DNA from: Nitrospira sp.
GTDB taxonomy: Bacteria > Nitrospirota > Nitrospiria > Nitrospirales > Nitrospiraceae
Direction: 5' to 3'
Length of the DNA stretch: 64,000 bases
Assembly: GCA_018242665.1 (NCBI GenBank)
Contig: JAFEBL010000012.1
Location: 1-64,000, forward strand
Shown here: one piece after another, positions 1 through 64,000 of the stretch
How the letters are laid out: the number at the start of each line of letters is the position of its first letter
Position numbering within the stretch: the first letter of the stretch is position 1
Translations under genes and position numbers: made by a program
The notes under the pieces: model-generated
Databases searched by the model: none
Told to the model about the DNA's origin: nothing
The model's input: only the letters and a program-made list of their open reading frames with translations

Positions 1-88
1 TGGTGATCGTACCGACCCGCCGGGTCGAAGTCAATCTTCTGGAAGGCCTAGCCGCCGAAGGGCCTCATGGGGCAAAAGGCTTGACGCC

Positions 89-643
89 TCACTCGGCGAG
101 ACCGGCGCAACTGGCTCCGATCCAACGGCCTTTGAAGTCGAGGTGGACTTTCCCAGCCTGCGGGCGGTCCGTGTCCATGCTCCCCACCAGCGACTCGGGG
201 GTTTGAGCTTCTACTCTCACCTGTGACGTGGAGGCGTGAGGGGGCGGGCAGGTGCGTTCCAGCACGAGTTTAGCGGCTGATTTGGAGACGACGCTGGTTT
301 TACATCCCGGTTCGTCATCATCACTGTCTTTTATGATGCGATCTTGATCCAGATCTTCTTTGGTGACGCAGCTCTTCACGGAATGGATTCTTGGTTTCCC
401 GGCGCGCGCTTGCATCGACTGTTCGACCCTGGCCCGCTGTTCCGGCGGCATTTTCGCGAGGGCATCCGGCGGGATCAGTGAGCCGCTGGATTGTGTGGTG
501 AAGGTCATCTCCCAGGCGCCGGGCTTCGCATTGAATGACTCGGCCTGTGCTGCGGAAGTCGGCCAGAGGAAGAGCGGGTTCGACAGGAGTCCGAGGCCCA
601 GCAGGTACACAAAGCGGCCAAGTGGCGGTGTCATGCGTGTCAT
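89..643 (-). CDS. Exported DUF3617-family protein
   Basis: A 184-residue protein starting at the ATG at 643, which has a GAGGAGG ribosome-binding site about 10 nt upstream; a longer reading from 691 would put residues before the signal peptide. Residues 1-35 form a signal peptide (hydrophobic core YLLGLGLLSN, likely cleavage after SAAQA). The mature part begins with a PGAWEM stretch, has one Cys in the middle (SVKSCVT), another in EPGCKT and a later TCPPP, which is the layout of DUF3617 periplasmic proteins (PG-W-E start, conserved cysteines). The molecular function of this family is unknown. The gene stands alone and is divergent from the haem protein downstream. Family call fairly sure; function not assignable. 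Confidence 0.7.
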   Translation of the reverse strand: MTRMTPPLGRFVYLLGLGLLSNPLFLWPTSAAQAESFNAKPGAWEMTFTTQSSGSLIPPDALAKMPPEQRARVEQSMQARAGKPRIHSVKSCVTKEDLDQDRIIKDSDDDEPGCKTSVVSKSAAKLVLERTCPPPHASTSQVRVEAQTPESLVGSMDTDRPQAGKVHLDFKGRWIGASCAGLAE

Positions 644-822
644 CGGGTGGTGTCCTCCTCTCCAGAGTGACTGAGATGGTGCCGTGCGCAATCATACGCA
701 GGTTGTCGGGAGAAATCACGCGAGGCGGGGCGGCGTGCTGGTATTGTCGCGCGTGCGGGCGTAAGCTTTTCGTAAGATCTAAGATCAATGATGGACTGCG
801 CTCTCAGAAATGGAGGCACATC

Positions 823-1425
823 ATGAAGGGGAACGGTTTTTGGATCGGGCTGGTCATGGGAGCGAGTGCGATGGGGTTGTTTGGACAGTGGGGGCCTGGT
901 GCTGCCGGCAGGGACGACAATCCATCCACCTGCATCCCCGCGGGGGCGGTGGCCGAGTATCTGCATAGCGTCATTCAGGCCGATCGCACGTTTTACACGA
1001 CGGATGTCGTGGAACGGATGCAGATGCGGGGGATTGCTTTTGCCGCGGAAAACTGGCGAGAGACGTCACGGCTTCCGCTTCCTGCACAGTACCTGCTGGA
1101 AACGGGACGGCTCGTGGCCGCCGGGCGTAGCGGGCTGCAATATCGGTTGATCAGCCACTGGGCCATCAACAACAAGAACCAGCCCAGCACCGATTTCGAA
1201 CGGGCTGGGCTCATGGAAATTCTCGTGAATCCCGATCGGCCTTACACGGCCGTGACGACGGACCGCGGCACTCGCGTCTTCCAGGCGATTTACGCGGACA
1301 AAGCGGCCTCGCAGTCCTGTGTCGGCTGCCACAATGCGCATCCCAATAGCCCGAAGAAGGATTTCAAGCCGCAAGACGTGATGGGTGGGATTCTGCTGAC
1401 GATTCCGTTGAACCAAGAGCGGTGA
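823..1425 (+). CDS. Tll0287-like (DUF3365) periplasmic c-type haem protein
   Basis: A 200-residue protein. The start at 823 is chosen because GGAGG lies 6 nt upstream and a signal peptide follows at once (hydrophobic residues about 5-22); the same frame is open further upstream but non-coding in character. Mature protein: an alpha-helical part, then a single CVGCH haem-attachment motif about 30 residues from the C-terminus, followed by VMGGILLTIPL. This matches Tll0287-like domains, which bind one haem c and occur as sensor or redox modules. Nothing adjacent suggests an electron-transfer operon, so it is probably a stand-alone periplasmic haem sensor or redox protein (inference). A second, more distant member of the family lies at 45186-45962. 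Confidence 0.78.
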   Translation: MKGNGFWIGLVMGASAMGLFGQWGPGAAGRDDNPSTCIPAGAVAEYLHSVIQADRTFYTTDVVERMQMRGIAFAAENWRETSRLPLPAQYLLETGRLVAAGRSGLQYRLISHWAINNKNQPSTDFERAGLMEILVNPDRPYTAVTTDRGTRVFQAIYADKAASQSCVGCHNAHPNSPKKDFKPQDVMGGILLTIPLNQER

Positions 1426-1589
1426 GGATCGCGCCACGAATAGAAGCCTCATTCGTCGGCTGCCCGTCCCCAGCCTGTGTTCCCAGCCAACGCCCAACAG
1501 GTCCGTCTAAAGACTCCGCTCCGGTTGCTCGCTCACCGAAAGTGACACGAGTTTGTACAGCATACGTCGGGCGCATCCTCAATTTTGAT

Positions 1590-2071
1590 GGGATCGCCAT
1601 ACTTCGTGGAGGCAATGACACGCTTCGAGAGGTGAGTGAGCGGTTCGGGGATCGGGAAGTAGCTTACCATGCGCGCGTCGCGCTCGCTGCACCGCTGGCT
1701 TGGGACTACAAAGTGGTCGATATGGACGATCGCATGGGCGAGATGGCGTCTGCCAAGAAGCTGGAGGGCGCCTCCGCTGAGCCGCGCCTCGCATTGAGGC
1801 GGCGTATACGAGCGCCTTGCTCGAGAAGAAAGAGCAAGCCATCGCCACCCTGGGGCGGACCGACTATGAATATTATCTCGGCCGGGTCAGAGCCGCGCTC
1901 GTGGAGCATGGAGCGGTGCTGAAAAAAGAGCCGCGCGATGCCAAGCGCGAGAAGAATGGTGATAGCGAGCACACGATGAGGGTCATCAAGGAGGCACTGT
2001 CCGGCCTGAAGGATTGGGAACCGGTCCGAAGCCATAAGGCTCGGCCCGCTGACTCAGCGGCTTGCTGCTAG
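1590..2071 (+). pseudogene. Frameshifted remnant of an unrecognised gene
   Basis: Two overlapping frames together read like one protein. The first (up to about 1785) includes FGDREVAYHARVALAAPLAW and DYKVVDMDDRMGEM; the second takes over near 1785 with IEAAYTSALLEKKEQAIATL and then GRTDYEYYLGRVRAALVEHG, ending at the stop at 2069-2071. The second frame has a stop at 1778-1780 just before the switch, so one continuous product is not possible without a frameshift. No start codon with a good ribosome-binding site is visible. I do not recognise the family. It may be a decayed gene or contain a sequencing error. Confidence 0.4.
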
Positions 2072-2115
2072 CTCCCGCTGTTCGTGGGGCCTCCACAGTA
2101 CTGTACCAGTCACTC

Positions 2116-2436
2116 CTAACTGGCTTTGGCCGTCACGCGCAATCTGACGCGAGCTTTCTTCTGGAGCATACTTAGGATACTGAAGAAGTTGTCTGTGCTT
2201 GGATTTCCGCTAGGGCCCAACATCCGATGCAGGCTCTTGCTGGGCTTCTTGAGCGTCAGAGCGAGTTCCTCAAATCCAATGGTGGCATTAACCAGATCAC
2301 GGAGGATGGCCTTGCCCACAGTCGTATCGCCGGCGAAATACGCATTCAGAGCCTCCGTAAATAGCGCCTCACGAAAACGCGGATCACGCTCTGCGCGCGC
2401 CGTGATCGTGTCTCTAAACTCTCGTGTGAGTGCCAT
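2116..2436 (-). CDS. HigA-type antitoxin (addiction-module antidote)
   Basis: A 106-residue protein, second gene of a toxin-first pair (17 nt after the toxin stop). The segment TVGKAILRDLVNATIGFEEL followed by LALTLKKPSKSLHRMLGPSG is the helix-turn-helix of 'probable addiction module antidote' proteins: start of helix 1, the F-EL-A turn region, and the K-S-L-RML-G-GNP recognition helix. The preceding ARAERDP-FREAL-TEALNAY region also fits the family. It should bind and neutralise the RelE-like toxin and repress the operon at a palindrome upstream. The pair sits in an accessory patch with IS elements, consistent with mobility. Confidence 0.82.
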   Translation of the reverse strand: MALTREFRDTITARAERDPRFREALFTEALNAYFAGDTTVGKAILRDLVNATIGFEELALTLKKPSKSLHRMLGPSGNPSTDNFFSILSMLQKKARVRLRVTAKAS

Positions 2437-2453
2437 AGTCTTCCCGCTCCCTG

Positions 2454-2789
2454 TTACCTCTTAGTGTCTCTGCGACGACGGTAATCTGCCCATCGGTCTC
2501 TAGCCGTCTCGATAGCCTGTTGCTGGCGCTGCTTCGTGCTGCCACCTAGCAAGATCACAAGCCGGTCACCATCCTTCCCGAAATAAACGCGATAGCCAGG
2601 CCCGGTATCGATCTTTCGTTCAAAAACTCCAGATCCAACTCCCTTCACGTTTGACCAGTTCCCAGCAGCTAGCTGATGGAGTGCTGCGGCCACTTTTGCT
2701 GATGCGACAGCAGGAAGGCCTTCGAACCATGCGGCAAAGGGAGACCGCGCCTTGAGGTCAAGATATTCGAGTATGCGTACTTCGGACAT
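2454..2789 (-). CDS. RelE/HigB-type toxin (phage Gp49-like)
   Basis: A 111-residue basic protein with the layout of Gp49-like addiction-module killer proteins: FAAWFEGLP near the N-terminus, then GSGVFERKID, GPGYRVYFG, a beta-strand LVILLGGSTKQRQQQAIETA and a basic C-terminal helix (DRWADYRRRRDTKR). Family members are usually ribosome-dependent mRNA interferases; that activity is inferred here. Order is toxin first and antitoxin second, as in HigBA. An 18-bp palindrome lies 7 nt upstream of the start. Confidence 0.85.
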   Translation of the reverse strand: MSEVRILEYLDLKARSPFAAWFEGLPAVASAKVAAALHQLAAGNWSNVKGVGSGVFERKIDTGPGYRVYFGKDGDRLVILLGGSTKQRQQQAIETARDRWADYRRRRDTKR

Positions 2790-2796
2790 GGATTAT

Positions 2797-2814
2797 AGTA
2801 ACGGTTATGTTACT
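2797..2814. promoter_or_regulatory. Putative antitoxin operator palindrome
   Basis: A perfect 6-bp inverted repeat AGTAAC, 6-nt loop GGTTAT, GTTACT, ending 7 nt upstream of the toxin start at 2789. On the minus strand a TATAAT-like sequence (2792-2797) abuts it. The position fits the operator through which a HigA-type antitoxin represses its own promoter. Role inferred from position and symmetry only. Confidence 0.45.
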
Positions 2815-3054
2815 TTCGTTTCGGTGAAGAGTGCAATCAAATTCTCATCAGGGTAGGAGGTGGTTTGATCAGGTTGTCGTGTGGTATGGGCAAAAGGGTA
2901 GGCGCAACCGCGCACACCTCACTCGCTGCGGTGTAACCTGGTTTTGGGAGAAGTGGCTTTCGCTGGTGGTGCAATTGCACAGTAGCTGCTGGTTCATTTT
3001 GTCGGGTTACATGGAGTAGTGAGTAGGTATTTGAGTAGTCCCTCCCCATCTTTT

Positions 3055-4011
3055 TTACAGATGTCTGAGGGGAATACCGGAAACAATTACCATTCTTTCG
3101 GGATCCGACACGCCCGCGTCTTGCAATAGCTTGAGGAATGCACCGTGTACGATTTCTGGAAATGCGCAAGGTCCGATAATAATTCTGTCGAGAAGTTTGG
3201 GTATTGCCAGGTTCAGAGCATTGTTTGAATAGGTCTTCAAGCCAAACTTCCGCACGATTTGAGGTATACCACGGACGACCTCTACAGATTGCGTCACCTG
3301 TGAGGTTGGTGGCAGTAAAGTGGTCGCGATGACTCTCCACTCTCGTTCCTCATGGAAGCCTGGATGTTTTGTGCACAGCACGGTGAAAAAGAATGCCTTG
3401 AGGATCGCATTCCTCACTTTTTCCCGGCCTAGCGACTTTATGAAGGCGGCTTCGTTTTCTGCATCTTTGACAATTTTCTCAAACTCGGCCTGGAATTCAT
3501 CAATAGTTAGATACGCTACCGGGCTAGAGTATACGTTGAGCTCGTGAGAATGGCTGTGCATCGATCCACTATTCAGGACGAGCGCGACGCCAGCTGTCTC
3601 TCCATATGCCCTCCACATTGAGAGTCTTCCATTCTGATCTTCTTCAATTGGATGCTCTGACAAACATGTGATGTACGATTCTTCACGAACGCTCTCTTCC
3701 CACTTGCTAAAATCCTGATCCACCTCCGCCGCCAAACCTGGGAAACAGTTATCGATTAACTTGTTAAATCGAGCTCTCGCAGGACACTTACTAGTGGAGT
3801 GGAAGCATCCAAGTCCATGTTCCACTTCCAAATAGTCATTCATGACCGCGGTGCTTCTCATCCAGATTTCCCTGTTTCTGAGGATACTTGTCGCGGTTTC
3901 TGCAGTTGTGTAGTAAGCGAAACGGAGTTTCTTAGTGCGGACTTCATCGATCTTCTGGCTTACGTATGGGAGAAGGATACGATTGAGCCGATTTTCGTCA
4001 TCGCTGCGACG
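3055..4011 (-). pseudogene. DUF2971-family gene lacking its 5' end
   Basis: From the first ATG (3861) the frame encodes 268 residues with DUF2971 features: MRSTAVMNDYLEVEHGL, CLSEHPIEEDQNGRLSMWRA with YGETAGVALVL, and later HPGFHEEREWRVI. The frame stays open 50 codons upstream of that ATG, to an in-frame stop at 4012-4014, and that stretch (LRFAYYTTAETATSILRNRE) resembles the usual DUF2971 start ('YY-T---A--IL-NREIW'). No ATG, GTG or TTG occurs in it. The likely start therefore lay beyond 4014, where IS sequence begins at about 4024, so I read it as truncated by an insertion. AT-richer than its neighbours. DUF2971 function is unclear; members are common in defence and accessory regions. Confidence 0.62.
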
Positions 4012-4023
4012 TCACCCCCATAT

Positions 4024-4208
4024 TGAGTAGCGCCGCGATTTAGAGTCCAATCCCTTCAGGAAAGGAGATTGGATATGAAACAGCGGTTTTCAGAGGCACA
4101 GATTATCGGGTTTTTGCGAGAGGCGGAGGCGGGGCTGGCCGTGAAGGATCTGTGTCGGCGGCATGGATTCTCAGAGGCGAGTTACTACCTCTGGCGGAAC
4201 AAGTATCC
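4024..4208 (+). mobile_element. Left-end relic of an IS3-family element
   Basis: About 185 nt: a probable terminal sequence starting TGAGTAGCGCCGCGATTTAG, an AAAGGAG ribosome-binding site, and the first 44 codons of an OrfA-type transposase subunit (see 4075-4233). No matching OrfB or right end exists anywhere in the window. The relic ends where the IS110-type element begins. The left limit is placed at the TGA that follows the end of the DUF2971 reading frame, and is approximate. Confidence 0.6.
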
Positions 4209-4233
4209 TAATGGAATGGACCCATCCCTCTGA
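4075..4233 (+). pseudogene. Truncated IS3-family OrfA
   Basis: ATG at 4075 with AGGAGA 8 nt upstream. The first 44 residues (MKQRFSEAQIIGFLREAEAG, then a CRRHGFSEASYYLWRNKY helix-turn-helix) match the N-terminal DNA-binding part of IS3 OrfA proteins, normally about 90 residues. The frame then crosses into IS110 end sequence and stops after 52 residues, so the leucine-zipper half is missing. It is non-functional as a transposase subunit, although a short HTH peptide could still be made. Confidence 0.75.
4216..4230 (+). repeat. IS110-type element, left subterminal inverted repeat
   Basis: ATGGACCCATCCCTC. It pairs perfectly with 5538-5552 and is seen directly in the sequence. Confidence 0.85.
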
Positions 4234-4285
4234 CTTTGGCATGGTGGCGATCATGTGAATCCACCACTTCAAGGAGGAGGCAATC

Positions 4286-5299
4286 ATGAGCATTGCAACG
4301 TTGGGGATTGACCTAGCGAAGAATGTCTTTCACGTGCATGGACGGGATGCCGCTGGGCACCCCGTGTTCCAGAAGCGGTTCTCGCGGGCCGCGTTGGTCA
4401 CGTTCATGGCCAATCTCCCCAGCTGCCGCGTCGGGCTGGAGGTCTGTAGTGGGGCGAATCATTGGAGTCGCACGTTGCAGGCATTGGGGCATGATGTCCG
4501 CCTGATCAGCCCCCAGTTCGTCAAACCCTACGTGAAGAGTAACAAGAATGACTTCAATGATGCCGAGGCCATTTGTGAAGCCGTCCTCCGCCCGACCATG
4601 CGCTTCGTGCCTTCGAAAACCGTGGCCCAGCAAGACCTGCAAAATGTGCATCGGGTGCGACGACGCCTGATCGGGGTGCGCACTGCACTGGTCAATCAGA
4701 TTCGCGGACTCCTTGCGGAATATGGCATCGTCGTTGCCCAGCAGGTTGGCCGGTTACGGCGGGCCCTTCCCGGACTCCTCGATGATCCGAACACCCTCAC
4801 ACCCCTCGCTCGGTTGACGTTTACGTCACTGCACGAAGAACTGCGGGGGCTGGATGCCCGGATCACCGCGGTCGACCAAGAGCTCAAACGTCAATGTGTC
4901 TGCGATGAGCGCTGCCGACGCCTGATAGCGATTGAAGGCATCGGGCCACTCACGGCGACGGCGATCGTCGCCGCGGTGGCCGATCCCCATGCCTTCAAGA
5001 ATGGGCGCCATCTCGCGGCCTGGCTCGGCCTCGTGCCTCGGCAGCACTCCAGTGGCGGCAAGCCACGATTGTTGGGCATCAGCAAACGTGGGGATCGCTA
5101 TGTGCGCACGCTCCTCATTCACGGGGCTCGGGCTGTCGTGGCACGGGCGGCGACAAAGTCGGATGCCCGCAGCCGGTGGATTGCCGATAAGCGCCAGCAG
5201 CGAGGCACCAACCGGGCGTGCGTAGCGGTGGCCAATAAGAACGCACGCATCATCTGGGCGCTCTTGGCTCAAGGCACCAGCTATCGACGAGCGGCCTAA
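4286..5299 (+). CDS. IS110/IS1111-type DEDD transposase
   Basis: 337 residues, the usual length. The N-terminal RuvC-like domain shows the DEDD pattern: GIDLAKNVFHVHG (first Asp), GLEVCSGANHW (Glu), and KSNKNDFNDAEAICEA (paired Asp). A central coiled region follows, then the C-terminal Transposase_20 domain with GIGPLTATAIVAA, AWLGLVPRQHSSGG (conserved Ser) and GISKRGDRYVRTLLIHGARA. GGAGG lies about 8 nt upstream of the ATG. These enzymes carry out RNA-guided recombination through a Holliday-junction-like intermediate. No frameshift or internal stop; apparently intact. Confidence 0.93.
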   Translation: MSIATLGIDLAKNVFHVHGRDAAGHPVFQKRFSRAALVTFMANLPSCRVGLEVCSGANHWSRTLQALGHDVRLISPQFVKPYVKSNKNDFNDAEAICEAVLRPTMRFVPSKTVAQQDLQNVHRVRRRLIGVRTALVNQIRGLLAEYGIVVAQQVGRLRRALPGLLDDPNTLTPLARLTFTSLHEELRGLDARITAVDQELKRQCVCDERCRRLIAIEGIGPLTATAIVAAVADPHAFKNGRHLAAWLGLVPRQHSSGGKPRLLGISKRGDRYVRTLLIHGARAVVARAATKSDARSRWIADKRQQRGTNRACVAVANKNARIIWALLAQGTSYRRAA

Positions 5300-5537
5300 C
5301 GAAGCAAGGTGCGATGCGACTTGTCACTGCACAAGGTAAGACCGGTTGATGGCGAAATGGGTCGGACCAGCTCTTTCAAACCCTGTAAGGGGAGCAGGCC
5401 ATTGAAGGCCGATATCCTGATAAGGCGAAAGAGCGCACATTTCATCACGGCCTGAATTGACCGATCAGTTCACCCGAAGGCCGAATATATGCCCGCAGTC
5501 CGTCCTTCATCGTCATCAGGTGGGAAACCCTTGGCAG
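5300..5537 (+). ncRNA. Putative guide (bridge/seek) RNA region of the IS110-type element
   Basis: About 240 nt of non-coding sequence between the transposase stop and the right inverted repeat. In IS1111-group elements this arm encodes the structured RNA that specifies donor and target sites. The sequence has several short self-complementary stretches, e.g. GGCCATTGAAGGCC near 5398-5411. I have not folded it and cannot place the RNA's ends or its guide loops; the assignment rests on family knowledge and the asymmetric arm lengths. Confidence 0.4.
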
Positions 5538-5552
5538 GAGGGATGGGTCCAT
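5538..5552 (-). repeat. IS110-type element, right subterminal inverted repeat
   Basis: GAGGGATGGGTCCAT, the exact reverse complement of 4216-4230. Only three bases separate it from the left end of the IS3-type element at 5556. Confidence 0.85.
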
Positions 5553-5617
5553 ATATGCTCCCCTTGAAATTGAGACCACCTTCAAGACATGGTCCTGAGC
5601 GGACCAAGGAGGTGGCG

Positions 5618-5944
5618 ATGGCATCCGAATCATCAGAACCCATTGAACGCTGGACGGCCAAGCGACGCGTGGCATTGGTGGTCAGTATCCTGAAAGGCGA
5701 GACCTCCATGGCCGAGGCGGCCCGCCAGCATGCACTGACCGTGGCCGAGGTGGAGGACTGGCGGGAGAAATTTCTGCTCGGCGCGGAGAACGCGCTGCGG
5801 AGTCGGCCACGAGACGAAGAGGCCGTGAAGGACGAGCAGATCAAGAAGTTGAAGCAGAAGATTGGCGATCTGGTGTTGGACAACGACATCTTACGGGAGG
5901 CCTTGAAACCCTACCCTTTGGACCGGAAGACATCCGACGTGTGA
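5618..5944 (+). CDS. IS3-family transposase OrfA
   Basis: 108 residues. The ATG at 5618 has AGGAGG 6 nt upstream. The N-terminal half carries the helix-turn-helix (RWTAKRRVALVVSILKGETS, EAARQHALTVAEVEDWRE). Residues about 55-95 form the heptad region with KDEQIKKLKQKIGDLVLDND, the leucine zipper for OrfA multimers. It acts with OrfB as the DNA-end-binding subunit. Its stop overlaps the GTG of OrfB by 4 nt (GTGA), consistent with translational coupling or a -1 frameshift that yields OrfAB. Confidence 0.9.
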   Translation: MASESSEPIERWTAKRRVALVVSILKGETSMAEAARQHALTVAEVEDWREKFLLGAENALRSRPRDEEAVKDEQIKKLKQKIGDLVLDNDILREALKPYPLDRKTSDV

Positions 5945-6771
5945 GAGCAGGCGTGTCGGGTGTCTCGGAACGGCGGAGTTGCCAGGTGCTCGGCGTGAGC
6001 CGAGCGGGCCTGCATCGAACGGTCGCGGCGAAGGGCCGCTGTCGAGGAACCGATCCGCCGTGGACTGGGCGGCTGCATCAGTGGATTCAGCAGCATCCCA
6101 CGTTTGGGTATCGGCGGCTCTGGGTTCTCTTGCGATTTCAGGACGGGATCGTGGTGAATCGCAAAGCAGTCTATCGCGTGCTGAAGCAGAAGGGGTGGTT
6201 CATGCATCAACGCGTCTCTACGCCCCGTCCCCGCGTGCGGGGCTGGGTCAGTCGGGCCGGTCGGAGTAATGAGCGGTGGGCGATGGACGTGACGCATATT
6301 CCCTGTGGGCAAGACGGGTGGGCGCATCTGGCCGCGGTGATCGACTGTCATGATCGTGAGGTCATTGGGTATGAGTTCGCGCTTCGGAGCCGGGCGAAGG
6401 AGGCCGAACGGGCGGTTGAAGCGGCCTGTCTCGCACGGTTCGGGACACTCCGTCCTATGGGAGCGCCGGTCTTACGCAGTGACAATGGCCTGATCTTTCA
6501 GAGTCGGCGGTTTCGGCAGGCCTGTCGGGACTATCGGTTGCAGCAGGAGTTCATCACGCCCTACACGCCGGAACAGAATGGCATCATCGAACGGTTCTTT
6601 CGGAGTCTCAAAGAAGAGTGTGTCTGGCAGCACGTGTTTCAGACGTTCGACGAGGCACGGCGCATCATTCGCGACTGGCTGCAGTGGTACAACCAGGAGC
6701 GCCCCCATCAGGCGCTCGGCTATCGCAGCCCGGTCCAATACCGGGCAAAACAATCAACTCAGGTGGCTTGA
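5941..6771 (+). CDS. IS3-family transposase OrfB (integrase core)
   Basis: 276 residues from the GTG at 5941. An HTH_21-like segment is followed by HPTFGYRRLWVLLR, then the rve integrase core with the DDE triad: first Asp in RWAMDVTHIP, second in VLRSDNGLIF, Glu in NGIIERFFRSLKEE. The C-terminus WYNQERPHQALGYRSP is typical of IS3. Intact, no internal stop. It is in the -1 frame relative to OrfA. Confidence 0.93.
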   Translation: MRAGVSGVSERRSCQVLGVSRAGLHRTVAAKGRCRGTDPPWTGRLHQWIQQHPTFGYRRLWVLLRFQDGIVVNRKAVYRVLKQKGWFMHQRVSTPRPRVRGWVSRAGRSNERWAMDVTHIPCGQDGWAHLAAVIDCHDREVIGYEFALRSRAKEAERAVEAACLARFGTLRPMGAPVLRSDNGLIFQSRRFRQACRDYRLQQEFITPYTPEQNGIIERFFRSLKEECVWQHVFQTFDEARRIIRDWLQWYNQERPHQALGYRSPVQYRAKQSTQVA

Positions 6772-6917
6772 TTTCAGGGGAGCACTACACGTTCAACGAG
6801 GGCCTTCCGAGGCCGCGTTACGCGAGCGCAGGGAATCGCCAGGCCAGACATCGACTCTTCCGTCCCCTTCGACCCATCCCAACACTCCTCCTAGGCCCTC
6901 TGCTCCGACTCATTTCA

Positions 6918-6947
6918 TTGCGTAGCCGCGAGAGGGTGTCGTAGAAT
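6918..6947 (+). promoter_or_regulatory. Possible sigma70-type promoter for nadA
   Basis: TTGCGT (6918-6923), 18-nt spacer, TAGAAT (6942-6947). Transcription would begin near 6954. A 6-bp hairpin (CTCTGT 6956-6961 with ACAGAG 6973-6978) would then form just before the ATG at 6980. No Shine-Dalgarno sequence is visible there. Confidence 0.35.
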
Positions 6948-6979
6948 TATAAAGACTCTGTCTCTTCGTGACACAGAGT

Positions 6980-8107
6980 ATGGACTCAACCGAAAGGCTG
7001 CAGGTGAAAACGGTCACCACGCTTCCCCGTCCTAGTACCGACTATCAGTCTCTGTCTGCCGAAGAACTCTTCGAACGGACCCGCGCGGCCAAACTGGCGC
7101 TCGGCGACCGGGTCATGGTTCTCGGCCATAATTATCAGCGCGATGAAGTCATTCAACATGCCGACTTTCGTGGCGACTCCCTGATCCTGGCACAGGTGGC
7201 GGAACAGCGATCTGATCGTCCCTATGTGGTCTTTTGCGGCGTGCACTTCATGGCGGAAACCGCGGATGTGTTGAGCCGGTCCAATCAAACGGTCATTCTT
7301 CCCGACATGGCGGCCGGCTGTTCCATGGCTGATATGGCGGCGATCGAGCAAGTTGAACAGTGCTGGGAAGCGCTGGGGCGCGTGGTGCCGGTCGAAGAGA
7401 CGGTCATGCCGGCGGTCTATGTGAATTCCGCGGCGATCTTGAAAGCCTTCTGCGGCGAACATGGCGGGCTGACCTGCACCTCGTCGAACGCCCGCAAGGT
7501 CATCGAATGGAGCTGGGCGCGGCGCGAGAAGATCCTGTTTTTCCCTGACGAGCATCTGGGCCGGAACACGGCGAATAAAATGGGCATCCCTCGCGAGCAG
7601 ATGATCGTCTGGGATCCCTACATGCCGCGTGGCGGCAACTCGGTGGAGGCGATTCAGCGGGCGAAGCTGATTCTGTGGAAGGGCCATTGCAGCGTGCACC
7701 AGATGTTTCAGCCCTCCCACATCGACTACTTCCGCAAGCAGCATCCCGAGGTGAAGGTGATCGTCCATCCTGAATGTCACGAAGATGTCGTCAACAAGGC
7801 CGACCTGGTCGGCTCGACGGAGTACATCATCCGCACGATTACGGCGGCACCGGCGGGAACCACCTGGGCCGTGGGGACGGAACTCAACCTCGTCAATCGT
7901 TTGAAGCATGAGCAAACCGATAAGAAGGTGTTTTTCCTTTCCTCCACGGTCTGCCAATGCGCCACGATGTATCGCATCGACGCGCCGCACCTCTGCTGGG
8001 CGCTGGAAAACCTCGCCGATGGACATGTCGTCAATCGCATCGTCGTGCCGGACGACGAAAAGCAATTGGCGAAGGTGGCGCTTGACCGCATGATGGCCCT
8101 CAGCTAG
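6980..8107 (+). CDS. nadA: Quinolinate synthase NadA
   Basis: About 375 residues (ATG at 6980; an in-frame GTG at 6968 lies in the loop of a possible hairpin, so I prefer the ATG). It condenses iminoaspartate with dihydroxyacetone phosphate to quinolinate in de novo NAD synthesis, using a [4Fe-4S] cluster. Visible motifs: VLGHNYQRDEVIQHAD, FCGVHFMAETADVL, and the three cluster cysteines in DMAAGCSMADM, WKGHCSVHQMF and VCQCATMYRI; also HPECHEDV and GTELNLVNRL. Full length. It lies just downstream of the IS patch and is followed by a palindromic repeat. No nadB or nadC is adjacent; nadD is at 29190. Confidence 0.95.
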   Translation: MDSTERLQVKTVTTLPRPSTDYQSLSAEELFERTRAAKLALGDRVMVLGHNYQRDEVIQHADFRGDSLILAQVAEQRSDRPYVVFCGVHFMAETADVLSRSNQTVILPDMAAGCSMADMAAIEQVEQCWEALGRVVPVEETVMPAVYVNSAAILKAFCGEHGGLTCTSSNARKVIEWSWARREKILFFPDEHLGRNTANKMGIPREQMIVWDPYMPRGGNSVEAIQRAKLILWKGHCSVHQMFQPSHIDYFRKQHPEVKVIVHPECHEDVVNKADLVGSTEYIIRTITAAPAGTTWAVGTELNLVNRLKHEQTDKKVFFLSSTVCQCATMYRIDAPHLCWALENLADGHVVNRIVVPDDEKQLAKVALDRMMALS

Positions 8108-8108
8108 C

Positions 8109-8276
8109 AAGCTGTTGAGACAGGCCGCCGGCGGCGTTCTCGCGTCGCTCGCATGTTCAACGTACCGCTGAGGGGAAAAGCGCCTGTCTAGGTAGGCGCA
8201 GGGTGGGCGGGTAAGAAGAGTACGCCTCACATGCTTCCTTGCTGCGGCCTTGCCGGACGACCTTTCTGAACAGCTT
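8109..8276. repeat. Palindromic intergenic repeat, type A, copy 1
   Basis: A 168-nt imperfect palindrome. The ends AAGCTGTTGAGACAGGCCGC and (reverse complement of the right end) AAGCTGTTCAGAAAGGTCGT match at 16 of 20 positions. The core contains CGGCGTTCTCGCGTCGCTCG, TCAACGTACCGC, GTACGCCTC and GCTGCGGCCTTG. Related copies lie at 51428-51549 and 59404-59529; this one is longest because of about 45 extra nt in the centre. It starts 2 nt after the nadA stop, so it may also act as a 3' end structure. Confidence 0.75.
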
Positions 8277-8446
8277 GTGGGACAGCCAAATCCTGCCAGT
8301 CACCTTGCTAAATGCCTTCGGCCGCTAACAAACCACTGGTTCCCCTCGTCTCCTTCCGGTATATTCCTTCAGATCACCAAAAACAAAGCCTGCAACCATT
8401 TGATATGCTGATCGCTGAAGGCTGTCAGCCGACAGCGTGAGTACCT

Positions 8447-11266
8447 ATGGACTATAAATCGACCCTCAATCTGCCGAAGACCGACTTCCCGATGAAGGCG
8501 AATTTGCCGCAACGGGAGCCGGAGATGCTCGCTCGCTGGGCGCAGGAACGCTTGTACGAGCGGATTCAGGAATCACGTCAGGGGTTCCCTCGTTATGTGT
8601 TGCACGATGGCCCGCCCTATGCGAACGGCCGCATTCACATCGGCCATGCGCTGAATAAGATTTTGAAAGACATCATCATCAAGTCGAAGACGATGTCGGG
8701 GTATCAAGTGCCCTATGTGCCGGGCTGGGATTGCCATGGCCTGCCGATCGAGCATCAGGTGCTGAAAGAGCTGGGTGACAAGAAGCGAGGGATGGATGCG
8801 CTCGCGATCCGGAAGCTCTGTCGAGAGTATGCGGAAAAGTATGTGGCGATCCAACGGGAAGAGTTCCAGCGGCTCGGCGTATTGGGCGATTGGCAACAAC
8901 CGTACCTGACACTGAATCCTCCCTATGAAGGGACGATCATTCGTGAGTTCGGTCGCTTCGTGGAGCAGGGTGGGGTCTACAAGGGGTTGAAGCCGGTTCT
9001 CTGGTGCACGCAGGATCAGACCGCATTGGCGGAGGCGGAGGTTGAATACGACGACCATACCTCGCCGTCGGTGTATGTGAAGTTTCCGCTGGTCAGCCCC
9101 CCGGCTGTCCTCAGCAAGAGATTCGGCGGTGTGGCACTTCCTGCCGATGTGAAGAGCGCCTCAGTGCTGATCTGGACGACCACGCCCTGGACTTTGCCGG
9201 CGAATCAGGCGGTCTGTTTGCACGCCGATATCGATTATGCCTTTGTGCAGGTTGGCGATGAAGTCCTCGTGATCGCCGAAAAGCTCGTGGAGTCGGTCGC
9301 CAAAGCCTGCAACCTGCCACGGTACACAATCGTCGCGGTGAAAAAAGGGCGCGAGGGATTCGAAGGGTTGGAAACGCAGCGTCCCTTGACGACCGGCCTC
9401 TCGCCGGTCTTGTTGGGGGATTTTGTGACGCTGGAGCAGGGAACCGGGTGCGTCCACATCGCGCCGGGCCATGGCATGGAAGACTACCTGCTGGTTCTGG
9501 ATCACAATGCCAAGTCCAGCGTGGGTGAGCGCCTGGAAATTCTCGCGCCTGTCGATAACGGCGGGCGATTTACCGACGCCGTACCGGAGTTTGCCGGACA
9601 ACATGTCTTCAAGGCCAATCCGAAAATCGTCGAGCGCCTCCAGGAAAACGGGCGCCTGCTCGGCCATGGGTCGCTCAAGCACTCGTACCCGCATTGTTGG
9701 CGGTGCAAGCAGCCGGTCATCTTTCGCGCGACTGAACAGTGGTTTGTGTCGATGGAGATCAATGACTTGCGGCAGGCCGCATTGGCGGAGATCGGCCGGG
9801 TCCAATGGGTGCCGCCGTGGGGGCAGGATCGCATCGAAGGGATGATCAAGAATCGTCCCGATTGGTGTCTCTCGCGCCAACGGGTCTGGGGGACGCCGAT
9901 TCCGGGGTTTACGTGCGTCCAATGCGGCAAGGTGCTGGCCCATCCGCGGGTGATCGATCATGTTGCGGATCTGATCGGACAACATGGCACGGACTATTGG
10001 TTTGCCAATCCGGCGAAGATGCTGCTCCCCGAGGGCACGAGTTGCGACCGATGCGGGGGAACCGAGTTCGAGAAGGAGCGCGACATTCTGGACGTGTGGT
10101 TCGAGTCCGGCGTGAGTTATGCGTCCGTGCTGAAGAGTCGCCACTGGTATCCGGCGGATCTGTATTTGGAAGGCTCAGACCAGCATCGCGGGTGGTTCCA
10201 TAGTGCCTTGTTGGCCGGTGTGATCACCGATCGCTGTGCGCCGTACAAGGCCGTGCTGACACACGGGTTCGTGTTGGACGGGGCCGGCCGGAAAATGTCC
10301 AAGTCAGCGGGCAATGTCGTGGCCCCGCAGGATGTCATCAAGCAATCGGGCGCGGAAATTCTCCGCCTCTGGGTGTCGGCGCAGGATTACCGTGAGGATC
10401 TCCGGATTTCGCAAGAAATCCTGAACCACCTCATCGAGGCGTATCGCAAGATTCGCAACACCTGTCGCTTCCTGCTGAGCAATTTGTATGACTTCGAGCC
10501 GTCGCAGCATCGTGTGCCGTTCGAACAGTTGCCTGAACTAGACCGCTGGGCGCTGATGCGGCTGGGTGATTTGATCCCGCGTGTGCGGAACGGCTACGAC
10601 CAGTTCGAATTCCATTCGATTTTTCACGCGCTGAACAACTTCTGTTCGGTAGATTTAAGCGCGGTGTACCTGGATATTCTGAAAGATCGGCTCTACACCT
10701 TCCGGAAAGATTCCCCGGCCCGGCGTGCCTCGCAGACGGTGCTGTTCGAGATCGTGGTGGCGCTGACGAAGCTGATGGCGCCGGTACTGAGCTTCACCGC
10801 TGAAGAAATCTGGCGGATGTTGCCCGACAGCGTACGGGCGGACTCGAAGGCCGAGAGCGTCCACATCGCGATGTTTCCTGAGGTCGATCCGCGCTGGGCT
10901 GATCCGGAACTGGCCGCGCGTTGGGAGCAGGTACTCGAGGTGCGAACCGCCGTTCAGGCCGCCCTGGAAGTCAAACGTCGCGACAAGGTCATCGGTGCGC
11001 CGCTGGAGGCAAAGGTCATCATCGAGGCGAATGCCGAGCGGTATGAGTTTCTCAAACGGTATGAACGGGATCTCTCCTCCTTCTTCATCGTGTCCGATGT
11101 GGAACTCAGGCGGGCCGATCATCTCACGGGGTCCCCCGGCTTTGCCGTCACGGTCGACAAGGCCACGGGCGCCAAGTGCGAACGTTGTTGGAACTATCGA
11201 GTGGCCGTAGGAACCTTCGCCGAACATCCGACTCTGTGCGACCGGTGCATCGAGGCCGTCAGATGA
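8447..11266 (+). CDS. ileS: Isoleucyl-tRNA synthetase
   Basis: 939 residues, the normal bacterial length. Class I synthetase that charges tRNA-Ile and edits valine in its CP1 domain. Visible: the HIGH motif in GRIHIGHALNKILKD, editing-domain motifs WTTTPWTLPANQA and HIAPGHGMEDY, the KMSKS loop in GRKMSKSAGN, and the C-terminal zinc-binding cysteines CERCWNY...CDRCIEA. The stop overlaps the lspA start (ATGA), so the two are translationally coupled. The 170 nt upstream show no T-box signature that I can recognise. Confidence 0.97.
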   Translation: MDYKSTLNLPKTDFPMKANLPQREPEMLARWAQERLYERIQESRQGFPRYVLHDGPPYANGRIHIGHALNKILKDIIIKSKTMSGYQVPYVPGWDCHGLPIEHQVLKELGDKKRGMDALAIRKLCREYAEKYVAIQREEFQRLGVLGDWQQPYLTLNPPYEGTIIREFGRFVEQGGVYKGLKPVLWCTQDQTALAEAEVEYDDHTSPSVYVKFPLVSPPAVLSKRFGGVALPADVKSASVLIWTTTPWTLPANQAVCLHADIDYAFVQVGDEVLVIAEKLVESVAKACNLPRYTIVAVKKGREGFEGLETQRPLTTGLSPVLLGDFVTLEQGTGCVHIAPGHGMEDYLLVLDHNAKSSVGERLEILAPVDNGGRFTDAVPEFAGQHVFKANPKIVERLQENGRLLGHGSLKHSYPHCWRCKQPVIFRATEQWFVSMEINDLRQAALAEIGRVQWVPPWGQDRIEGMIKNRPDWCLSRQRVWGTPIPGFTCVQCGKVLAHPRVIDHVADLIGQHGTDYWFANPAKMLLPEGTSCDRCGGTEFEKERDILDVWFESGVSYASVLKSRHWYPADLYLEGSDQHRGWFHSALLAGVITDRCAPYKAVLTHGFVLDGAGRKMSKSAGNVVAPQDVIKQSGAEILRLWVSAQDYREDLRISQEILNHLIEAYRKIRNTCRFLLSNLYDFEPSQHRVPFEQLPELDRWALMRLGDLIPRVRNGYDQFEFHSIFHALNNFCSVDLSAVYLDILKDRLYTFRKDSPARRASQTVLFEIVVALTKLMAPVLSFTAEEIWRMLPDSVRADSKAESVHIAMFPEVDPRWADPELAARWEQVLEVRTAVQAALEVKRRDKVIGAPLEAKVIIEANAERYEFLKRYERDLSSFFIVSDVELRRADHLTGSPGFAVTVDKATGAKCERCWNYRVAVGTFAEHPTLCDRCIEAVR

Positions 11267-11784
11267 GCCCATCCATCCGGTACCTGCTGCTCGGGCTGCT
11301 CAGCTTCTCGATCGTGGTGCTGGATCAGATCACGAAGGTCTCTGTCATGGAGTCCATGCGGCTCCATGAGTCCATTCCCGTCATCACCAACCTGTTCAGC
11401 ATCACCTATATTCGTAATCCAGGTGCGGCGTTCGGCTTTCTCTCCTCCAGCAGCAGTTCATTCCGGTTTGTGTTTTTCGGACTGACCTCGGTCTTTGCCG
11501 TCGGCTTGCTGGGGATGATCATGGTGCGCATGCCGAAAGATGACTGGATGGGGCGGCTCAGTGTCGCGGGGATTCTCGGCGGGGCGGTCGGAAATCTCTT
11601 GGATCGCTTGCGGTATGGGGAAGTGATCGACTTCCTAGATTTTTACATCAACGGGTACCATTGGCCGGCGTTTAACGTTGCCGACTCAGCCATTACGGTC
11701 GGGGTTGTCTTTCTGATCTTCCACTTTGCGACGGAAAAGGATGTGCAGGACGTTCCGGTCGCTCCGGAAAATCCCTCTTCCTGA
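11263..11784 (+). CDS. lspA: Lipoprotein signal peptidase (signal peptidase II)
   Basis: 173 residues. The start at 11263 overlaps the ileS stop by 4 nt. Inner-membrane aspartyl protease that cleaves prolipoproteins before the lipidated Cys. Four hydrophobic segments are visible; the conserved blocks are VVLDQITK, TYIRNPGAAFG, and the two catalytic Asp regions GNLLDRLRYGEVIDFLDFY and AFNVADSAI. ileS-lspA is a common bacterial gene order. Its substrates here would include the lipoproteins at 13219 and 50383. Confidence 0.96.
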   Translation: MSPSIRYLLLGLLSFSIVVLDQITKVSVMESMRLHESIPVITNLFSITYIRNPGAAFGFLSSSSSSFRFVFFGLTSVFAVGLLGMIMVRMPKDDWMGRLSVAGILGGAVGNLLDRLRYGEVIDFLDFYINGYHWPAFNVADSAITVGVVFLIFHFATEKDVQDVPVAPENPSS

Positions 11785-11800
11785 AAGAAGTTCTTCTCGG

Positions 11801-12055
11801 TCAGACCGGCAGCGTAATGATGAACCCGCCTTGCTCACGAAACTGGCGCTGCTGTTCCACGGAAAACATCGCGAGTGGTTCGCTGTGGCAGAACTGGCAT
11901 TCTTTCACTGTCACCACGGCCTCTCGTTCGCCGATGCCTACCAGGTATTGCTTGGCCAGCGTGAGGGCCTTCTCTTGACTCGTCGTCATCACATCGAAGT
12001 GCAGCTTGCCGTTCTTTCCCTTGACCCAGGTATCGTAGACGTGAATGCTCTCCAT
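11801..12055 (-). CDS. DUF2024-family small protein
   Basis: 84 residues from the ATG at 12055; an in-frame ATG at 12067 is also possible, but family members start directly at a HVYDT-like strand, as here (MESIHVYDTWVKGKNGKLHF). It ends with ECQFCHSEP and QGGFIITLPV, also typical. DUF2024 proteins are small, single-domain and probably cytoplasmic, with unknown function. It is convergent with lspA (16 nt between stops) and 41 nt downstream of uppP on the same strand, so probably cotranscribed with uppP. Confidence 0.75.
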   Translation of the reverse strand: MESIHVYDTWVKGKNGKLHFDVMTTSQEKALTLAKQYLVGIGEREAVVTVKECQFCHSEPLAMFSVEQQRQFREQGGFIITLPV

Positions 12056-12096
12056 CTGATCTCCCATGCCGACATGACTCCTTATTGTGAAGTGGG

Positions 12097-12972
12097 TTAG
12101 CGCACCACTAAGAGCACGATGACGCCCAGCACCATGCGGTAGTAGGCGAAGACGCTGAGGCTGTGGCGCTGCACATAAGTCAAAAATGCCGCGATGACGG
12201 CCCAGGCCACCACGAATGACACCACCAGGCCGATTCCAAGCGCGATATAGTCGTTCTGCGAGAAGGCGGCTTGCGACTTCAGCATTTGATAGATCGTGGC
12301 GATGATCATGGTTGGCAGGGCCAGAAAAAAAGAGTATTCCGTCGCCACACGCCGGTCCAATCCGGCCAGCAGGCCGCCGACGATCGTGGAGCCGGAGCGT
12401 GACATGCCAGGAATCAGGGATGCGCATTGAGCCAGGCCGACCCAGAGGGCCGAACGCGGCGACACCTGCAGCAGTTCCTTCACACGCACGCGGTTCTGCA
12501 TGCGCTCCACGACAAGAATGATGATGCCGCCCACGATCAGAGAAATCGCGACGGTCGTTGGCGAAAACAGATAGGTCTTGATCGATTTGTGGGCGAGGAA
12601 CCCCACCAGCGCGGCGGGCAAAAACGCGAGCCCCAAGCCGATCACAAACCAGAGGTTGGGCTGGGCATTGACCGATTCTTGAATAGTGGCCGCCCAGGAT
12701 TTCGTGCCCCGGCCGGCGATCAGCGAGCGAAACTCCTGTTGTTCGCGTAACGCATGCGAGGCCAGCGAAGCGAGTTTGGCGCGCTCATAGGCGATGATGG
12801 CCAGGATTGAGCCCAACTGAATTGAGATCTCCACGTTTGAGGCGATGTCGCCGGTGAATCCGAGGGCGTGACCGACTAGGATCAAATGGCCAGTGGAAGA
12901 GACGGGAAGAAATTCGGTCAGTCCTTCGATGATGCCGAGAATGACGGCAAGTTCCGGGCCCCAATTCATCAT
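12097..12972 (-). CDS. uppP: Undecaprenyl-diphosphatase UppP/BacA
   Basis: 291 residues, polytopic membrane protein. It dephosphorylates undecaprenyl pyrophosphate to regenerate the lipid carrier for peptidoglycan and O-antigen; overexpression gives bacitracin resistance in other bacteria. Diagnostic motifs: ILGIIEGLTEFLPVSSTGHL near the N-terminus and SLIPGMSRSGSTIVGGLLAG in the middle. About seven or eight hydrophobic segments. The start is MM (12972 or 12969). A loop of about 35 residues after the second segment (REQQEFRSLIAGRGTKSWAA) is longer than in E. coli but common in this family. Confidence 0.95.
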   Translation of the reverse strand: MMNWGPELAVILGIIEGLTEFLPVSSTGHLILVGHALGFTGDIASNVEISIQLGSILAIIAYERAKLASLASHALREQQEFRSLIAGRGTKSWAATIQESVNAQPNLWFVIGLGLAFLPAALVGFLAHKSIKTYLFSPTTVAISLIVGGIIILVVERMQNRVRVKELLQVSPRSALWVGLAQCASLIPGMSRSGSTIVGGLLAGLDRRVATEYSFFLALPTMIIATIYQMLKSQAAFSQNDYIALGIGLVVSFVVAWAVIAAFLTYVQRHSLSVFAYYRMVLGVIVLLVVR

Positions 12973-13036
12973 AGTGGTGCGAGCTGGTGCGTGGGATGTG
13001 GTGGTTGGTTAGGTCGTTTCGTCGAACAGTCGCTGC

Positions 13037-13065
13037 ATATTCCCAGACTGCTTCCCCTCAGTCAA
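13037..13065 (-). promoter_or_regulatory. Possible sigma70-type promoter for uppP
   Basis: On the minus strand: TTGACT (13065-13060), 17-nt spacer, GAATAT (13042-13037). It lies about 65 nt upstream of the uppP start. Sequence match only. Confidence 0.35.
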
Positions 13066-13139
13066 GCGCGGTGGGATTTTTCGGCGGCATGGTCGGATGT
13101 CGTTCCGGTTCCTTCCTCGAGCTGCAATCGGCAAACTTG

Positions 13140-13168
13140 TTGACAAAGTTGAGGTGATGGCATACACA
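13140..13168 (+). promoter_or_regulatory. Sigma70-type promoter for the lipoprotein gene
   Basis: TTGACA (13140-13145), 17-nt spacer, TACACA (13163-13168), 51 nt before the ATG at 13219. A perfect -35 with optimal spacing makes this one of the better promoter matches in the window. Confidence 0.55.
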
Positions 13169-13218
13169 CATCAAGAGAGCAGGAGTCCGATCAGTTCAGA
13201 TCGAACAGGGAGGGGCGC

Positions 13219-13938
13219 ATGAGGCATGTGTGGGTGACTGGGCTCGCGCTCATGAGCGCGATAGCGGTCAGCGGGTGCGTAAGTGACAAGAAATATCATG
13301 AGGCGCTTGCCGATGCCGATGCCACCAGGGGGGAACTGGAGCGAGCGAGGTCGCAGAAGAATGCCCTGGAGCAGCAGGTCAAGACACTCAAGGATCTGAA
13401 TGCCAAGTTTGGCTCCGAGAGCCAGATCGCCCGGGATGAACTACAACGTATCCAGCACGGGCGTGACAAGGAACGGGACACGATCGAGGTTCGTACCAAA
13501 GAGCTGGAAGACAAGGTCAAACAGCTGACGGCGCAGAATCGTAACGTCAAGCAGGAATATGAGGAGGCTCGGCGTCATAACGAGCAGCTGAAGTCGCTGG
13601 TCGCGCGGTATCAAAAAGAAATGAAGGAGCGGTCACGCTCCTTGTCGCCGGCGATGGAGTCGTCCGGTGTGCCGGCCCCGTTCTCCGGCGGGGCATCGTC
13701 GACAAAACCTGCTCCGGCAGCAACTCCGTTCGATGCGCCTGCTCCGGCCGCGTCCTTGCTCAACATCAACAAGGCGCCCTCCGCAGATCTCGTCCTGACG
13801 CTGGGCATTTCGCAGGATGTGGCCGAGCGCATCGTGAGCAATCGTCCCTATAAAGTGAAGGGCGAACTCGTGGCAAAGAACGTGGTGCCGAAAGACGTGT
13901 TCGACGACATCAAAGATCGCATTACCGTCAGTCCCTAG
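13219..13938 (+). CDS. Coiled-coil lipoprotein with C-terminal helix-hairpin-helix-like segment
   Basis: 239 residues. Signal peptide with lipobox AVSGC (Cys about 20), so an exported lipoprotein. Residues about 28-140 are strongly heptad-like and charged (SQKNALEQQVKTLKDLNAKF and following), a long coiled coil. A Pro/Ala/Ser-rich linker (about 145-180) leads to LLNINKAPSADLVLTLGISQ and AERIVSNRPY, which resembles a ComEA/HhH repeat (NIN-A---L--L-GI----A--I---R). AGGGAGG precedes the ATG. Function unknown; a periplasmic DNA-binding or structural role is possible but not shown. A strong terminator follows. Confidence 0.7.
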   Translation: MRHVWVTGLALMSAIAVSGCVSDKKYHEALADADATRGELERARSQKNALEQQVKTLKDLNAKFGSESQIARDELQRIQHGRDKERDTIEVRTKELEDKVKQLTAQNRNVKQEYEEARRHNEQLKSLVARYQKEMKERSRSLSPAMESSGVPAPFSGGASSTKPAPAATPFDAPAPAASLLNINKAPSADLVLTLGISQDVAERIVSNRPYKVKGELVAKNVVPKDVFDDIKDRITVSP

Positions 13939-13984
13939 TCGCCTCAGCCGACCGCCTGGCGCCGGCGGGCTGATGATATTCTGG

Positions 13985-14014
13985 AAGGCCGTTTGCCGCA
14001 TGGCAAGCGGCCTT
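13985..14014 (+). terminator. Rho-independent terminator after the lipoprotein gene
   Basis: Stem AAGGCCG-T-TTGCC, loop GCAT, GGCAA-G-CGGCCTT, nearly perfect over 13 bp, followed by a pyrimidine/T-rich run (TCACTTTTCT). It separates the lipoprotein gene from the efflux operon. Confidence 0.75.
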
Positions 14015-14124
14015 TCACTTTTCTCCCCACTTCGTTTCCACTGAACCCGAGGCGGCCCCGCGTTCCCCGGTCAAATTGTTTTCTGCTAGAATGCCAGCAC
14101 GATTGGGGAGAAGGAGTTGCGCAG

Positions 14125-15384
14125 ATGCGCCGTGTGACTGTGATCGTCGCTGTGCTCGCGCTCGGCCTCGCGATAGGCGGCTACGTATTTTTCAACGGCG
14201 AGCGAAAAGTGCCCCTGCGGTACCGAACGGTCGCCGTGGAGCGCGGGACGGTCGTCTCGCTCGTGACTGCAACGGGCACGATTAACCCCATCACGACCAT
14301 ACAGGTCGGGAGCCAGGTATCGGGCATGATCGAGAGTCTCCACGCGGATTTCAATTCGCGGGTCAAGGCCAAGCAGGTTGTTGCGCGCATCGATCCGTTT
14401 CCCTATCAGGCCCGGCGCGATCAAGCGGCGGCCAGTCTCGCCAATGCCAAGGCCGCATGGGAAAAGGCGCGGATCGATCTCGCGCAACGGCGACGCGAGC
14501 TGGAGCGAGCCAAGTCGCTCATCGGGCAACAGTTCATTTCCCAGAATGAAGTCGATGTCGCCCTGACGGCTTCGGAAGGGGCCTTGGCGCAGCTGAAGGT
14601 GACAGAAGCTGCCGTCAAGCAGGCCGAAGCGATGCTGCAAGCGGCCGAGCTGGATCTCAAGTACACCGTGATCCGCTCACCGGTCGACGGAGTGGTGATC
14701 TCCAGGCAAGTCGAGGTCGGCCAGCGCATTTCCGCCAGCTTTTCTATTCCCACCCTGTTTTTGATCGCCGAAGACGTCACGAAAATGCAGGTCGATACGA
14801 ATGTCAGTGAGGCAGACATCGGGGGCATTGTCGAAGGGAAGGCCGCGACGTTCACCGTGGATGCCTATCCCGCCGAGCCGTTTCGGGGACGGGTGCGGCA
14901 GGTGCGGAATGCGCCGATCAATATTCAGAACGTCGTGACGTACGACGTCGTGGTCGAGTTTGAGAATCCGGACTTTCGTTTGAAGCCTGGAATGACGGCG
15001 AATGTGTCCATTGTTCTCGATACCAGGGAGCAGGTTTTGAAAGTCCCGAATGCTGCGTTACGGTTTACGCCCCCCAAAGCGGTTCGCGAAGAACCAACCG
15101 GTGCTGCGGGAGACAGGCCCACCGCCGGCGCTGGTTCTGCCGAACCGTCCTCCCGCCGATGGGGCGTCTGGAAGCTCAATGCAGAGCATGACCTGGAGCG
15201 AGTCCCCGTGGTGATGGGCATTTCCGACCGGGCGTATGTGGAAATTTCGGCGGAGGGCATTCAGGAAGGGGATCAAGTTGTGGTGGGGATCGACGCCCCG
15301 CGTGGCGAGCGCAAGGGGGCGGAACTGCCGCCGGGGTTCGGCAACGGACAACAGCGTGGTGCGCGCCGCGATCGTGGATTGTAA
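14125..15384 (+). CDS. MacA-type periplasmic adaptor (HlyD/RND membrane-fusion protein)
   Basis: 419 residues from the ATG at 14125 (AAGGAG 8 nt upstream). An N-terminal membrane anchor (residues about 3-20) is followed by barrel-sandwich hybrid halves around GTINPITTIQVGSQVSGMIE and YTVIRSPVDGVVISRQVEVG, an alpha-hairpin of about 80 residues between them (KARIDLAQRRRELERAKSLI), then beta-barrel and membrane-proximal domains. It should bridge a MacB-type inner-membrane ABC transporter and an outer-membrane TolC-like channel. It is the first gene of a three-gene operon with the ATPase at 15439 and permease at 16157; no outer-membrane channel gene is adjacent. Confidence 0.88.
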   Translation: MRRVTVIVAVLALGLAIGGYVFFNGERKVPLRYRTVAVERGTVVSLVTATGTINPITTIQVGSQVSGMIESLHADFNSRVKAKQVVARIDPFPYQARRDQAAASLANAKAAWEKARIDLAQRRRELERAKSLIGQQFISQNEVDVALTASEGALAQLKVTEAAVKQAEAMLQAAELDLKYTVIRSPVDGVVISRQVEVGQRISASFSIPTLFLIAEDVTKMQVDTNVSEADIGGIVEGKAATFTVDAYPAEPFRGRVRQVRNAPINIQNVVTYDVVVEFENPDFRLKPGMTANVSIVLDTREQVLKVPNAALRFTPPKAVREEPTGAAGDRPTAGAGSAEPSSRRWGVWKLNAEHDLERVPVVMGISDRAYVEISAEGIQEGDQVVVGIDAPRGERKGAELPPGFGNGQQRGARRDRGL

Positions 15385-15438
15385 TCGAATCGCAAACACA
15401 TCCATGCATGCCCACCTGCAAGAACGGGGAAGGAGTGA

Positions 15439-16149
15439 ATGGCTTCCCTGATCGTCTGCGAGGATGTGTGGAAGATCTATCGCGTCGGCGACGTGGAGGT
15501 GCAGGCGCTACGAGAGATCAATCTCACGATCGACCGCAGTGAGTTTGTCGCGGTGATGGGCACCTCAGGATCCGGCAAATCCACCTTGATGAATGTGCTT
15601 GGCTGCCTGGACCAGCCTACCCGAGGACGCTATGAACTGGACGGGTTGGACATTGCCAGCGCCAAGCCCGATCTGTTGGCCGAATTGCGCAACCGGCAGA
15701 TCGGCTTTGTCTTTCAAAATTTCAATCTGATTCCCAGGACCAGCGCGCTGGAAAATGCGCAACTCCCCCTGTTTTACCGTGGACTCTCGATTAAGGAACA
15801 ACGCCAACGGGCCGCCGCCGCCCTGCAGCGTGTGGGGTTGGCGGGGCGTGAGCAGCACTATCCGTCTCAACTCTCCGGCGGTCAACAGCAGCGGGTGGCC
15901 ATCGCGCGGGCGCTAGTCGGGGCGCCATCGATTCTGTTTGCCGATGAACCGACTGGAAACCTCGATACCACATCCAGCCGTGAAATCATGGATATTCTCG
16001 AAGAACTCAACCGTGCGGACGGCATTACGATCATCTTGGTCACGCATGAGCCGGACATCGCTGCCTACGCCAGCAGAGAGCTGACGATGAAAGACGGGCA
16101 GATCGTGGAGGATGTTCGGCGCGCGTCTCATCAGTCCGTTGTCACCTAG
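15439..16149 (+). CDS. MacB/LolD-type ABC transporter ATP-binding subunit
   Basis: 236 residues, one ABC domain. Walker A GTSGSGKST, Q-loop FVFQNFNLIPR, signature [17 protein letters not shown], Walker [13 protein letters not shown] and switch His in VTHEPDIA. It belongs to the MacB/LolD/FtsE class by sequence. Located 54 nt after the adaptor gene and 7 nt before the permease gene, it forms a split MacB in which ATPase and permease are separate chains. Substrate unknown. Confidence 0.93.
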   Translation: MASLIVCEDVWKIYRVGDVEVQALREINLTIDRSEFVAVMGTSGSGKSTLMNVLGCLDQPTRGRYELDGLDIASAKPDLLAELRNRQIGFVFQNFNLIPRTSALENAQLPLFYRGLSIKEQRQRAAAALQRVGLAGREQHYPSQLSGGQQQRVAIARALVGAPSILFADEPTGNLDTTSSREIMDILEELNRADGITIILVTHEPDIAAYASRELTMKDGQIVEDVRRASHQSVVT

Positions 16150-16156
16150 GCCATCC

Positions 16157-17392
16157 ATGTCGGCATTCGTGTGGCTCACTGTCATGACCGCGTTGCGAAT
16201 TCTCAGCCGTAACCGGCTTCGGGCCGGCTTGACGATGCTCGGCATCGTGATCGGCGTGGGCGCGGTGATTGCCATGGTCAGCATCGGTCAGGGCGCTCGG
16301 GCTGCGGTGCAGGCGCAGGTGGCGAGCATGGGAACGAACGTGATTGTGATTATGCCAGGGTCCACCACGGTCAGCGGTGTGCGGGGCGGGCAGGGGGGGG
16401 CCGTGACGTTGACGGTCAATGATGCGGCGGAGATGAAAAAACGGAGTCCGCTGCTCTCCGATACGGCCTGGGCGAAGCGTGACGTGATGCAGATTGTGAA
16501 CGGGAATCGCAACTGGAACGGGCCAGTGAACGGCGTGTCTCCCAGTTATCTCACGATTCGAGACTGGTCGTTTTCGAGCGGCGGATCGTTTACGCAGTCG
16601 GATATGGAAAGCGCGGCACGTGTGGCCTTGATCGGTCAAACCACATTGGAGAACCTGTTCGATCCGGGAGAAGAAGCGGTCGGCGCGACCATTCGTATCA
16701 AGAACGTGCCCTTCCAAGTCATCGGTGTGTTGGCGCCGAAGGGGCAGTCGGCCCAAGGAAGTGATCAGGATGATGTGATTTTCGTGCCGTTCACGACGGC
16801 GGAGCGCAAGGTGTTCGGAAGCCAGTTTCTCGGGTCGGTGGGCGCGCTGTTCGCGTCGACCGAGCAGAGTCGTGATTTGCCCGAGGCTGTCGAGCACATT
16901 CGTGAGGTCTTACGGGCGCGGCATCGCTTGCAGCCGGATCAGGCGGACGATTTTACTGTTCGGACGCAGGTAGACATCGGGAAGGTGCAAGAGGGCACGA
17001 GCCAAACCCTCACGGTCATGCTGTTTGCCATCGCCTCGGTTTCGCTGCTGGTCGGCGGCATCGGGATCATGAACATTCTGCTTGTTTCCGTCACCGAGCG
17101 GACCAAGGAGATTGGGGTGCGCATGGCGGTCGGTGCGAAACGGATGCATATCCTGACTCAGTTCCTTATTGAGGCGATGACGCTAAGCCTGCTGGGTGGG
17201 GTGATCGGCGTGATGGTCGGCGTTGTTGGTGCCAGGCTCACGACGGTGATCGCCGGCTGGCCGACCATCATTTCATTCGAATCGATTGTGACGGCCTGTG
17301 TGTTCTCGCTCGTCGTCGGGCTCTTTTTCGGGCTCTATCCGGCGAACAAGGCCGCGCGCCTGAATCCCATCGAGGCACTTCGGTACGAATAG
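16157..17392 (+). CDS. MacB-type FtsX-family permease
   Basis: 411 residues; I chose the ATG at 16157 because it comes after the ATPase stop and begins the conserved SAFVWLTVMTALRILSRNRL start. Layout: one N-terminal transmembrane segment (TMLGIVIGVGAVIAMVSI), a large MacB periplasmic core domain (about 50-280), then three C-terminal segments of the FtsX domain, with SVTERTKEIGVRMAVGAKRM and the end AARLNPIEALRYE. Typical of mechanotransmission ABC systems for efflux or lipoprotein/virulence-factor export. Confidence 0.92.
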   Translation: MSAFVWLTVMTALRILSRNRLRAGLTMLGIVIGVGAVIAMVSIGQGARAAVQAQVASMGTNVIVIMPGSTTVSGVRGGQGGAVTLTVNDAAEMKKRSPLLSDTAWAKRDVMQIVNGNRNWNGPVNGVSPSYLTIRDWSFSSGGSFTQSDMESAARVALIGQTTLENLFDPGEEAVGATIRIKNVPFQVIGVLAPKGQSAQGSDQDDVIFVPFTTAERKVFGSQFLGSVGALFASTEQSRDLPEAVEHIREVLRARHRLQPDQADDFTVRTQVDIGKVQEGTSQTLTVMLFAIASVSLLVGGIGIMNILLVSVTERTKEIGVRMAVGAKRMHILTQFLIEAMTLSLLGGVIGVMVGVVGARLTTVIAGWPTIISFESIVTACVFSLVVGLFFGLYPANKAARLNPIEALRYE

Positions 17393-17434
17393 AGACGGAA
17401 TATTGCCGTCACGATCTTGAGCGTGAGGCCGACG

Positions 17435-18673
17435 TCAATGGTAGGCCCGTTCGAACTCTTCAGGGATGGTTCCCAGGACGGAGCGAATTCCCCGTGCGGG
17501 GGCCTCTGGATCTTGATTGGCCAGGTCGATCACGAGAGGAACGATATAGGGCTCCCCCGACGGGTCATGCGTGATTGTGACGATAGGCTGATGTAGCTTG
17601 TTGGTGTTGATGACGGAGACAATGGCTCGCTCCCCGGTGGAGAGGGCCACATAGCTGTAGACTGGGTAGATGCCCATCACTTTGACGAACAGGGAGATTA
17701 ATCGCGTGTCGTATTTGCCCTCTTTGCCTTCCTGATAGAGTCGCTGAAGGGATTGATGGGGCGTCAATGGCGATGCGCCGCCGAATCCCGTCATCAATTC
17801 ATCATACCGATCGGTGATCATCACAATGCGCGTCATGTCGGACGTGAAGGCGCCACCGGTTTCGGCGGGAAATCCGCTGCCGTTCAAGTAGGCATGATGT
17901 TCCGCGACGATCTGTTCCACCGACTTGGTGAAGCCGCCCCGTCGCTCCAGCAGAATCGCGCCTCCGCGCGCATGGGCTTCGTAGGTCTTTCGCTGCTGTT
18001 CGGTGAGGCGAGTGGACGTGTCGAATACGCGTTGGAGAATGGCCGGCGGAACCTGCAACAGCCCGATGTCGTGTAGCAGCGCGCCGGTGGCCAATTCCTG
18101 GATGGTCATGAGGTTGTAGTCCGACGCGTGCGCGAGAATCATCGCAAAGCTACAGGTGGCGAGTGAATGTTGGCTGATCGGCGCATTGGCATCACGCCCT
18201 TGACTGAACACCATAAACAGCGCCTGCGAGTTCAGGGCCTGCGCTACCGCACTGATGGCATGGACGGCGTGGCTTGCTTCCTCCGGATCGACAATGCCGG
18301 TTTGTGCGATGCGAGAGAACGTGGATTGGACGGATTGTTCCAGTTGGGCCCGGGCCGATTTGGCGGCCAGAAGTTCCTGCATCATGGTGGCAAGCGAACG
18401 GACGGCCGGAGCCGCGGTCGACGGCGTCACGGGCGGTGATGCCTGACTGGGAGGATGATCGTGAGTGGGGGAAGCCGGGTCCTGCAGGTCGAGTCCCTTG
18501 CTCGGATCGATGCTGAGCTGCTTCACGCCAGCCTGTCGAAGTTTTTCAATCTGCTCGTCGGTGCGAATCAAGAATGAGTGGCGCAGAAAGGGCGAACGAA
18601 ACCAGGCTACGTCCAACTTGGCGACATGCATGCCGATCCTGAGCGCGTCTATGGTGATGTGGCGGTAGGCCAT
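17435..18673 (-). CDS. HD-GYP domain cyclic-di-GMP phosphodiesterase with DUF3391 N-terminus
   Basis: 412 residues. Residues 1-55 match DUF3391 (ITIDALRIGMHVAKLDVAWF, then FLIRTDEQIEKLRQ). The HD-GYP domain, about 150-350, has HD in ALLHDIGLLQVPP, a later metal His in ARGGAILLERR, and AEHHAYLNGSGFPAETGG where GFP stands for GYP; also MITDRYDELMTG. Members of this class hydrolyse c-di-GMP, so the protein probably lowers its level; the Tyr-to-Phe change in GYP may or may not affect interaction with GGDEF partners. No GGDEF protein is in the window. It is convergent with the efflux operon. Confidence 0.87.
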   Translation of the reverse strand: MAYRHITIDALRIGMHVAKLDVAWFRSPFLRHSFLIRTDEQIEKLRQAGVKQLSIDPSKGLDLQDPASPTHDHPPSQASPPVTPSTAAPAVRSLATMMQELLAAKSARAQLEQSVQSTFSRIAQTGIVDPEEASHAVHAISAVAQALNSQALFMVFSQGRDANAPISQHSLATCSFAMILAHASDYNLMTIQELATGALLHDIGLLQVPPAILQRVFDTSTRLTEQQRKTYEAHARGGAILLERRGGFTKSVEQIVAEHHAYLNGSGFPAETGGAFTSDMTRIVMITDRYDELMTGFGGASPLTPHQSLQRLYQEGKEGKYDTRLISLFVKVMGIYPVYSYVALSTGERAIVSVINTNKLHQPIVTITHDPSGEPYIVPLVIDLANQDPEAPARGIRSVLGTIPEEFERAYH

Positions 18674-18726
18674 GCCGTGTGACTGTGAAACGCGTGTCGC
18701 TCCTTGCGTGAGTCGCCCTGCAGCCC

Positions 18727-19389
18727 CTAGTGGGCTTGATCAGGGGCAGACGAAGAGGGTGAATGCGTCGCAGGCGCTGCCGTGATGAGGCTCGAATCCA
18801 GGGATGTGTCGGGCCGATGCGGTGCCACGGCTAACAGGACTTCCATTCGAGGATTGTCGCGGTCCTGATACTTGTAGAGGTGTGTTTCTATGACCCGGTT
18901 GTCGTTCAACCCCAGGCCTTCACACAGGGCATCCTGTGCGATCTTGAGTCCGCCGTCGGTATCTCGTCGCAGGGCCGAGGCAAAGAAGAAACGGATCGAA
19001 AGCGACAGGCTGGCCTGTTGCAGATTGTGCCGTAGGGTCGCACGATGAGGCGATTGGGCAAGCGCCACGAGAATGTGTTGTCCGACGAAGGCCTTGAACG
19101 CCCGGCCTTTGGCCGACAGCAGCCGGCGGCCCTGTACGGTAGCATACTGGTGGTTGACGCTCGGAGGAATCGGTAACGTGAGGGCGATCGAATCGCAGGC
19201 AATTCTGAGATCGGCGTGAATTGGAGCCGGGGGATCGGACGGAGGGCGGTTGTGAGTCGAGCGCTTCCTGACCACCACGTCAATAGCCGGACGCGGCTTC
19301 TTCTCAGGCGGAAGCCGAAACGAGGTGGATCGGATAGGGATCGGAGATTGTCGGGGATGGGAGACGCGGCGCAAGGGCCTGCCTATCAC
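18727..19389 (-). CDS. RusA-like Holliday-junction resolvase family protein
   Basis: About 220 residues if the GTG at 19389, one base after the mraZ stop, is the start; upstream residues of the longer frame overlap mraZ and are not credible. The RusA core is clear: LTLPIPPSVNHQYATVQGRR, SAKGRAFKAFV, RRDTDGGLKIAQDALCEGL and GLNDNRVIETHLYKY, with the Asp residues that bind metal. About 65 unusual basic, Pro-rich residues precede the core and about 35 Ser/Pro-rich ones follow. RusA resolvases are often phage-borne, but no other phage gene is near. The start remains uncertain. Confidence 0.75.
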   Translation of the reverse strand: MIGRPLRRVSHPRQSPIPIRSTSFRLPPEKKPRPAIDVVVRKRSTHNRPPSDPPAPIHADLRIACDSIALTLPIPPSVNHQYATVQGRRLLSAKGRAFKAFVGQHILVALAQSPHRATLRHNLQQASLSLSIRFFFASALRRDTDGGLKIAQDALCEGLGLNDNRVIETHLYKYQDRDNPRMEVLLAVAPHRPDTSLDSSLITAAPATHSPSSSAPDQAH

Positions 19390-19390
19390 A

Positions 19391-19840
19391 CTAGAGAAGG
19401 TTTTGAATTTTGGCCATGTCCTGCTCGACCCGGTCTTCGTTTCTGGTGAGATACCGCCGCCATTCAGACGGGCCCCAGATTTCCAGGCGATGGTACATGC
19501 CCACGAGGTAGATTTCCTGATCGTCATCCATCGGAACGAGTTTGCGAAGGCGGCTTGGAATGAGCACCCGGCCGGCCTTGTCGATATCCGAGGCGCCGGC
19601 TTGGGCCATCACATGATGCATGAACAGGCGGCTCTGATCCTCGTCCAGCGTAGCCCTGGTTCGCTCAAGCACTTGTTCCCATTCCTTGGCTGAATACATC
19701 CACAGCGTTTGCTCGGTGTTCTTCAGGAACATGACCTGGTTCCCCTCGGCCTGGAATTGCTCCCTGAGCGGGGAGGGAATCAGAAACCGTCCCTTCTCAT
19801 CGACCTTGCACAGATGTTCCCCGGCAAACACTCGCGGCAT
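19391..19840 (-). CDS. mraZ: Transcriptional regulator MraZ
   Basis: 149 residues with two SpoVT-AbrB-type repeats: the first in VDEKGRFLIPSPLREQF, the second in DIDKAGRVLIPSRLRKLV. The ends MPRVFAGEH and LEIWGPSEWRRYL are typical. MraZ is normally the first gene of the division/cell-wall cluster and represses it by binding TGGG-type repeats upstream. Here the downstream gene is RusA-like and no rsmH, ftsL or mur gene is in the window, so it is detached from its usual operon. A good sigma70 promoter is present upstream. Confidence 0.93.
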   Translation of the reverse strand: MPRVFAGEHLCKVDEKGRFLIPSPLREQFQAEGNQVMFLKNTEQTLWMYSAKEWEQVLERTRATLDEDQSRLFMHHVMAQAGASDIDKAGRVLIPSRLRKLVPMDDDQEIYLVGMYHRLEIWGPSEWRRYLTRNEDRVEQDMAKIQNLL

Positions 19841-19878
19841 CCTCCGATAGCTGGGATTTGTCCTACGATGTACGGCTG

Positions 19879-19907
19879 ATGGTAGGAGACATGGGCAATC
19901 CTGTCAA
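19879..19907 (-). promoter_or_regulatory. Sigma70-type promoter for mraZ
   Basis: Minus strand: TTGACA (19907-19902), 17-nt spacer, TACCAT (19884-19879). It lies 39 nt upstream of the mraZ start, and the likely mRNA leader contains an ATCGGAGG ribosome-binding site. Confidence 0.55.
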
Positions 19908-19935
19908 GAGAATATTCTGACAGCCACCGGCAGGC

Positions 19936-20274
19936 TCAGTCGGTCAGGTCCATACCGGCAGCGGATGAGGCGTCCCCTTCCATTGCCGCGCCCAAATCAT
20001 CACCCAGGTCTTCGCCCATTTCCTCCCCCATCTTTTTCATGAATCGCTCCATGCTCGCGGGATCGTTTTCGTCAAGCCCGCTGAGGTGACTCGGGTCAGA
20101 GAGGGCCTCAAGTCGGGCTTCCTCTGATTTCGGCGAGGCGAATCTGGACAGGAGCCGCTCCAGGTCGGCACTCTGGCAATGGGCACAGGTTTGTTGTGGC
20201 ATAGCGCTCACGCTCAACACCAATCGCGTGGTGCGTGTTCCGCATTGTCGGCAACGATATTCGTACATCGGCAT
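19936..20274 (-). CDS. FmdB-family zinc-ribbon regulatory protein
   Basis: 112 residues. The N-terminus MPMYEYRCRQCG followed by CAHCQSADLERLLSRF is the FmdB/CxxC-CxxC zinc ribbon (four Cys). The rest is an acidic, Gly/Met-rich tail (ERFMKKMGEEMGEDLGDDLG), as in many bacterial homologues. The function of the family is poorly known; some members are linked to regulation of formamidase genes. It starts 3 nt after the comF stop and is probably cotranscribed with it. Confidence 0.87.
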   Translation of the reverse strand: MPMYEYRCRQCGTRTTRLVLSVSAMPQQTCAHCQSADLERLLSRFASPKSEEARLEALSDPSHLSGLDENDPASMERFMKKMGEEMGEDLGDDLGAAMEGDASSAAGMDLTD

Positions 20275-20277
20275 CGG

Positions 20278-21075
20278 TTACGCTCGCAATGTTGGTCGGG
20301 TCGTTGACTCTGGCGGCGGCAGCCACGCATCCGGCACCATGCCGGCCTCCACCGAACGGGCGAGGGCAAGGACAGTGACACGCGCAGCCCCAGCCTCGCA
20401 AAGAATGCTGGCGCATGCGTTGGACGTGGTGCCGGTGGTGAACACATCGTCGATCAGGAGAATTCGTCTGCCTGCTACCTCTTGAGGTGCGCGGAGGGCG
20501 AATGCCCGACGGAGATTGTGCAGGCGTGCTGAGCGCGGAAGTGTGGTTTGCGGCTCGGTATCGACAAGGCGAACCAGGTTACGGCAGGACACGGGGCAGT
20601 CGAGTGCCTTTGCGATGCGATCGGCCAGGAGAAGCGATTGATTGAATTCCCGCTGTCGAAGCCGATTGGGGTGAAGGGGGATCGGCATGAGGACGTCGCC
20701 TGTCAGGTGATCCGGGAGCGTGTGAATAAGTAATGTTGCGAGGGCGTCAGCCAGGGCGACTTTTCCTTGGTATTTGAACAGAGCAATCGCATCCTGCAAT
20801 GGTGAGCAGTAGGGATAGGGTGCCCATACCTCGGCATAGTCGGGCCTGCGGGTACGGCAATCATGGCATTCGTGAGTGGGGCTGTGGGTCGACGCTGTCG
20901 GGGAGGCCAGTGGTCGCCGGCATCGTGCGCAGGCTGAACCACGCAGGGGCTGGATCAACGCCCAGCAGGACCGGCAGAAAAACGGTACGGGATCGTCTGT
21001 CAGGGGCTGTGCGCAGGTAGTACAGGTGATCGGAAGCAGGAGTCGCGAAGCCTGTCTGAGGAGATTCCGTATCAT
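20278..21075 (-). CDS. ComF-family phosphoribosyltransferase-like protein
   Basis: 265 residues from the ATG at 21075, the most sensible start because the frame upstream is not conserved-looking. N-terminal zinc-finger cysteines (CTTCAQPL, FFCRSCW, CARCRRPL, CHDCRTRR), then a type I PRTase fold with PIPLHPNRLRQREFNQSLLL and the PRPP loop RRILLIDDVFTTGTTSNACA. ComF proteins take part in natural transformation and possibly purine salvage. The next gene encodes an FmdB zinc ribbon; no other competence gene is nearby apart from a ComEA-like segment in the lipoprotein at 13219. Confidence 0.88.
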   Translation of the reverse strand: MIRNLLRQASRLLLPITCTTCAQPLTDDPVPFFCRSCWALIQPLRGSACARCRRPLASPTASTHSPTHECHDCRTRRPDYAEVWAPYPYCSPLQDAIALFKYQGKVALADALATLLIHTLPDHLTGDVLMPIPLHPNRLRQREFNQSLLLADRIAKALDCPVSCRNLVRLVDTEPQTTLPRSARLHNLRRAFALRAPQEVAGRRILLIDDVFTTGTTSNACASILCEAGAARVTVLALARSVEAGMVPDAWLPPPESTTRPTLRA

Positions 21076-21292
21076 CGCGCGAGTCGCATCCCGACGGGTA
21101 CTGTAAGAGATCCACACGAGCTGGACGGATTGTGCACGGACACCCCCCGGGCCTGTCAAGGTTGTGGCCTGTCAGTGGGTGTGGTATAGCACCCTTCGCC
21201 TGCATAGGCCCGCCCACCTGGCTTTTCCCAGGTTCGGCTTGCATGCATCGGTCGGAAATCTCCTGCAACCCTCATGGGTATGGGCTCCCGCT

Positions 21293-21997
21293 ATGTACGC
21301 TCCTTCCCCGGTACTCGTCAGCGTGAACAATCTGTCCAAGGAATATCGCCCCGGCGGCACGGTCCTACGTGCATTGGACGATGTGACCCTCGAGGTACGG
21401 TCCGGAGAGTTTTGTGCCCTTGTGGGGCCGAGCGGGTGCGGGAAGAGCACGCTGCTCAACTTGATCGGAGGGTTGGATGCGCCGACGTCAGGCACCATCA
21501 CCCTCGACGGTCGGCCGGTGACCGACGCAAGTCCCATGGCGTGGACTCGTCTGCGCCGGGAGTTGATCGGGATCGTGTTTCAGGCCTTTCATCTGATCCC
21601 AGGCCTGACCGTCGCGGAGAACGTGGCCTTGCCCGTCCTTCTCAAGGGCGAGCAGGGGCCGGGTCTCGTGGATCGGGTCGACGAGGTCCTGCTGGCAGTG
21701 GGTATGGAGGGACGCCGTTCGCATCGACCGGGAGAATTGTCAGGCGGAGAGCAGCAGCGTGTGGCGATCGCGCGAGCCATCGTGCATCGGCCGCGGCTGA
21801 TCCTGGCGGATGAACCGACAGGCAATCTGGATTCGAGGCAGGGGGCGGATATCATCACCTTGTTTCGAACCTTGCCGCAACGGTATGGTCATTCGGTCTT
21901 GTTGGTGACGCATAGTGAAAGCGCAGCAGCGGCAGCGGATTACGTCTGGCACATGCGGGATGGCCGGCTGGTCACCTGTGTGAGGAAGCAAGCGTAG
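21293..21997 (+). CDS. LolD/DevA-type ABC transporter ATP-binding protein
   Basis: 234 residues from the ATG at 21293. Walker [11 protein letters not shown]-loop [13 protein letters not shown], signature [17 protein letters not shown], Walker [17 protein letters not shown], switch His in LLVTHSES. The closest class is LolD/MacB. The matching permease is probably the FtsX-type protein at 23593, although pyrD and a LuxR-type gene lie between. A terminator follows directly. Confidence 0.92.
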
Positions 21998-22028
21998 CTG
22001 AAGCTAGGAGCACATAATGTTTCGAATG

Positions 22029-22053
22029 CCTCCTGCGAATGTGGAGGTTTTTT
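22029..22053 (+). terminator. Rho-independent terminator after the ABC ATPase gene
   Basis: CCTCC, 9-nt loop TGCGAATGT, GGAGG, then six T. A short stem but a clear T-tract; it separates the ATPase gene from pyrD. Confidence 0.6.
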
Positions 22054-22194
22054 GCACCCCGGATCCTTGGGCCGCCTGTCTCCGAAGGCCATGGAAAGAA
22101 GGAACGCCATGGCGACGCTTCAAGGCAGGGAATGGTTCCGGGCGAACAGAAGGCACTGCCGGCTGATAGTGCAGGCAACTGGCCAGGAGAAAGG

Positions 22195-23127
22195 ATGAGA
22201 ATGGACCTGAGCATTACCATTGCTGGCGTGGAATTCCCCAGCTGTTTCATGAATGCCTCTGGAGCGCTGTGCAGGACTCGCGAGGAGTTGCTGGCGTTGG
22301 GCCGCTCGCGCTCCGGCGCCATCGTGACGAAGTCGATGACGGTGGAACCACGGGATGGGAATCCGGAACCACGCTATGTTGGATTTCCTGGCGGATCGAT
22401 CAACTCCATGGGATTGCCGAACCTCGGTTACCGCGCCTATGCGGAACTCATTCCCGAGCTGAAGCAATTCGGCAAGCCGGTGATCGCGAGTATCGCCGGC
22501 CTGTGCGAGGATGACTTCCTCACCATGGCGCGCGTCATCGATCACGCGCGGCCTGACCTCATCGAGGTCAATCTGTCCTGCCCCAACATCCCCGGAAAGC
22601 CGCAAATCGCCTACGATCCGTTCGACTCCGAACGGCTCCTGAAACGTGTGCGACCGCTCATTACGGTGCCGATGGGGGTGAAACTGCCACCCTATTTCGA
22701 TCCGGCGCATCATGCCGTCATGGCGGAAGTCATCGGACGTTGCCAGGTCGACTACTTGAACCTGATCAACTCCGTCGGCAATGGGCTGGTGATCGATCCC
22801 AAGCGTAATGCGCCGGTGATTAAGCCCAAGGGAGGGTTCGGTGGACTGGGCGGGGCCATGATCAAGCCTGTGGCGCTCGCCAATGTGCGAGCGTTTTGGA
22901 AACTGCTTGGCGGACGGATTCCCATTATCGGCACCGGCGGGGTGGTGCAAGGCGTCGATGCGTATGAACATATGTTGTGCGGGGCGACGGCCGTGCAGGT
23001 CGGCACCGTGCTGGTAGAGGAAGGTGTCGGCGTGTTTGAACGACTGGAGCGCGAATTGGCGGCTGAGCTCCAAGCTCGCGGGCCGCGTTCGCTTCAGGAA
23101 TTTCGGGGGAAACTACAAGAATTGTGA
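22195..23127 (+). CDS. pyrD: Dihydroorotate dehydrogenase, class 1 (1A-like)
   Basis: 310 residues (ATG 22195, AGGAGA 5 nt upstream; a second ATG at 22201). FMN enzyme that oxidises dihydroorotate to orotate in pyrimidine synthesis. The catalytic Cys is in EVNLSCPNIPGKPQIAYDPF, whose GKPQ-AYD context matches fumarate-using class 1A enzymes; class 2 enzymes use Ser. FMN-site motifs: MNASGALCRT, NSMGLPNLGY, GTGGVVQGVDAYEHMLCGA. No pyrK is next to it, as expected for 1A. Class 1A is common in lactococci and yeast. The subclass call is from one motif and should be tested by phylogeny. Confidence 0.85.
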   Translation: MRMDLSITIAGVEFPSCFMNASGALCRTREELLALGRSRSGAIVTKSMTVEPRDGNPEPRYVGFPGGSINSMGLPNLGYRAYAELIPELKQFGKPVIASIAGLCEDDFLTMARVIDHARPDLIEVNLSCPNIPGKPQIAYDPFDSERLLKRVRPLITVPMGVKLPPYFDPAHHAVMAEVIGRCQVDYLNLINSVGNGLVIDPKRNAPVIKPKGGFGGLGGAMIKPVALANVRAFWKLLGGRIPIIGTGGVVQGVDAYEHMLCGATAVQVGTVLVEEGVGVFERLERELAAELQARGPRSLQEFRGKLQEL

Positions 23128-23170
23128 CGATGAATGCGCCGATTCCGCGCAGCCATGTTCCCGGCCGCCG

Positions 23171-23506
23171 CTATCTGAACGCGAAATTCTTCGGAAGGAA
23201 TCCCAACTGCAGCGCTTGGCGCAACAGCTGAGCCACGTTACGAACCTTGAGTCGCCGCATGAGGTTGAAGCGGTGCACCTCGACGGTTCGTACGCTGATA
23301 TCCAGGCGTCTGGCGATGTCCCGGTTCGTATTTCCCTGCGACACCAGCTTGAGAATCTCTTTTTGCCGAGGCGTCAGTCCGTCTGATCGTTTGGCCCGCA
23401 CGGGTGCGGACTTCGCCATCTTGACGACCTTGCGCTTCTTGGCTGCTGGCGCGGCCTTGGTGGTTTTCGAGGACTTCTTTACTTGAGGACGTTTGCGTGG
23501 TGCCAT
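23171..23506 (-). CDS. Orphan LuxR-type helix-turn-helix regulator
   Basis: 111 residues. Residues 1-42 are very Lys/Ala/Pro-rich (RKRPQVKKSSKTTKAAPAAK), a flexible basic tail. The C-terminal domain is a clear GerE/LuxR HTH: GLTPRQKEILKLVSQGNTNR and DISVRTVEVHRFNLMRRLKV. There is no receiver or ligand-binding domain, so it is not a classical response regulator. It is convergent with pyrD and divergent from the permease gene, whose promoter region it may share. It may regulate that gene (inference). Confidence 0.78.
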   Translation of the reverse strand: MAPRKRPQVKKSSKTTKAAPAAKKRKVVKMAKSAPVRAKRSDGLTPRQKEILKLVSQGNTNRDIARRLDISVRTVEVHRFNLMRRLKVRNVAQLLRQALQLGFLPKNFAFR

Positions 23507-23592
23507 AAAAATTTGTACCCCAAAATTCTACTGAACGTAATCTTAGCATACCTGGGTAAATCTGTAAAAACAATTACTAGACTGTCTGGACG

Positions 23593-26253
23593 ATGAGCGT
23601 GACGATGCCGTTGATATCCATGGCGTTATGGAGGGTCTCTCTGCATCTTGGGTGGACACATTTGTCCACTCATCCAGGTCGGACGGTTCTGACAATGATC
23701 GGTGTGGCATTGGGAGTGGCTGCCACGATCGCCGTTCAAACGGCGAATGTGGCAGTGCTCCGTTCGTTCGAAGAATCGGTCCTGACGGTGGCCGGGCCGG
23801 TGACGCTGGAAGTCTCGGCCGGGGAAGCCGGCTTGGATGAACGTGTAATTCGTGCTGTGCGGGGGGTGGGTGGCGTCGAATCTGCCAGGCCTGTGCTCGA
23901 AGTCGGGGTTGCCGTGGCTGGCGAACGCCGGCAGGCGTTCACCGTACTGGGCCTAGACCTGTTAGACGAATTGAATCGAGCCGACGGAAGAATGCCTGCT
24001 GTATTTGACACCCGGGAGCAGCAGGGTGAAGGCGTCGTGATGGGGGGACTTCTGCGTGACGACGCATTACTGGTGGGTGAGGTGCTTGCCAAGGGTCTAG
24101 GCGTCGAGCCTGGGGCGCGGGTCGCTCTTGAGGCCAATGGTCGGACTGTATCTGTTTCGATACTGGCGGTAATGGGCAGGAAGCCCGGCACCCCGTCTCC
24201 TTGGGACCACTGGGCCGTGATGGATATTGCGGCGGCGCAGCGCACCTTCGGACTGATCGGCCGGTTGGATCGCATCGATGTAGTAACCGGGGCCTCTGTA
24301 GCTGTTGAGCAGGTAGCCAAGGCCATTGAACAGGTGCTCCCTCCCGCCGTGACGGTTCGCCGTCCGATTCAACGGAGCCAGCAGGTCGAATCGATGGTGG
24401 GCGCCTTCCAACTCAATCTGTCCGTGCTGAGCATGGTCGGCCTGCTCGTCGGGATGTTCCTGATCTACAACACGGTGTCGTTCATGGTGGCGCAGCGACG
24501 GAGGGAAGTTGGGATCCTGCGCGCTGTCGGCCTGTCTGAGCCGATGGTGATCAGTCTGTTTTTGGCAGAAGCTGGAGTATTCGGCGTAGTTGGCGGGTTG
24601 GTGGGAGGTGCGCTCGGTCTGATGCTGGGAAACGTACTTGTCGGCATGGTTGGACGGACCATTCACGACCTGTATACCCCTCTGGCCGAGACGACCAGAG
24701 GGATCGCATTCGCCCCGGGGGCGGGCCGGCTGTTGTGTGAAGCCGTCGGTATTGGAACTGTGGTATCCGTGCTGGGCGCCCTGGGACCCAGTCTGGACGC
24801 CGGGCGAACGGTCATTGTCGCGGCCTTGGCGCCAGGGGAATACGATGTTGCGCAACGTGTCCGTGCGGGTTCGCTTGGCGTGACGGGAGCGCTCCTGTTA
24901 TTGGTTGCCTTGGGCTGCCTGTTCGCCGGACCGGTCGCCGGCATGCCTATCTTTGGCTATGTGGCGACATTTTGTCTGCTCGCGGGATTGTCGTGCCTCG
25001 TTCCCACGCTGATGCAGGTCACCGGGCGCACACGCGAGCTGGGTGTGTTGTCCCCGCTGCCTTCGTTAGGCGGGGCTGTTCGACACATCGCTCGTGAGCA
25101 GACCACCAGGGGAATGGGGAGAAACGCGGTGACCGTCTCGGCCTTTTTGGTCGGGGTTGCCATTATGGTTGGCGTGATGGTGATGATCAGAAGCTTCCGT
25201 GACACGGTGGAAATCTGGATTGATCAAACCGTAATGGCGGATTTTATTGTGGCCCCTGCCGGGTGGCCGAATGTCGCCCGTCATGGGTCGTCGTCGGCCG
25301 TACTCCCGGGTGTGTGGCGGGAGCAGATAGCCGGTTCACGAGTGGTGTCAGCGGTTGATGCCTATCGTGACCTGCGGATTGAGGTGCAGGGACAACCAGT
25401 CGCGTTGGTGTCGAGGGATCTGGCGTTACACGCGGCCCGAAGTCGGTATCTCTTTCTTGAGGGTGATTCCGCGCGTATTTTAACCAGTGCCGCGAGCGGA
25501 GAGGGGGCGATTCTTTCGGAGGTATTGGCGAATCGCCTGCACCTTACGAAGGGGAGTCGGGTATCCATTGCTACGCCCTCCGGGGAGCGATCGCTGGTGG
25601 TCCTCGGGGTGTTTTACGATTATGCGACGGATGGAGGGAAGCTCGTTGTGGATCGAACCCTCTATCAACAATGGTGGAACGACGACGGAGTGACGGTTTT
25701 CCCCGTCTATATTCACGAGGGGGTCGATCTGGAACAGGCACGGTCGGCCATTGTGGACCTCTTTGCACGAGAAAACGGTGGGAGCCTGATGCCGACTGTG
25801 CTCAGCAATGCGGAGTTGCGGCGGGAGATACTGCGCATCTTCGACCGCACATTCACCTTGACCTATGTCCTCGAGGCGATCGCCATCATTATTGCCATGC
25901 TGGGTATCATCAATACGCTCGTGACTTCTGTGGTGGAACGGCGTCGTGAATTGGCGACGCTGCAGGCGTTAGGCGGCAGTCGTGGGCAAGTGACGGCATT
26001 GATTTTATGGGAGGCGGGCTACCTGGGGGTGCTGGGAACGGCTATGGGCCTCATCGGAGGGCTTGCCCTCGCGCAGATTTTGATCAAAGTCATCAACCGG
26101 CAGTCGTTCGGCTGGACGATCCAGATGGCATGGCCCCTAGGTCTCTTGATGGAAGTCGCCGCCCTCGCCCTGCTCGCCTCACTCCTTGCCGGGTTATGGC
26201 CGGCCCGCTGGGCCGCCAGGCAACCGCTGGTGGAGGGGCTGCGTTACGAGTGA
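23593..26253 (+). CDS. Large FtsX/LolC-type ABC transporter permease
   Basis: 886 residues, about twice MacB length, with two FtsX modules. N-terminal segment TVLTMIGVALGVAATIAVQT; a periplasmic domain (about 50-265); three segments with FMVAQRRREVGILRAVGLSE; then a middle hydrophobic pair, a second amphipathic start (VTVSAFLVGVAIMVGVMVMI), a second periplasmic domain (about 540-740) and a final FtsX domain with SVVERRRELATLQALGGSRG, ending ARQPLVEGLRYE. This is the layout of large LolCE-like/DUF214 permeases that work with a LolD-type ATPase, probably 21293. Likely lipoprotein or envelope-lipid handling. Its 3' end overlaps bioB by 10 nt. Confidence 0.87.
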   Translation: MSVTMPLISMALWRVSLHLGWTHLSTHPGRTVLTMIGVALGVAATIAVQTANVAVLRSFEESVLTVAGPVTLEVSAGEAGLDERVIRAVRGVGGVESARPVLEVGVAVAGERRQAFTVLGLDLLDELNRADGRMPAVFDTREQQGEGVVMGGLLRDDALLVGEVLAKGLGVEPGARVALEANGRTVSVSILAVMGRKPGTPSPWDHWAVMDIAAAQRTFGLIGRLDRIDVVTGASVAVEQVAKAIEQVLPPAVTVRRPIQRSQQVESMVGAFQLNLSVLSMVGLLVGMFLIYNTVSFMVAQRRREVGILRAVGLSEPMVISLFLAEAGVFGVVGGLVGGALGLMLGNVLVGMVGRTIHDLYTPLAETTRGIAFAPGAGRLLCEAVGIGTVVSVLGALGPSLDAGRTVIVAALAPGEYDVAQRVRAGSLGVTGALLLLVALGCLFAGPVAGMPIFGYVATFCLLAGLSCLVPTLMQVTGRTRELGVLSPLPSLGGAVRHIAREQTTRGMGRNAVTVSAFLVGVAIMVGVMVMIRSFRDTVEIWIDQTVMADFIVAPAGWPNVARHGSSSAVLPGVWREQIAGSRVVSAVDAYRDLRIEVQGQPVALVSRDLALHAARSRYLFLEGDSARILTSAASGEGAILSEVLANRLHLTKGSRVSIATPSGERSLVVLGVFYDYATDGGKLVVDRTLYQQWWNDDGVTVFPVYIHEGVDLEQARSAIVDLFARENGGSLMPTVLSNAELRREILRIFDRTFTLTYVLEAIAIIIAMLGIINTLVTSVVERRRELATLQALGGSRGQVTALILWEAGYLGVLGTAMGLIGGLALAQILIKVINRQSFGWTIQMAWPLGLLMEVAALALLASLLAGLWPARWAARQPLVEGLRYE

Positions 26254-27278
26254 GGTGCGATGGCTGGTTCCGCAGCTTCACTCACAGATTCAGTCAATGG
26301 AAGCCCATCCACCTGGATTTCGAATCCCAGGTCTTCGATCATCCGCCAGACTTCTGCCGCCGGTTGACCGGGGGTCGTCAGATAGCCGTTCACGAAGACC
26401 GAATCGGCCGGATAGAGTGCCAATGGCTGGAGGCTGCGTAAGTTGTGTTCACGTCCGCCGGCAATACGAAGCTCGGTCCGCGGGTGAAGGAAACGGAAGA
26501 GGCAGAGGGCTTTCAGGCACCGCTGCGGTGTCAGGGGCGTGCGGTGTTCCATGGGTGTGCCGGAGGCCGGATGCAACATGTTGAGTGGAATCGAATCCGG
26601 TTTGACCTCCCGGAGGGCGAGTGCCAAGTCGATCAAGTCCTCATCACGTTCGCCCATGCCGACGATACCGCCGGAACAGATTTCCAATCCGGCAGTCCTG
26701 GCGTGCCGAATGGTGGCCAGCCGGTCCTGAAATGTATGTGTGGTGCAAATTTCAGGGTGGTAGGCTTCGCTGGTGTTCAAGTTGTGATTGATGCGGTCGA
26801 CGCCCGCGGCTTTCAGGTCTTTGGCCTGGTGTTCGTTGAGCAATCCTAACGAGCAGCAGATCTGAATCGGGACTTCCTGCTTGATCGAGCGGACGGCGGA
26901 GGCAATCTCGGCAATGTCGCGATCCAGGGGGCTCCGTCCGCTGATGACGATGCAATACCGTTGAGCCTTGGCTGCCGCCGCGCGTCGTGCACCAGTGAGC
27001 ATTTGTTCCTGCGGGAGCAGTCCGTAGCGCTCGATCGGTGCCGTTGAGACGGACGACTGCGAGCAATATCCACAATCTTCCTGGCAGGCGCCGCTCTTGG
27101 CGTTGAGCAGCATTTGCAGGCGAACGGTCTTGCCGAAGTAGCGTTCACGGACCGTGAAGGCTGCTTGCAACAGTTCCAGCAGTCGCGAATCCGGCGTCTC
27201 CAAAACGGCCAGCGATTCGTCGTGGGTCAGCGGTTCGTCTCGTAAGGCCTTCTCGGCCAGCCTGGTCAGGTCAGTCAT
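26244..27278 (-). CDS. bioB: Biotin synthase
   Basis: 344 residues from the ATG at 27278; the frame is open much further upstream, but that is shadow sequence over the TPR gene. Radical-SAM enzyme that inserts sulfur into dethiobiotin. The [4Fe-4S] motif is in AKSGACQEDCGYCSQSS; other conserved parts: YCIVISGRSP, HNLNTSEAYHPEICTTHTFQ, ICSGGIVGMGE, and the [2Fe-2S] Arg region ELRIAGGREHNL. Last gene of the rplU-to-bioB run. Its stop lies inside the end of the convergent permease gene. No other bio gene is in the window. Confidence 0.95.
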   Translation of the reverse strand: MTDLTRLAEKALRDEPLTHDESLAVLETPDSRLLELLQAAFTVRERYFGKTVRLQMLLNAKSGACQEDCGYCSQSSVSTAPIERYGLLPQEQMLTGARRAAAAKAQRYCIVISGRSPLDRDIAEIASAVRSIKQEVPIQICCSLGLLNEHQAKDLKAAGVDRINHNLNTSEAYHPEICTTHTFQDRLATIRHARTAGLEICSGGIVGMGERDEDLIDLALALREVKPDSIPLNMLHPASGTPMEHRTPLTPQRCLKALCLFRFLHPRTELRIAGGREHNLRSLQPLALYPADSVFVNGYLTTPGQPAAEVWRMIEDLGFEIQVDGLPLTESVSEAAEPAIAPHS

Positions 27279-27378
27279 GCACGCTACTCCTGGAAAAAAC
27301 AGATCGAACCTTGGCCCTGATCGGTGTGTCCGTGGGCGGAGGCCGTCTCTGTGACGTGAAAAAAGTGCGGTCGAAACC

Positions 27379-28779
27379 CTACACGGTTTCAAAGGGAGAT
27401 GCAATGCCTTGGTAGGGCACGGCTGGAAGACGTGAGCTGTGTTGGCTTTGGTCGGTTTCAGCCTTTGATGTATCGCGCCAGGGCAGCGCGACATAGGTGT
27501 TCCAGCGCCCGCAGCGACGGCACCGGCCAGACCACTCCGCCAGTTCGTGGTGGCATTGGGAGCATTGATAGGGGACGACGACCCGCTTCTTAAACCCCAG
27601 GGCCTTCTTGAGTTCCCCGACCGCTTCGTCCATGTGCTGCTTGCGGAGATATAGGTTCGCCATGATCTTATGGTAGTCGACGAGCTGTTCCTGCGTGCCG
27701 TCCAGCGTCGACAAGACGTCGTAGGCTTCGTCCACCATTTCGAGCCGATAATAGAGCTTGCCCAGATAGAACTGCACGACGGCGTTGTGGGGATCCTGCT
27801 GAAGGGCTTCCTGGTACACGCGGATGATTTCGTCCGGCTCACCGAGCTCCAGGAACAGTTCCTCCAATCGGTGGAGAATGATGACGCTGCGCGTCTTGGC
27901 GTAGATCTTTTTGAGAATTTCAACGGCGTTTTTGGTTTTCCCCTCACGGACCAGGATTTCACCGATGCCGATATACGCGGGGAGAAAGGTGCGATCCTTC
28001 TTGATGGCACCCCGGAAATACCGTCGCGCTTTGTCAGGGTGTCCGCGCTCCAGAAGTTGCCGGCCGACTTCGTACATGCAGCCAAGCAGGAGGTTCGCTT
28101 CGGCTCGGCGCTCACTTTCCGCCAGGTTCGCTTTTACGAGCCGGTGTTGGATCTCGAGCGCATCACTCCATTTTTCCAGGCGGATGTGCAGGTCACGTTT
28201 GCGGATTAGGGCCATCAAGTTATCAGGCTCGAGTCGAAGGATGGTCTGGAGGGTTTGGAGCGCATCTTCGTACCGGCGGGCGCCCTCCAAATCCTTGGCC
28301 AGCTCCAGAAGGACTTCCACATTACGTTCTTCGATGCGGTGGGCCTGCTGATGGAGCCGAATTGCTTCGGCGAAGTTGCTCTCAGATCGATAGATGTTGC
28401 CGAGCCACAGCAGGGAGTCGGTCCGATTGGGATCGATCACCAGCGCGCGCTCGAACAGACTAACGGCGTCGGCCGTTCGTTTGGACATGAAGGCGTGCGT
28501 GCCGTCTCGGTGCAGGGCATCGACCTTTTCCTTGCGGCGCACGAGGCGATTCGTTCGCCAATTCATGAAGACGTGGGAGGTTTCTTTGATCGTGACGATC
28601 AGGGCTACCAGGGTAGCGCCAAGGGCCATCGAGAAGAGCACCAATGAGACTGGGCTGAGCTCAAAGAGCGCATCCGGGCTGGTTTTGACCGTAATTGTCC
28701 CGGGGTTCAGTTCGCGAAAGTAGCTGTAGAGGAAAATGCCGACACTGACGAGGAAGATCGTGGAGAGGAGCCGAAACAT
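27379..28779 (-). CDS. LapB/YciM-like TPR membrane protein with zinc ribbon
   Basis: 466 residues. Two N-terminal transmembrane segments (about 4-22 and 43-65), separated by a short loop with LapA-like spacing. Then about nine TPR repeats (e.g. AVSLFERALVIDPNRTDSLL, EDALQTLQTILRLEPDNLMA) and a C-terminal rubredoxin-like CSQCHHELAEWSGRCRRCG, as in E. coli LapB, where this domain is essential for control of LpxC turnover and LPS synthesis. It probably acts in envelope homeostasis at the inner membrane; the LPS role is inferred. It starts 1 nt after the rsfS stop. Confidence 0.82.
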   Translation of the reverse strand: MFRLLSTIFLVSVGIFLYSYFRELNPGTITVKTSPDALFELSPVSLVLFSMALGATLVALIVTIKETSHVFMNWRTNRLVRRKEKVDALHRDGTHAFMSKRTADAVSLFERALVIDPNRTDSLLWLGNIYRSESNFAEAIRLHQQAHRIEERNVEVLLELAKDLEGARRYEDALQTLQTILRLEPDNLMALIRKRDLHIRLEKWSDALEIQHRLVKANLAESERRAEANLLLGCMYEVGRQLLERGHPDKARRYFRGAIKKDRTFLPAYIGIGEILVREGKTKNAVEILKKIYAKTRSVIILHRLEELFLELGEPDEIIRVYQEALQQDPHNAVVQFYLGKLYYRLEMVDEAYDVLSTLDGTQEQLVDYHKIMANLYLRKQHMDEAVGELKKALGFKKRVVVPYQCSQCHHELAEWSGRCRRCGRWNTYVALPWRDTSKAETDQSQHSSRLPAVPYQGIASPFETV

Positions 28780-28780
28780 G

Positions 28781-29203
28781 CTAGACCCGTTTCCGGGCGC
28801 GCGCGGGGCGTGCCGTCGTTCGTACCGGTTTTGCCGCCTTTACGGCGCGCTCTTCCGGTACCCGTACCTGCCCTGCATCGCCCCACAGTCGTTCGAGTGC
28901 GTAGTGTTCGCGAATATCCTTCTGGAAGATGTGAACGATGACGTCACCAAAGTCCATGACGACCCATTTGGCTGACGATGCCCCTTCGATGCCGAGCGGC
29001 GCATGGCCTTGGGCCTTCAGCACGTCGCTCACATGGTCGGCGATCGCTCGCGCCTGTCGCTCCGATTCTCCGGAGCCGATGACCAAGTAGTCGGCAATGG
29101 AGGTCAGCTTAGCGATGTGCAGGATGAGAACGTCGGTGGCCTTTTTGTCCAAAATGGCAGCCGCCACCGCGAGAGCTTTGGTTTTTGATTCAGAAACGCT
29201 CAC
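28781..29203 (-). CDS. rsfS: Ribosomal silencing factor RsfS
   Basis: 140 residues from the GTG at 29203, chosen because GGGAGG lies just upstream and the conserved start (SESKTKALAVAAAILDKKAT) follows. Family core: DVLILHIAKLTSIADYLVIG, SGESERQARAIADHV, SAKWVVMDFGDVIVHIF, YALERLWGDA. It binds L14 and blocks subunit joining under starvation. A C-terminal basic extension (KPVRTTARPARARKRV) is longer than in E. coli. It overlaps the nadD end by 14 nt; the nadD-rsfS order is very common. Confidence 0.93.
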   Translation of the reverse strand: MSVSESKTKALAVAAAILDKKATDVLILHIAKLTSIADYLVIGSGESERQARAIADHVSDVLKAQGHAPLGIEGASSAKWVVMDFGDVIVHIFQKDIREHYALERLWGDAGQVRVPEERAVKAAKPVRTTARPARARKRV

Positions 29204-29870
29204 CGTCCTCCCTATATAACCCCTCGCGAAGTATATAGGATTCAACCAGGGGGGGCAACAAATTTGCCAGAGGCCGGCCGGCCTGAATGCGGGCTCTGAT
29301 CTCTGAGGCCGAGCTTTCACACGGCGGCAGTCTGAGGAACGTCAGGGCGCGACCGTGGGGCAGGGGCACGTCAGCCCGGTCTTGCGTGGCAGCGTCCAGT
29401 GCCTCCAGTGTGCCGCGGGGAATGTCGTGGAAGAATGGAATGGTGGTCAAGGCGACAAATCTGGTGGAGGGTCGGGAAATGACGACAAAGTTGCACGTGT
29501 GGAGCAGTCGATCGGCTTCCTTCCAGGACGGGAGATCAAGAAATGCATCGAGGCCGATGATGAAAAACAGCGAAGTGTCCGGGCCATATTCCTGATGAAT
29601 CGCTCGTACCGTATCGATCGAGTAGGATTTGCCGGTGCGGCGGATTTCGATGTCTGTAAGGGCAAATCCAGGGACATCCTGGATCGCCAGTTCGACCATG
29701 TGGTACCGATGCCGTGCTTCGGCGAGAGTCCTGGACTGTTTATGCGGAGGGTCCCCGGTTGGGATGAACAGTATGCGGTCCAGTTGTAGAAGGCGCTGGG
29801 CCGACTGTGCGATCGAAAGATGGCAGCGGTGGATGGGATTAAAACTGCCGCCGAGAAGCCCCAGTCGCAC
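29190..29870 (-). CDS. nadD: Nicotinate-nucleotide adenylyltransferase
   Basis: 226 residues from the GTG at 29870 (GGAG 6 nt upstream; another GTG at 29876). It adenylates nicotinate mononucleotide in NAD synthesis. Nucleotidyltransferase motifs: RLGLLGGSFNPIHRCHLSIA, LFIPTGDPPHKQ, IEIRRTGKSYSIDTVR, FIIGLDAFLDLPSWK, and SSASEIRARIQAGRPLANLL (ISST-like). With nadA at 6980 this is the second NAD-synthesis gene in the window, but in a different operon. Confidence 0.94.
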   Translation of the reverse strand: MRLGLLGGSFNPIHRCHLSIAQSAQRLLQLDRILFIPTGDPPHKQSRTLAEARHRYHMVELAIQDVPGFALTDIEIRRTGKSYSIDTVRAIHQEYGPDTSLFFIIGLDAFLDLPSWKEADRLLHTCNFVVISRPSTRFVALTTIPFFHDIPRGTLEALDAATQDRADVPLPHGRALTFLRLPPCESSASEIRARIQAGRPLANLLPPLVESYILREGLYREDGERF

Positions 29871-29965
29871 GCCCACTCCCTTCTCGCTCGAATCGATGTG
29901 GCGATGAGGCGATCGCTCCAAATACGGGTGGCGTCTGGTGCCGGGCAGGCGGCGCTCCTGGGCCG

Positions 29966-31087
29966 CTACAGAATCACCAGATTGTCGCGGTGGATGACCT
30001 CTTCGTATTCCTGGAGACCGGGGATTTTCTGGATATCGACCGTCTTCAGGCCTTTGATGCGGACGAGGATGGCGGATGAGAAATTCACCAGGCCTTTGGC
30101 GCATTCCTTGCCGTCCGGGCCGGTGCAGGTGACCGGGTCGCCGGCGTCGAACTGGCCCGTGATATCGAGGATGCCTGAGGCCAGAAGGCTTTTGCCGTTA
30201 CGCACTAGCGCCTCCACCGCGCCCTGATCCAATTGGATGTGACCCCGGGGGCGTAGAGTATACGCAATCCAATGCTTCCGACTGTTCCTGCGTCGCTCGC
30301 GGCCAAGAAATAGACTGCCGCCCGGCTGTCCGGACAGCACCTGGGGGAGCAATCGTGGGTGGGTCCCATTCAGAATTAACGTGGGGACGCCATATTCGCC
30401 CACCTTTTTCGCTGCACGGACCTTGGTCGCCATGCCCCCGGTGCCTTCGAAGGTGGAAGAGAGGCCCGCACGCTGTTCGATGTCTTCGGTGATGTCGTGA
30501 ATCACCGGAATCAAGGTCGCGCCGGGGTCTTTTCGAGGGTCGGCGGTGAACAGTCCATCCACATCCGAGAGAATGATGAGCAGGTCTGCATCCACGAGAT
30601 GCGCGACCTGGGCGGCCAGCGTATCGTTATCCCCAACCCGGATCTCTTCAACGGCCACCGTATCGTTTTCGTTGATGATGGGGATGACCCCGAATTCAAT
30701 CAGGGTGGTGAGGGTGTGCCTGGCGTTGAGAAATCGGCGGCGATCCGCCAGGTCTGCATGTGTCAGGAGAACTTGCGCCACCCGGAGGTTAAGACGCTCA
30801 AATGCCTTTTCATAGGCCCACATCAACTGGCTCTGGCCGACCGCTGCGGCGGCCTGCTTCACCGGCAGGCTCTTGGGATATTCCCGCAACCCGAGCTTTT
30901 TGATGCCTGACACTACGGCGCCGGAGGAGACCACGAGTACCTCACGTCCCTGGCCGCGCACCTCGGCGACTTCTGCGGCGAGCCGCTCCAGGCGTTCGGC
31001 GCTCAGCCCCGTCTCGCGCGAGGCGATGAGGCTACTTCCGATCTTCACGACGACACGCTTGGCGTGCTTTACGACTTCGTCTCGCAC
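29966..31087 (-). CDS. proB: Glutamate 5-kinase
   Basis: 373 residues from the GTG at 31087, which overlaps the obgE end by 19 nt; an ATG at 31135 would add 16 unconserved residues. First enzyme of proline synthesis. Amino-acid-kinase domain: KRVVVKIGSSLIA, VSSGAVVSGIKKLGL, IPIINENDTVAVEEIRVGDN, ILSDVDGLFTADPRKDP, GTGGMATKVRAAKKVGEYG. C-terminal PUA domain, about 285-373. Gene order obgE-proB-nadD is widespread. proA is not in the window. Confidence 0.94.
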   Translation of the reverse strand: MRDEVVKHAKRVVVKIGSSLIASRETGLSAERLERLAAEVAEVRGQGREVLVVSSGAVVSGIKKLGLREYPKSLPVKQAAAAVGQSQLMWAYEKAFERLNLRVAQVLLTHADLADRRRFLNARHTLTTLIEFGVIPIINENDTVAVEEIRVGDNDTLAAQVAHLVDADLLIILSDVDGLFTADPRKDPGATLIPVIHDITEDIEQRAGLSSTFEGTGGMATKVRAAKKVGEYGVPTLILNGTHPRLLPQVLSGQPGGSLFLGRERRRNSRKHWIAYTLRPRGHIQLDQGAVEALVRNGKSLLASGILDITGQFDAGDPVTCTGPDGKECAKGLVNFSSAILVRIKGLKTVDIQKIPGLQEYEEVIHRDNLVIL

Positions 31088-32100
31088 GGGATTGTTCGTA
31101 ACGCCTCCACCTGCTGTCCCATATAGCGCAGGCACTCATCCAATCCTTCGCGCGTGGCGGCGGAAATGGCAAAGAAGGGGATCTTGCGCCGTTGGCAGTA
31201 CTTTTTGAGCTGTCCGAGTCGTTCTCCTTCGCCTTTGATGTCGAGCTTAGTGCCCACCACCGCGTAGGGGCGATCGGCAAGTGCGGGATCATACGCCGCC
31301 AATTCGTGCCGCATGACGTTCAGGCTGGCGACCGGGTCTTCCGTCGCCCACTCCGAAATATCAATCGTGTGAATGAGCAGACTGGTGCGCTCAATGTGGC
31401 GGAGGAACTGAAAACCGAGGCCCTTGCCTTCATGCGCCCCTTCAATCAGGCCGGGGATGTCTGCAATGACGAAGGTATGTTTGTCGCTCGACCGAACCAC
31501 GCCAAGGTTTGGCGTCAAAGTGGTAAAGGGGTAGTCGGCGATTTTCGGCCGTGCGGCGGAGACGGCGGCGATGAACGTGGATTTTCCGGCGTTGGGGTAT
31601 CCGACTAATCCGACATCCGCCAGGAGTTTGAGATCGAGTCGAAGCAGGCGCTCCTCACCGGGAGTGCCCGGCTCGAATTGCGTCGGGACACGATTGGTGG
31701 AGCTGGCAAATCGGGAGTTGCCGCGCCCTCCACGGCCTCCCTTGGCGACTATGTATTGATCGCCGTCTGCCGTCAGGTCGGCAAGCAGCTCTTGTGAATT
31801 CGCGTCGAACACCATCGTGCCGACCGGAACCGGGATGGAAACATCGGTTCCCCGCCGGCCTTGACAGTTGCTGCCGCCTCCGCCCTCGCCCTTTTCCGCT
31901 TCATAGTGTTTTTGGTAGCGAAGATCGAGCAGGGTTGCCAGGCGAGTGGTGGCTAAGACAAGGACGCTGCCGCCGTCTCCGCCGTCTCCGCCGTCCGGGC
32001 CGCCACGGGGGACGAATTTTTCACGACGAAAGCTACAGGCGCCGTTACCGCCGTCCCCGGCTTTCACCAGGATCTGGGCTTGATCGACAAATGTGGACAT
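31069..32100 (-). CDS. obgE: GTPase ObgE/CgtA
   Basis: 343 residues. Glycine-rich Obg fold at the N-terminus (FVPRGGPDGGDGGDGGSVLV, AKGGRGGRGNSRFASSTN), then the G domain: GLVGYPNAGKSTF (G1), DYPFTTL (G2), ADIPGLIEGA (G3), GTKLDI (G4), SAATREGL (G5). There is no extended C-terminal OCT domain. Involved in 50S assembly and stress control. It follows rpmA after 129 nt, in the conserved rplU-rpmA-obg order. Confidence 0.96.
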   Translation of the reverse strand: MSTFVDQAQILVKAGDGGNGACSFRREKFVPRGGPDGGDGGDGGSVLVLATTRLATLLDLRYQKHYEAEKGEGGGGSNCQGRRGTDVSIPVPVGTMVFDANSQELLADLTADGDQYIVAKGGRGGRGNSRFASSTNRVPTQFEPGTPGEERLLRLDLKLLADVGLVGYPNAGKSTFIAAVSAARPKIADYPFTTLTPNLGVVRSSDKHTFVIADIPGLIEGAHEGKGLGFQFLRHIERTSLLIHTIDISEWATEDPVASLNVMRHELAAYDPALADRPYAVVGTKLDIKGEGERLGQLKKYCQRRKIPFFAISAATREGLDECLRYMGQQVEALRTIPCETKS

Positions 32101-32229
32101 CGCAACGTCCTCCCTCAGTCGGCGCAGTTAGTCAGAAGCAGGAGTATAACGTATCTGCCGACTCATCGGGGGGCGTTGCGCGAAGGCGGGTGCCGGTTCC
32201 GTGGGAATCGTGGTCAGGATTGAGGAGAA

Positions 32230-32493
32230 CTACGCCTTTGCAGTCACAGGATAGACGCTGACCTTCTGTCGGCCGCGGCCACCTTCAAACTTTACCACCC
32301 CCGAGACATAGGCATAGAGGGTATGGTCACGGCCGAGCCCGACGTTCAGCCCTGGGAAAAACTTCGTGCCGCGCTGGCGCACGATGATGGAACCTGCCTT
32401 GATGGTCTCTCCCCCGTACGCTTTGACGCCGAGGTACTGCGGATTACTGTCACGGCCGTTCCGTGTGGAACCGCCGCCTTTATTTGTTGCCAT
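32230..32493 (-). CDS. rpmA: 50S ribosomal protein L27
   Basis: 87 residues: [20 protein letters not shown] at the N-terminus, then [17 protein letters not shown] and [12 protein letters not shown], all typical of L27. The N-terminal tail reaches the peptidyl-transferase centre. It is 22 nt after rplU. Confidence 0.97.
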
Positions 32494-32515
32494 GGCAAAC
32501 TCTCCTTACGCGCCG

Positions 32516-32830
32516 TTACTTCGTTTCAATCCCGGTGACCCGCAGCTGCGTGAAGCCTTGCCGGTGGCCCCTGGTGCGCCGATAATTTTTGCGACGTTGT
32601 TTCTTGAAAATCGTGATGGAGCGGGTGCGTCCTTGTCGAAGAATCTCCGCCGTCACTGTGGCCCCGGCCACGACCGGTTGCCCCACGACCAGACCGCCAT
32701 CTCCGTGCAGCAGTCGAACCTTGTCGATCTGCACCGAATGTCCAACCTCGCCGGGGAGTGACTCCACTTGGAGCACGGTCCCTGCTTCCACCCGATACTG
32801 CTTCCCGCCCGTTTCAATAATAGCGTACAT
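32516..32830 (-). CDS. rplU: 50S ribosomal protein L21
   Basis: 104 residues: [20 protein letters not shown] and [15 protein letters not shown], ending with the basic [20 protein letters not shown] block; all diagnostic for L21. First gene of the run to bioB, with a likely promoter about 35 nt upstream. Confidence 0.97.
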
Positions 32831-32865
32831 GATCGTTCTTTCTCCTCGTCAGCAGAACGTGGGTG

Positions 32866-32893
32866 TGTATCATAGGCATCGAGAGGGTGTCAA
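32866..32893 (-). promoter_or_regulatory. Sigma70-type promoter for the rplU operon
   Basis: Minus strand: TTGACA (32893-32888), 16-nt spacer, GATACA (32871-32866). A perfect -35; the leader would be about 30 nt with an AGGAGA ribosome-binding site. Confidence 0.5.
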
Positions 32894-33040
32894 GAATTAG
32901 TGCATGTATGGACCCAAGACTCCCTGCACTGGTTGCGTAATCTCACAGTGTCATCGTCTCTGCGAGCGAGTCGAGCGTGCCCCTGATCTGTGACCGTGCC
33001 GCCTTGACGCTCATCGCGAGGCGCTGGTAATATCCGGCGC

Positions 33041-33955
33041 ATGTTGCAAGCCAGCGAAAAAATATGGATGGATGGAAAATTTGTCGCATGGGCTGATGCG
33101 CAGGTCCATGTGCTCACTCATTCCCTGCACTATGGGCTGGCCGCCTTCGAAGGCATCCGGTGCTATAAGGGGCAGAACGGGTCAGCCATTTTCAGGCTGC
33201 GCGAGCATGTAGATCGCTTGTTTGAATCGGCCCATATCGGTCTGATGGAGATACCGTACGACCGAAAGCAAATTACTGAAGCCATCGTCGAAACCGTCAG
33301 GAGCAATAAGCTGGACGCCTGTTATATCCGTCCGCTGGTGTATATCGGCTACGGCGCCATGGGACTCTACCCTGGTGACAATCCCATCAACGTGAGCATT
33401 GCTGCCTGGAAGTGGGGCACATATCTCGGTGATGAGGCGCTCGCAAAGGGGATCCGAGCCCGCGTCTCCTCGTTCACACGCCACCATGTGAACGTATCCA
33501 TGACCCGTGGAAAAATCTCCGGCTACTATGTGAATTCGATTCTCGCCAAGCGCGAAGTCAAAGCCGACGGGTACGATGAAGCCATCATGCTGGATCCTGA
33601 AGGGTATGTCGCAGAAGGGACTGGCGAGAATGTGTTCATTGTGCGCCGCGGGGTGTTGAAAACTACACCGCTTACTTCCATCCTGGAAGGGATCACGCGG
33701 AATTCGATTCTGCAATTGGCCAGAGAACGCCAGATTCCGGTGGTCGAGGAGCGATTCACCCGTGACGAAATGTATGTGGCCGAAGAAGTGTTTGTGACCG
33801 GTACTGCGGCCGAACTCACGCCGGTCACGGAGATCGATCAGCGGCGCATCGGCACCGGAATTCCCGGGCCGATCACCAAAACTCTGCAAAAGGCATTTTT
33901 TGACGTGGTGGGCGGAACAGATCCCGCTCATCGTCATTGGCTGACGCCGGTGTAG
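33041..33955 (+). CDS. ilvE: Branched-chain amino-acid aminotransferase
   Basis: 304 residues, fold-type IV PLP enzyme. Conserved parts: KIWMDGKFVAWADAQVHVLT, HYGLAAFEGIRCY, YIRPLVYIGYGAMGL, the catalytic Lys in NSILAKREVKADGYDEAIML, EGTGENVFIVRRG, and the phosphate-binding VFVTGTAAELTPV. It catalyses the last step of Leu, Ile and Val synthesis. Transcribed alone, divergent from rplU. Confidence 0.95.
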   Translation: MLQASEKIWMDGKFVAWADAQVHVLTHSLHYGLAAFEGIRCYKGQNGSAIFRLREHVDRLFESAHIGLMEIPYDRKQITEAIVETVRSNKLDACYIRPLVYIGYGAMGLYPGDNPINVSIAAWKWGTYLGDEALAKGIRARVSSFTRHHVNVSMTRGKISGYYVNSILAKREVKADGYDEAIMLDPEGYVAEGTGENVFIVRRGVLKTTPLTSILEGITRNSILQLARERQIPVVEERFTRDEMYVAEEVFVTGTAAELTPVTEIDQRRIGTGIPGPITKTLQKAFFDVVGGTDPAHRHWLTPV

Positions 33956-34299
33956 CCGTTTCTCGAACCGCCTGCTCGCTCGGCTGAACGACTTCCCGAA
34001 TCTCCGCAACCATCCAGTCTCAGTTTCCTTCGCGCATAGACGGTGTGGCTTGAGCTAAGGCCACGCGCTGTGCTTCTTAAAACCCCAGATTTAAGGCTGG
34101 CGGGTGACCTGCGCAGAGGTCATCGTAGGCGATCATTGCCTCCAATGCAGCCGCGTCCACGGGTCGTTCAGCTTCAACGTTCTCATACCTAGGTCGTGAA
34201 TCATGGCAGTATGCAGCCATGGTTGAAATGGTGGCGTGGGATCACGAGATCGCTCGTCAATCGACTGTCGAATGGATGGCGCGAGAGGAACTGAGACGC
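33956..34299. other. Gene-poor gap between ilvE and secG
   Basis: 344 nt. I see no tRNA-like cloverleaf and no terminator with a T-tract. The only coding-like item is the 47-codon minus-strand frame at 34077-34220. Confidence 0.5.
34077..34220 (-). other. Possible small ORF or gene remnant
   Basis: 47 codons from the ATG at 34220 to the TAA at 34077. The peptide (RYENVEAERPVDAAALEAMI, then AYDDLCAGHPPALNLGF) has protein-like composition, but there is no ribosome-binding site. It could be the tail of a lost gene, since the frame has a stop 8 codons before the ATG. Not recognised. Confidence 0.2.
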
Positions 34300-34653
34300 T
34301 TAGTGGGAAGCTTCGCCGGAGGAATGTGAATCCTTCGCCGGAGCAGACGTGCTGTCCGTGGATGGGGACGCGGGAGCCGTGGCAGCCGGCTTTTTGTTCA
34401 GGTCAATGACAGTAGAGGAGAATGTTCGATCTTTTGCCAGGATGGCCAAAGACAACGAGGTGAACATGAACACAAAGGCGGTGATCACGGTAAATTTGCT
34501 CAAGAAGTTCGCGGGCCCCCGGCTACCGAAGACGGTTTGGCTGGAGCCGCCGAATGCCGCTCCGATTTCTGCGCCCTTGCCTGATTGCAGCAGAATGGCG
34601 CCAATCATGAGCAGGCAGACGATGACATGAACGATGATGAGCAATGTGTACAT
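34300..34653 (-). CDS. secG: Preprotein translocase subunit SecG
   Basis: 117 residues with two transmembrane segments (LLIIVHVIVCLLMIGAILLQ and FTVITAFVFMFTSLSLAI) around the conserved SGKGAEIGAAFGGSSQTVFG loop. A Pro/Ala/Ser-rich cytoplasmic tail follows. It assists SecYE. It starts 9 nt after tpiA; gapA-pgk-tpiA-secG is a common operon. Confidence 0.95.
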   Translation of the reverse strand: MYTLLIIVHVIVCLLMIGAILLQSGKGAEIGAAFGGSSQTVFGSRGPANFLSKFTVITAFVFMFTSLSLAILAKDRTFSSTVIDLNKKPAATAPASPSTDSTSAPAKDSHSSGEASH

Positions 34654-34662
34654 GTTGAGTTG

Positions 34663-35442
34663 TTAGGCCGTGGAGGGTTTAGACCCGATCGCGACTTTGG
34701 CGAGTGTAGCAAAAGAGACCGGATCTAAACAAGCCCCGCCGACTAATGCGCCGTCGATTTCTTCAGAAACCAGAAAGTCGGCAATATTGTGGGGTGTGAC
34801 GCTGCCGCCATACAGGATTCTCAGCCGCTGGGCGGTGGCCAGTCCGCCTAATTCCCCGACGATGCGACGGATCGCACGATGCACCGACACGGCCTGCTGT
34901 GGCGTCGCCGCTCGTCCAGTCCCAATCGCCCAGACCGGCTCATATGCGATCGTGACGGCGTTGAGCCCCTGGCCGTCTACGCCTGCGAGTCCCGCGCGAA
35001 GCTGCCGTTCAATCACGAGGTCAGTCTGTTCGGAATCACGTTCCTGGAGCGTTTCACCCACGCAGAGAATCGGCTTGAGCCCATGCCGAAGAGCGGCCAG
35101 TACTTTCTTGTTCGTCCACGCATCCTGATCACCGAAATACTGGCGACGTTCAGAATGGCCGACAAGAACGAACTCACAACCGAGGTCGTTCAGCATCGGC
35201 CCGGAGACTTCACCGGTGAAGGCGCCCTTATCTTCCCAATGCAGATTTTGGGCTCCGAGGAGAAAGGGAGGATTGGAACCGAGGGCGTCGCGTGTGGCAT
35301 GAAGGGCCGTAAACGGCGGGGTGAACCCGACCTGAATTCCCTCAAGGCTCGGCAGCTCCTGCTTAAGGCGGTGCACAAAAGCCACCGCCTCGGTGGCCGT
35401 CTTGTTCATTTTCCAGTTGCCGACGATGAACCGTGTTCTCAC
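34663..35442 (-). CDS. tpiA: Triosephosphate isomerase
   Basis: 259 residues. N-terminal [11 protein letters not shown] (catalytic Lys), electrophilic His in [16 protein letters not shown], catalytic Glu in [14 protein letters not shown], phosphate loop [12 protein letters not shown]. Full length. Interconverts DHAP and glyceraldehyde 3-phosphate. Confidence 0.97.
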
Positions 35443-35477
35443 GAGGCCTCTCTCGGAAACGCGGGCGAATGAGAGCG

Positions 35478-36677
35478 TTATGCCAGTCGATTGGGAAGCG
35501 CAGCGAGCCCAGGGAGAGTTTTCCCTTCAAGCAGCTCAAGCGCTGCTCCACCACCGGTCGAGATGAACGAGATGCTTTCTGATTCTCCCGCACGATGGAT
35601 GGCCAGGGCGGTTTCTCCGCCGCCGACAATGGTCAGCGCATAGGCGTTGGCGACCGAATGAGCCATGGCGAGGGTGCCTCTCGCGAAGGCATCTACCTCA
35701 AACATACCCATGGGGCCGTTCCAGAGAATGGTCTTGGCATCCTGGACGGCTTCCGAGAAGAGCTTCACGGAGGCTGGACCGATATCCAGTCCATACCAGC
35801 CTTTGGGAATCTCCTGCACCGGGACAATCTTTGTTTCAGCGCCCGGCTCGCGGCTTGCGGCCACCACACAGTCCACCGGCAGGTAGAATTTGACGCCACT
35901 GGAAAAGGCGTGGTCCTGCACTCCTTTGGCGAAATCGAGCATGTCGTTTTCAACGAGTGATTGCCCGATCTCAAGCCCCATCGCTTTCAAGAAGGTAAAC
36001 GCCATACCGCCGCCGATAATGACCTTGTCGACTTTCTTGCCGAGATTTTCGATGACGCCGATTTTGCCTGAGACCTTGGCTCCTCCGAGGATGGCGACAA
36101 AGGGCCGCACCGGATTTTCCACGGCTCCTTCGAGATATTCGATTTCCTTCTTGAGGAGATACCCGGCGGCCGCCTCGGGAATGTATTTCGTGATGCCCAC
36201 GGTGGAGGCATGGGCGCGATGCGCCGCACCGAAGGCGTCATTGATGTAGACGTCGGCGAGTGACGCGAGGGCCTTGGAAAACGTATCGTCGTTTTTTTCC
36301 TCTTCGGGGTGGAATCGGAGATTCTCCAACAACATGACATCGCCTGGTTGCATCTTGGCGACGAGGCCTTCGACCGCGGTGCCGATGCAGTCGGGGGCAA
36401 ACGTCACTTCCTTCCCCAGTAAGCGCTGGAGCCGTTTGGCCACAGGGGCCAGGCTGTATTTGGGATCAAATTTCCCCTTCGGTCTACCGAGGTGGGAGCA
36501 CAGGATGACTTTCGCCCCCTCGTCCACGGCCCGGTTGATCGTGGGAAGCGTGGATCGGATCCTGGTGTCGTCCGTAATCTGCAAGGAATCATCGAGCGGG
36601 ACATTGTAGTCGGCGCGAATAATGACACGCTTCCCGCGAAGTTGAAGATCTTCGATAATTCGTTTGCGGATGTTCAT
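35478..36677 (-). CDS. pgk: Phosphoglycerate kinase
   Basis: 399 residues. GKRVIIRADYNVPLDD, ILCSHLGRPKGKFD, DAFGAAHRAHAS, EIEYLEGAVENPVRPFVAIL, GGAKVSGKIG, and the nucleotide site WNGPMGMFEVD with TIVGGGETALA. Full length. The second gene of the glycolytic/gluconeogenic operon. Confidence 0.97.
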   Translation of the reverse strand: MNIRKRIIEDLQLRGKRVIIRADYNVPLDDSLQITDDTRIRSTLPTINRAVDEGAKVILCSHLGRPKGKFDPKYSLAPVAKRLQRLLGKEVTFAPDCIGTAVEGLVAKMQPGDVMLLENLRFHPEEEKNDDTFSKALASLADVYINDAFGAAHRAHASTVGITKYIPEAAAGYLLKKEIEYLEGAVENPVRPFVAILGGAKVSGKIGVIENLGKKVDKVIIGGGMAFTFLKAMGLEIGQSLVENDMLDFAKGVQDHAFSSGVKFYLPVDCVVAASREPGAETKIVPVQEIPKGWYGLDIGPASVKLFSEAVQDAKTILWNGPMGMFEVDAFARGTLAMAHSVANAYALTIVGGGETALAIHRAGESESISFISTGGGAALELLEGKTLPGLAALPNRLA

Positions 36678-36772
36678 GGCAGAGCCTCACTCCTTTTCTG
36701 GGTGTTCGCGCCGGCCACTGGCAGCTCCGGCCTGTGCTGCACGTCAGAAAAGCGCGATGTGTGGGAATCAGT

Positions 36773-37792
<1,020 letters not shown>

Positions 37793-37831
37793 TCAAGAAT
37801 TAAACGGGTTGAACTGAGTGAATCTGGGGCG

Positions 37832-37860
37832 ATAGTACTGACCGACTTTCTGCGTGTCAA
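37832..37860 (-). promoter_or_regulatory. Sigma70-type promoter for gapA-pgk-tpiA-secG
   Basis: Minus strand: TTGACA (37860-37855), 17-nt spacer, TACTAT (37837-37832). Close to consensus with optimal spacing. Confidence 0.65.
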
Positions 37861-37999
37861 GCATACAAAAAGAGGGAAGGCCGGTGGATATTGGCGAAGA
37901 GAGACTCGAGGAATTGCCGGAATGTCGCGCCGTCTTGTTGTACGCGCAACGGGTCCGGTAGAGTCTCAGTCTTGAACATCCATCGAGGGTTGGAGCGAG

Positions 38000-40432
38000 A
38001 TGCAATCTGAATCATTGCAGGTCGAGGCGGCGAAAGTGCTTGAGTGGGGGAAGCTATTGGAACATCTGGCATCCTATGCCCAGTCGACGGTCGGCATAGA
38101 ACAGTGTCGCGCGATGGTCCTGGAGCAGGATGTGGAGCAGGCTCGAATCCGGCAGGCGGAAACCTCCGACATGATCCGCTTGCGGACCGGCACCGATCCC
38201 TTTCCGGTCCTCCGATTTCCGGATGTGCTGGACTGGCTCGGACGTGTGGCCAAGGGTGCTTCCCTGGAGGCGCATGAATTGCGAGACATCGCTCTCGTCC
38301 TGGAAGTCATCGACGATGTGCAGCGCTATCTCCTGCGCCATCAGGCCGAGGTGCCCACCGTCGGCGCACTGGCCTCGGAATTGGGACCGGTGCACGAATA
38401 TCGCCGGCTCAGCGCTGCCCTGACGCACGCGATTGAACCGGACGGGTCGATACGGGAATCGGCCAGCCCTGAATTGCATCGCTTGCTGCAACGCGCCACG
38501 GACCTCAAGCAGCAAATGCGGCATCGTCTTGATCAAATCCTGCATTCGCGCCGGTATGAGGAGGTGTTGCAGGAGCAATATTTTGCGCAGCGCGAAGGCC
38601 GGTATGTGGTGCCGATCAAGGCCGAGATGCAGGGCCGGGTCCCCGGCATCGTGCACGACGTGTCGTCGAGCGGCGCCACCCTGTTCCTGGAGCCGCGCGA
38701 ACTGGTGGACCTCAATAATTCGATCAAGGTGGTGGATCTGGACGTCGAGCGCGAGGTGCGTCGCATCCTGCGTGAGCTGTCCGCTCTTGTGGCCCCTCAC
38801 CAACCGGCGCTTGCCGGAACAGTAAGGGTGCTGGGTCGTCTGGATGCCATTTCTGCGAAGGCAGGGCTGAGTCAGCGCCTGCATGCGTCCCCGCCGCGCC
38901 TCAATGATGGCGGGCGCGTGTGGCTCAAACAGGCCCGTCACCCGTTCCTCGTGTTGACGAAGGAGCAGGTGGTGCCCAATGACCTGGCGTTTGATGAAAC
39001 GGTGCGCGTGCTCATCATCTCTGGTCCCAACACGGGAGGGAAAACCGTCACGCTGAAGCTGCTTGGCCTGTTCGCGTTGATGGTGCGTTGCGGCCTGCAT
39101 CTTCCCTGCGCGCCCGAGTCGGAGATGACGGTCTTTCCGTCCGTCTATGCCGATATCGGCGATGCCCAGGACCTGGCGCGAGATCTGTCCAGCTTTTCCG
39201 CCCATATCACGCAGATGGTGCAGCTACTCAGCGAGGTGTCCGACGGAGTCGATGCACTTGGTCATCCTGTATCGGGTCTTCCCGCTCGTGCCCTGGTGTT
39301 GCTGGATGAGCCGGTGACTTCCACCGATCCGGCCGAAGGGGCGGCACTGGCCAGCGCTTTACTGTGTCGGCTGGCTGGGGCTGGTGCAAAAGTCGTGGCC
39401 ACGACGCACTATAGCCTGTTGAAAGGGTTGGCCCAGGAGCGACCGGGATTTGCCAATGCGAGCGTCGAATTCAATATTGAGACGTTGTCGCCAACCTATC
39501 GCCTGATACTGGGACAACCGGGGGGCTCCGCCGCAATTGAAATTGCAGGGCGGCTCGGGATGGATCAGGCGTTGCTGGACGATGCTCGTGCGCGCCTTCA
39601 GGGCGACACTCGGGTGCTCGAAACCCTCTTAAATGATCTGCAGGACAAGCAACGACGCTTGAGCGAGGACCTTGCCGCGTCGACGGTGGCCAGACAGGGC
39701 GCTGAGCAAGCTTCACAGGAAGCCCAAGAGTTGCTGACCTTGTTGCGCGAGTCGGAACGGGATGAACGGCAAGGACTGAAGAAGAAGCTCTCGCAGGAAT
39801 TTCAACGTGCCCGCGCGGCGGTTCAGGCGACGATCGATGATCTCAAACGCGATCAAAAATTACTCAAGGCCAAAGAGACCAAAGTCCGGCTGGTTGAATT
39901 GGAGCAAGAGGTCCGGCGCGAAGTCGGGGAACCCCAGGCACCGATTCCCGTCGATCAGCTCTCGATTGGTGATGCGGTGGAAGTGGTCGGCTTGGGCATG
40001 ACGGGGACGTTGCTCGAATCGCCTCAAGGCAAAAAGCGGGTGCGACTAAAAGTCGGTGAGGGCGAGATTCTTGCCAATGTGGCCAGTCTTGCGGGGGTGG
40101 GTAAACCACACAAACCGGCGTGTCCTGAACCGGTCAAGGCGGGTTCCGCCCAGCCCAGACGTACCAGTCAGACGCTTGCGCCAGAGGATATTCAGGAGAC
40201 GTTGGACGTGCGCGGCCAAGCGGCCGATGATGCGCTGGATGTTGTGGTGGCCGGCCTGGATCGTGCTGTCCTTGGTGGAAGTCCGTTTGTGCGTATCATC
40301 CATGGGCACGGGACAGGCCGGCTGCGGACCGCCCTGCGAGAATATCTGAAGGCTTCTCCCTACGTCGTGGCCTTCAGGCCGGGTGATCGTGCGGAGGGAG
40401 GCGACGGCGTGACGATCGTGGAATTGCGTTAG
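38000..40432 (+). CDS. mutS2: Endonuclease MutS2
   Basis: 810 residues. There is no MutS mismatch-recognition domain I; the start is MutS2-like (VLEWGKLLEHLASYAQSTVG). Clamp and core helices with YFAQREGRYVVPIKAEMQGR and HDVSSSGATLFLEPRELVDL; ATPase with Walker A ISGPNTGGKTVTLKLLGLFA, Walker B ALVLLDEPVTSTDPAEG and VVATTHYSLLKGLA. A long coiled segment follows, then the C-terminal Smr nuclease domain with LDVRGQAADDAL and VRIIHGHGTGRLR. Roles described for the family: suppression of recombination, and splitting of collided ribosomes in Firmicutes. Confidence 0.95.
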   Translation: MQSESLQVEAAKVLEWGKLLEHLASYAQSTVGIEQCRAMVLEQDVEQARIRQAETSDMIRLRTGTDPFPVLRFPDVLDWLGRVAKGASLEAHELRDIALVLEVIDDVQRYLLRHQAEVPTVGALASELGPVHEYRRLSAALTHAIEPDGSIRESASPELHRLLQRATDLKQQMRHRLDQILHSRRYEEVLQEQYFAQREGRYVVPIKAEMQGRVPGIVHDVSSSGATLFLEPRELVDLNNSIKVVDLDVEREVRRILRELSALVAPHQPALAGTVRVLGRLDAISAKAGLSQRLHASPPRLNDGGRVWLKQARHPFLVLTKEQVVPNDLAFDETVRVLIISGPNTGGKTVTLKLLGLFALMVRCGLHLPCAPESEMTVFPSVYADIGDAQDLARDLSSFSAHITQMVQLLSEVSDGVDALGHPVSGLPARALVLLDEPVTSTDPAEGAALASALLCRLAGAGAKVVATTHYSLLKGLAQERPGFANASVEFNIETLSPTYRLILGQPGGSAAIEIAGRLGMDQALLDDARARLQGDTRVLETLLNDLQDKQRRLSEDLAASTVARQGAEQASQEAQELLTLLRESERDERQGLKKKLSQEFQRARAAVQATIDDLKRDQKLLKAKETKVRLVELEQEVRREVGEPQAPIPVDQLSIGDAVEVVGLGMTGTLLESPQGKKRVRLKVGEGEILANVASLAGVGKPHKPACPEPVKAGSAQPRRTSQTLAPEDIQETLDVRGQAADDALDVVVAGLDRAVLGGSPFVRIIHGHGTGRLRTALREYLKASPYVVAFRPGDRAEGGDGVTIVELR

Positions 40433-40630
40433 CCCAGCGACCAGGGGACTATGCTCAATGCCCGAAGTTTTGTATGCTGAGGGGGTGTTCGGGCACATGT
40501 TCGCATACAGCATGCTGTGAGTGTGACATGACGTAACCCATGCTGCGTCGGGACCGGAGCTCCGCCGGGCCGCACACATTGCTTGGCCCACGCTGCCGGT
40601 CAGGCACAACCTACCCTATGGCCGGTCGTC

Positions 40631-42937
40631 ATGCGCCAGCGGGTCAGTCTCCAGAGTTTAGTGACCCTTTCAGTGCTCGCCGTGGGAATGGTCTCCGGCA
40701 CAGTAGGCCTCGCCTATGCTTACTGGCACGCCAGGCAATCCCTGCAGATCACCGTCGGGATCACCTTCCAGGAAATCGCTCGCCAAAGTGCCGACAAGGC
40801 TGCCTTATTGCTCGCCAGAGAAGTTGAATGGGTGGAACGGCTTGCCGCGCTTCCCGATCTTCGTGCCTCCATGGAAGGCGTCGAACTGCCTGAGCGGACT
40901 GCGAGGCAGGTTGAGCGGTGGCGAGAAGCGCAGCAAGGCTACTTTCATTCCCTGGCCATTGTGCGGGCGGATGGGCAACTGGTCGGAGGCCGGTGGAGTG
41001 AGTCTTCCCGAGAGTTTTACGGCAGGCAGCCTTGGTGGTTGACAGTGGTACAGGAGGGACACTCGTGGGCGGGACCTCTCACGGTCGATGGAGAGGGACA
41101 TGGCTATTGGGAAGTTGCGGTCCCGATCGGCGAGCGGGGTGGGCCGGTCCGTGGAACCCTGAAGGTCGTCATTGGGACGGATCACATCCTATCGTCGATC
41201 CTGGGAAGCCGACTCGGTCGAACAGGCCACATGATGCTGCTGGATGAGCAAGGCCTGATCCTGGCCTGCTCCGCGCTCGCACCTAACCTCCATACGCCGC
41301 TCCCGGCGCCTGTCACGCAGTCGGGAACCGAGGGCGCCGCTGCCCGATGGGCTCAGGTCGATCGCGACAGTCACGGTGGGCAGGGGAGCATCATTGGCAT
41401 GGCCCCTGTCGTGTTGTCATCGCATGTGGTGCAGGCGCCGGCTTGGTCCATCCTCGTGCAGCAGGATCCGGCGGAGACCTTTGAGCCATTGGTTGCCCTG
41501 CTTGGAAAACTCAGTGCGTTCTGGATCGGGACGAGTGCGTTTATTGTCTGGTTGCGCTGGCGGCTGGGGCAGCGAATTGTGCGTCCTCTTGGGACTCTGA
41601 TTCAGCGCGTCAATCGGATGGCCGATGGTGAAACCCCTGCCACGCCTCCGTCGTGGGTGCCTGGACAACTGTGCGGCATTGAAGAGATCGATCGACTGGC
41701 CGCGAGTTTCGATGATCTGGCGCGACGCTTGGAATTGGCGTCACAAGCGAAGGAGCAATATGTGCGACGACTCGAGCAAGCCAATGTCGATCTGGCCACA
41801 TCCGAGGAACACTATCGGCTGCTCTGGGATCACTCGGTCGATACTAAAATTCTGGTCGATCCCCTCGGGGTGATCCAGGCCATGAATGGACGTGGCGAGG
41901 CGACGCTCGGGCGGCCAGTGTCGATGCTGCGTCATCGTCCGGTTATCGACCTCGTGCATAAGGCCGAGCAAAGCCGTCTCCGGGCTCAGCTGAATCGGGT
42001 GCTTGAAAGCGGGACGGAGGTCGGGGCCGGCGTGATGCGCGTGCCGGTGCCCGAAGGGGAACTGACGATGGAGATCAACTGCGTGCCGGTCACGAAAGCC
42101 GGCCGTATCGAATCCATCATGGTGCAACTCCGTGATCTGACGGAGCAGAAAACACTTGAACAGCAATTGCTCCGATCGGAACGACTCGCGTCGTTGAGCC
42201 AATTTGCCTCCATGTTTGCGCACGACATTCGAAATCCACTGGCCGGGATCAAGAAAACGCTGGAATGGCTCAGCGGGCGTCCGGAGATGGCGCAGGACCT
42301 GCCTCGACGCTGCCTGGAGGATTTGCGATTCACGACTGATTTGCTCCTCGGCATGATCAACGACATGTTGGATGTCTATCAGGAACATTATTCCGGACTT
42401 CCGTTGAGCCGGTCACCGGTGGCTACCGGTCTGCTTCTGCACGAGACGTTGCGGCTCTTTCGTTTCGAGGCTGAAGCGCAGGGTGTACGATTTGCGGTAC
42501 GTCACCCATCGGGCGAAGCGTGGGTCTGGGGAGACGGGCGACGGCTGCAACGGGTGCTGATCAACTTGCTGCACAACGCCCTCAAGTACTCGCCGCCGGA
42601 GGGCACTATCACCATTACTCTGCAGGTGGAAGAGCCGCCGAGGGCGAGTGTCATGGGATCCGGTAAGCCGCCTCCCGGAGCACTGGTGACGATGTGTATT
42701 GAAGATGAAGGGCCGGGAATTGCGGTGGATGATGTGCCGCATGTGTTCGAGATGTTCTTCCGGAAGAAGGACGGACAGGACTATCGGATCGGCCGCGGCC
42801 TCGGACTGCATTTTTGTCGCCTCGTGGTCGAGGCCCATGGCGGGCGCATCACGGCCGGCAATCGTCGCGCAGGTGGAGCTGTCTTTACGGTTGCCTTGCC
42901 GGTCAGACAGGAGGAGGCATGCCTCTCACCATCCTGA
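40631..42937 (+). CDS. Membrane sensor histidine kinase (dCache-HAMP-PAS-HisKA-HATPase)
   Basis: 768 residues from the ATG at 40631 (an in-frame ATG at 40583 is possible; neither has a clear ribosome-binding site). A transmembrane segment (about 9-28), a periplasmic dCache-like sensor (30-295, with FYGRQPWWLTVV and GRTGHMMLLDEQG), a second segment (about 300-320), HAMP, PAS (about 400-510), HisKA with the phospho-His in FAHDIRNPLAGIKKT, and HATPase with NLLHNALKYS, DEGPGIA and GRGLGLHFCR. It overlaps its regulator gene by 19 nt. The sensor resembles that of the kinase at 51677. Confidence 0.9.
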   Translation: MRQRVSLQSLVTLSVLAVGMVSGTVGLAYAYWHARQSLQITVGITFQEIARQSADKAALLLAREVEWVERLAALPDLRASMEGVELPERTARQVERWREAQQGYFHSLAIVRADGQLVGGRWSESSREFYGRQPWWLTVVQEGHSWAGPLTVDGEGHGYWEVAVPIGERGGPVRGTLKVVIGTDHILSSILGSRLGRTGHMMLLDEQGLILACSALAPNLHTPLPAPVTQSGTEGAAARWAQVDRDSHGGQGSIIGMAPVVLSSHVVQAPAWSILVQQDPAETFEPLVALLGKLSAFWIGTSAFIVWLRWRLGQRIVRPLGTLIQRVNRMADGETPATPPSWVPGQLCGIEEIDRLAASFDDLARRLELASQAKEQYVRRLEQANVDLATSEEHYRLLWDHSVDTKILVDPLGVIQAMNGRGEATLGRPVSMLRHRPVIDLVHKAEQSRLRAQLNRVLESGTEVGAGVMRVPVPEGELTMEINCVPVTKAGRIESIMVQLRDLTEQKTLEQQLLRSERLASLSQFASMFAHDIRNPLAGIKKTLEWLSGRPEMAQDLPRRCLEDLRFTTDLLLGMINDMLDVYQEHYSGLPLSRSPVATGLLLHETLRLFRFEAEAQGVRFAVRHPSGEAWVWGDGRRLQRVLINLLHNALKYSPPEGTITITLQVEEPPRASVMGSGKPPPGALVTMCIEDEGPGIAVDDVPHVFEMFFRKKDGQDYRIGRGLGLHFCRLVVEAHGGRITAGNRRAGGAVFTVALPVRQEEACLSPS

Positions 42938-43563
42938 TCGCCGAGGATCAGCGCCTATTCCGGCAGAGTCTACGGATGTTGCTCGAGCATGAGTCGGACA
43001 TTGCGGTGGTTGGGGAGGCGATGGACGGACGGCAGGCGTTCGACCTCGCCGTCGCACACAAGCCGGACATCGTGTTGATGGATGTCGACATGCCGCGGCT
43101 GGATGGGATTACCGCGACGCGTTTGATTCGCAGTTGTGTGCCGGACTGCCGCGTGTTGATGCTGTCAGTCCATGACGACGATGCCCGTATCGTCGCTGCT
43201 GTGCGGGCGGGCGCCTGCGGGTACATTTTGAAAGATGCCGATCATCAGGAGTTCCTGCGGATCATTCGCGCTACCTACCAGGGCACACCTGTGCGTTCGG
43301 CCTATATGCCGGATGGTTTTGCGAAAAAAGCCATGGCGTTGGCGAGCCAACAGGGCGGGTCCGATCCGGGGGGATTGTCCCTGTTGACTGATCGGGAGCG
43401 GGAAATTCTCGCCTGTGCCGCCGCCGGGCGCAGCAACAAAGAAATCGCCGATCAACTCTGCGTGTCCCTCGATACCGTGAAAACCCATCTCCATCACACG
43501 TATCAAAAGTTGAAGGTCAGCGGCCGGGTCGAGGCCGTGCTCGCCTACCTCGGCAACAGCTAA
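42919..43563 (+). CDS. NarL/FixJ-type response regulator
   Basis: 214 residues. Receiver with acidic pair in LIAEDQRLFR, phospho-Asp in DIVLMDVDMPRLDG and Lys in GYILKDADH; C-terminal LuxR HTH in LLTDREREILACAAAGRSNK and LCVSLDTVKTHLHHTYQKLK. GAGGAGG lies just before the ATG at 42919. Translationally coupled to the upstream kinase and surely its partner. Likely targets include the secreted-protein genes that follow (inference). Confidence 0.93.
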   Translation: MPLTILIAEDQRLFRQSLRMLLEHESDIAVVGEAMDGRQAFDLAVAHKPDIVLMDVDMPRLDGITATRLIRSCVPDCRVLMLSVHDDDARIVAAVRAGACGYILKDADHQEFLRIIRATYQGTPVRSAYMPDGFAKKAMALASQQGGSDPGGLSLLTDREREILACAAAGRSNKEIADQLCVSLDTVKTHLHHTYQKLKVSGRVEAVLAYLGNS

Positions 43564-43716
43564 CCTCCGCCGCCTCTGGCGTTTCTCCTCACCCGAAGGG
43601 TGGAGAGAAAATCCACCTCCCAGGCAATGGGCCTCGCGTACACCTTTTCGTACAGTGGGATCGGTTCAGTCGACACGGATCGACGTGTTCATGCGTGAGA
43701 GAGAGGAGGACGCATT

Positions 43717-44046
43717 ATGAAGAGGACAGCGTACCTCGCGCCTGCATCACAGATCATGATGGGCTCAGCGGTCGTCGTGTTCCTGGCCTCAGCGGGGCTT
43801 GCTCAGGTCATCCATCCGGATCAGATACTCGGGACCTTTTCGCCGCAATCGGAGAGCAGGCCTGGAGACTATCCAGCCGGCGGCGAGTCGGTAGGAAGTG
43901 AACCGGACAAAGGGTTTGACCGCCAGATGCTGGCCCCGGATCTCGACGCGTCCGGTGTGGTGGATATGAACATGCTGCGGACGCCGGACAGCACCGATGC
44001 GGATGAGGCGCGGGAATCGGATCAGCAATCGTCGGTCTCCTATTGA
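43717..44046 (+). CDS. Small secreted protein, unrecognised
   Basis: 109 residues. Signal peptide (IMMGSAVVVFLASAGLAQ), then a short hydrophilic, Asp/Ser/Pro-rich, probably disordered chain without Cys. GAGAGAGGAGG precedes the ATG. First of three small exported-protein genes downstream of the two-component system; the next one starts 41 nt after its stop. No family recognised. Confidence 0.55.
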   Translation: MKRTAYLAPASQIMMGSAVVVFLASAGLAQVIHPDQILGTFSPQSESRPGDYPAGGESVGSEPDKGFDRQMLAPDLDASGVVDMNMLRTPDSTDADEARESDQQSSVSY

Positions 44047-44087
44047 TTCCCTCGACGGGAATCGCGTCAGGACCAAGGAGGCGCACT

Positions 44088-44483
44088 ATGAACAGTCAAA
44101 GACCAAGATATGGGATATGGCTCCTGTTGTTCGGATTCTGCCTGGGGACAAGCCTGCTGCTCGGACACGTCGGGGCCCAACAGTCGTGGATCGATGAAAT
44201 CAATGGATCGCTCAACTTCTATAAAACCAGTTATCCGGGGGCGAATTGGGAGCCCTACAGTCAGCGGCTGGCCGTCGTGAAGGACGCCATCGGGCGAGGG
44301 GATACCAAGACTGTCAAAACCGAGATGGGGAAGTGGTTCAAGATGCTACGGACTCGCGATCAGGGCATTCATGATGTGGCGGCCGATGAGTTGTTCAACT
44401 TTGCCCTTATGGTCACTCCGATTCAGGAATATGGCATTGCGGTTCCAGCGGCGCCGGGCATGGGCAGTGAGTCGGGCTACTGA
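44088..44483 (+). CDS. Small exported protein, unrecognised
   Basis: 131 residues from the ATG at 44088 (AAGGAGG 8 nt upstream). Signal peptide about 1-32 (LLLFGFCLGTSLLLGHVGAQ). The mature part is helical: QSWIDEINGSLNFYKTSYPG, YSQRLAVVKDAIGRGDTKTV, EMGKWFKMLRTRDQGIHDVA, DELFNFALMVTPI. No haem motif and no Cys in the mature part. Possibly a small periplasmic helical-bundle protein. No family recognised. Confidence 0.6.
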   Translation: MNSQRPRYGIWLLLFGFCLGTSLLLGHVGAQQSWIDEINGSLNFYKTSYPGANWEPYSQRLAVVKDAIGRGDTKTVKTEMGKWFKMLRTRDQGIHDVAADELFNFALMVTPIQEYGIAVPAAPGMGSESGY

Positions 44484-44522
44484 ACGGGATACGGATCGCA
44501 AACGGCGGGAAAGGGGGGTGCC

Positions 44523-45032
44523 ATGAAGTGGACGGCGTGTGTTCTCGTCGGGATGCTCGGAGTCGTATGGCCGTTGGTACCGGCCGGAGCGGAGCCATCG
44601 GATTTGTCATCGCCCGGCATGCATCTGGCCGTGAGCGGGCAGATTGCCAAGATTGAGAGCGGCCTCCTGTTTGTAAAGACTCCGTATGGGCTGCAAATGC
44701 GGACGATCAGCCCCAACAAGGCGGATCGAATCGGGCTGCATGACGCGCGGGTGGGTGATGACGTGTGGCTCCTGCTCGATTCAGGGAACGTATTGTTGGA
44801 CGCCACCAGGCCTGGCGGGGAGGATTTTGCCAACCATAAGGTGTTGGCCGGCCGTATACGCTATGCCGATCCCTTTTGGCGAGAAATCCAGATCTCCACT
44901 CCAGAAGGGTTCGAGCGGTTTGAGGTGGATACGCTGGCCGGGAGCAAACTTTCGGTGATTCAGGAAGGCATGCCGGTGACGATTGAACTGGATGCGGATA
45001 ATGTGCTGATCGACATCCAGGCCAATCGGTGA
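44523..45032 (+). CDS. Exported beta-rich protein, unrecognised
   Basis: 169 residues. Signal peptide about 1-23 (VLVGMLGVVWPLVPAGAEP). The mature part has two repeated beta-like units: AVSGQIAKIESGLLFVKTPY...VGDDVWLLLDSGNVLLDA and KVLAGRIRYADPFWREIQIS...VIQEGMPVTIELDADNVLID. It looks like an OB-fold or DUF5666-like small domain, but I would not assign it. GGGGTG lies just upstream of the ATG. Confidence 0.55.
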   Translation: MKWTACVLVGMLGVVWPLVPAGAEPSDLSSPGMHLAVSGQIAKIESGLLFVKTPYGLQMRTISPNKADRIGLHDARVGDDVWLLLDSGNVLLDATRPGGEDFANHKVLAGRIRYADPFWREIQISTPEGFERFEVDTLAGSKLSVIQEGMPVTIELDADNVLIDIQANR

Positions 45033-45066
45033 GGGTGGGTGCAAGGCGCGGCATGCACGTGCTGCC

Positions 45067-45095
45067 TTGACTTGCTTCCACGCGGCTCGTAGCAT
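45067..45095 (+). promoter_or_regulatory. Sigma70-type promoter for the haem-protein/protease block
   Basis: TTGACT (45067-45072), 17-nt spacer, TAGCAT (45090-45095). Transcription would start near 45102, just before a strong hairpin in the leader. Confidence 0.45.
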
Positions 45096-45105
45096 TTCAG
45101 GAGAG

Positions 45106-45142
45106 GTGCGCTGCTGTCCGATCGACGCGGAGAGCAGCGCAC
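45106..45142 (+). promoter_or_regulatory. Leader hairpin upstream of the haem protein
   Basis: A perfect 10-bp inverted repeat, GTGCGCTGCT (45106-45115) and AGCAGCGCAC (45133-45142), with a 17-nt loop. No T-tract follows, so it is not a standard terminator. It lies in the predicted 5' leader, 43 nt before the ATG at 45186. It could stabilise the mRNA or be an operator; role unknown. Confidence 0.45.
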
Positions 45143-45185
45143 GGTTTCCCCACAGCCCGCAACGCGAACGCATCAGGGGCCGCCC

Positions 45186-45962
45186 ATGCGACGTCGTCTG
45201 CCGTGGATGTTGGTATCTCTGCTCGCCGGAGGGGGGGTGATCGCCATCCCGCCGACCTCAGGGTTCGAGCAGTCCGAACATTCCTCCATTCCGTTTCACA
45301 CGGTGCTTGAACTCGAGCAGACCGCTCGTCTGCTCGCCGTGCTCCTCGACTCTGGCCGCGCCGTCATCAACGACAATCAGATCCTGTTGGGGGAATCACG
45401 GGGCAAAGGCCTCACACCGGACGCGTTCGAACGACAACTGATGGACATGTTCCGGGGCCGGGCCGGCATCGACTTGCATGAGCTGGATCACACGGCCCTG
45501 GCCCCACGCACCAAACGACTGCTCCACGCGTTGGTCGAGACCAGCAGGCAGGTGATTGCCGATGTTCGTCGGGAATCCAATCCTCAGGCCACCGGATTCA
45601 CCGGCTTCATTCCCGCCGCGTTCGGCGCGCGGGTGTCGGCCCGATTCACCGAGCAAACCGGCGTGCGTCTGAAGCAAACCTCGCTGGCGCCACGGAACCC
45701 GGCCAATCGTCCGGACGCCTATGAACGGGGCGCGTTGGAAACGTTTGCCGATTCCGCCTACCCCCGGGAAACCGTCATCAGCGAGATGGCCGCCAACAGC
45801 TCGTCATTCCGGTTGATGTTTCCGTTGTACGCCACGAGACATTGTCTGGATTGTCATGGTGAACCCAAGGGGGTGGTCGACCGCATGGGCTATCCACGGG
45901 AAGGTCTCGTGCTCGGGCAAAATGCCGGGGCGATCAGTGTGTTATTGCCGGTCAAACCATGA
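45186..45962 (+). CDS. Tll0287-like (DUF3365) periplasmic haem protein
   Basis: 258 residues. Signal peptide about 1-25 (WMLVSLLAGGGVIAIPP). A helical N-terminal part (ELEQTARLLAVLLDSGRAVI) as in DUF3365 sensors, then FTGFIPAAFGARVSARFTEQ and one haem-binding CLDCH (ATRHCLDCHGEPKG) about 40 residues from the end. GLVLGQNAGAISVLLPV closes the domain. No kinase or transmembrane part is fused, so it would be a free periplasmic sensor or redox protein. Its stop overlaps the next start (ATGA), which links it closely to the protease-FGE protein. Confidence 0.82.
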   Translation: MRRRLPWMLVSLLAGGGVIAIPPTSGFEQSEHSSIPFHTVLELEQTARLLAVLLDSGRAVINDNQILLGESRGKGLTPDAFERQLMDMFRGRAGIDLHELDHTALAPRTKRLLHALVETSRQVIADVRRESNPQATGFTGFIPAAFGARVSARFTEQTGVRLKQTSLAPRNPANRPDAYERGALETFADSAYPRETVISEMAANSSSFRLMFPLYATRHCLDCHGEPKGVVDRMGYPREGLVLGQNAGAISVLLPVKP

Positions 45963-47575
45963 AAATCCTTCTGGCTCTTCTCGCCCTCCTGCTGGGCACT
46001 GTCGAGTGTGGAGAGACCAATGAGCGTCTGCTGTTACCGGTTGAGAAACCGGCGGGCAGCGGCGTCATCGTTCATCATGATGGATATGTGCTCACGGCGC
46101 ATCATGTGATCGCGAACGCCAAGCGGATCACGATTGTCACGCCGGGAGAGTTTCGCGCGCCCGCGATCCTCGTCAGTGTGGACGCGGAACATGACCTGGC
46201 GCTCTTGAAGGTGGAAACAGTCGGACTCTCCGAGGCGCCGCTCGGGTATGCCGGCGCGGTGAAATTGGATCAAGAGGTGATTGCCGTCGGGTTTCAGTTC
46301 GGGTTACGCGAAACCACGATTACCAGGGGGCACGTGGCCGCTGTGCGAACCAGAGGCGTGCAGCGGGTGTTTCAAGTCGACGCGGCGGTGAATCCGGGCA
46401 ACAGCGGCGGGGCGGTATTCAATCGGCAGGGTGAAGTCGTCGGCATTCTCACGACGAAATTTACGCATCCCTCCGGCATTGTGCCGGAAGGAATGGCGTT
46501 TGCCGTGCCGATTAGTTATGCCACGCCCTTGCTGGCGAACATTCCAGATTTTGATTTTTCCGCGATCGGCAAAATCAGAAAAGAGCCCAAGAAAGGAAAG
46601 GGCGGCATGGATCCGGTGCTGGAAATGGCGCGGACCTCGGTACGGATCGAAACCGTCCGTATGTCTGAAACGCCGGCTGCCCCGAGTCGTCCTGCCACGA
46701 CCCCTCCGGTTGTGGAGACTTTGCGAGGCGGGCAGCCGGCGGTGACCTGGGCGCCGGCGCCGCTGGTCCGTCCGAACGAGGCCACCCCGTCGACCGGTGA
46801 GGATGTCATCGATCAGGTCAATAGTCAGCTGGAGGCGGATCAGCAGGAGGCCATGAAACGGCTGCTAGAGCAAGGTCTGACACCTCCTGCCGGGATGGTG
46901 CTGATTCCTGCTGGAGAATTTCTCATGGGGATGGAAGATGGGCTGCCCGATGCGCGCCCGGTGCATCGCCTCTATCTCAGTTCCTACTGGATTGACCAAC
47001 AGGGGGTGACGAACGGGCAGTATCGAGCCTGTGTGGACGGAGGGAGCTGCCTTCCGCCGAAAGTGCGAGCGGCCTTCGATGATGCCCATCTCGAACGGCG
47101 TCCTGTAACCGACGTCACCTGGATGCAGGCCAGAAACTACTGCCAGTGGGGCGGGAAACGATTACCGACGGAAGCGGAATGGGAAAAGGCCGCGCGCGGA
47201 ACAGATGGGCGGCGGTATCCCTGGGGCAACAGCGACGAGGTGATCCAGAAAAGCCGAGGGATACTGACAGATGGAAAGGTCTCTACGAATGGTGCCGAGC
47301 CGATGGGCATGTCGCTGGCGTCTCGGTCGCCCTATGGCGTGTCCGGCATGATCGGTCTGGTTTCGGAGTGGGTAAAGGATTGGTATGCGGAGGATTTTTA
47401 CCGCAACTCGCCCGCACGTGACCCGCAAGGGCCTCTCCGAGGGACCTTTCGAGTCTTGCGAGGCGGCAGTTGGATGGAACGGCCTCTCGAACTGCGGGCC
47501 GGCTATCGAGGCTGGGATGAGATGACCTATTGGGGCCCGACGTTGGGGTTTCGCTGTGCAAATGATGCGCCGTAA
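45959..47575 (+). CDS. Trypsin-like serine protease fused to a formylglycine-generating-enzyme-like domain
   Basis: 538 residues. Signal peptide about 1-18. Residues about 30-195 form a HtrA/DegP-type protease with the full triad: His in VLTAHHVIANAK, Asp in DAEHDLALLKVE, Ser in AVNPGNSGGAVFN. There is no PDZ domain. A Pro/Thr-rich linker (about 230-300) leads to an FGE-sulfatase domain (305-535): MVLIPAGEFLMGMEDGLPDA, WGGKRLPTEAEWEKAARG, RRYPWGN, FRVLRGGSW, GFRCA. The pair of active-site Cys of true formylglycine enzymes is not evident, so this half may act in binding. A periplasmic fusion of this kind is uncommon. Coupled to the haem protein upstream. Confidence 0.88.
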   Translation: MKILLALLALLLGTVECGETNERLLLPVEKPAGSGVIVHHDGYVLTAHHVIANAKRITIVTPGEFRAPAILVSVDAEHDLALLKVETVGLSEAPLGYAGAVKLDQEVIAVGFQFGLRETTITRGHVAAVRTRGVQRVFQVDAAVNPGNSGGAVFNRQGEVVGILTTKFTHPSGIVPEGMAFAVPISYATPLLANIPDFDFSAIGKIRKEPKKGKGGMDPVLEMARTSVRIETVRMSETPAAPSRPATTPPVVETLRGGQPAVTWAPAPLVRPNEATPSTGEDVIDQVNSQLEADQQEAMKRLLEQGLTPPAGMVLIPAGEFLMGMEDGLPDARPVHRLYLSSYWIDQQGVTNGQYRACVDGGSCLPPKVRAAFDDAHLERRPVTDVTWMQARNYCQWGGKRLPTEAEWEKAARGTDGRRYPWGNSDEVIQKSRGILTDGKVSTNGAEPMGMSLASRSPYGVSGMIGLVSEWVKDWYAEDFYRNSPARDPQGPLRGTFRVLRGGSWMERPLELRAGYRGWDEMTYWGPTLGFRCANDAP

Positions 47576-47713
47576 GTGCTGAGGATGTAGCCCAGGTTGT
47601 TAGTGTCGCTTTCCAAGCGATACGGTTGTTCCCCGCCGCCTCTTTCCCTCTTTCCCATTCTCCAGTACGATAGCCCACTCGGTCTCTCTTGTTATATCGG
47701 CTGAATCTTCTCG

Positions 47714-49852
47714 ATGACGTCTTCTCCGCGGACAACGAAAATCCTCTCCGCACTCGCGGTCGGCCTCGCGGTGTTCAGTCTCGTGGCGGGACTGCGGATG
47801 ACCCGCTGGTTCGAGGTGGTGGAACTCAAGGCGCTGGACCATCTCGTCCGTCAGTACGCTGATCCAGCCAAGGCGGACGCTACCCTTCTTCTGCTCGCCA
47901 TCGATGAGTCGAGCCTGGAGGCCTTCGGCCGCTGGCCATGGCCGCGGGATCGCTTCGGGTATGTGGTGCGGTATCTCAAGCAGGCGGGTGCCCGTGCCGT
48001 TGTGTTCGACATCATGTTTTTTGAGCCGGATGACAATGCCGAGGAGTTTGATCAGTCATTTGCGGACGACATGCGGGCGGCAGACAATGTGTTCCTTCCG
48101 ATGTTGTTCCAGGCCGAGCCTCTTCCGATTCCGCCTGACCTGCAATCCCGCGCGACCCTGAAGCTTGACCAGCCTGAATCGGATGGGCTTGCAGAACGTC
48201 AGGCCGGAGTGAAGCCGCCAATTCCGGTGTTGGCCCAACAGGCGCGTGGCCTCGGGGTCATCAATCTCTCTGCCGATGCGGACGGCCCCACGAGGCGCAT
48301 TCCGTTGCTCGGGCAGGTGAACGGGCAATTTGTGCCGCATCTTTCGGTGGCGGTGGCCCGCTACCTGCTCGGGGCGGACGGGATTTCTGTCAAGGACGGT
48401 TGGGTCCGGATCGGGAGCACCAGTGTGCCGCTCGACAACGAAGGCCGTCTCTTGATCCGGTGGCACGGATCGTTGGAGCAGACCTACCATGCCGGGAAAT
48501 ATTCGATCGGGAGGGTGTTGCAGGCGTTTGCGCAGCAGCAGAAAGGGGAGCGCCCGGCATTAGATGCCACGATCTTCAAAGACAAGATCGTGTTCATCGC
48601 CGGTACCGCCGCCGGGTTGTACGATCTTCGGGTCACCCCGTTTTCCTCCGCCACGCCGGGTGTGCTGATCCATATGGCGGCACTGGACAATCTGCTGCAC
48701 GGTCACGGGCTGCAGGCTGCTCCTTCCTGGTTTTCTTTGGCCGTGCTCCTGTTGCTCTGCCTCGCCTCTGCCGGGACCTTCATGTTGTTCCGGTCCTATC
48801 CGGTGAAATTCGGTGTGACGCTGGGGCTGGCGGTGGCCTACTACGGCTTGGTGGTGCATGCGTTTGAGGGGCATGCGCGCTGGCTGGAACTGGTCTTCCC
48901 CGAGGTAGCCCTGGCATTGACATTCGGGACTGCAGCCACGGTCGAATACGTCACCGAGGGTAAGCAGCGCCGGCTCATGCGTGCCGCCTTCGACAAGTAC
49001 ATGTCGTCCGAGGTGGTCGAGGAGATCATGCGCAACCCCGAGGCGATCAAGTTGGGGGGAGAGAAAAAAGAAATCTCGATCCTGTTTTCTGATATCGCGG
49101 GCTTCACCACGATTTCTGAGAAGATGCCGCCTGAGGATCTCGTCGCTTTGCTCAATCGCTACCTGTCGGCGATGACGACGATCATTAAGACTACCCATCG
49201 CGGCAATGTGAACAAGTATTTGGGCGACGGAATCATGGCGATCTTCGGGGCACCGCTCGACGATCCGAAACATGCGTCGCTGGCCTGTTATGCTGCGCTC
49301 GATTGTCAGGCTGAGTTGGCCCGGCTTCGCCGGATCTGGGTGCAGGAGGGACTCCCGGAGATCGGCGCCAGAATCGGCATCAACTCCGGTCCCTGCATCG
49401 TGGGGAACATGGGGTCCGAGGAGCGCATGGAATATACGGTGACAGGCGATAGCGTGAATCTGGCGTCGCGTCTGGAGGGCGCGAGCAAATATTACGACAC
49501 GTTGATCCTGATTGGACAACGGACCGCCGAACTGGCCAAGAACGACGTTGAAGTGCGCGAGATCGATCTGTTACGAGTGAAAGGGAAAAAAGAGCCAGTC
49601 GTCGTGTTCGAACTCCTGGGCCGGAACGGGCAGGTAGCCGAAGCGAAGCAACGGGTCGTCGATCGATACCTTGAGGGGCTGGCGGCCTACAAACAGCGGG
49701 ACTTTGCGACGGCCTGTGCCCGATTCAGCGAAGCAGTCGCTTTGGATCCAGCGGATGGGCCGTCACGGGTGTACCTGGAACGGTCCACGAATTATCGGCA
49801 GACACCTCCATCCGCCGACTGGGACGGGGTGTACGAGATGACGTCAAAGTAA
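47714..49852 (+). CDS. CHASE2-domain class III adenylate/guanylate cyclase
   Basis: 712 residues. An N-terminal transmembrane segment (about 9-27), a CHASE2 extracytoplasmic sensor (30-335; LDHLVRQYADPAKADATLLL, AVVFDIMFFEPD, GVINLSADADGPTRRIPLL), three transmembrane segments (about 338-410), then the cyclase domain (about 450-620) with metal Asp residues in ISILFSDIAGFTTISEKM and NKYLGDGIMAIFGAP, and MEYTVTGDSVNLASRLEGAS. A TPR-like tail follows (GLAAYKQRDFATACARFSEA). It probably makes cAMP in response to a periplasmic signal; the substrate is not proven. No cAMP receptor protein gene is in the window. Confidence 0.92.
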   Translation: MTSSPRTTKILSALAVGLAVFSLVAGLRMTRWFEVVELKALDHLVRQYADPAKADATLLLLAIDESSLEAFGRWPWPRDRFGYVVRYLKQAGARAVVFDIMFFEPDDNAEEFDQSFADDMRAADNVFLPMLFQAEPLPIPPDLQSRATLKLDQPESDGLAERQAGVKPPIPVLAQQARGLGVINLSADADGPTRRIPLLGQVNGQFVPHLSVAVARYLLGADGISVKDGWVRIGSTSVPLDNEGRLLIRWHGSLEQTYHAGKYSIGRVLQAFAQQQKGERPALDATIFKDKIVFIAGTAAGLYDLRVTPFSSATPGVLIHMAALDNLLHGHGLQAAPSWFSLAVLLLLCLASAGTFMLFRSYPVKFGVTLGLAVAYYGLVVHAFEGHARWLELVFPEVALALTFGTAATVEYVTEGKQRRLMRAAFDKYMSSEVVEEIMRNPEAIKLGGEKKEISILFSDIAGFTTISEKMPPEDLVALLNRYLSAMTTIIKTTHRGNVNKYLGDGIMAIFGAPLDDPKHASLACYAALDCQAELARLRRIWVQEGLPEIGARIGINSGPCIVGNMGSEERMEYTVTGDSVNLASRLEGASKYYDTLILIGQRTAELAKNDVEVREIDLLRVKGKKEPVVVFELLGRNGQVAEAKQRVVDRYLEGLAAYKQRDFATACARFSEAVALDPADGPSRVYLERSTNYRQTPPSADWDGVYEMTSK

Positions 49853-49877
49853 GCGGCGAGACTGAGGGGAGGAAGCT

Positions 49878-50393
49878 GTGACACAACCGGGACGGTGCTG
49901 GAGAAGTCTGCTGGTCCTATTCTGCGTCGGTTTGGTGTCCGTAGGGGCAGAGGCGTGGGCTGAGACGGTCTATGTGCAAGCCAAGACGGCGCAACTCCGT
50001 TCAGGGAAAACGTCATTGGATGCGGTGGTCGGCAACGTCAAGTATGGTGACGCGCTGGAAGTGGTTGGCCGCGACGGGAGCTGGGTCGAAGTCAAGACGG
50101 CTGCCGGCGCCAAAGGATGGATTTTCGCCAATAAGACGTCGAACGCAAAACCTTCCGGCAGCAACGATACCTTGGCCAGGCTCGGACAGAGTATGCGTGG
50201 CGGTGACGCTTCGGCGACCACGGCATCAGCCGGTGCCAGAGGACTGGACAAGGCGTCGGAAGGGTACGCGGATCGTGCCGGGGTGTCGGCGCGGGACCGC
50301 GAGGCGGTAGATCGCATGACGGCCTATCAAATCGCCGATCAGGAGGTCGAAGAATTTATGCGGGAAGGGGGGCTTGGCGAATATGCGAAATAA
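49878..50393 (+). CDS. Secreted bacterial-SH3-domain protein
   Basis: 171 residues from the GTG at 49878 (GGGGAGGA upstream). Signal peptide about 1-28 (LVLFCVGLVSVGAEAWAE). SH3b domain about 30-90: VYVQAKTAQLRSGKTSLDAV, YGDALEVVGRDGSWVEVKTA, AKGWIFANKTS. A Gly/Ala/Ser-rich second half follows. SH3b domains bind cell-wall or protein ligands. It overlaps the M48 protease gene by 11 nt, and such SH3-M48 pairs are found elsewhere; they probably work together in the periplasm. Confidence 0.85.
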   Translation: MTQPGRCWRSLLVLFCVGLVSVGAEAWAETVYVQAKTAQLRSGKTSLDAVVGNVKYGDALEVVGRDGSWVEVKTAAGAKGWIFANKTSNAKPSGSNDTLARLGQSMRGGDASATTASAGARGLDKASEGYADRAGVSARDREAVDRMTAYQIADQEVEEFMREGGLGEYAK

Positions 50394-51249
50394 TCTCGTC
50401 GTGGCGACAAGTCTACTCGCGTTGTCTTTGACTGTGGCCGGCTGTGCGGAGGTGCAACGTGCTGGTGAAGATATCGCGCGGCAATCCGGCAACCCGCGGC
50501 TGGCTGGTGCCATCCATGGTGTCGGCAATGTCGTCGGCAGTCTCTTTCCCATCGGCTATGAGGAAGAGTCGTCGATCGGCCAAGCGATGGCCCTGCAGGT
50601 GGTGGCCCGTTACGGTGGTATCGTTGACCAGCCGGAGCTGGTCCGGTATGTGAATCTTGTGGCCAGGACGGTGGCCAACACGTCTGACCGGCCTGACATT
50701 CCCTACCGTGTGGCGATCCTCGAACATGACTCGATCAACGCCTTCGCCGCGCCGGCCGGCTACATTTTTGTGACTCGCGGGCTGCTCAAACAGGTTCGGA
50801 ACGAGGCGGAGTTGGCCGCCGTGTTGGGGCACGAGATTGCACATGTGAGCCAGAAGCATATCCTCGATATCATTCAGCGCAGCAAACGCCTCGCCGGTGT
50901 GACAGAGGCCGGCCTGTCCTATGCGACCAGCAATCCGGCCGCCTTCAAGAACGTCATCGACGGGGCCGTCAAGAAACTTCTCGATGAAGGTCTGGATCAG
51001 GGGAAGGAAATGGAAGCCGATACCATCGGCGAAGTCTTCGCCGCGCGAGTGGGGTACGATTCGGAGGCCTATGTCGGGTTGCTGACGCGCTTACGGGATC
51101 TCAAGGGCGACGACCGGGCCTTGTTTAAAACCCATCCAAACTTTTCAGCGCGGATCGAGGCCGTGCAGAAAACGATTCAGAGCAAACATCTTGTGGCCAC
51201 CGGCGTCGTGTTGCAGGAGCGGTTTGCTCGCATGACCAAACGCGCCTAG
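50383..51249 (+). CDS. M48-family metalloprotease lipoprotein
   Basis: 288 residues from the ATG at 50383; a TTG nine bases earlier is in frame, but the ATG gives a proper signal with lipobox TVAGC (Cys 21). Catalytic zinc motif HEIAH in AAVLGHEIAHVSQKH, with the third ligand in GKEMEADTIGEVFAARVGYD; other family marks: INAFAAPAGYIFVTRGLL and LFKTHPNFSARIEAV. Similar to LoiP/YcaL/BepA-type outer-membrane quality-control proteases, without TPRs. Its TAG stop is the first base triplet of a long palindrome (51247-51425). Confidence 0.9.
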   Translation: MRNNLVVATSLLALSLTVAGCAEVQRAGEDIARQSGNPRLAGAIHGVGNVVGSLFPIGYEEESSIGQAMALQVVARYGGIVDQPELVRYVNLVARTVANTSDRPDIPYRVAILEHDSINAFAAPAGYIFVTRGLLKQVRNEAELAAVLGHEIAHVSQKHILDIIQRSKRLAGVTEAGLSYATSNPAAFKNVIDGAVKKLLDEGLDQGKEMEADTIGEVFAARVGYDSEAYVGLLTRLRDLKGDDRALFKTHPNFSARIEAVQKTIQSKHLVATGVVLQERFARMTKRA

Positions 51250-51425
51250 CCCGGACTACTCATGAACACCTGCTCCGGCGTCCGATCCTCTCGCCCGGCG
51301 AGGCTGTTCTCGTTCGGCCTCCTCGACGGACTGCAAGTACGCCTGCGTCGGCCTCACGTGCGAGCAGCCTCGGCGGGCTTCCGTCTCGAACGCCTCGCGA
51401 CGGTATTCATGAGTAATCCGGGCTA
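51247..51425. repeat. Palindromic intergenic element, type B
   Basis: A 179-nt element with 24-bp ends. The left TAGCCCGGACTACTCATGAA(CACC) and the reverse complement of the right TAGCCCGGATTACTCATGAA(TACC) differ at two positions. The left end begins with the stop codon of the M48 gene. The interior has secondary palindromy and a GTACGCC core reminiscent of type A. Only one copy is in the window. Confidence 0.65.
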
Positions 51426-51427
51426 CC

Positions 51428-51549
51428 AGGCTGCTGAAATAGGCCGCCAGCGGCGTTCTCACGTCGCTCATCGGCTCAACGTACCGCAAGCGTACGCCTC
51501 GCCTCTTCGCTCGCTGCGGCCTTGCTGGACAGCCAATTTGAACATCTTG
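51428..51549. repeat. Palindromic intergenic repeat, type A, copy 2
   Basis: About 122 nt. It shares GGCCGCCAGCGGCGTTCTC, CGTCGCTC, CTCAACGTACCGCAAG, GTACGCCTC and CGCTGCGGCCTTGCTGGACA with the copies at 8109 and 59404. The ends are related by inversion (GCTGAAATAGGCCGCC at left; GTTCAAATTGGCTGTCC as reverse complement of right). It follows the type B element directly. Confidence 0.75.
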
Positions 51550-51588
51550 CGTGGCTGCTGAAACAAATTGTCAGGGGCGTTCTCAATA

Positions 51589-51655
51589 TCCGTGAAGCGT
51601 ATCTCGTCAGGATCCTCAACCGGACTGTCACGAGAGGCGAGCGACGCTTCACGGA
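51589..51655. repeat. Strong hairpin between convergent genes
   Basis: TCCGTGAAGCGT (51589-51600) pairs perfectly with ACGCTTCACGGA (51644-51655), and the match resumes 2 nt further in (CTCG with CGAG). It lies 22 nt before the stop of the minus-strand kinase gene. With no T-tract it is not a textbook terminator, but it could end transcripts from both sides. Confidence 0.5.
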
Positions 51656-51676
51656 CGACGAATGACGACCTGTCGC

Positions 51677-53593
51677 TCAGCCTGCCGCGGCATGAAATCG
51701 CAACGTAAAGGTGGTTCCCTTTCCCTGGGGGCTGATCACAGCCAGCGTGCCTCCGTTATCCTCGACGAGCCGTTTGACGTTCGTGAGGCCAAGACCGGTC
51801 CCGTAGGCCTTCGTGGTAAAAAAGGGTTCGAAGATGCGTGCCAGGTGATCGGCCGCGATCCCGCTTCCCGTATCCGCCACTTCGATTTCCACATCCCCCT
51901 CGACGCCTAGTCGGGTGGTGAGCGTCAGGGTGCCTCCGTCCGGCATGGCTTCCCGCGCATTGATCAGCACGTTCATCAGCGCTTCTTTGATCTGCTCGGG
52001 GTCGATATGGATCGGAGAAAGGGCCTGACCGAACCGGCGCTCCACCCTGATCCGTTCATGTCCTCCCTGTGCCTCCCATTGTGTGAGGGCCGCACGTACC
52101 ACATCTTCTGCGAGGCAGCTCGTGAAGTCGGGGGGCTTCTGCCTGGCGTAGCGTAGGAAGTCGTGGAGGCGCTGCGAGAGTTTATCGACCTCGTCGATGA
52201 TATACCGGGCCATCTCCTGTCGTATCGGTTCCTCCTGCGGTCCCTCTAACACGACCTGTGCAGAGCTTCGGATCACGCCGAGCGGATTTCGCAGGTCATG
52301 GGCGAGTGCGGCAAGCAGTTGTCCCACCGATGCCAGCTTTTCCTGCCGAATCAGTTCATGTTGCTGAGATCGGATGGTGCGGAGGTTTTCTTCCAGCACC
52401 GCTCGCATGGCGGCAAAGGTCGTGGCGAGGTCCTCGATCTCATCGCCGGTTCGATAGTCTTGCGGTAATACCGGAATGGCTGGTGGAGGGGCGTTGGGCG
52501 TTTCCGCGGTCGTCAGGTCAAGCCGTAATCCTTCGGCCTCGCGTTGAAGTGCCGTGATGGGTTTGACGATGCGGGAACCGACGACGAAGCCAAGGCCCGA
52601 CAACACGATCACCAATCCGAAGCCGATCACCCCCACAGTCAGCAACAGGGCATAGACCGGGGCGTAGGTTTCCTCCGGCGCCTGACGGATAAAGGTGTAC
52701 CACCGGTTTCCATCGAGGCTGGAAGGCGTGAAGGGGTGGCCGAAGTGTACCGGTGCGGCCCCAACGATGGCATTGCGCCCGCCGTGGGCATCGTCGTCAG
52801 CGACCAGCCACAGGGGGTGGTCCATCGCCAACCGGCTTATGAGGCCTGACGGGATCAGGTGTGCGGTGGGCGGCAGGACCGGGCAGATCAAGGGGGTGCC
52901 TTGGGTGTCGAGGAGCATGGCGTGACCGGTGTTTCCGATGTGGATCGGAAGGATCATGTGCGTGAGGAGGTTGCGGCGGATGACGACGCCCACGGCCCCG
53001 ATCGCGGTACCGCCTGGTTTGTCGACGATGGGGACGGCGATGTGAAAGACGGCATCGTTGGTCCCTGGCTCGACGGCCACATTACTGACATAGGCGGTGC
53101 CGGGCGCTGCCTGCATGGCTTCGCGCCACCAAGCCTGGTCTTGCTGTTGCGGTGGGACTGCCGGGTCGGTGGAGGCGATGACAAGTCCCTGGTGGTCGGT
53201 GACGGTGACACGCGCGTAGTGCCGCGATTCGCGCGCCCAGCTCTCGAGAGTGACTGGCGTGATCGAGCCGGGAGCCAGCTTCCGTTTCTGTGGGGGAGGC
53301 ATATGTGATCCTGAGCTGCGGGCATCCGTGGAGGATCTGTCCTGCCTGTGTTGAGATGCCACTGTTGCGGCCAGGTGTGCGGCGCGATCGATTTCATCAT
53401 CCACCGCGGTCGCCAGGCGAATCGAGGTGGAGCGGGCGATTTCCTGGAACCCTTCGCCGATGGCTTGCTTGAGGGTGGCGGTGCTGAAGTGATAGGTCGC
53501 CCAGAGCGCGACGATGCCCGGCACCATGCCGACAATCAACAGCGCGAAGAAAAATTTTCTTTGGAGTCTGCCGGTTCGTGCTGCTGGGTGCAT
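51677..53593 (-). CDS. Membrane sensor histidine kinase of an NtrC-type pair
   Basis: 638 residues from the ATG at 53593, overlapping the regulator stop (TGATG). A transmembrane segment about 14-34, a dCache-like periplasmic sensor (40-330) with AWWREAMQAAPGTAYVSNV and HIGNTGHAMLLDTQG, a second segment (about 340-362), HAMP, then HisKA with the phospho-His in LLAALAHDLRNPLGVIRSSA and HATPase with MNVLINAREAMPDGG, EVADTGSGIA, YGTGLGLTNVKRLV. No PAS. The class is NtrB/ZraS-like. The sensor resembles that of the kinase at 40631. Confidence 0.9.
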   Translation of the reverse strand: MHPAARTGRLQRKFFFALLIVGMVPGIVALWATYHFSTATLKQAIGEGFQEIARSTSIRLATAVDDEIDRAAHLAATVASQHRQDRSSTDARSSGSHMPPPQKRKLAPGSITPVTLESWARESRHYARVTVTDHQGLVIASTDPAVPPQQQDQAWWREAMQAAPGTAYVSNVAVEPGTNDAVFHIAVPIVDKPGGTAIGAVGVVIRRNLLTHMILPIHIGNTGHAMLLDTQGTPLICPVLPPTAHLIPSGLISRLAMDHPLWLVADDDAHGGRNAIVGAAPVHFGHPFTPSSLDGNRWYTFIRQAPEETYAPVYALLLTVGVIGFGLVIVLSGLGFVVGSRIVKPITALQREAEGLRLDLTTAETPNAPPPAIPVLPQDYRTGDEIEDLATTFAAMRAVLEENLRTIRSQQHELIRQEKLASVGQLLAALAHDLRNPLGVIRSSAQVVLEGPQEEPIRQEMARYIIDEVDKLSQRLHDFLRYARQKPPDFTSCLAEDVVRAALTQWEAQGGHERIRVERRFGQALSPIHIDPEQIKEALMNVLINAREAMPDGGTLTLTTRLGVEGDVEIEVADTGSGIAADHLARIFEPFFTTKAYGTGLGLTNVKRLVEDNGGTLAVISPQGKGTTFTLRFHAAAG

Positions 53594-54978
53594 CAGCCTT
53601 GAGGCTGCGAGAGGTTGTGTTTCGCCATGCGATACCGCAGCGTGTTCCGTGTCATCTTCAATAGGCGGCTTGCTTCGGACACATTGCCGCCACTTTTCTG
53701 CAGGGCCTCCTGGAGCATCGCTTTTTCCACCTCCTCGACTGAGAGTCCCAACGAGAGCAGCGACGGAGAATCGTCTTGGGTGCTTGAAGGGTGGCCTGGC
53801 GAGGCGTTTAGGGAACCCGGCAGGTGTTCGGGCAGGACCAGCTCTTGCTTGCAGGTGATGGTCAGCCATTCTACGACGTTGTGAAGTTCCCTGACATTTC
53901 CCGGCCAGGCATACGTTTTCAGGATGGAGAGGGCATCGGGAGCGATCCCTTTGATGCGGCTGCCACGTTCGCGGCGGGTCTGATTGAGGAACTGGGTGAG
54001 AATCGGCTCAATGTCTTCGGGCCGTTCCCGCAGGGGCGGCATGCGAAGCTGGTAGACATTCAAACGATAATACAGGTCCAGACGGAACCGCCCGGCCTTG
54101 ATGAGATCAGGTAACTCCTGGTTGGTGGCGGCGATCACTCGGATATCGACGGGAATACTGCGGACACCGCCTAGCGGCTCTACCACATGCTGCTCCAGCA
54201 CCCGCAGCAGTTTCGCCTGGGCCGTGAGGCTGAGCTCGCCGATTTCATCCAGGAACAACGTGCCTCGATCCGCGATCTGAAAGCGGCCTGGCTTGGATTT
54301 CTTGGCATCGGTGAAGGCGCCCTTTTGATAGCCGAACAATTCGGATTCGAGCAAATGTTCGGGAATACCGGCGCAATTCAGCGCCACCATCGGTCCGTGA
54401 GCACGGGGGCTGACAAGGTGAATCGCGCGGGCCAACAGATCCTTGCCCGTGCCGCTTTCCCCGGTGATCAATACGGTGGCGTCGGTGGCCGCGACTTCCT
54501 TCGCCAGCCGTTTCACGAGCTCCATTTCTCTGGAGACGCTGACAATGCGATCGAACCCGAACTGCTCTTGCAGGCCCGCGCGCAGCGTGCGGTTGTCGCG
54601 GGCGAGCTGGCGCACTTGTAGCGCGCGCGCGATCACGATCTTCAGTTCTTCATTGTCGACGGGCTTGGAGATGTAGTCATAGGCGCCCTTTTGCATCGCT
54701 TCGACGGCCGACTTGACGGTTCCGTATCCCGTGACGATGAGGACAGGCACGTCGGGCAACTGTTGGCGGGCAGCCTCCAACACCTGCATGCCTGACACGG
54801 CGCCCAGTTGCAGATCCGTGATGATCATGTCGAGGGAGTTATGTTCCTGGATCACGTGCAGCGCTTCATCGCCGGAACGCGCCAGGAGCAATTGGTAGCC
54901 GGCTGGCTTCAGCACGAGCTCAAAGAGCCGCCGCATGCGTTCTTCATCTTCGACGATCAGGAGGGTCGGTGCCTGCAT
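53593..54978 (-). CDS. NtrC-family sigma54-dependent response regulator
   Basis: 461 residues from the ATG at 54978. Receiver: acidic residues in LLIVEDEERMRR, phospho-Asp in MIITDLQLG, Lys in YDYISKPVDN. AAA+ domain: Walker A ITGESGTGKDLLARA, the sigma54-contact loop reads GAFTDA in place of GAFTGA, Walker B GTLFLDEIGEL, then VRVIAATNQ-like sensor, LYYRLNVYQLRMPPLRERPE and AWPGNVRELHNVVEW. C-terminal Fis-type HTH (GGNVSEASRLLKMTRNTLRY). Partner of the kinase downstream. A candidate target promoter is at 56644. Confidence 0.94.
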   Translation of the reverse strand: MQAPTLLIVEDEERMRRLFELVLKPAGYQLLLARSGDEALHVIQEHNSLDMIITDLQLGAVSGMQVLEAARQQLPDVPVLIVTGYGTVKSAVEAMQKGAYDYISKPVDNEELKIVIARALQVRQLARDNRTLRAGLQEQFGFDRIVSVSREMELVKRLAKEVAATDATVLITGESGTGKDLLARAIHLVSPRAHGPMVALNCAGIPEHLLESELFGYQKGAFTDAKKSKPGRFQIADRGTLFLDEIGELSLTAQAKLLRVLEQHVVEPLGGVRSIPVDIRVIAATNQELPDLIKAGRFRLDLYYRLNVYQLRMPPLRERPEDIEPILTQFLNQTRRERGSRIKGIAPDALSILKTYAWPGNVRELHNVVEWLTITCKQELVLPEHLPGSLNASPGHPSSTQDDSPSLLSLGLSVEEVEKAMLQEALQKSGGNVSEASRLLKMTRNTLRYRMAKHNLSQPQG

Positions 54979-55069
54979 GGCCTCATCACCGTAGCCGTGA
55001 ATCCTCGGATGAGCGAGGATGTGACGCCGTAGCCTACCACTATCGGCAGAGGAGGAACAGTGGGGCGAG

Positions 55070-56074
55070 TTAGCGAGGGGCGGCCGGCGGCGGTGCCGGC
55101 TCATTGGTTAGGGCCCACGAGAGATTCCGCTGGAACCCAGTATGTTTGGCGCGCTTGACCGGGCTCTGTCGAAACGTGGCCTGAAAGGTCCGCTCGTCCA
55201 TGCGGGCGAGGTCGTGAAGGTTGGGCGCTGTGGTGAGCAGGCTGGGCTGGAAGCCCGGTTCCCTGGTGGATGTGGCCTGGTGGTTGTACGGACAGATGTC
55301 GAGACAATCGTCGCACCCGAAAATCCGGTTGCCGATCCCGCGGCGAAGTGCTTCGGAGAGCGTAGGATCGCTGCCACGCAGTTCGATGGTCAGGTAGGAA
55401 ATGCAGCGCCCGGCATCGACGACGTAGGGTTCGGTAATGGCGCCCGTCGGACAGGCTTGAATACAGAGTGTGCAACTGCCGCAGAGATCCGTGCCCGCCT
55501 CGTCAGGCTCCAACTCCACGGTCGTCAAAATTTCTCCCAGTAACAGCCAGGAGCCAAACTGTGGCGACACGAGATTGGAATGTTTCCCGATCCAGCCGAG
55601 GCCAGCCTGCTGAGCCCAGGCTTTTTCCATGACTGGGCCCGTGTCGACGTAGGTACGATGACTGTGGCCGGGAGCCAGGGTGCTGAGGTGAGCGACCAGT
55701 TGCCGCAGGCGGTCACCGAGAATGTCGTGGTAATCCCGGCCCCACGCATAGCGGGCAATGCGTCCGTTGCCCGGCCGTTCATCGGCGCGCTCATCGGTGT
55801 AGTAGTTCATCCCGAGAGAAATAATGGAACGACAGCCGGGCAAGACCAGGGTCGGATCCGCTCTCCTCTGCGGATCACGGGCCATCCATGCCATGGTGGC
55901 GTGAAAGCCACGTTGGAGCCACTCCGTTAACCGTGTGAGAAGGCTGTTCGGTAAGGTGGGCGGTTCCGGGGAGAGCGCTCCGTGGTGAGGTGTCGACAGG
56001 CGGCTGATGCCGACGACGTCGAAGCCCAGGTCTCGCGCAGCCTGTTTCATCTGCGCTGTGAGCGTCAGGGACAT
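55070..56074 (-). CDS. queG: Epoxyqueuosine reductase QueG
   Basis: 334 residues from the ATG at 56074, which overlaps the upstream stop (TGATG). Cobalamin and two [4Fe-4S] clusters; reduces epoxyqueuosine in tRNA to queuosine. Motifs: DLGFDVVGISRL, ISLGMNYYTDE, RIARYAWGRDYHDIL, the catalytic-Asp region TYVDTGPVMEKAWAQQAGLG, and the cluster cysteines in DLCGSCTLCIQACPTGAI and FGCDDCLDICPYN. Full length without the HEAT-repeat tail found in some homologues. No other que gene is in the window. Confidence 0.95.
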   Translation of the reverse strand: MSLTLTAQMKQAARDLGFDVVGISRLSTPHHGALSPEPPTLPNSLLTRLTEWLQRGFHATMAWMARDPQRRADPTLVLPGCRSIISLGMNYYTDERADERPGNGRIARYAWGRDYHDILGDRLRQLVAHLSTLAPGHSHRTYVDTGPVMEKAWAQQAGLGWIGKHSNLVSPQFGSWLLLGEILTTVELEPDEAGTDLCGSCTLCIQACPTGAITEPYVVDAGRCISYLTIELRGSDPTLSEALRRGIGNRIFGCDDCLDICPYNHQATSTREPGFQPSLLTTAPNLHDLARMDERTFQATFRQSPVKRAKHTGFQRNLSWALTNEPAPPPAAPR

Positions 56075-56448
56075 CAGGGTTTCGTGCATTCGAACCGCAC
56101 CATGAACTGGCCGGTGCAATGGCCGGAGTCGCATCGCGTACAGTGGCCGGTGATGCGCGTTTTCCAGTCCGTCCCCTTTTTATCGAAAGTGCAGAACGTG
56201 CGCCCGGCTTTCGACACGGTGGTCCAGGGTTTGTCCGTTCCGGGAAATTTGGCGATGACGCAGCCGCTCGGAATCGGCACCTGGCACTGATGGGCCGGGT
56301 CGCCCTTGGCCATGCCGAAGCTGCAGGATTGTTCTGTGGTTGCGGCGGAATCAGTCGGGGCCTGCGCTCGACCGGGGGCCGGCATGAGGAGCGAGACGAG
56401 GGTGAAACAGAGAGAGAAAAGCAGGGAAGAGTATGTTTGCCGATTCAT
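56074..56448 (-). CDS. Secreted cysteine-rich protein, unrecognised
   Basis: 124 residues. Signal peptide about 1-28 (LLFSLCFTLVSLLMPAPGRA). The mature part has eight Cys (CSFGM, HQCQVP, SGCVIAKF, TFCTFDK, HCTRCDSGHC, FECTKP), suggesting disulfides in the periplasm or outside. CTRC-DSGHC is not a haem CxxCH motif, although a GHC turn is present. It is coupled to queG by a 1-nt overlap, an unexpected pairing. No family recognised. Confidence 0.6.
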   Translation of the reverse strand: MNRQTYSSLLFSLCFTLVSLLMPAPGRAQAPTDSAATTEQSCSFGMAKGDPAHQCQVPIPSGCVIAKFPGTDKPWTTVSKAGRTFCTFDKKGTDWKTRITGHCTRCDSGHCTGQFMVRFECTKP

Positions 56449-56643
56449 GTCTCATGCACTCCCGGAAAACGGCATCGTACCACAGCCATGGTTTTTGCGG
56501 CGAATCATCGTGAGTTTGCCCATCCGGCATCGATCCCCGGGATGTGCCGATTCTGTGCAAGCCCTGTTCAAAAATCACCCATTTCACGGGTCTCGCATGC
56601 GGCATCTGGAACGTAACTCAATGTCGAAGCAGGGAAGTCGGAA

Positions 56644-56659
56644 TGGCATGCGAGTTGCG
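56644..56659 (+). promoter_or_regulatory. Candidate sigma54 promoter
   Basis: TGGCATGCGAGTTGCG: the -24 GG and -12 GC are separated by exactly 10 nt, with TGGCA and TTGC blocks close to the TGGCAC-N5-TTGC consensus. It lies 87 nt upstream of the REC-PAS gene and 1.7 kb from an NtrC-type activator gene. No enhancer site was identified. Confidence 0.5.
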
Positions 56660-56746
56660 TGATCTCAGGCATTGACCGGCGTGGGGATACGTGTGCGACG
56701 AATAGGAGCTGCCGCACATTGGTAGGGCCGGCCTTGTGGTGAGCGC

Positions 56747-57511
56747 ATGGCACAGGAAAAAATTCTAATCGTCGATGATGAAGTGGTGGTGGCTGAGGAC
56801 ATCAGGCGCCAGCTGCATTCGCTCGGCTATTCGGTGGTCGGCGTCGTGTCCTCGGGGAGTGATGCCGTGCATTTGGCCGGAGCGCATCGGCCCGACGTCA
56901 TTCTCATGGACGTGAAGCTGAAGGGGCCGATCGATGGGATCGATGCGGCGCGCACGATCCACACGCAGTACGGCATTCCCGTCATCTATCTCACGGCATT
57001 CTCCGACGAGGACACGTTGGAGCGGGCGAGATGGACCCTCCCCTTAGCCTATGTGATCAAACCATTTGTCAGCAGTGATCTACGGGCAGCACTCGAACTC
57101 GCGCTCTTTCGCCATCGTGTCTCGCGTATCGCCGAGCAACGGGGCCGATGGCTCGATGCCGTGGTGCAGTCGATGGGAGATGCCGTCGTGACCGTCGATT
57201 CCCTGGGCCGGGTGACGTTGCTCAATCCGGCGGCGGAGCAGTTGACCGGTTGGTCGCAATCGGATGCCCTGGGGAAAGCCATTCAGGACGTGATGGTCAT
57301 GCTGGACCCCAAGCAGCGCAGGCCGGTCCCGCATCCGGCGTTGCATATGTTGGAGCGATCGCGTTCTCCACAGCGCAGCATCCGGCCGTCTCTGCTTGTC
57401 GACCGCCGAGGCGAGGAGCGCCTGATTTGCGAGAGCACGGCCCTGATTCACGATGCGCAGGGAGAAGCGTCAGGTGTTGTCCTGGTGTTTCGTCCTGTGG
57501 CGAGTATCTGA
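56747..57511 (+). CDS. Response-regulator receiver protein with PAS domain
   Basis: 254 residues. Receiver about 1-120: acidic pair in ILIVDDEVVVAEDIRRQL, phospho-Asp in VILMDVKLKGPIDG, Thr in IYLTAFSD, Lys in AYVIKPF; the KLKGPIDG form is typical of receivers fused to PAS/kinase modules. PAS domain about 135-250 (VVQSMGDAVVTVDSLGRVTL, NPAAEQLTGW). It lacks kinase, HTH and cyclase output, so it is probably a relay or a partner for another protein. GGTGAGCG precedes the ATG. Confidence 0.88.
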   Translation: MAQEKILIVDDEVVVAEDIRRQLHSLGYSVVGVVSSGSDAVHLAGAHRPDVILMDVKLKGPIDGIDAARTIHTQYGIPVIYLTAFSDEDTLERARWTLPLAYVIKPFVSSDLRAALELALFRHRVSRIAEQRGRWLDAVVQSMGDAVVTVDSLGRVTLLNPAAEQLTGWSQSDALGKAIQDVMVMLDPKQRRPVPHPALHMLERSRSPQRSIRPSLLVDRRGEERLICESTALIHDAQGEASGVVLVFRPVASI

Positions 57512-57630
57512 TTGAGTGTCCATCCCATTGCGAGTGGTCCCCACCGACTGCGCTTCATCGATTCCCGATTCGACTCTCGCACTCCCTGCCGCTGATTAGT
57601 ATACTTCCAAAAGAACCTTGGAACTCGCTG

Positions 57631-58233
57631 ATGGCTTTTTTCGTACGTCGCCTGTGTCCTCTTGGGATGGCAGCGGCCGGACTGACGGCCCTTTTCCCCG
57701 GTCCTGCGGTTCCTGTCTGGGCAGGAGAAGTGGGCACTGTTCACCTGCTACATGCCCTGGTCGTGCAAGCCGAGCCGAACGGAGGGGTGCGCGCGACGGC
57801 CACGCTGCTGTTTCCCGGCAATCCTTCGGTGCTCCATTCGATCCTGACCGAATACCGCAAATGGCCGGAACTGTTCGAGACCAAGATGCGGATGGCGCAA
57901 GTTGAAGAGCGCGAAGGGCATGTGCTGACCGACCTGTTTATTTCCCATCCGCTTCTGCCGGGCGAACAACGACTCATCTGTGAGTCGCAGGTCTTACCTG
58001 GGGGCGGACTGGTGACCGACCTCAAGGGGGGCGATTTCAAGCAGTACCATCGGGCGTGGAAGCTTGAACCGGCCGGCGACGGGAGTCAGACGAGAGCGGA
58101 ATTTGAATTGCTTGTCGAGCCAAAGACGATGATTCCGGATTGGCTCATTGCGGTGGCGATGGAGCGGGAACTCAACGTCCATTTTCGCCTGGTTCGGCAA
58201 CGGGCGCTGGATCGGGTTACGAAGGAAAAGTGA
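57631..58233 (+). CDS. Exported SRPBCC/START-like protein
   Basis: 200 residues from the ATG at 57631. Signal peptide about 1-30 (MAAAGLTALFPGPAVPVWAG). The rest resembles the polyketide cyclase/CoxG-like SRPBCC fold: LFPGNPSVLHSILTEYRKWP, LFETKMRMAQVEEREGHVLT, then HRAWKLEPAGDGSQTRAEFE and VEPKTMIPDWLIAVAMEREL. These domains bind hydrophobic ligands; a periplasmic lipid-binding role is possible. Its end overlaps convergent thiI by 17 nt. Confidence 0.72.
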   Translation: MAFFVRRLCPLGMAAAGLTALFPGPAVPVWAGEVGTVHLLHALVVQAEPNGGVRATATLLFPGNPSVLHSILTEYRKWPELFETKMRMAQVEEREGHVLTDLFISHPLLPGEQRLICESQVLPGGGLVTDLKGGDFKQYHRAWKLEPAGDGSQTRAEFELLVEPKTMIPDWLIAVAMERELNVHFRLVRQRALDRVTKEK

Positions 58234-59395
58234 ACGTCGACAGCTCGGCCTTTTCCACGCCCTGTTTCACGAAGGTACTGATTTCCAGGCCCCGTTCGAT
58301 GCGAAGAATGTCGTCGAGCCTCGTTCTTGTGCTGGGATGCAGGGGGACAAAGAGCTTGCAGCAGTCCTGATCCGGCTCGATTGATGTGCTGAAGCTTCCG
58401 ATCTGCTGTGCCTGCTCGGTAATCTCGATCTTGTCCATGCCAATCAGTGGGCGGAGCAACGGAAGTTCCGCCGCCTCTTCGACCACGCCCAGGTTCTCTG
58501 GCGTCTGAGAGGCCACCTGGCCGAGACTATCCCCGGTGACCAGCGCCCAACACCGTTCCCGCCTGGCGAGTTCTTGCGCGATCCGGATCATGATTCGCCT
58601 GTACAACACGACGCGGAAGGGCGCCGGGGCGTTGGCCACGATCTCCCGTTGAATTTCGCCGAAGGGGACGATGTGGAGCCGTGATTCGTATTGATAGGCT
58701 GTGAGCAGCTGGACGAGTTCCTGAACTTTTTCTTCCGAGGCCCGACTCACGAGCGGTCGGCCAGAGAAATGGACAAATACCGCTTTGCACCCGCGTTTCA
58801 TCATGCGATAGGCCGCGACGGGTGAATCGATCCCGCCGGAAATCAAGCAAGCCACCTTGCCGCTCGTCCCCACCGGCATGCCACCGGGTCCTTGAACTTT
58901 GCGTGCCGCGACGTGAGCCTCATGTGTGAGCAGTTCGATGTAGAGCGTCAGGTCGGGCTGTTTCAGTTTGACGGCTTTTCCCGTGACATCGAACAGATAG
59001 CCGCCGACCTCGCGTTCGACATCCATGGAGGTCAGGGGCAGGCGTTTATCCGCGCGTTTAGCCGTCACCCGGAACGAGTTGAAGGTCTGTTCGGCAAGTT
59101 GCCGCTCGGCGACTTGCTTGAGCGGTGTGAGGTCCGGTGTCTGGAGATTCAGCGGGACCGATTCCGTGAGCAGGAAATTCGACACGCCGCAGGTGCGCCG
59201 GATCCGCTCCACGACCAGCTCGGGTGCGACTTCATCGGGAATGGTCACCCGGATACGCCCCTGCAGCGATTCGATCCGCCGGATCTTCAAATCGCGTAGC
59301 GCGAGACGGAGGTTTCGGACGAGCCGTTGCTCGAAGAAGTCGCGGTTGCGGCCTTTGAGGGCGAGTTCGTGGTAGTGGACGATCGCGCAGCGCAT
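58217..59395 (-). CDS. thiI: tRNA 4-thiouridine synthetase ThiI
   Basis: 392 residues. Ferredoxin-like and THUMP domains at the N-terminus (VHYHELALKGRNRDFFEQRL, GVSNFLLTE, RVTAKRADKRLPLTSMDVER), then the adenylating domain with PP-loop ACLISGGIDSPVAAYRMMKR. LVTGDSLGQVASQTPENLGV and KIEITEQAQQIGSFSTSIEP are conserved. There is no C-terminal rhodanese domain, so sulfur transfer must involve another Cys (the Cys pair in DQDCCKLFVP) or a separate protein. Makes s4U8 in tRNA and may feed thiamine synthesis. Confidence 0.94.
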   Translation of the reverse strand: MRCAIVHYHELALKGRNRDFFEQRLVRNLRLALRDLKIRRIESLQGRIRVTIPDEVAPELVVERIRRTCGVSNFLLTESVPLNLQTPDLTPLKQVAERQLAEQTFNSFRVTAKRADKRLPLTSMDVEREVGGYLFDVTGKAVKLKQPDLTLYIELLTHEAHVAARKVQGPGGMPVGTSGKVACLISGGIDSPVAAYRMMKRGCKAVFVHFSGRPLVSRASEEKVQELVQLLTAYQYESRLHIVPFGEIQREIVANAPAPFRVVLYRRIMIRIAQELARRERCWALVTGDSLGQVASQTPENLGVVEEAAELPLLRPLIGMDKIEITEQAQQIGSFSTSIEPDQDCCKLFVPLHPSTRTRLDDILRIERGLEISTFVKQGVEKAELSTFTFPS

Positions 59396-59403
59396 GGGTG
59401 GTT

Positions 59404-59529
59404 ACAGGATGCTGAAAATGGCCGCCAACTTCGTTCTCGACTCACCAAAATCCTCAACGTACCGCAAGGGTACGCCTCCGGTTTTGTTTCGTCTGCGGCC
59501 TTGTTGGACAACCATTTTGAGCATCCTGT
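59404..59529. repeat. Palindromic intergenic repeat, type A, copy 3
   Basis: 126 nt with the cleanest ends: ACAGGATGCTGAAAATGGCC at left, and the reverse complement of the right end ACAGGATGCTCAAAATGGTT. The shared core includes CCTCAACGTACCGCAAGG, GTACGCCTC and CTGCGGCCTTGTTGGACA. It lies between trxB and thiI, both transcribed leftwards, 7 nt after the trxB stop. Confidence 0.8.
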
Positions 59530-59536
59530 TTCAAGC

Positions 59537-60463
59537 TTAGAGATGATGACCCGCTGATTCCAGAAATCGTTCGGCGTCGATGGCGGCCATGCAGCCGGAG
59601 CCGGCTGCGGTGATGGCCTGACGGTATTTTGCATCCTGGACGTCGCCTGCCGCGAACACGCCGGGCACACTGGTGTTCGTCCCGCGCGAGGTGAGGATGT
59701 ACCCGTGCTCGTCCATCTCCAATTGGCCCTTGACGAGATCGGTGTTGGGTCGATGACCGATGGCGACGAAGACTCCGGCACAAGGGAGGTCGCTGGAGGC
59801 CCCGGTGACGAGATTCCTGAGCCGCACTCCTGTCACGATGTCCTTACCCAGGATCTCCTCAACGACGGAATTCCACGCAAACGCAATTTTCTCGTTCTTC
59901 ATCGCGCGGTCCTGCATGATTTTCGACGCCCGCAGCTTGTCGCGCCGGTGGATGATCGTCACGGTGTGTGCGAATTTCGTCAGAAAGATGGCCTCTTCCA
60001 CCGCGCTGTCTCCGCCGCCGACCACGACGAGGTTTTGGCCGCGGAAAAAGTAGCCATCGCAGGTCGCGCAGGTCGAGACGCCGTGACCGGTCAGGCGTTG
60101 TTCATTCGGAATACCGAGCTGAATGGCCGAGGCGCCCGTGGCCAGGATCAAGGCTGCTGCCTCGACGGTCTGTTCCCCGTCGATGGTCAGACGAAACGGC
60201 CGCTGGGTCAGATCGATCGCAGAGACATCGCCGGTCAGGAATTTCGTGCCAAACCGTTCGGCCTGCCCCCGCATTTCCTTCATCAACTCTGGTCCCATGA
60301 TGCCTTTGGAAAATCCGGGATAGTTTTCGACTTCGGTGGTGGTCGTGAGCTGCCCGCCTGACTGCCAACCTTCAATGAGCAGCGGCGAAAGATTAGCCCG
60401 CGCCGCATAGATGGCGGCAGTGAGCCCGGCCGGTCCGGAGCCGATGATGACGAGATTGCGCAT
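59537..60463 (-). CDS. trxB: Thioredoxin reductase
   Basis: 308 residues. FAD-binding [20 protein letters not shown], redox-active CATC in [20 protein letters not shown]-binding [16 protein letters not shown] with the basic HRRDKLRAS that favours NADPH, and FAD site [20 protein letters not shown]. Low-molecular-weight type, full length. It reduces thioredoxin; no trxA is in the window. Confidence 0.96.
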
Positions 60464-60507
60464 GCGCGGATGCTAACACACCGAAGCCGCGAGGGAAAAG
60501 CGGCGGA

Positions 60508-61128
60508 TCAGGCCAGAGCGAGGAGTTCGTGATACAGCCGTCTGACCTGCGCGAACAATCGAGATCGGGGCGCCGTGCCGTCGAGCAGGTAATCTGCGGC
60601 TGCGGCCTTCTGTTTGATCGGCATTTGGCTGCGGATGCGCCGGATGGCATCGGCGCGGGTCAATCCGTTGCGTTGTTTGAGGCGGGCGATTTGAGTGTCG
60701 CGGTCGGCGGTCACGACGAGAATTTTTTCCACTCGCGTATCGATTCCAGCCTCGAACAGGAGCGGGACGTCGTAGATGATGACGGCCTTGGGATCTTTCC
60801 GCACCGCCAGCCTGGTCAGTCTGGCCTGCTCCCGCGCGACACGCGGATGAATGATGCGCTCCAACCGCCGCAGTTGTTTCGGATTTCGGAAGGCGATGGC
60901 GCCCAGGACTTGGCGATTGAGCGTGCGATCGGGATTCACTACGGCCTTGCCGAAGGTCTTGACGATGGCGCGCCAAGCCGGTTTGCCTGGCTCCATGACC
61001 TCATGCGCCAGCGCATCGGCGTCGATGACGACCGCCCCGCAACGTGCGAACATGTGCGCGACCGTGCTTTTACCGGTCGCCACTCCACCGGTCAGGCCCA
61101 CCAGAATCATGGGGCGGGAAGATACCAT
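60508..61128 (-). CDS. coaE: Dephospho-CoA kinase
   Basis: 206 residues from the ATG at 61128, or 200 from the ATG at 61110, which gives the usual MILVGLTGG start; neither has a good ribosome-binding site. P-loop GLTGGVATGKSTVAHMFA, then VIDADALAHEVMEPGKPAWR, IIHPRVAREQ, YDVPLLFEAGID, VVTADRDTQIARLKQRNGLT. Last step of coenzyme A synthesis. It lies 44 nt upstream of trxB. Confidence 0.94.
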   Translation of the reverse strand: MVSSRPMILVGLTGGVATGKSTVAHMFARCGAVVIDADALAHEVMEPGKPAWRAIVKTFGKAVVNPDRTLNRQVLGAIAFRNPKQLRRLERIIHPRVAREQARLTRLAVRKDPKAVIIYDVPLLFEAGIDTRVEKILVVTADRDTQIARLKQRNGLTRADAIRRIRSQMPIKQKAAAADYLLDGTAPRSRLFAQVRRLYHELLALA

Positions 61129-61194
61129 GGGGTGGCGGCTCCCGCAACGAGGCTCGATTGACTTCTCGCTGGTCTCGGCGGTATAGCCATTCTT

Positions 61195-62220
61195 ATGACA
61201 CACGCATGTGTTCGAATGTTCTCTCTATGCCTGGCCCTCGTGGCCGCGGGTGTGCCGGGAGCCTGGGCGGAAGAGCCGGCGCCTGCCGACCGGCCGCCGC
61301 TGGTAGTGGCTCTGGACGGATCGGGACAGTACCGCACGATTCAGGAGGCGGTGGATGCCGCGAAGAAGGGCGACACCATTTTGATCCGGCCCGGCGCCTA
61401 TCCCGAGGACGTCACGATTCACAGCAAAGAGAATGTGCGCCTGATCGGCGCGGGCATGGATCAGGTGACGATTCTGGGGCGTGAACGGGTAGGCGTGTTT
61501 CATATCGGCAAGTGGCCCTATGGCGCCACCAACATTGAGATCTCCGGCATCACGGTCAACGAGCACGGCGGGCATGCGATGGGCATGTTCAATGGCCGGG
61601 GCATTCACTTTCACCATGCGCGCGTGAAAGGCATGTTATTCACGCAGCAGGTGGAAGATGTGCGGATTGAAGATTGTGTCATCGGCGGCAGCGAAACCAC
61701 CGGGATTCAGTTTGCCAATTCGCAAGCGGTCATGCGCGGGAATTTCATTCATGACAACGACCACGGGGTAAGCGTCGCGGGGAAATCCACGGTGCGCCTG
61801 GAGCGGAACGTCATCACACGAAGCCTCTTTGAGGCGGTGATCGTGAACGATCAATCCCGTGCCATCCTGGTCGGCAACACGTTTGTGAAAAACGGCGGGG
61901 GAGCGGCGTTTCTCGGGACCTCCCAGAACGAAGCGTCCGGGAACATCGTCAGCTTGAATACCTATGGATTCGTCGTCGGCGCGTCCAGCCGCGTGTCGTT
62001 GTCCTACAACGCCATGCAGAATTCCGGTTCCAACTATCTACGGTCAGGAAGCCCCAACCAACCGGCTCCCGAACTGAAACCTGATTCCGATTTGACGGTG
62101 GATCCACGCTTCGTTGACACTACGCGAGACGATTTCAGACTGCGGGCTGATACCTCACTGGTTCGCATCGGCGAGTTCCCCTATCTTGGCGCCCTCCCTC
62201 CTCTGACCGAATCCCACTAA
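61195..62220 (+). CDS. Secreted right-handed beta-helix protein
   Basis: 341 residues. Signal peptide about 1-25 (FSLCLALVAAGVPGAWAEE). The start of the mature domain, VALDGSGQYRTIQEAVDAAK, with GDTILIRPGAYPEDVTI and NVRLIGAG, matches pectinesterase/NosD-type beta-helices. Many repeated coils follow (GNFIHDNDHGVSVAGKSTVR, LVGNTFVKNGGGAAFLGTSQ). No pectinesterase active-site Asp pair is recognisable, so a polysaccharide-binding or structural role is as likely as catalysis. Transcribed alone, divergent from coaE. Confidence 0.82.
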   Translation: MTHACVRMFSLCLALVAAGVPGAWAEEPAPADRPPLVVALDGSGQYRTIQEAVDAAKKGDTILIRPGAYPEDVTIHSKENVRLIGAGMDQVTILGRERVGVFHIGKWPYGATNIEISGITVNEHGGHAMGMFNGRGIHFHHARVKGMLFTQQVEDVRIEDCVIGGSETTGIQFANSQAVMRGNFIHDNDHGVSVAGKSTVRLERNVITRSLFEAVIVNDQSRAILVGNTFVKNGGGAAFLGTSQNEASGNIVSLNTYGFVVGASSRVSLSYNAMQNSGSNYLRSGSPNQPAPELKPDSDLTVDPRFVDTTRDDFRLRADTSLVRIGEFPYLGALPPLTESH

Positions 62221-62373
62221 ACGGCGATCAACACAGTACAAATTCGGGCCTCCGCCCGCGCATCTGCGCAGGAGGGGCGTGTGCTATGCTTCAGTGTGGG
62301 CCGAAACATGACCCGGCTCAGGCTTGGCTCAAGAATTGCTGTACTACGACCGACAAGGGATTGGAGGGTAGAC

Positions 62374-62559
62374 GTGGCTAGCTTTCGATTCGATCTCGAA
62401 AAACGTAGTACCGACGGGATTCCCAATCTGGCGGAAGTGGAATCCGGCAAGCTTCTGGGGGCGGTGTTGCCCATGTCCGAGCAGGCACAACTCCAGCTGC
62501 GGGATAGCATCGAAGTCATCGACTATCTCATGAACCAGGAAGGCGTGATCTGGAGCTAG
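62374..62559 (+). CDS. Small protein of unknown function (61 residues)
   Basis: GTG start at 62374 with TTGGAGGG 6 nt upstream; longer readings lack a ribosome-binding site. Sequence: VASFRFDLEKRSTDGIPNLA, EVESGKLLGAVLPMSEQAQL, then RDSIEVIDYLMNQEGVIWS. Acidic, soluble, no signal peptide, no Cys. The clear ribosome-binding site and even composition support a real gene. Not recognised. Confidence 0.55.
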   Translation: MASFRFDLEKRSTDGIPNLAEVESGKLLGAVLPMSEQAQLQLRDSIEVIDYLMNQEGVIWS

Positions 62560-62815
62560 GGCCTTTGCCTGCGCTGAGGTCTGCCGCGATCGACTGCCTG
62601 CCCTGTCCATCCCACTGTTCCAGCCTGTTTCGCCCGCATTGAAAACCGAGTGCTCCCGTTCTGTCGTTCCACTTCTCACCGACACACCCCCGTTCGGCCC
62701 GGCCTAAGGGGGCGACCATCGCTGCCCCGAACCCAGTTGAATCTTTTTGACGCTAGGTGCATGCTGGCGCCATTTCACTGACCTGCGGCGGTCTCAGGAT
62801 GGGAGTCTGCGTCAT

Positions 62816-64000
62816 ATGCCCAAATCGGCAAGGGGGGAGGCTGCACGTCCGCCCTCAGCGGAAGAGCAGCGCCTTGAGGACGATGATCTACGGCGAAAGC
62901 ATTGGAAACGCTGGGGGCCCTACCTGAGCGAACGGGCTTGGGGGACGGTGCGCGAAGACTATAGCCCCTATGGGACGGCCTGGGAGGCGCTCTCCCACGA
63001 TCAGGCACGTTCGAAAGCCTATCGCTGGAATGAGGACGGGCTGGCCGGCATTTGCGACCGCCACCAATTCGTCTGTCTTGCCCTGGCTCTCTGGAACGGG
63101 CGCGATCCGATCCTCAAAGAGCGCATGTTCGGCCTCACCGGCCATGAGGGCAATCACGGGGAGGATCCGAAAGAATACTATTTCTACCTCGACTCGACCC
63201 CCACGCATTCCTACATGAAGTTTCTGTACAAGTATCCGCAGGCCGCCTTTCCCTACCGCCAGCTTGTCGAAGAAAATCGCCGCCGGACCCGAAACGACCC
63301 GGAGTTCGAGTTGCTCGATACGGGGGTGTTCGACGACGACCGGTATTTCGATGTGTTCGTGGAATACGCCAAGGCCTCCCCGGAAGATCTGCTGATGCGG
63401 ATTCAGATTATCAACCGAGGGCCGCTGCCGGCGGAACTGACGGTGCTCCCGACGATCTGGTTTCGCAATACCTGGTCATGGGGGCTCGACGTCCGCCGCC
63501 CGCGGATGCGTAAAGGCTCGTCCCTGCCCGGTGCCAGCGTCGTGGAGTTCGATCACGACTACTATGGATGGCGGCACCTGCTCTGCGAGGGTGAACCCGA
63601 GCTGCTGTTTACCGAAAATGAAACCAATACGCGGCGCTTGTATGGCGATGCGGATGGTGCGCGGTATGCGAAGGACGGCATCAATGACTATGTCGTGCAG
63701 GGCGACAAGAGTGCCGTGAACCCTGCTCAGATCGGATCCAAAGCCTCGGCGCATTATGTGCTCTCCGCGGAACCTGGTCGGCCGGTCACCATTCGATTAC
63801 GCTTTACCAACGGCCCTGCCGAGGGGGCGCTCGATCCCGATGCTTTTGATGCCGTCTTCGAAACCAGGCTGCGTGAAGCCGATGAATTTTACGCGCGCTT
63901 GGCACCGCCGGATGTCTCCGACGACGCACGGCTGGTTCAGCGGCAGGCCTTTGCGGGCCTGTTATGGAGCAAGCAGTTTTATCACTACGAAGTCGATCGC
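62816..64000 (+). CDS. GH63-like glucosidase, N-terminal part (runs off the window)
   Basis: Open from the ATG at 62816 to the window edge (395 codons seen). The start region ([60 protein letters not shown]) and [20 protein letters not shown] match large bacterial proteins (about 850-900 residues) related to mannosyl-oligosaccharide glucosidase family GH63. The visible part is the beta-rich N-domain plus the start of the helical barrel; the catalytic acids lie beyond the window. No signal peptide, so probably cytoplasmic and acting on glycogen- or trehalose-like glucans (inference). No good ribosome-binding site seen. Confidence 0.8.

Follow-up and report, generated by a model that had tools for sequence, protein, structure and literature searches.

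Predicted guide RNA of a Nitrospira IS1111-group element and its match to the left tip of an IS3-family insertion sequence

IS4321 and IS5075 are IS1111 elements that target the terminal inverted repeat of a Tn21 family mobile element, and IS1111 elements have a 3-bp extension at the right end. The IS1111-group element described here likewise hits the end of another mobile element, its victim in this case being an IS3-family insertion sequence. The closest described systems are the seekRNA systems of ISEc11, ISPa11 and ISKpn4, for which the available part of the published account (PMC11187229) gives a 7-bp left extension, a non-coding region downstream of the transposase gene, subterminal inverted repeats, a DEDD transposase of 330-350 aa, no added target bases and a guide order in which the top-strand match lies 5' of the bottom-strand match. 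All of these recur at the present locus, as does, in predicted form, the circle-junction promoter that ISEc11 forms according to the same source. Unlike those three elements, the present one has the left tip of an IS3-family element as its target, and it is known from sequence alone. The bridge RNA of the IS110 element IS621, as far as its description was available (PMC11208160), is alike in having a target loop and a donor loop that each pair with both strands and have a core in common. IS110-group elements, however, carry the RNA upstream, in the left end, and have repeats of 2-3 bp, whereas here the RNA lies downstream and the repeats are 15 bp; the same source predicts a bridge RNA, in the right end, for 93.0% of catalogued IS1111 elements.

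As these two partly available papers (PMC11187229, PMC11208160) make plain, guide RNAs of the IS1111 kind are already published. The IS3-tip address looks new, since a search of the literature by title and abstract, mostly without subscription papers and not covering ISfinder, returned no paper describing Nitrospira IS1111 guides or an IS1111 element whose programme points to an IS3 tip. Our main reading, to which we give a probability of roughly 0.93, is that the right arm of the element encodes a guide RNA (seekRNA/bridge RNA) that steers insertion into the IS3 left tip by the mechanism set out below. The sequence evidence that points this way comprises the anatomy of the element, conservation of the RNA, matches to target and donor, covariation of guides with flanks, and occupancy of IS3 ends; from it we infer transcription, binding, circle formation, catalysis and loss of IS3 mobility.

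Anatomy of the element and of the interrupted IS3 end

The window is the whole stretch of 64,000 nucleotides that was analysed; it lies in contig C12 of a genome of 4.06 Mb (G000). An intact IS1111-group element of 1347 bp is inserted there in an IS3-family element, with the following parts.

4209..5555, forward strand: complete IS1111-group insertion sequence, delimited by its subterminal repeats (15/15), by extensions of 7 bp and 3 bp, and by reference to IS3 left ends that are uninterrupted
4209..4215, forward strand: left end extension TAATGGA, 7 bp
4216..4230, forward strand: left subterminal inverted repeat, 15/15 with 5538-5552
4286..5299, forward strand: IS1111-type DEDD transposase, 337 aa (Pfam PF01548 and PF02371; NCBIfam NF033542)
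5538..5552, forward strand: right subterminal inverted repeat, 15/15 complementary to 4216-4230
5553..5555, forward strand: right end extension ATA, 3 bp
4204..4208, forward strand: TATCC, outermost 5 bp of the split IS3 left end, from comparison with 27 uninterrupted left ends
5556..6789, forward strand: rest of the interrupted IS3-family element, with an orfA frame ending at 5944 (start not settled), orfB at 5941-6771 and the right end GGGGAGCACTACA

The earlier note had described an IS1111-group element with subterminal inverted repeats, a left arm of about 77 nt and a non-coding right arm of about 256 nt, and the measurements bear this out: the left arm measures 77 nt (4209-4285), and the right one, which lies downstream of the transposase gene, 256 nt (5300-5555). 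The 15-bp repeats fall within the group range of 7-17 bp given in the available part of PMC11208160, and they are flanked by the extensions TAATGGA and ATA. There is no target site duplication, as TATCC and TGCTCCCC rejoin to an uninterrupted IS3 end with no extra bases. Three open reading frames of at least 60 aa overlap the right arm, namely two antisense frames (5445-5675 and 5470-5889) and an upstream extension of the IS3 orfA (5489-5944); none is taken as a gene of the arm, which is taken as non-coding.

The transposase matches the Pfam families DEDD_Tnp_IS110 (PF01548) and Transposase_20 (PF02371) and scores 350.7 bits, against a cut-off of 140, with the NCBIfam model NF033542 (IS110 family RNA-guided transposase); matches to the solved IS621 and ISCro4 transposases are weak (E about 7e-6). 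Its 337 aa lie within the 330-350 aa of the group, and the GL-P----S(t)G motif is present in the translation as GLVPRQHSSG. Residues D9, E52, D89, D92 and S255, which we take to be catalytic, are unchanged across 16 aligned homologues. In the whole genome the window copy is the sole full copy found. Contig C8 holds a 366-bp stretch 71% identical to the element, and a decayed relative of the transposase, 59% identical and with two stops, was seen at positions 866-1564 of that contig. The five closest named relatives by the element are four Nitrospira metagenome-assembled contigs and one filed as uncultured Nitrosospira, and we take the host to be Nitrospira-like. A plasmid search with the element gave 815 records, but in no record did a single place cover 80% of the query; L145, one of these records, was taken in as a family member.

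Elsewhere in the window, two small adjacent genes on the minus strand (2116-2789) presumably form a toxin-antitoxin pair, because the first in reading order (2454-2789) matches the Gp49-like family PF05973; the second gave no Pfam match. A gene for a DUF2971 protein (3055-3861, minus strand) adjoins the nested insertion sequences, and a tRNA scan found none.

The identity of the interrupted element rests on orfB, which scores 236.7 bits with NCBIfam NF033516 (cut-off 160) and also matches the IS2 TnpB model below cut-off; orfA stays below cut-off. Its ends were set by comparison with other copies. For this, 100 genomes were scanned for IS3 left ends with the pattern TGCTCCCCTTGAAATTGAGACCACC (25 bases, up to 3 mismatches). 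Of the 44 places so obtained, in 23 genomes, 30 were taken on as loci and 14 were not read. Three of the 30 loci are occupied and 27 uninterrupted. The bases before TGCTCCCC in the uninterrupted ends are TATCC in 12/27 and TATNN in 22/27 (the further variants being TATAC in 5, TATCT in 2, and TATCG, TATGC and TATTC in 1 each), with other bases in 5/27. Among copies carrying the IS1111 element, the left flank was read in the window, L033, L034 and L035/36. In all of them the left flank finishes with TATCC; the right flank starts with TGCTCCCC, or in L034 with TGCACCCC. The insertion point therefore falls between TATCC and TGCTCCCCTT, 5 bp in from the left end of the IS3, and the target kept all its bases and acquired none. 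The rejoined flanks of the window element read CAAGTATCC followed by TGCTCCCCTTGAAATTGAGA, and the target site at the IS3 left tip, with a bar at the insertion point, is TATCCTGCTCCCCTT. The proposal in the earlier note that the target is the outer end of an IS3 element thus stands as regards the IS3 end, but the insertion lies inside the left tip and not at its outer edge. By splitting the IS3 left inverted repeat, the insertion would be expected to cost the IS3 element its mobility.

A 4-bp duplication is present in every one of the five intact IS3 copies that have a TATNN tip and flanks on both sides (L124, AGGC; L129, GTGG; L135, GGAA; L142, CATG; L173, CTGC), a count that leaves out L127 (left tip not TATNN), L134 (no left flank) and occupied copies with one flank. 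In the occupied copies, small in number, the duplication was seen in 0/3 (the window, 4200-4203 compared with 6790-6793; L033; L036), a lack that could be due to IS3 copies recombining with one another or to rearrangement mediated by the recombinase. Positions 4075-4203 hold the start of a second, different IS3-type orfA (HTH_Tnp_1), cut off where the occupied IS3 begins, and the left flank of L034 also has the appearance of an IS3-type orfA.

The predicted guide RNA and its two loops

The features assigned to the right arm are as follows.

5348..5500, forward strand: predicted guide RNA (seekRNA/bridge RNA) core, 153 nt, from covariance model R1 and covariation
5370..5377, forward strand: 5' strand of the main helix closing the target-binding loop, pairing with 5427-5434, with double changes in 8/8 pairs
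5387..5398, forward strand: right target guide AAGGGGAGCAGG, complementary in 12/12 positions to the target top strand (CC and, across the insertion point, TGCTCCCCTT)
5413..5419, forward strand: left target guide TATCCTG, the same as the target top strand and so pairing with the bottom strand, 7/7
5427..5434, forward strand: 3' strand of the main helix closing the target-binding loop, from covariation
5441..5447, forward strand: putative right donor guide TTCATCA, pairing with the left extension TAATGGA in 5/7 positions (6/7 in L033), assigned from the family
5485..5491, forward strand: left donor guide ATATATG, matching the right end ATATA plus the right-flank TG in 7/7 positions and the circle junction in 6/7
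5531..5536, forward strand: -35 box TTGGCA of the predicted circle-junction promoter, 17 nt before TATAAT (5554-5555 joined to 4209-4212)

The earlier note had placed a structured bridge or seek RNA downstream of the transposase and proposed that the arm be aligned with its homologues and folded. Both steps agree with it, the alignment of 21 right-arm cores giving a consensus structure (RNAalifold) of 31 pairs, 26 of them with double changes, over the predicted core. The 256-nt arm folds at -98.6 kcal/mol (z -3.55), better than 200/200 dinucleotide shuffles. Positions 5352-5500 alone reach a moderate z of -1.87, with 11/200 shuffles as good, so that the case for structure rests mainly on covariation. 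The consensus is paired in 92.5% of 638 cells, double-change cells number 115 against 35.1 in shuffles, and the covariation score is 0.485 against 0.170. None of 500 shuffles reached the observed value on any of five measures, although related rows can beat shuffles without structure, and six slid structures were far worse, a control that somewhat favours the consensus because the structure was derived from the same alignment.

The covariance model R1 finds one match in the window, at 141.5 bits (the window being one of the 21 training rows), and one place in the whole genome. Among 175 genomes of the family it has 39 matching places, spread over 29 genomes; some of these places were not taken on as loci. 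Of 48 further loci, 43 gave strong matches, 42 on the plus strand and one (L013) on the minus strand like its transposase; these are not all independent, because at least four (L035, L036, L041, L043) share their RNA with a training row. No strong match was found in the remnants L002 and L011, in L052 and L092, where the contig ends soon after the transposase match, or in L109, and two more lines of the same search are weak minus-strand matches.

The target guides lie in the first loop, with the top-strand match (5387-5398) 5' of the bottom-strand match (5413-5419) and the two overlapping at CCTG. The earlier note had expected a loop match around 4209 and 5555, and the 12/12 and 7/7 segments supply it, except that the left flank ends at 4208 and not 4209. 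Beyond sub-stretches of these two segments, the right arm has no other match of at least 7 to the rejoined flanks. Their joint guide score of 18/19 was reached by 0 of 5,000 dinucleotide-shuffled arms (maximum 16) and by 0 of 5,000 random window positions taken as target (maximum 17). The guides also distinguish the two ends of the IS3 element, fitting the left end at 12/12 and 7/7 and the right end at 9/12 and 4/7. A scan of the whole genome for the 15-base composite target gave one perfect match, at the edge of a contig whose sequence continues as an IS3 left end, and one match with 1 mismatch, in DNA that does not continue as IS3; with 2 mismatches there are eight more places, while a reversed control pattern has four within two mismatches. 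The exact 19-base junction pattern gave no match in viral contigs.

The second loop fits the element's own ends, the other half of what the earlier note had sought in the arm. Across the family, the left donor guide matches the right end plus two core bases at 6.50-6.65/7 for the element's own ends against 5.31-5.42 for others (0/20,000 permutations), and it follows changes of the core, to CG in L008 and L050 and to AG in L054 and L057. The right donor guide matches the left extension at 5.40/7 against 4.64 (1/20,000 permutations). TA opens the left end of the window element (4209-4210), whereas TG is expected from the right flank (5556-5557) and from either donor guide. L009, L049, L145, L055 and L097 show a similar disagreement, with TA on the left and TG or TT on the right, so that agreement at the second base of the supposed core is not obligatory. 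As in a bridge RNA, then, the secondary structure is conserved, the target segments stand in order and a second loop fits the element's ends. Neither of the two outcomes that the earlier note named as refuting its proposal, homologues without a conserved structure and loops without a match to the donor and target junctions, was observed.

When the right end of the window element is joined to the left, a predicted promoter arises, TTGGCA-17-TATAAT, which scores 11/12 and is matched by 0/200 shuffles. Over 47 elements the mean best score is 9.04/12 against 6.08 in shuffles, and the -10 box lies across the junction at the same offset in 46/47. For single elements at most 28/200 shuffles reach the score, L090 being the exception with 159/200. 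A promoter scan of 4000-5700 gave one site, at 5531-5559 (0.6 expected in shuffles), in which the right-end -35 box is combined with an incomplete -10 box and which points into IS3; a terminator scan of the same stretch gave no terminator-like site.

Guide programmes across the family and other readings

Across the family, guides change together with flanks. When the guide pair could be placed freely, in 34 elements (5 with short flanks left out, identical arms merged), the own-flank sum was 503 against a permutation mean of 425.8, and 0/10,000 permutations reached it. A second test fixed the register by taking the guides from model-aligned positions of 89 RNAs. Ends could not be defined for 36 of these; from the other 53, 4 with short flanks were left out and 2 duplicates merged, leaving 47 elements with 20 programmes, each represented by its first member. 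The right guide matched its own target at 7.45/10 against 4.20 for other targets, and the left guide at 6.15/7 against 2.67. The guide sum for the own target was best in its row in 18/20 programmes (0/20,000 permutations), and singly this held for the right guide in 12/20 and the left guide in 16/20. The left guide fits at 7/7 in 19 of the 47 elements and at 6/7 or better in 34. Poor fits in the fixed register are L090 (5/10 and 1/7), whose ends are probably wrong, and the programme of L158 and L163 (right guide 3/10). The left flanks of these last two have a conserved stretch in common, and their programme (TTTTCTG) may aim at a conserved gene end. The contexts of 14 elements, read without full annotation, held no clear case of another programme aimed at IS ends.

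Among the 89 RNAs there are eight distinct sites with the window programme or a slight variant of it, and seven are IS3 left ends: the window, L033, L034, L035/L036 (same flanks, counted as one site), L037, L167 (one change in the right guide) and L165 (guide and end decayed). None of the eight is an IS3 right end, though the junction pattern would fit one. That pattern occurs at 19 places, 8 with the repeat before the junction (seven IS3 left ends, two of them one site, and L192, which is L010); the other 11, without the repeat, are taken as chance. The eighth site, L010, lies between TAACC and TGCTCCCCTTGGGCC and does not continue as an IS3 end, yet its guide fit is 12/12 and 6/7; its best transposase segment is 65% identical. 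This case therefore favours the RNA, rather than IS3 identity, as the chooser of the site.

The common position of the copies might instead go back to vertical descent, or to IS3 and IS1111 having moved together, without repeated guided insertion. The same composite junction does occur in several Nitrospira-type genomes, the flanks of L035 and L036 are identical, and the occupied IS3 copies lack matching 4-bp duplications in all three cases. Against this, the left flanks outside IS3 differ in the window, L033, L034 and L035/36, the adjoining IS3 copies differ in sequence, and other programmes of the family also stand at sites that fit their own guides. Co-movement would also leave the guide match itself unexplained. 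We regard this reading as improbable.

Still less credible, at only a few chances in a hundred, is that the transposase protein itself reads the IS3 tip, the structured right arm serving solely as a binding site or regulator and the loop matches being by-products. In its favour, full same-programme copies encode related transposases, and transposase, arm and target are inherited together. Over the 20 programmes, however, the guides change with the flanks while the scaffold stays; L010 occupies its non-IS3 site in accord with its guide; the controls did not reach a 12/12 and 7/7 match in the right order; and, in the available part of PMC11187229, both circle formation and transposition of the IS1111 element ISEc11 depend on its non-coding region. 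That the arm is non-functional spacer DNA, for which the lack of an Rfam match in the window at gathering thresholds could be cited, is in our view excluded on sequence grounds by the covariation, the R1 detection in diverse hosts and the fit of guides to flanks.

Proposed mechanism and what it would mean

In the guide RNA reading, the element would excise as a circle whose joined ends form the strong promoter TTGGCA-17-TATAAT, which would drive the transposase and the guide RNA (core 5348-5500) in the transposase direction. The guide RNA would then bind the DEDD transposase. Its first loop is proposed to pair with both target strands, 5387-5398 with the top strand on the right-hand side of the insertion point and 5413-5419 with the bottom strand on its left, while its second loop would pair with the element's joined ends. 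The transposase would thereby recombine the circle into the site between TATCC and TGCTCCCCTT in one orientation, splitting the IS3 left inverted repeat.

The locus thus offers a matched set of guide, target and donor for an IS1111 recombinase from Nitrospira-type bacteria, and the 20 natural guide programmes on one conserved scaffold are useful for working out IS1111 pairing rules. By sequence, a guide here separates two similar ends of one victim transposon. More speculatively, and with the odds against it, this Nitrospira-type IS1111 lineage may be a specialised RNA-guided parasite of IS3 elements, whose guide would tell near-identical ends apart and always split the left one, so disabling the host transposon, and whose recombinase may rearrange DNA between IS3 copies, which would explain the absent 4-bp duplications.
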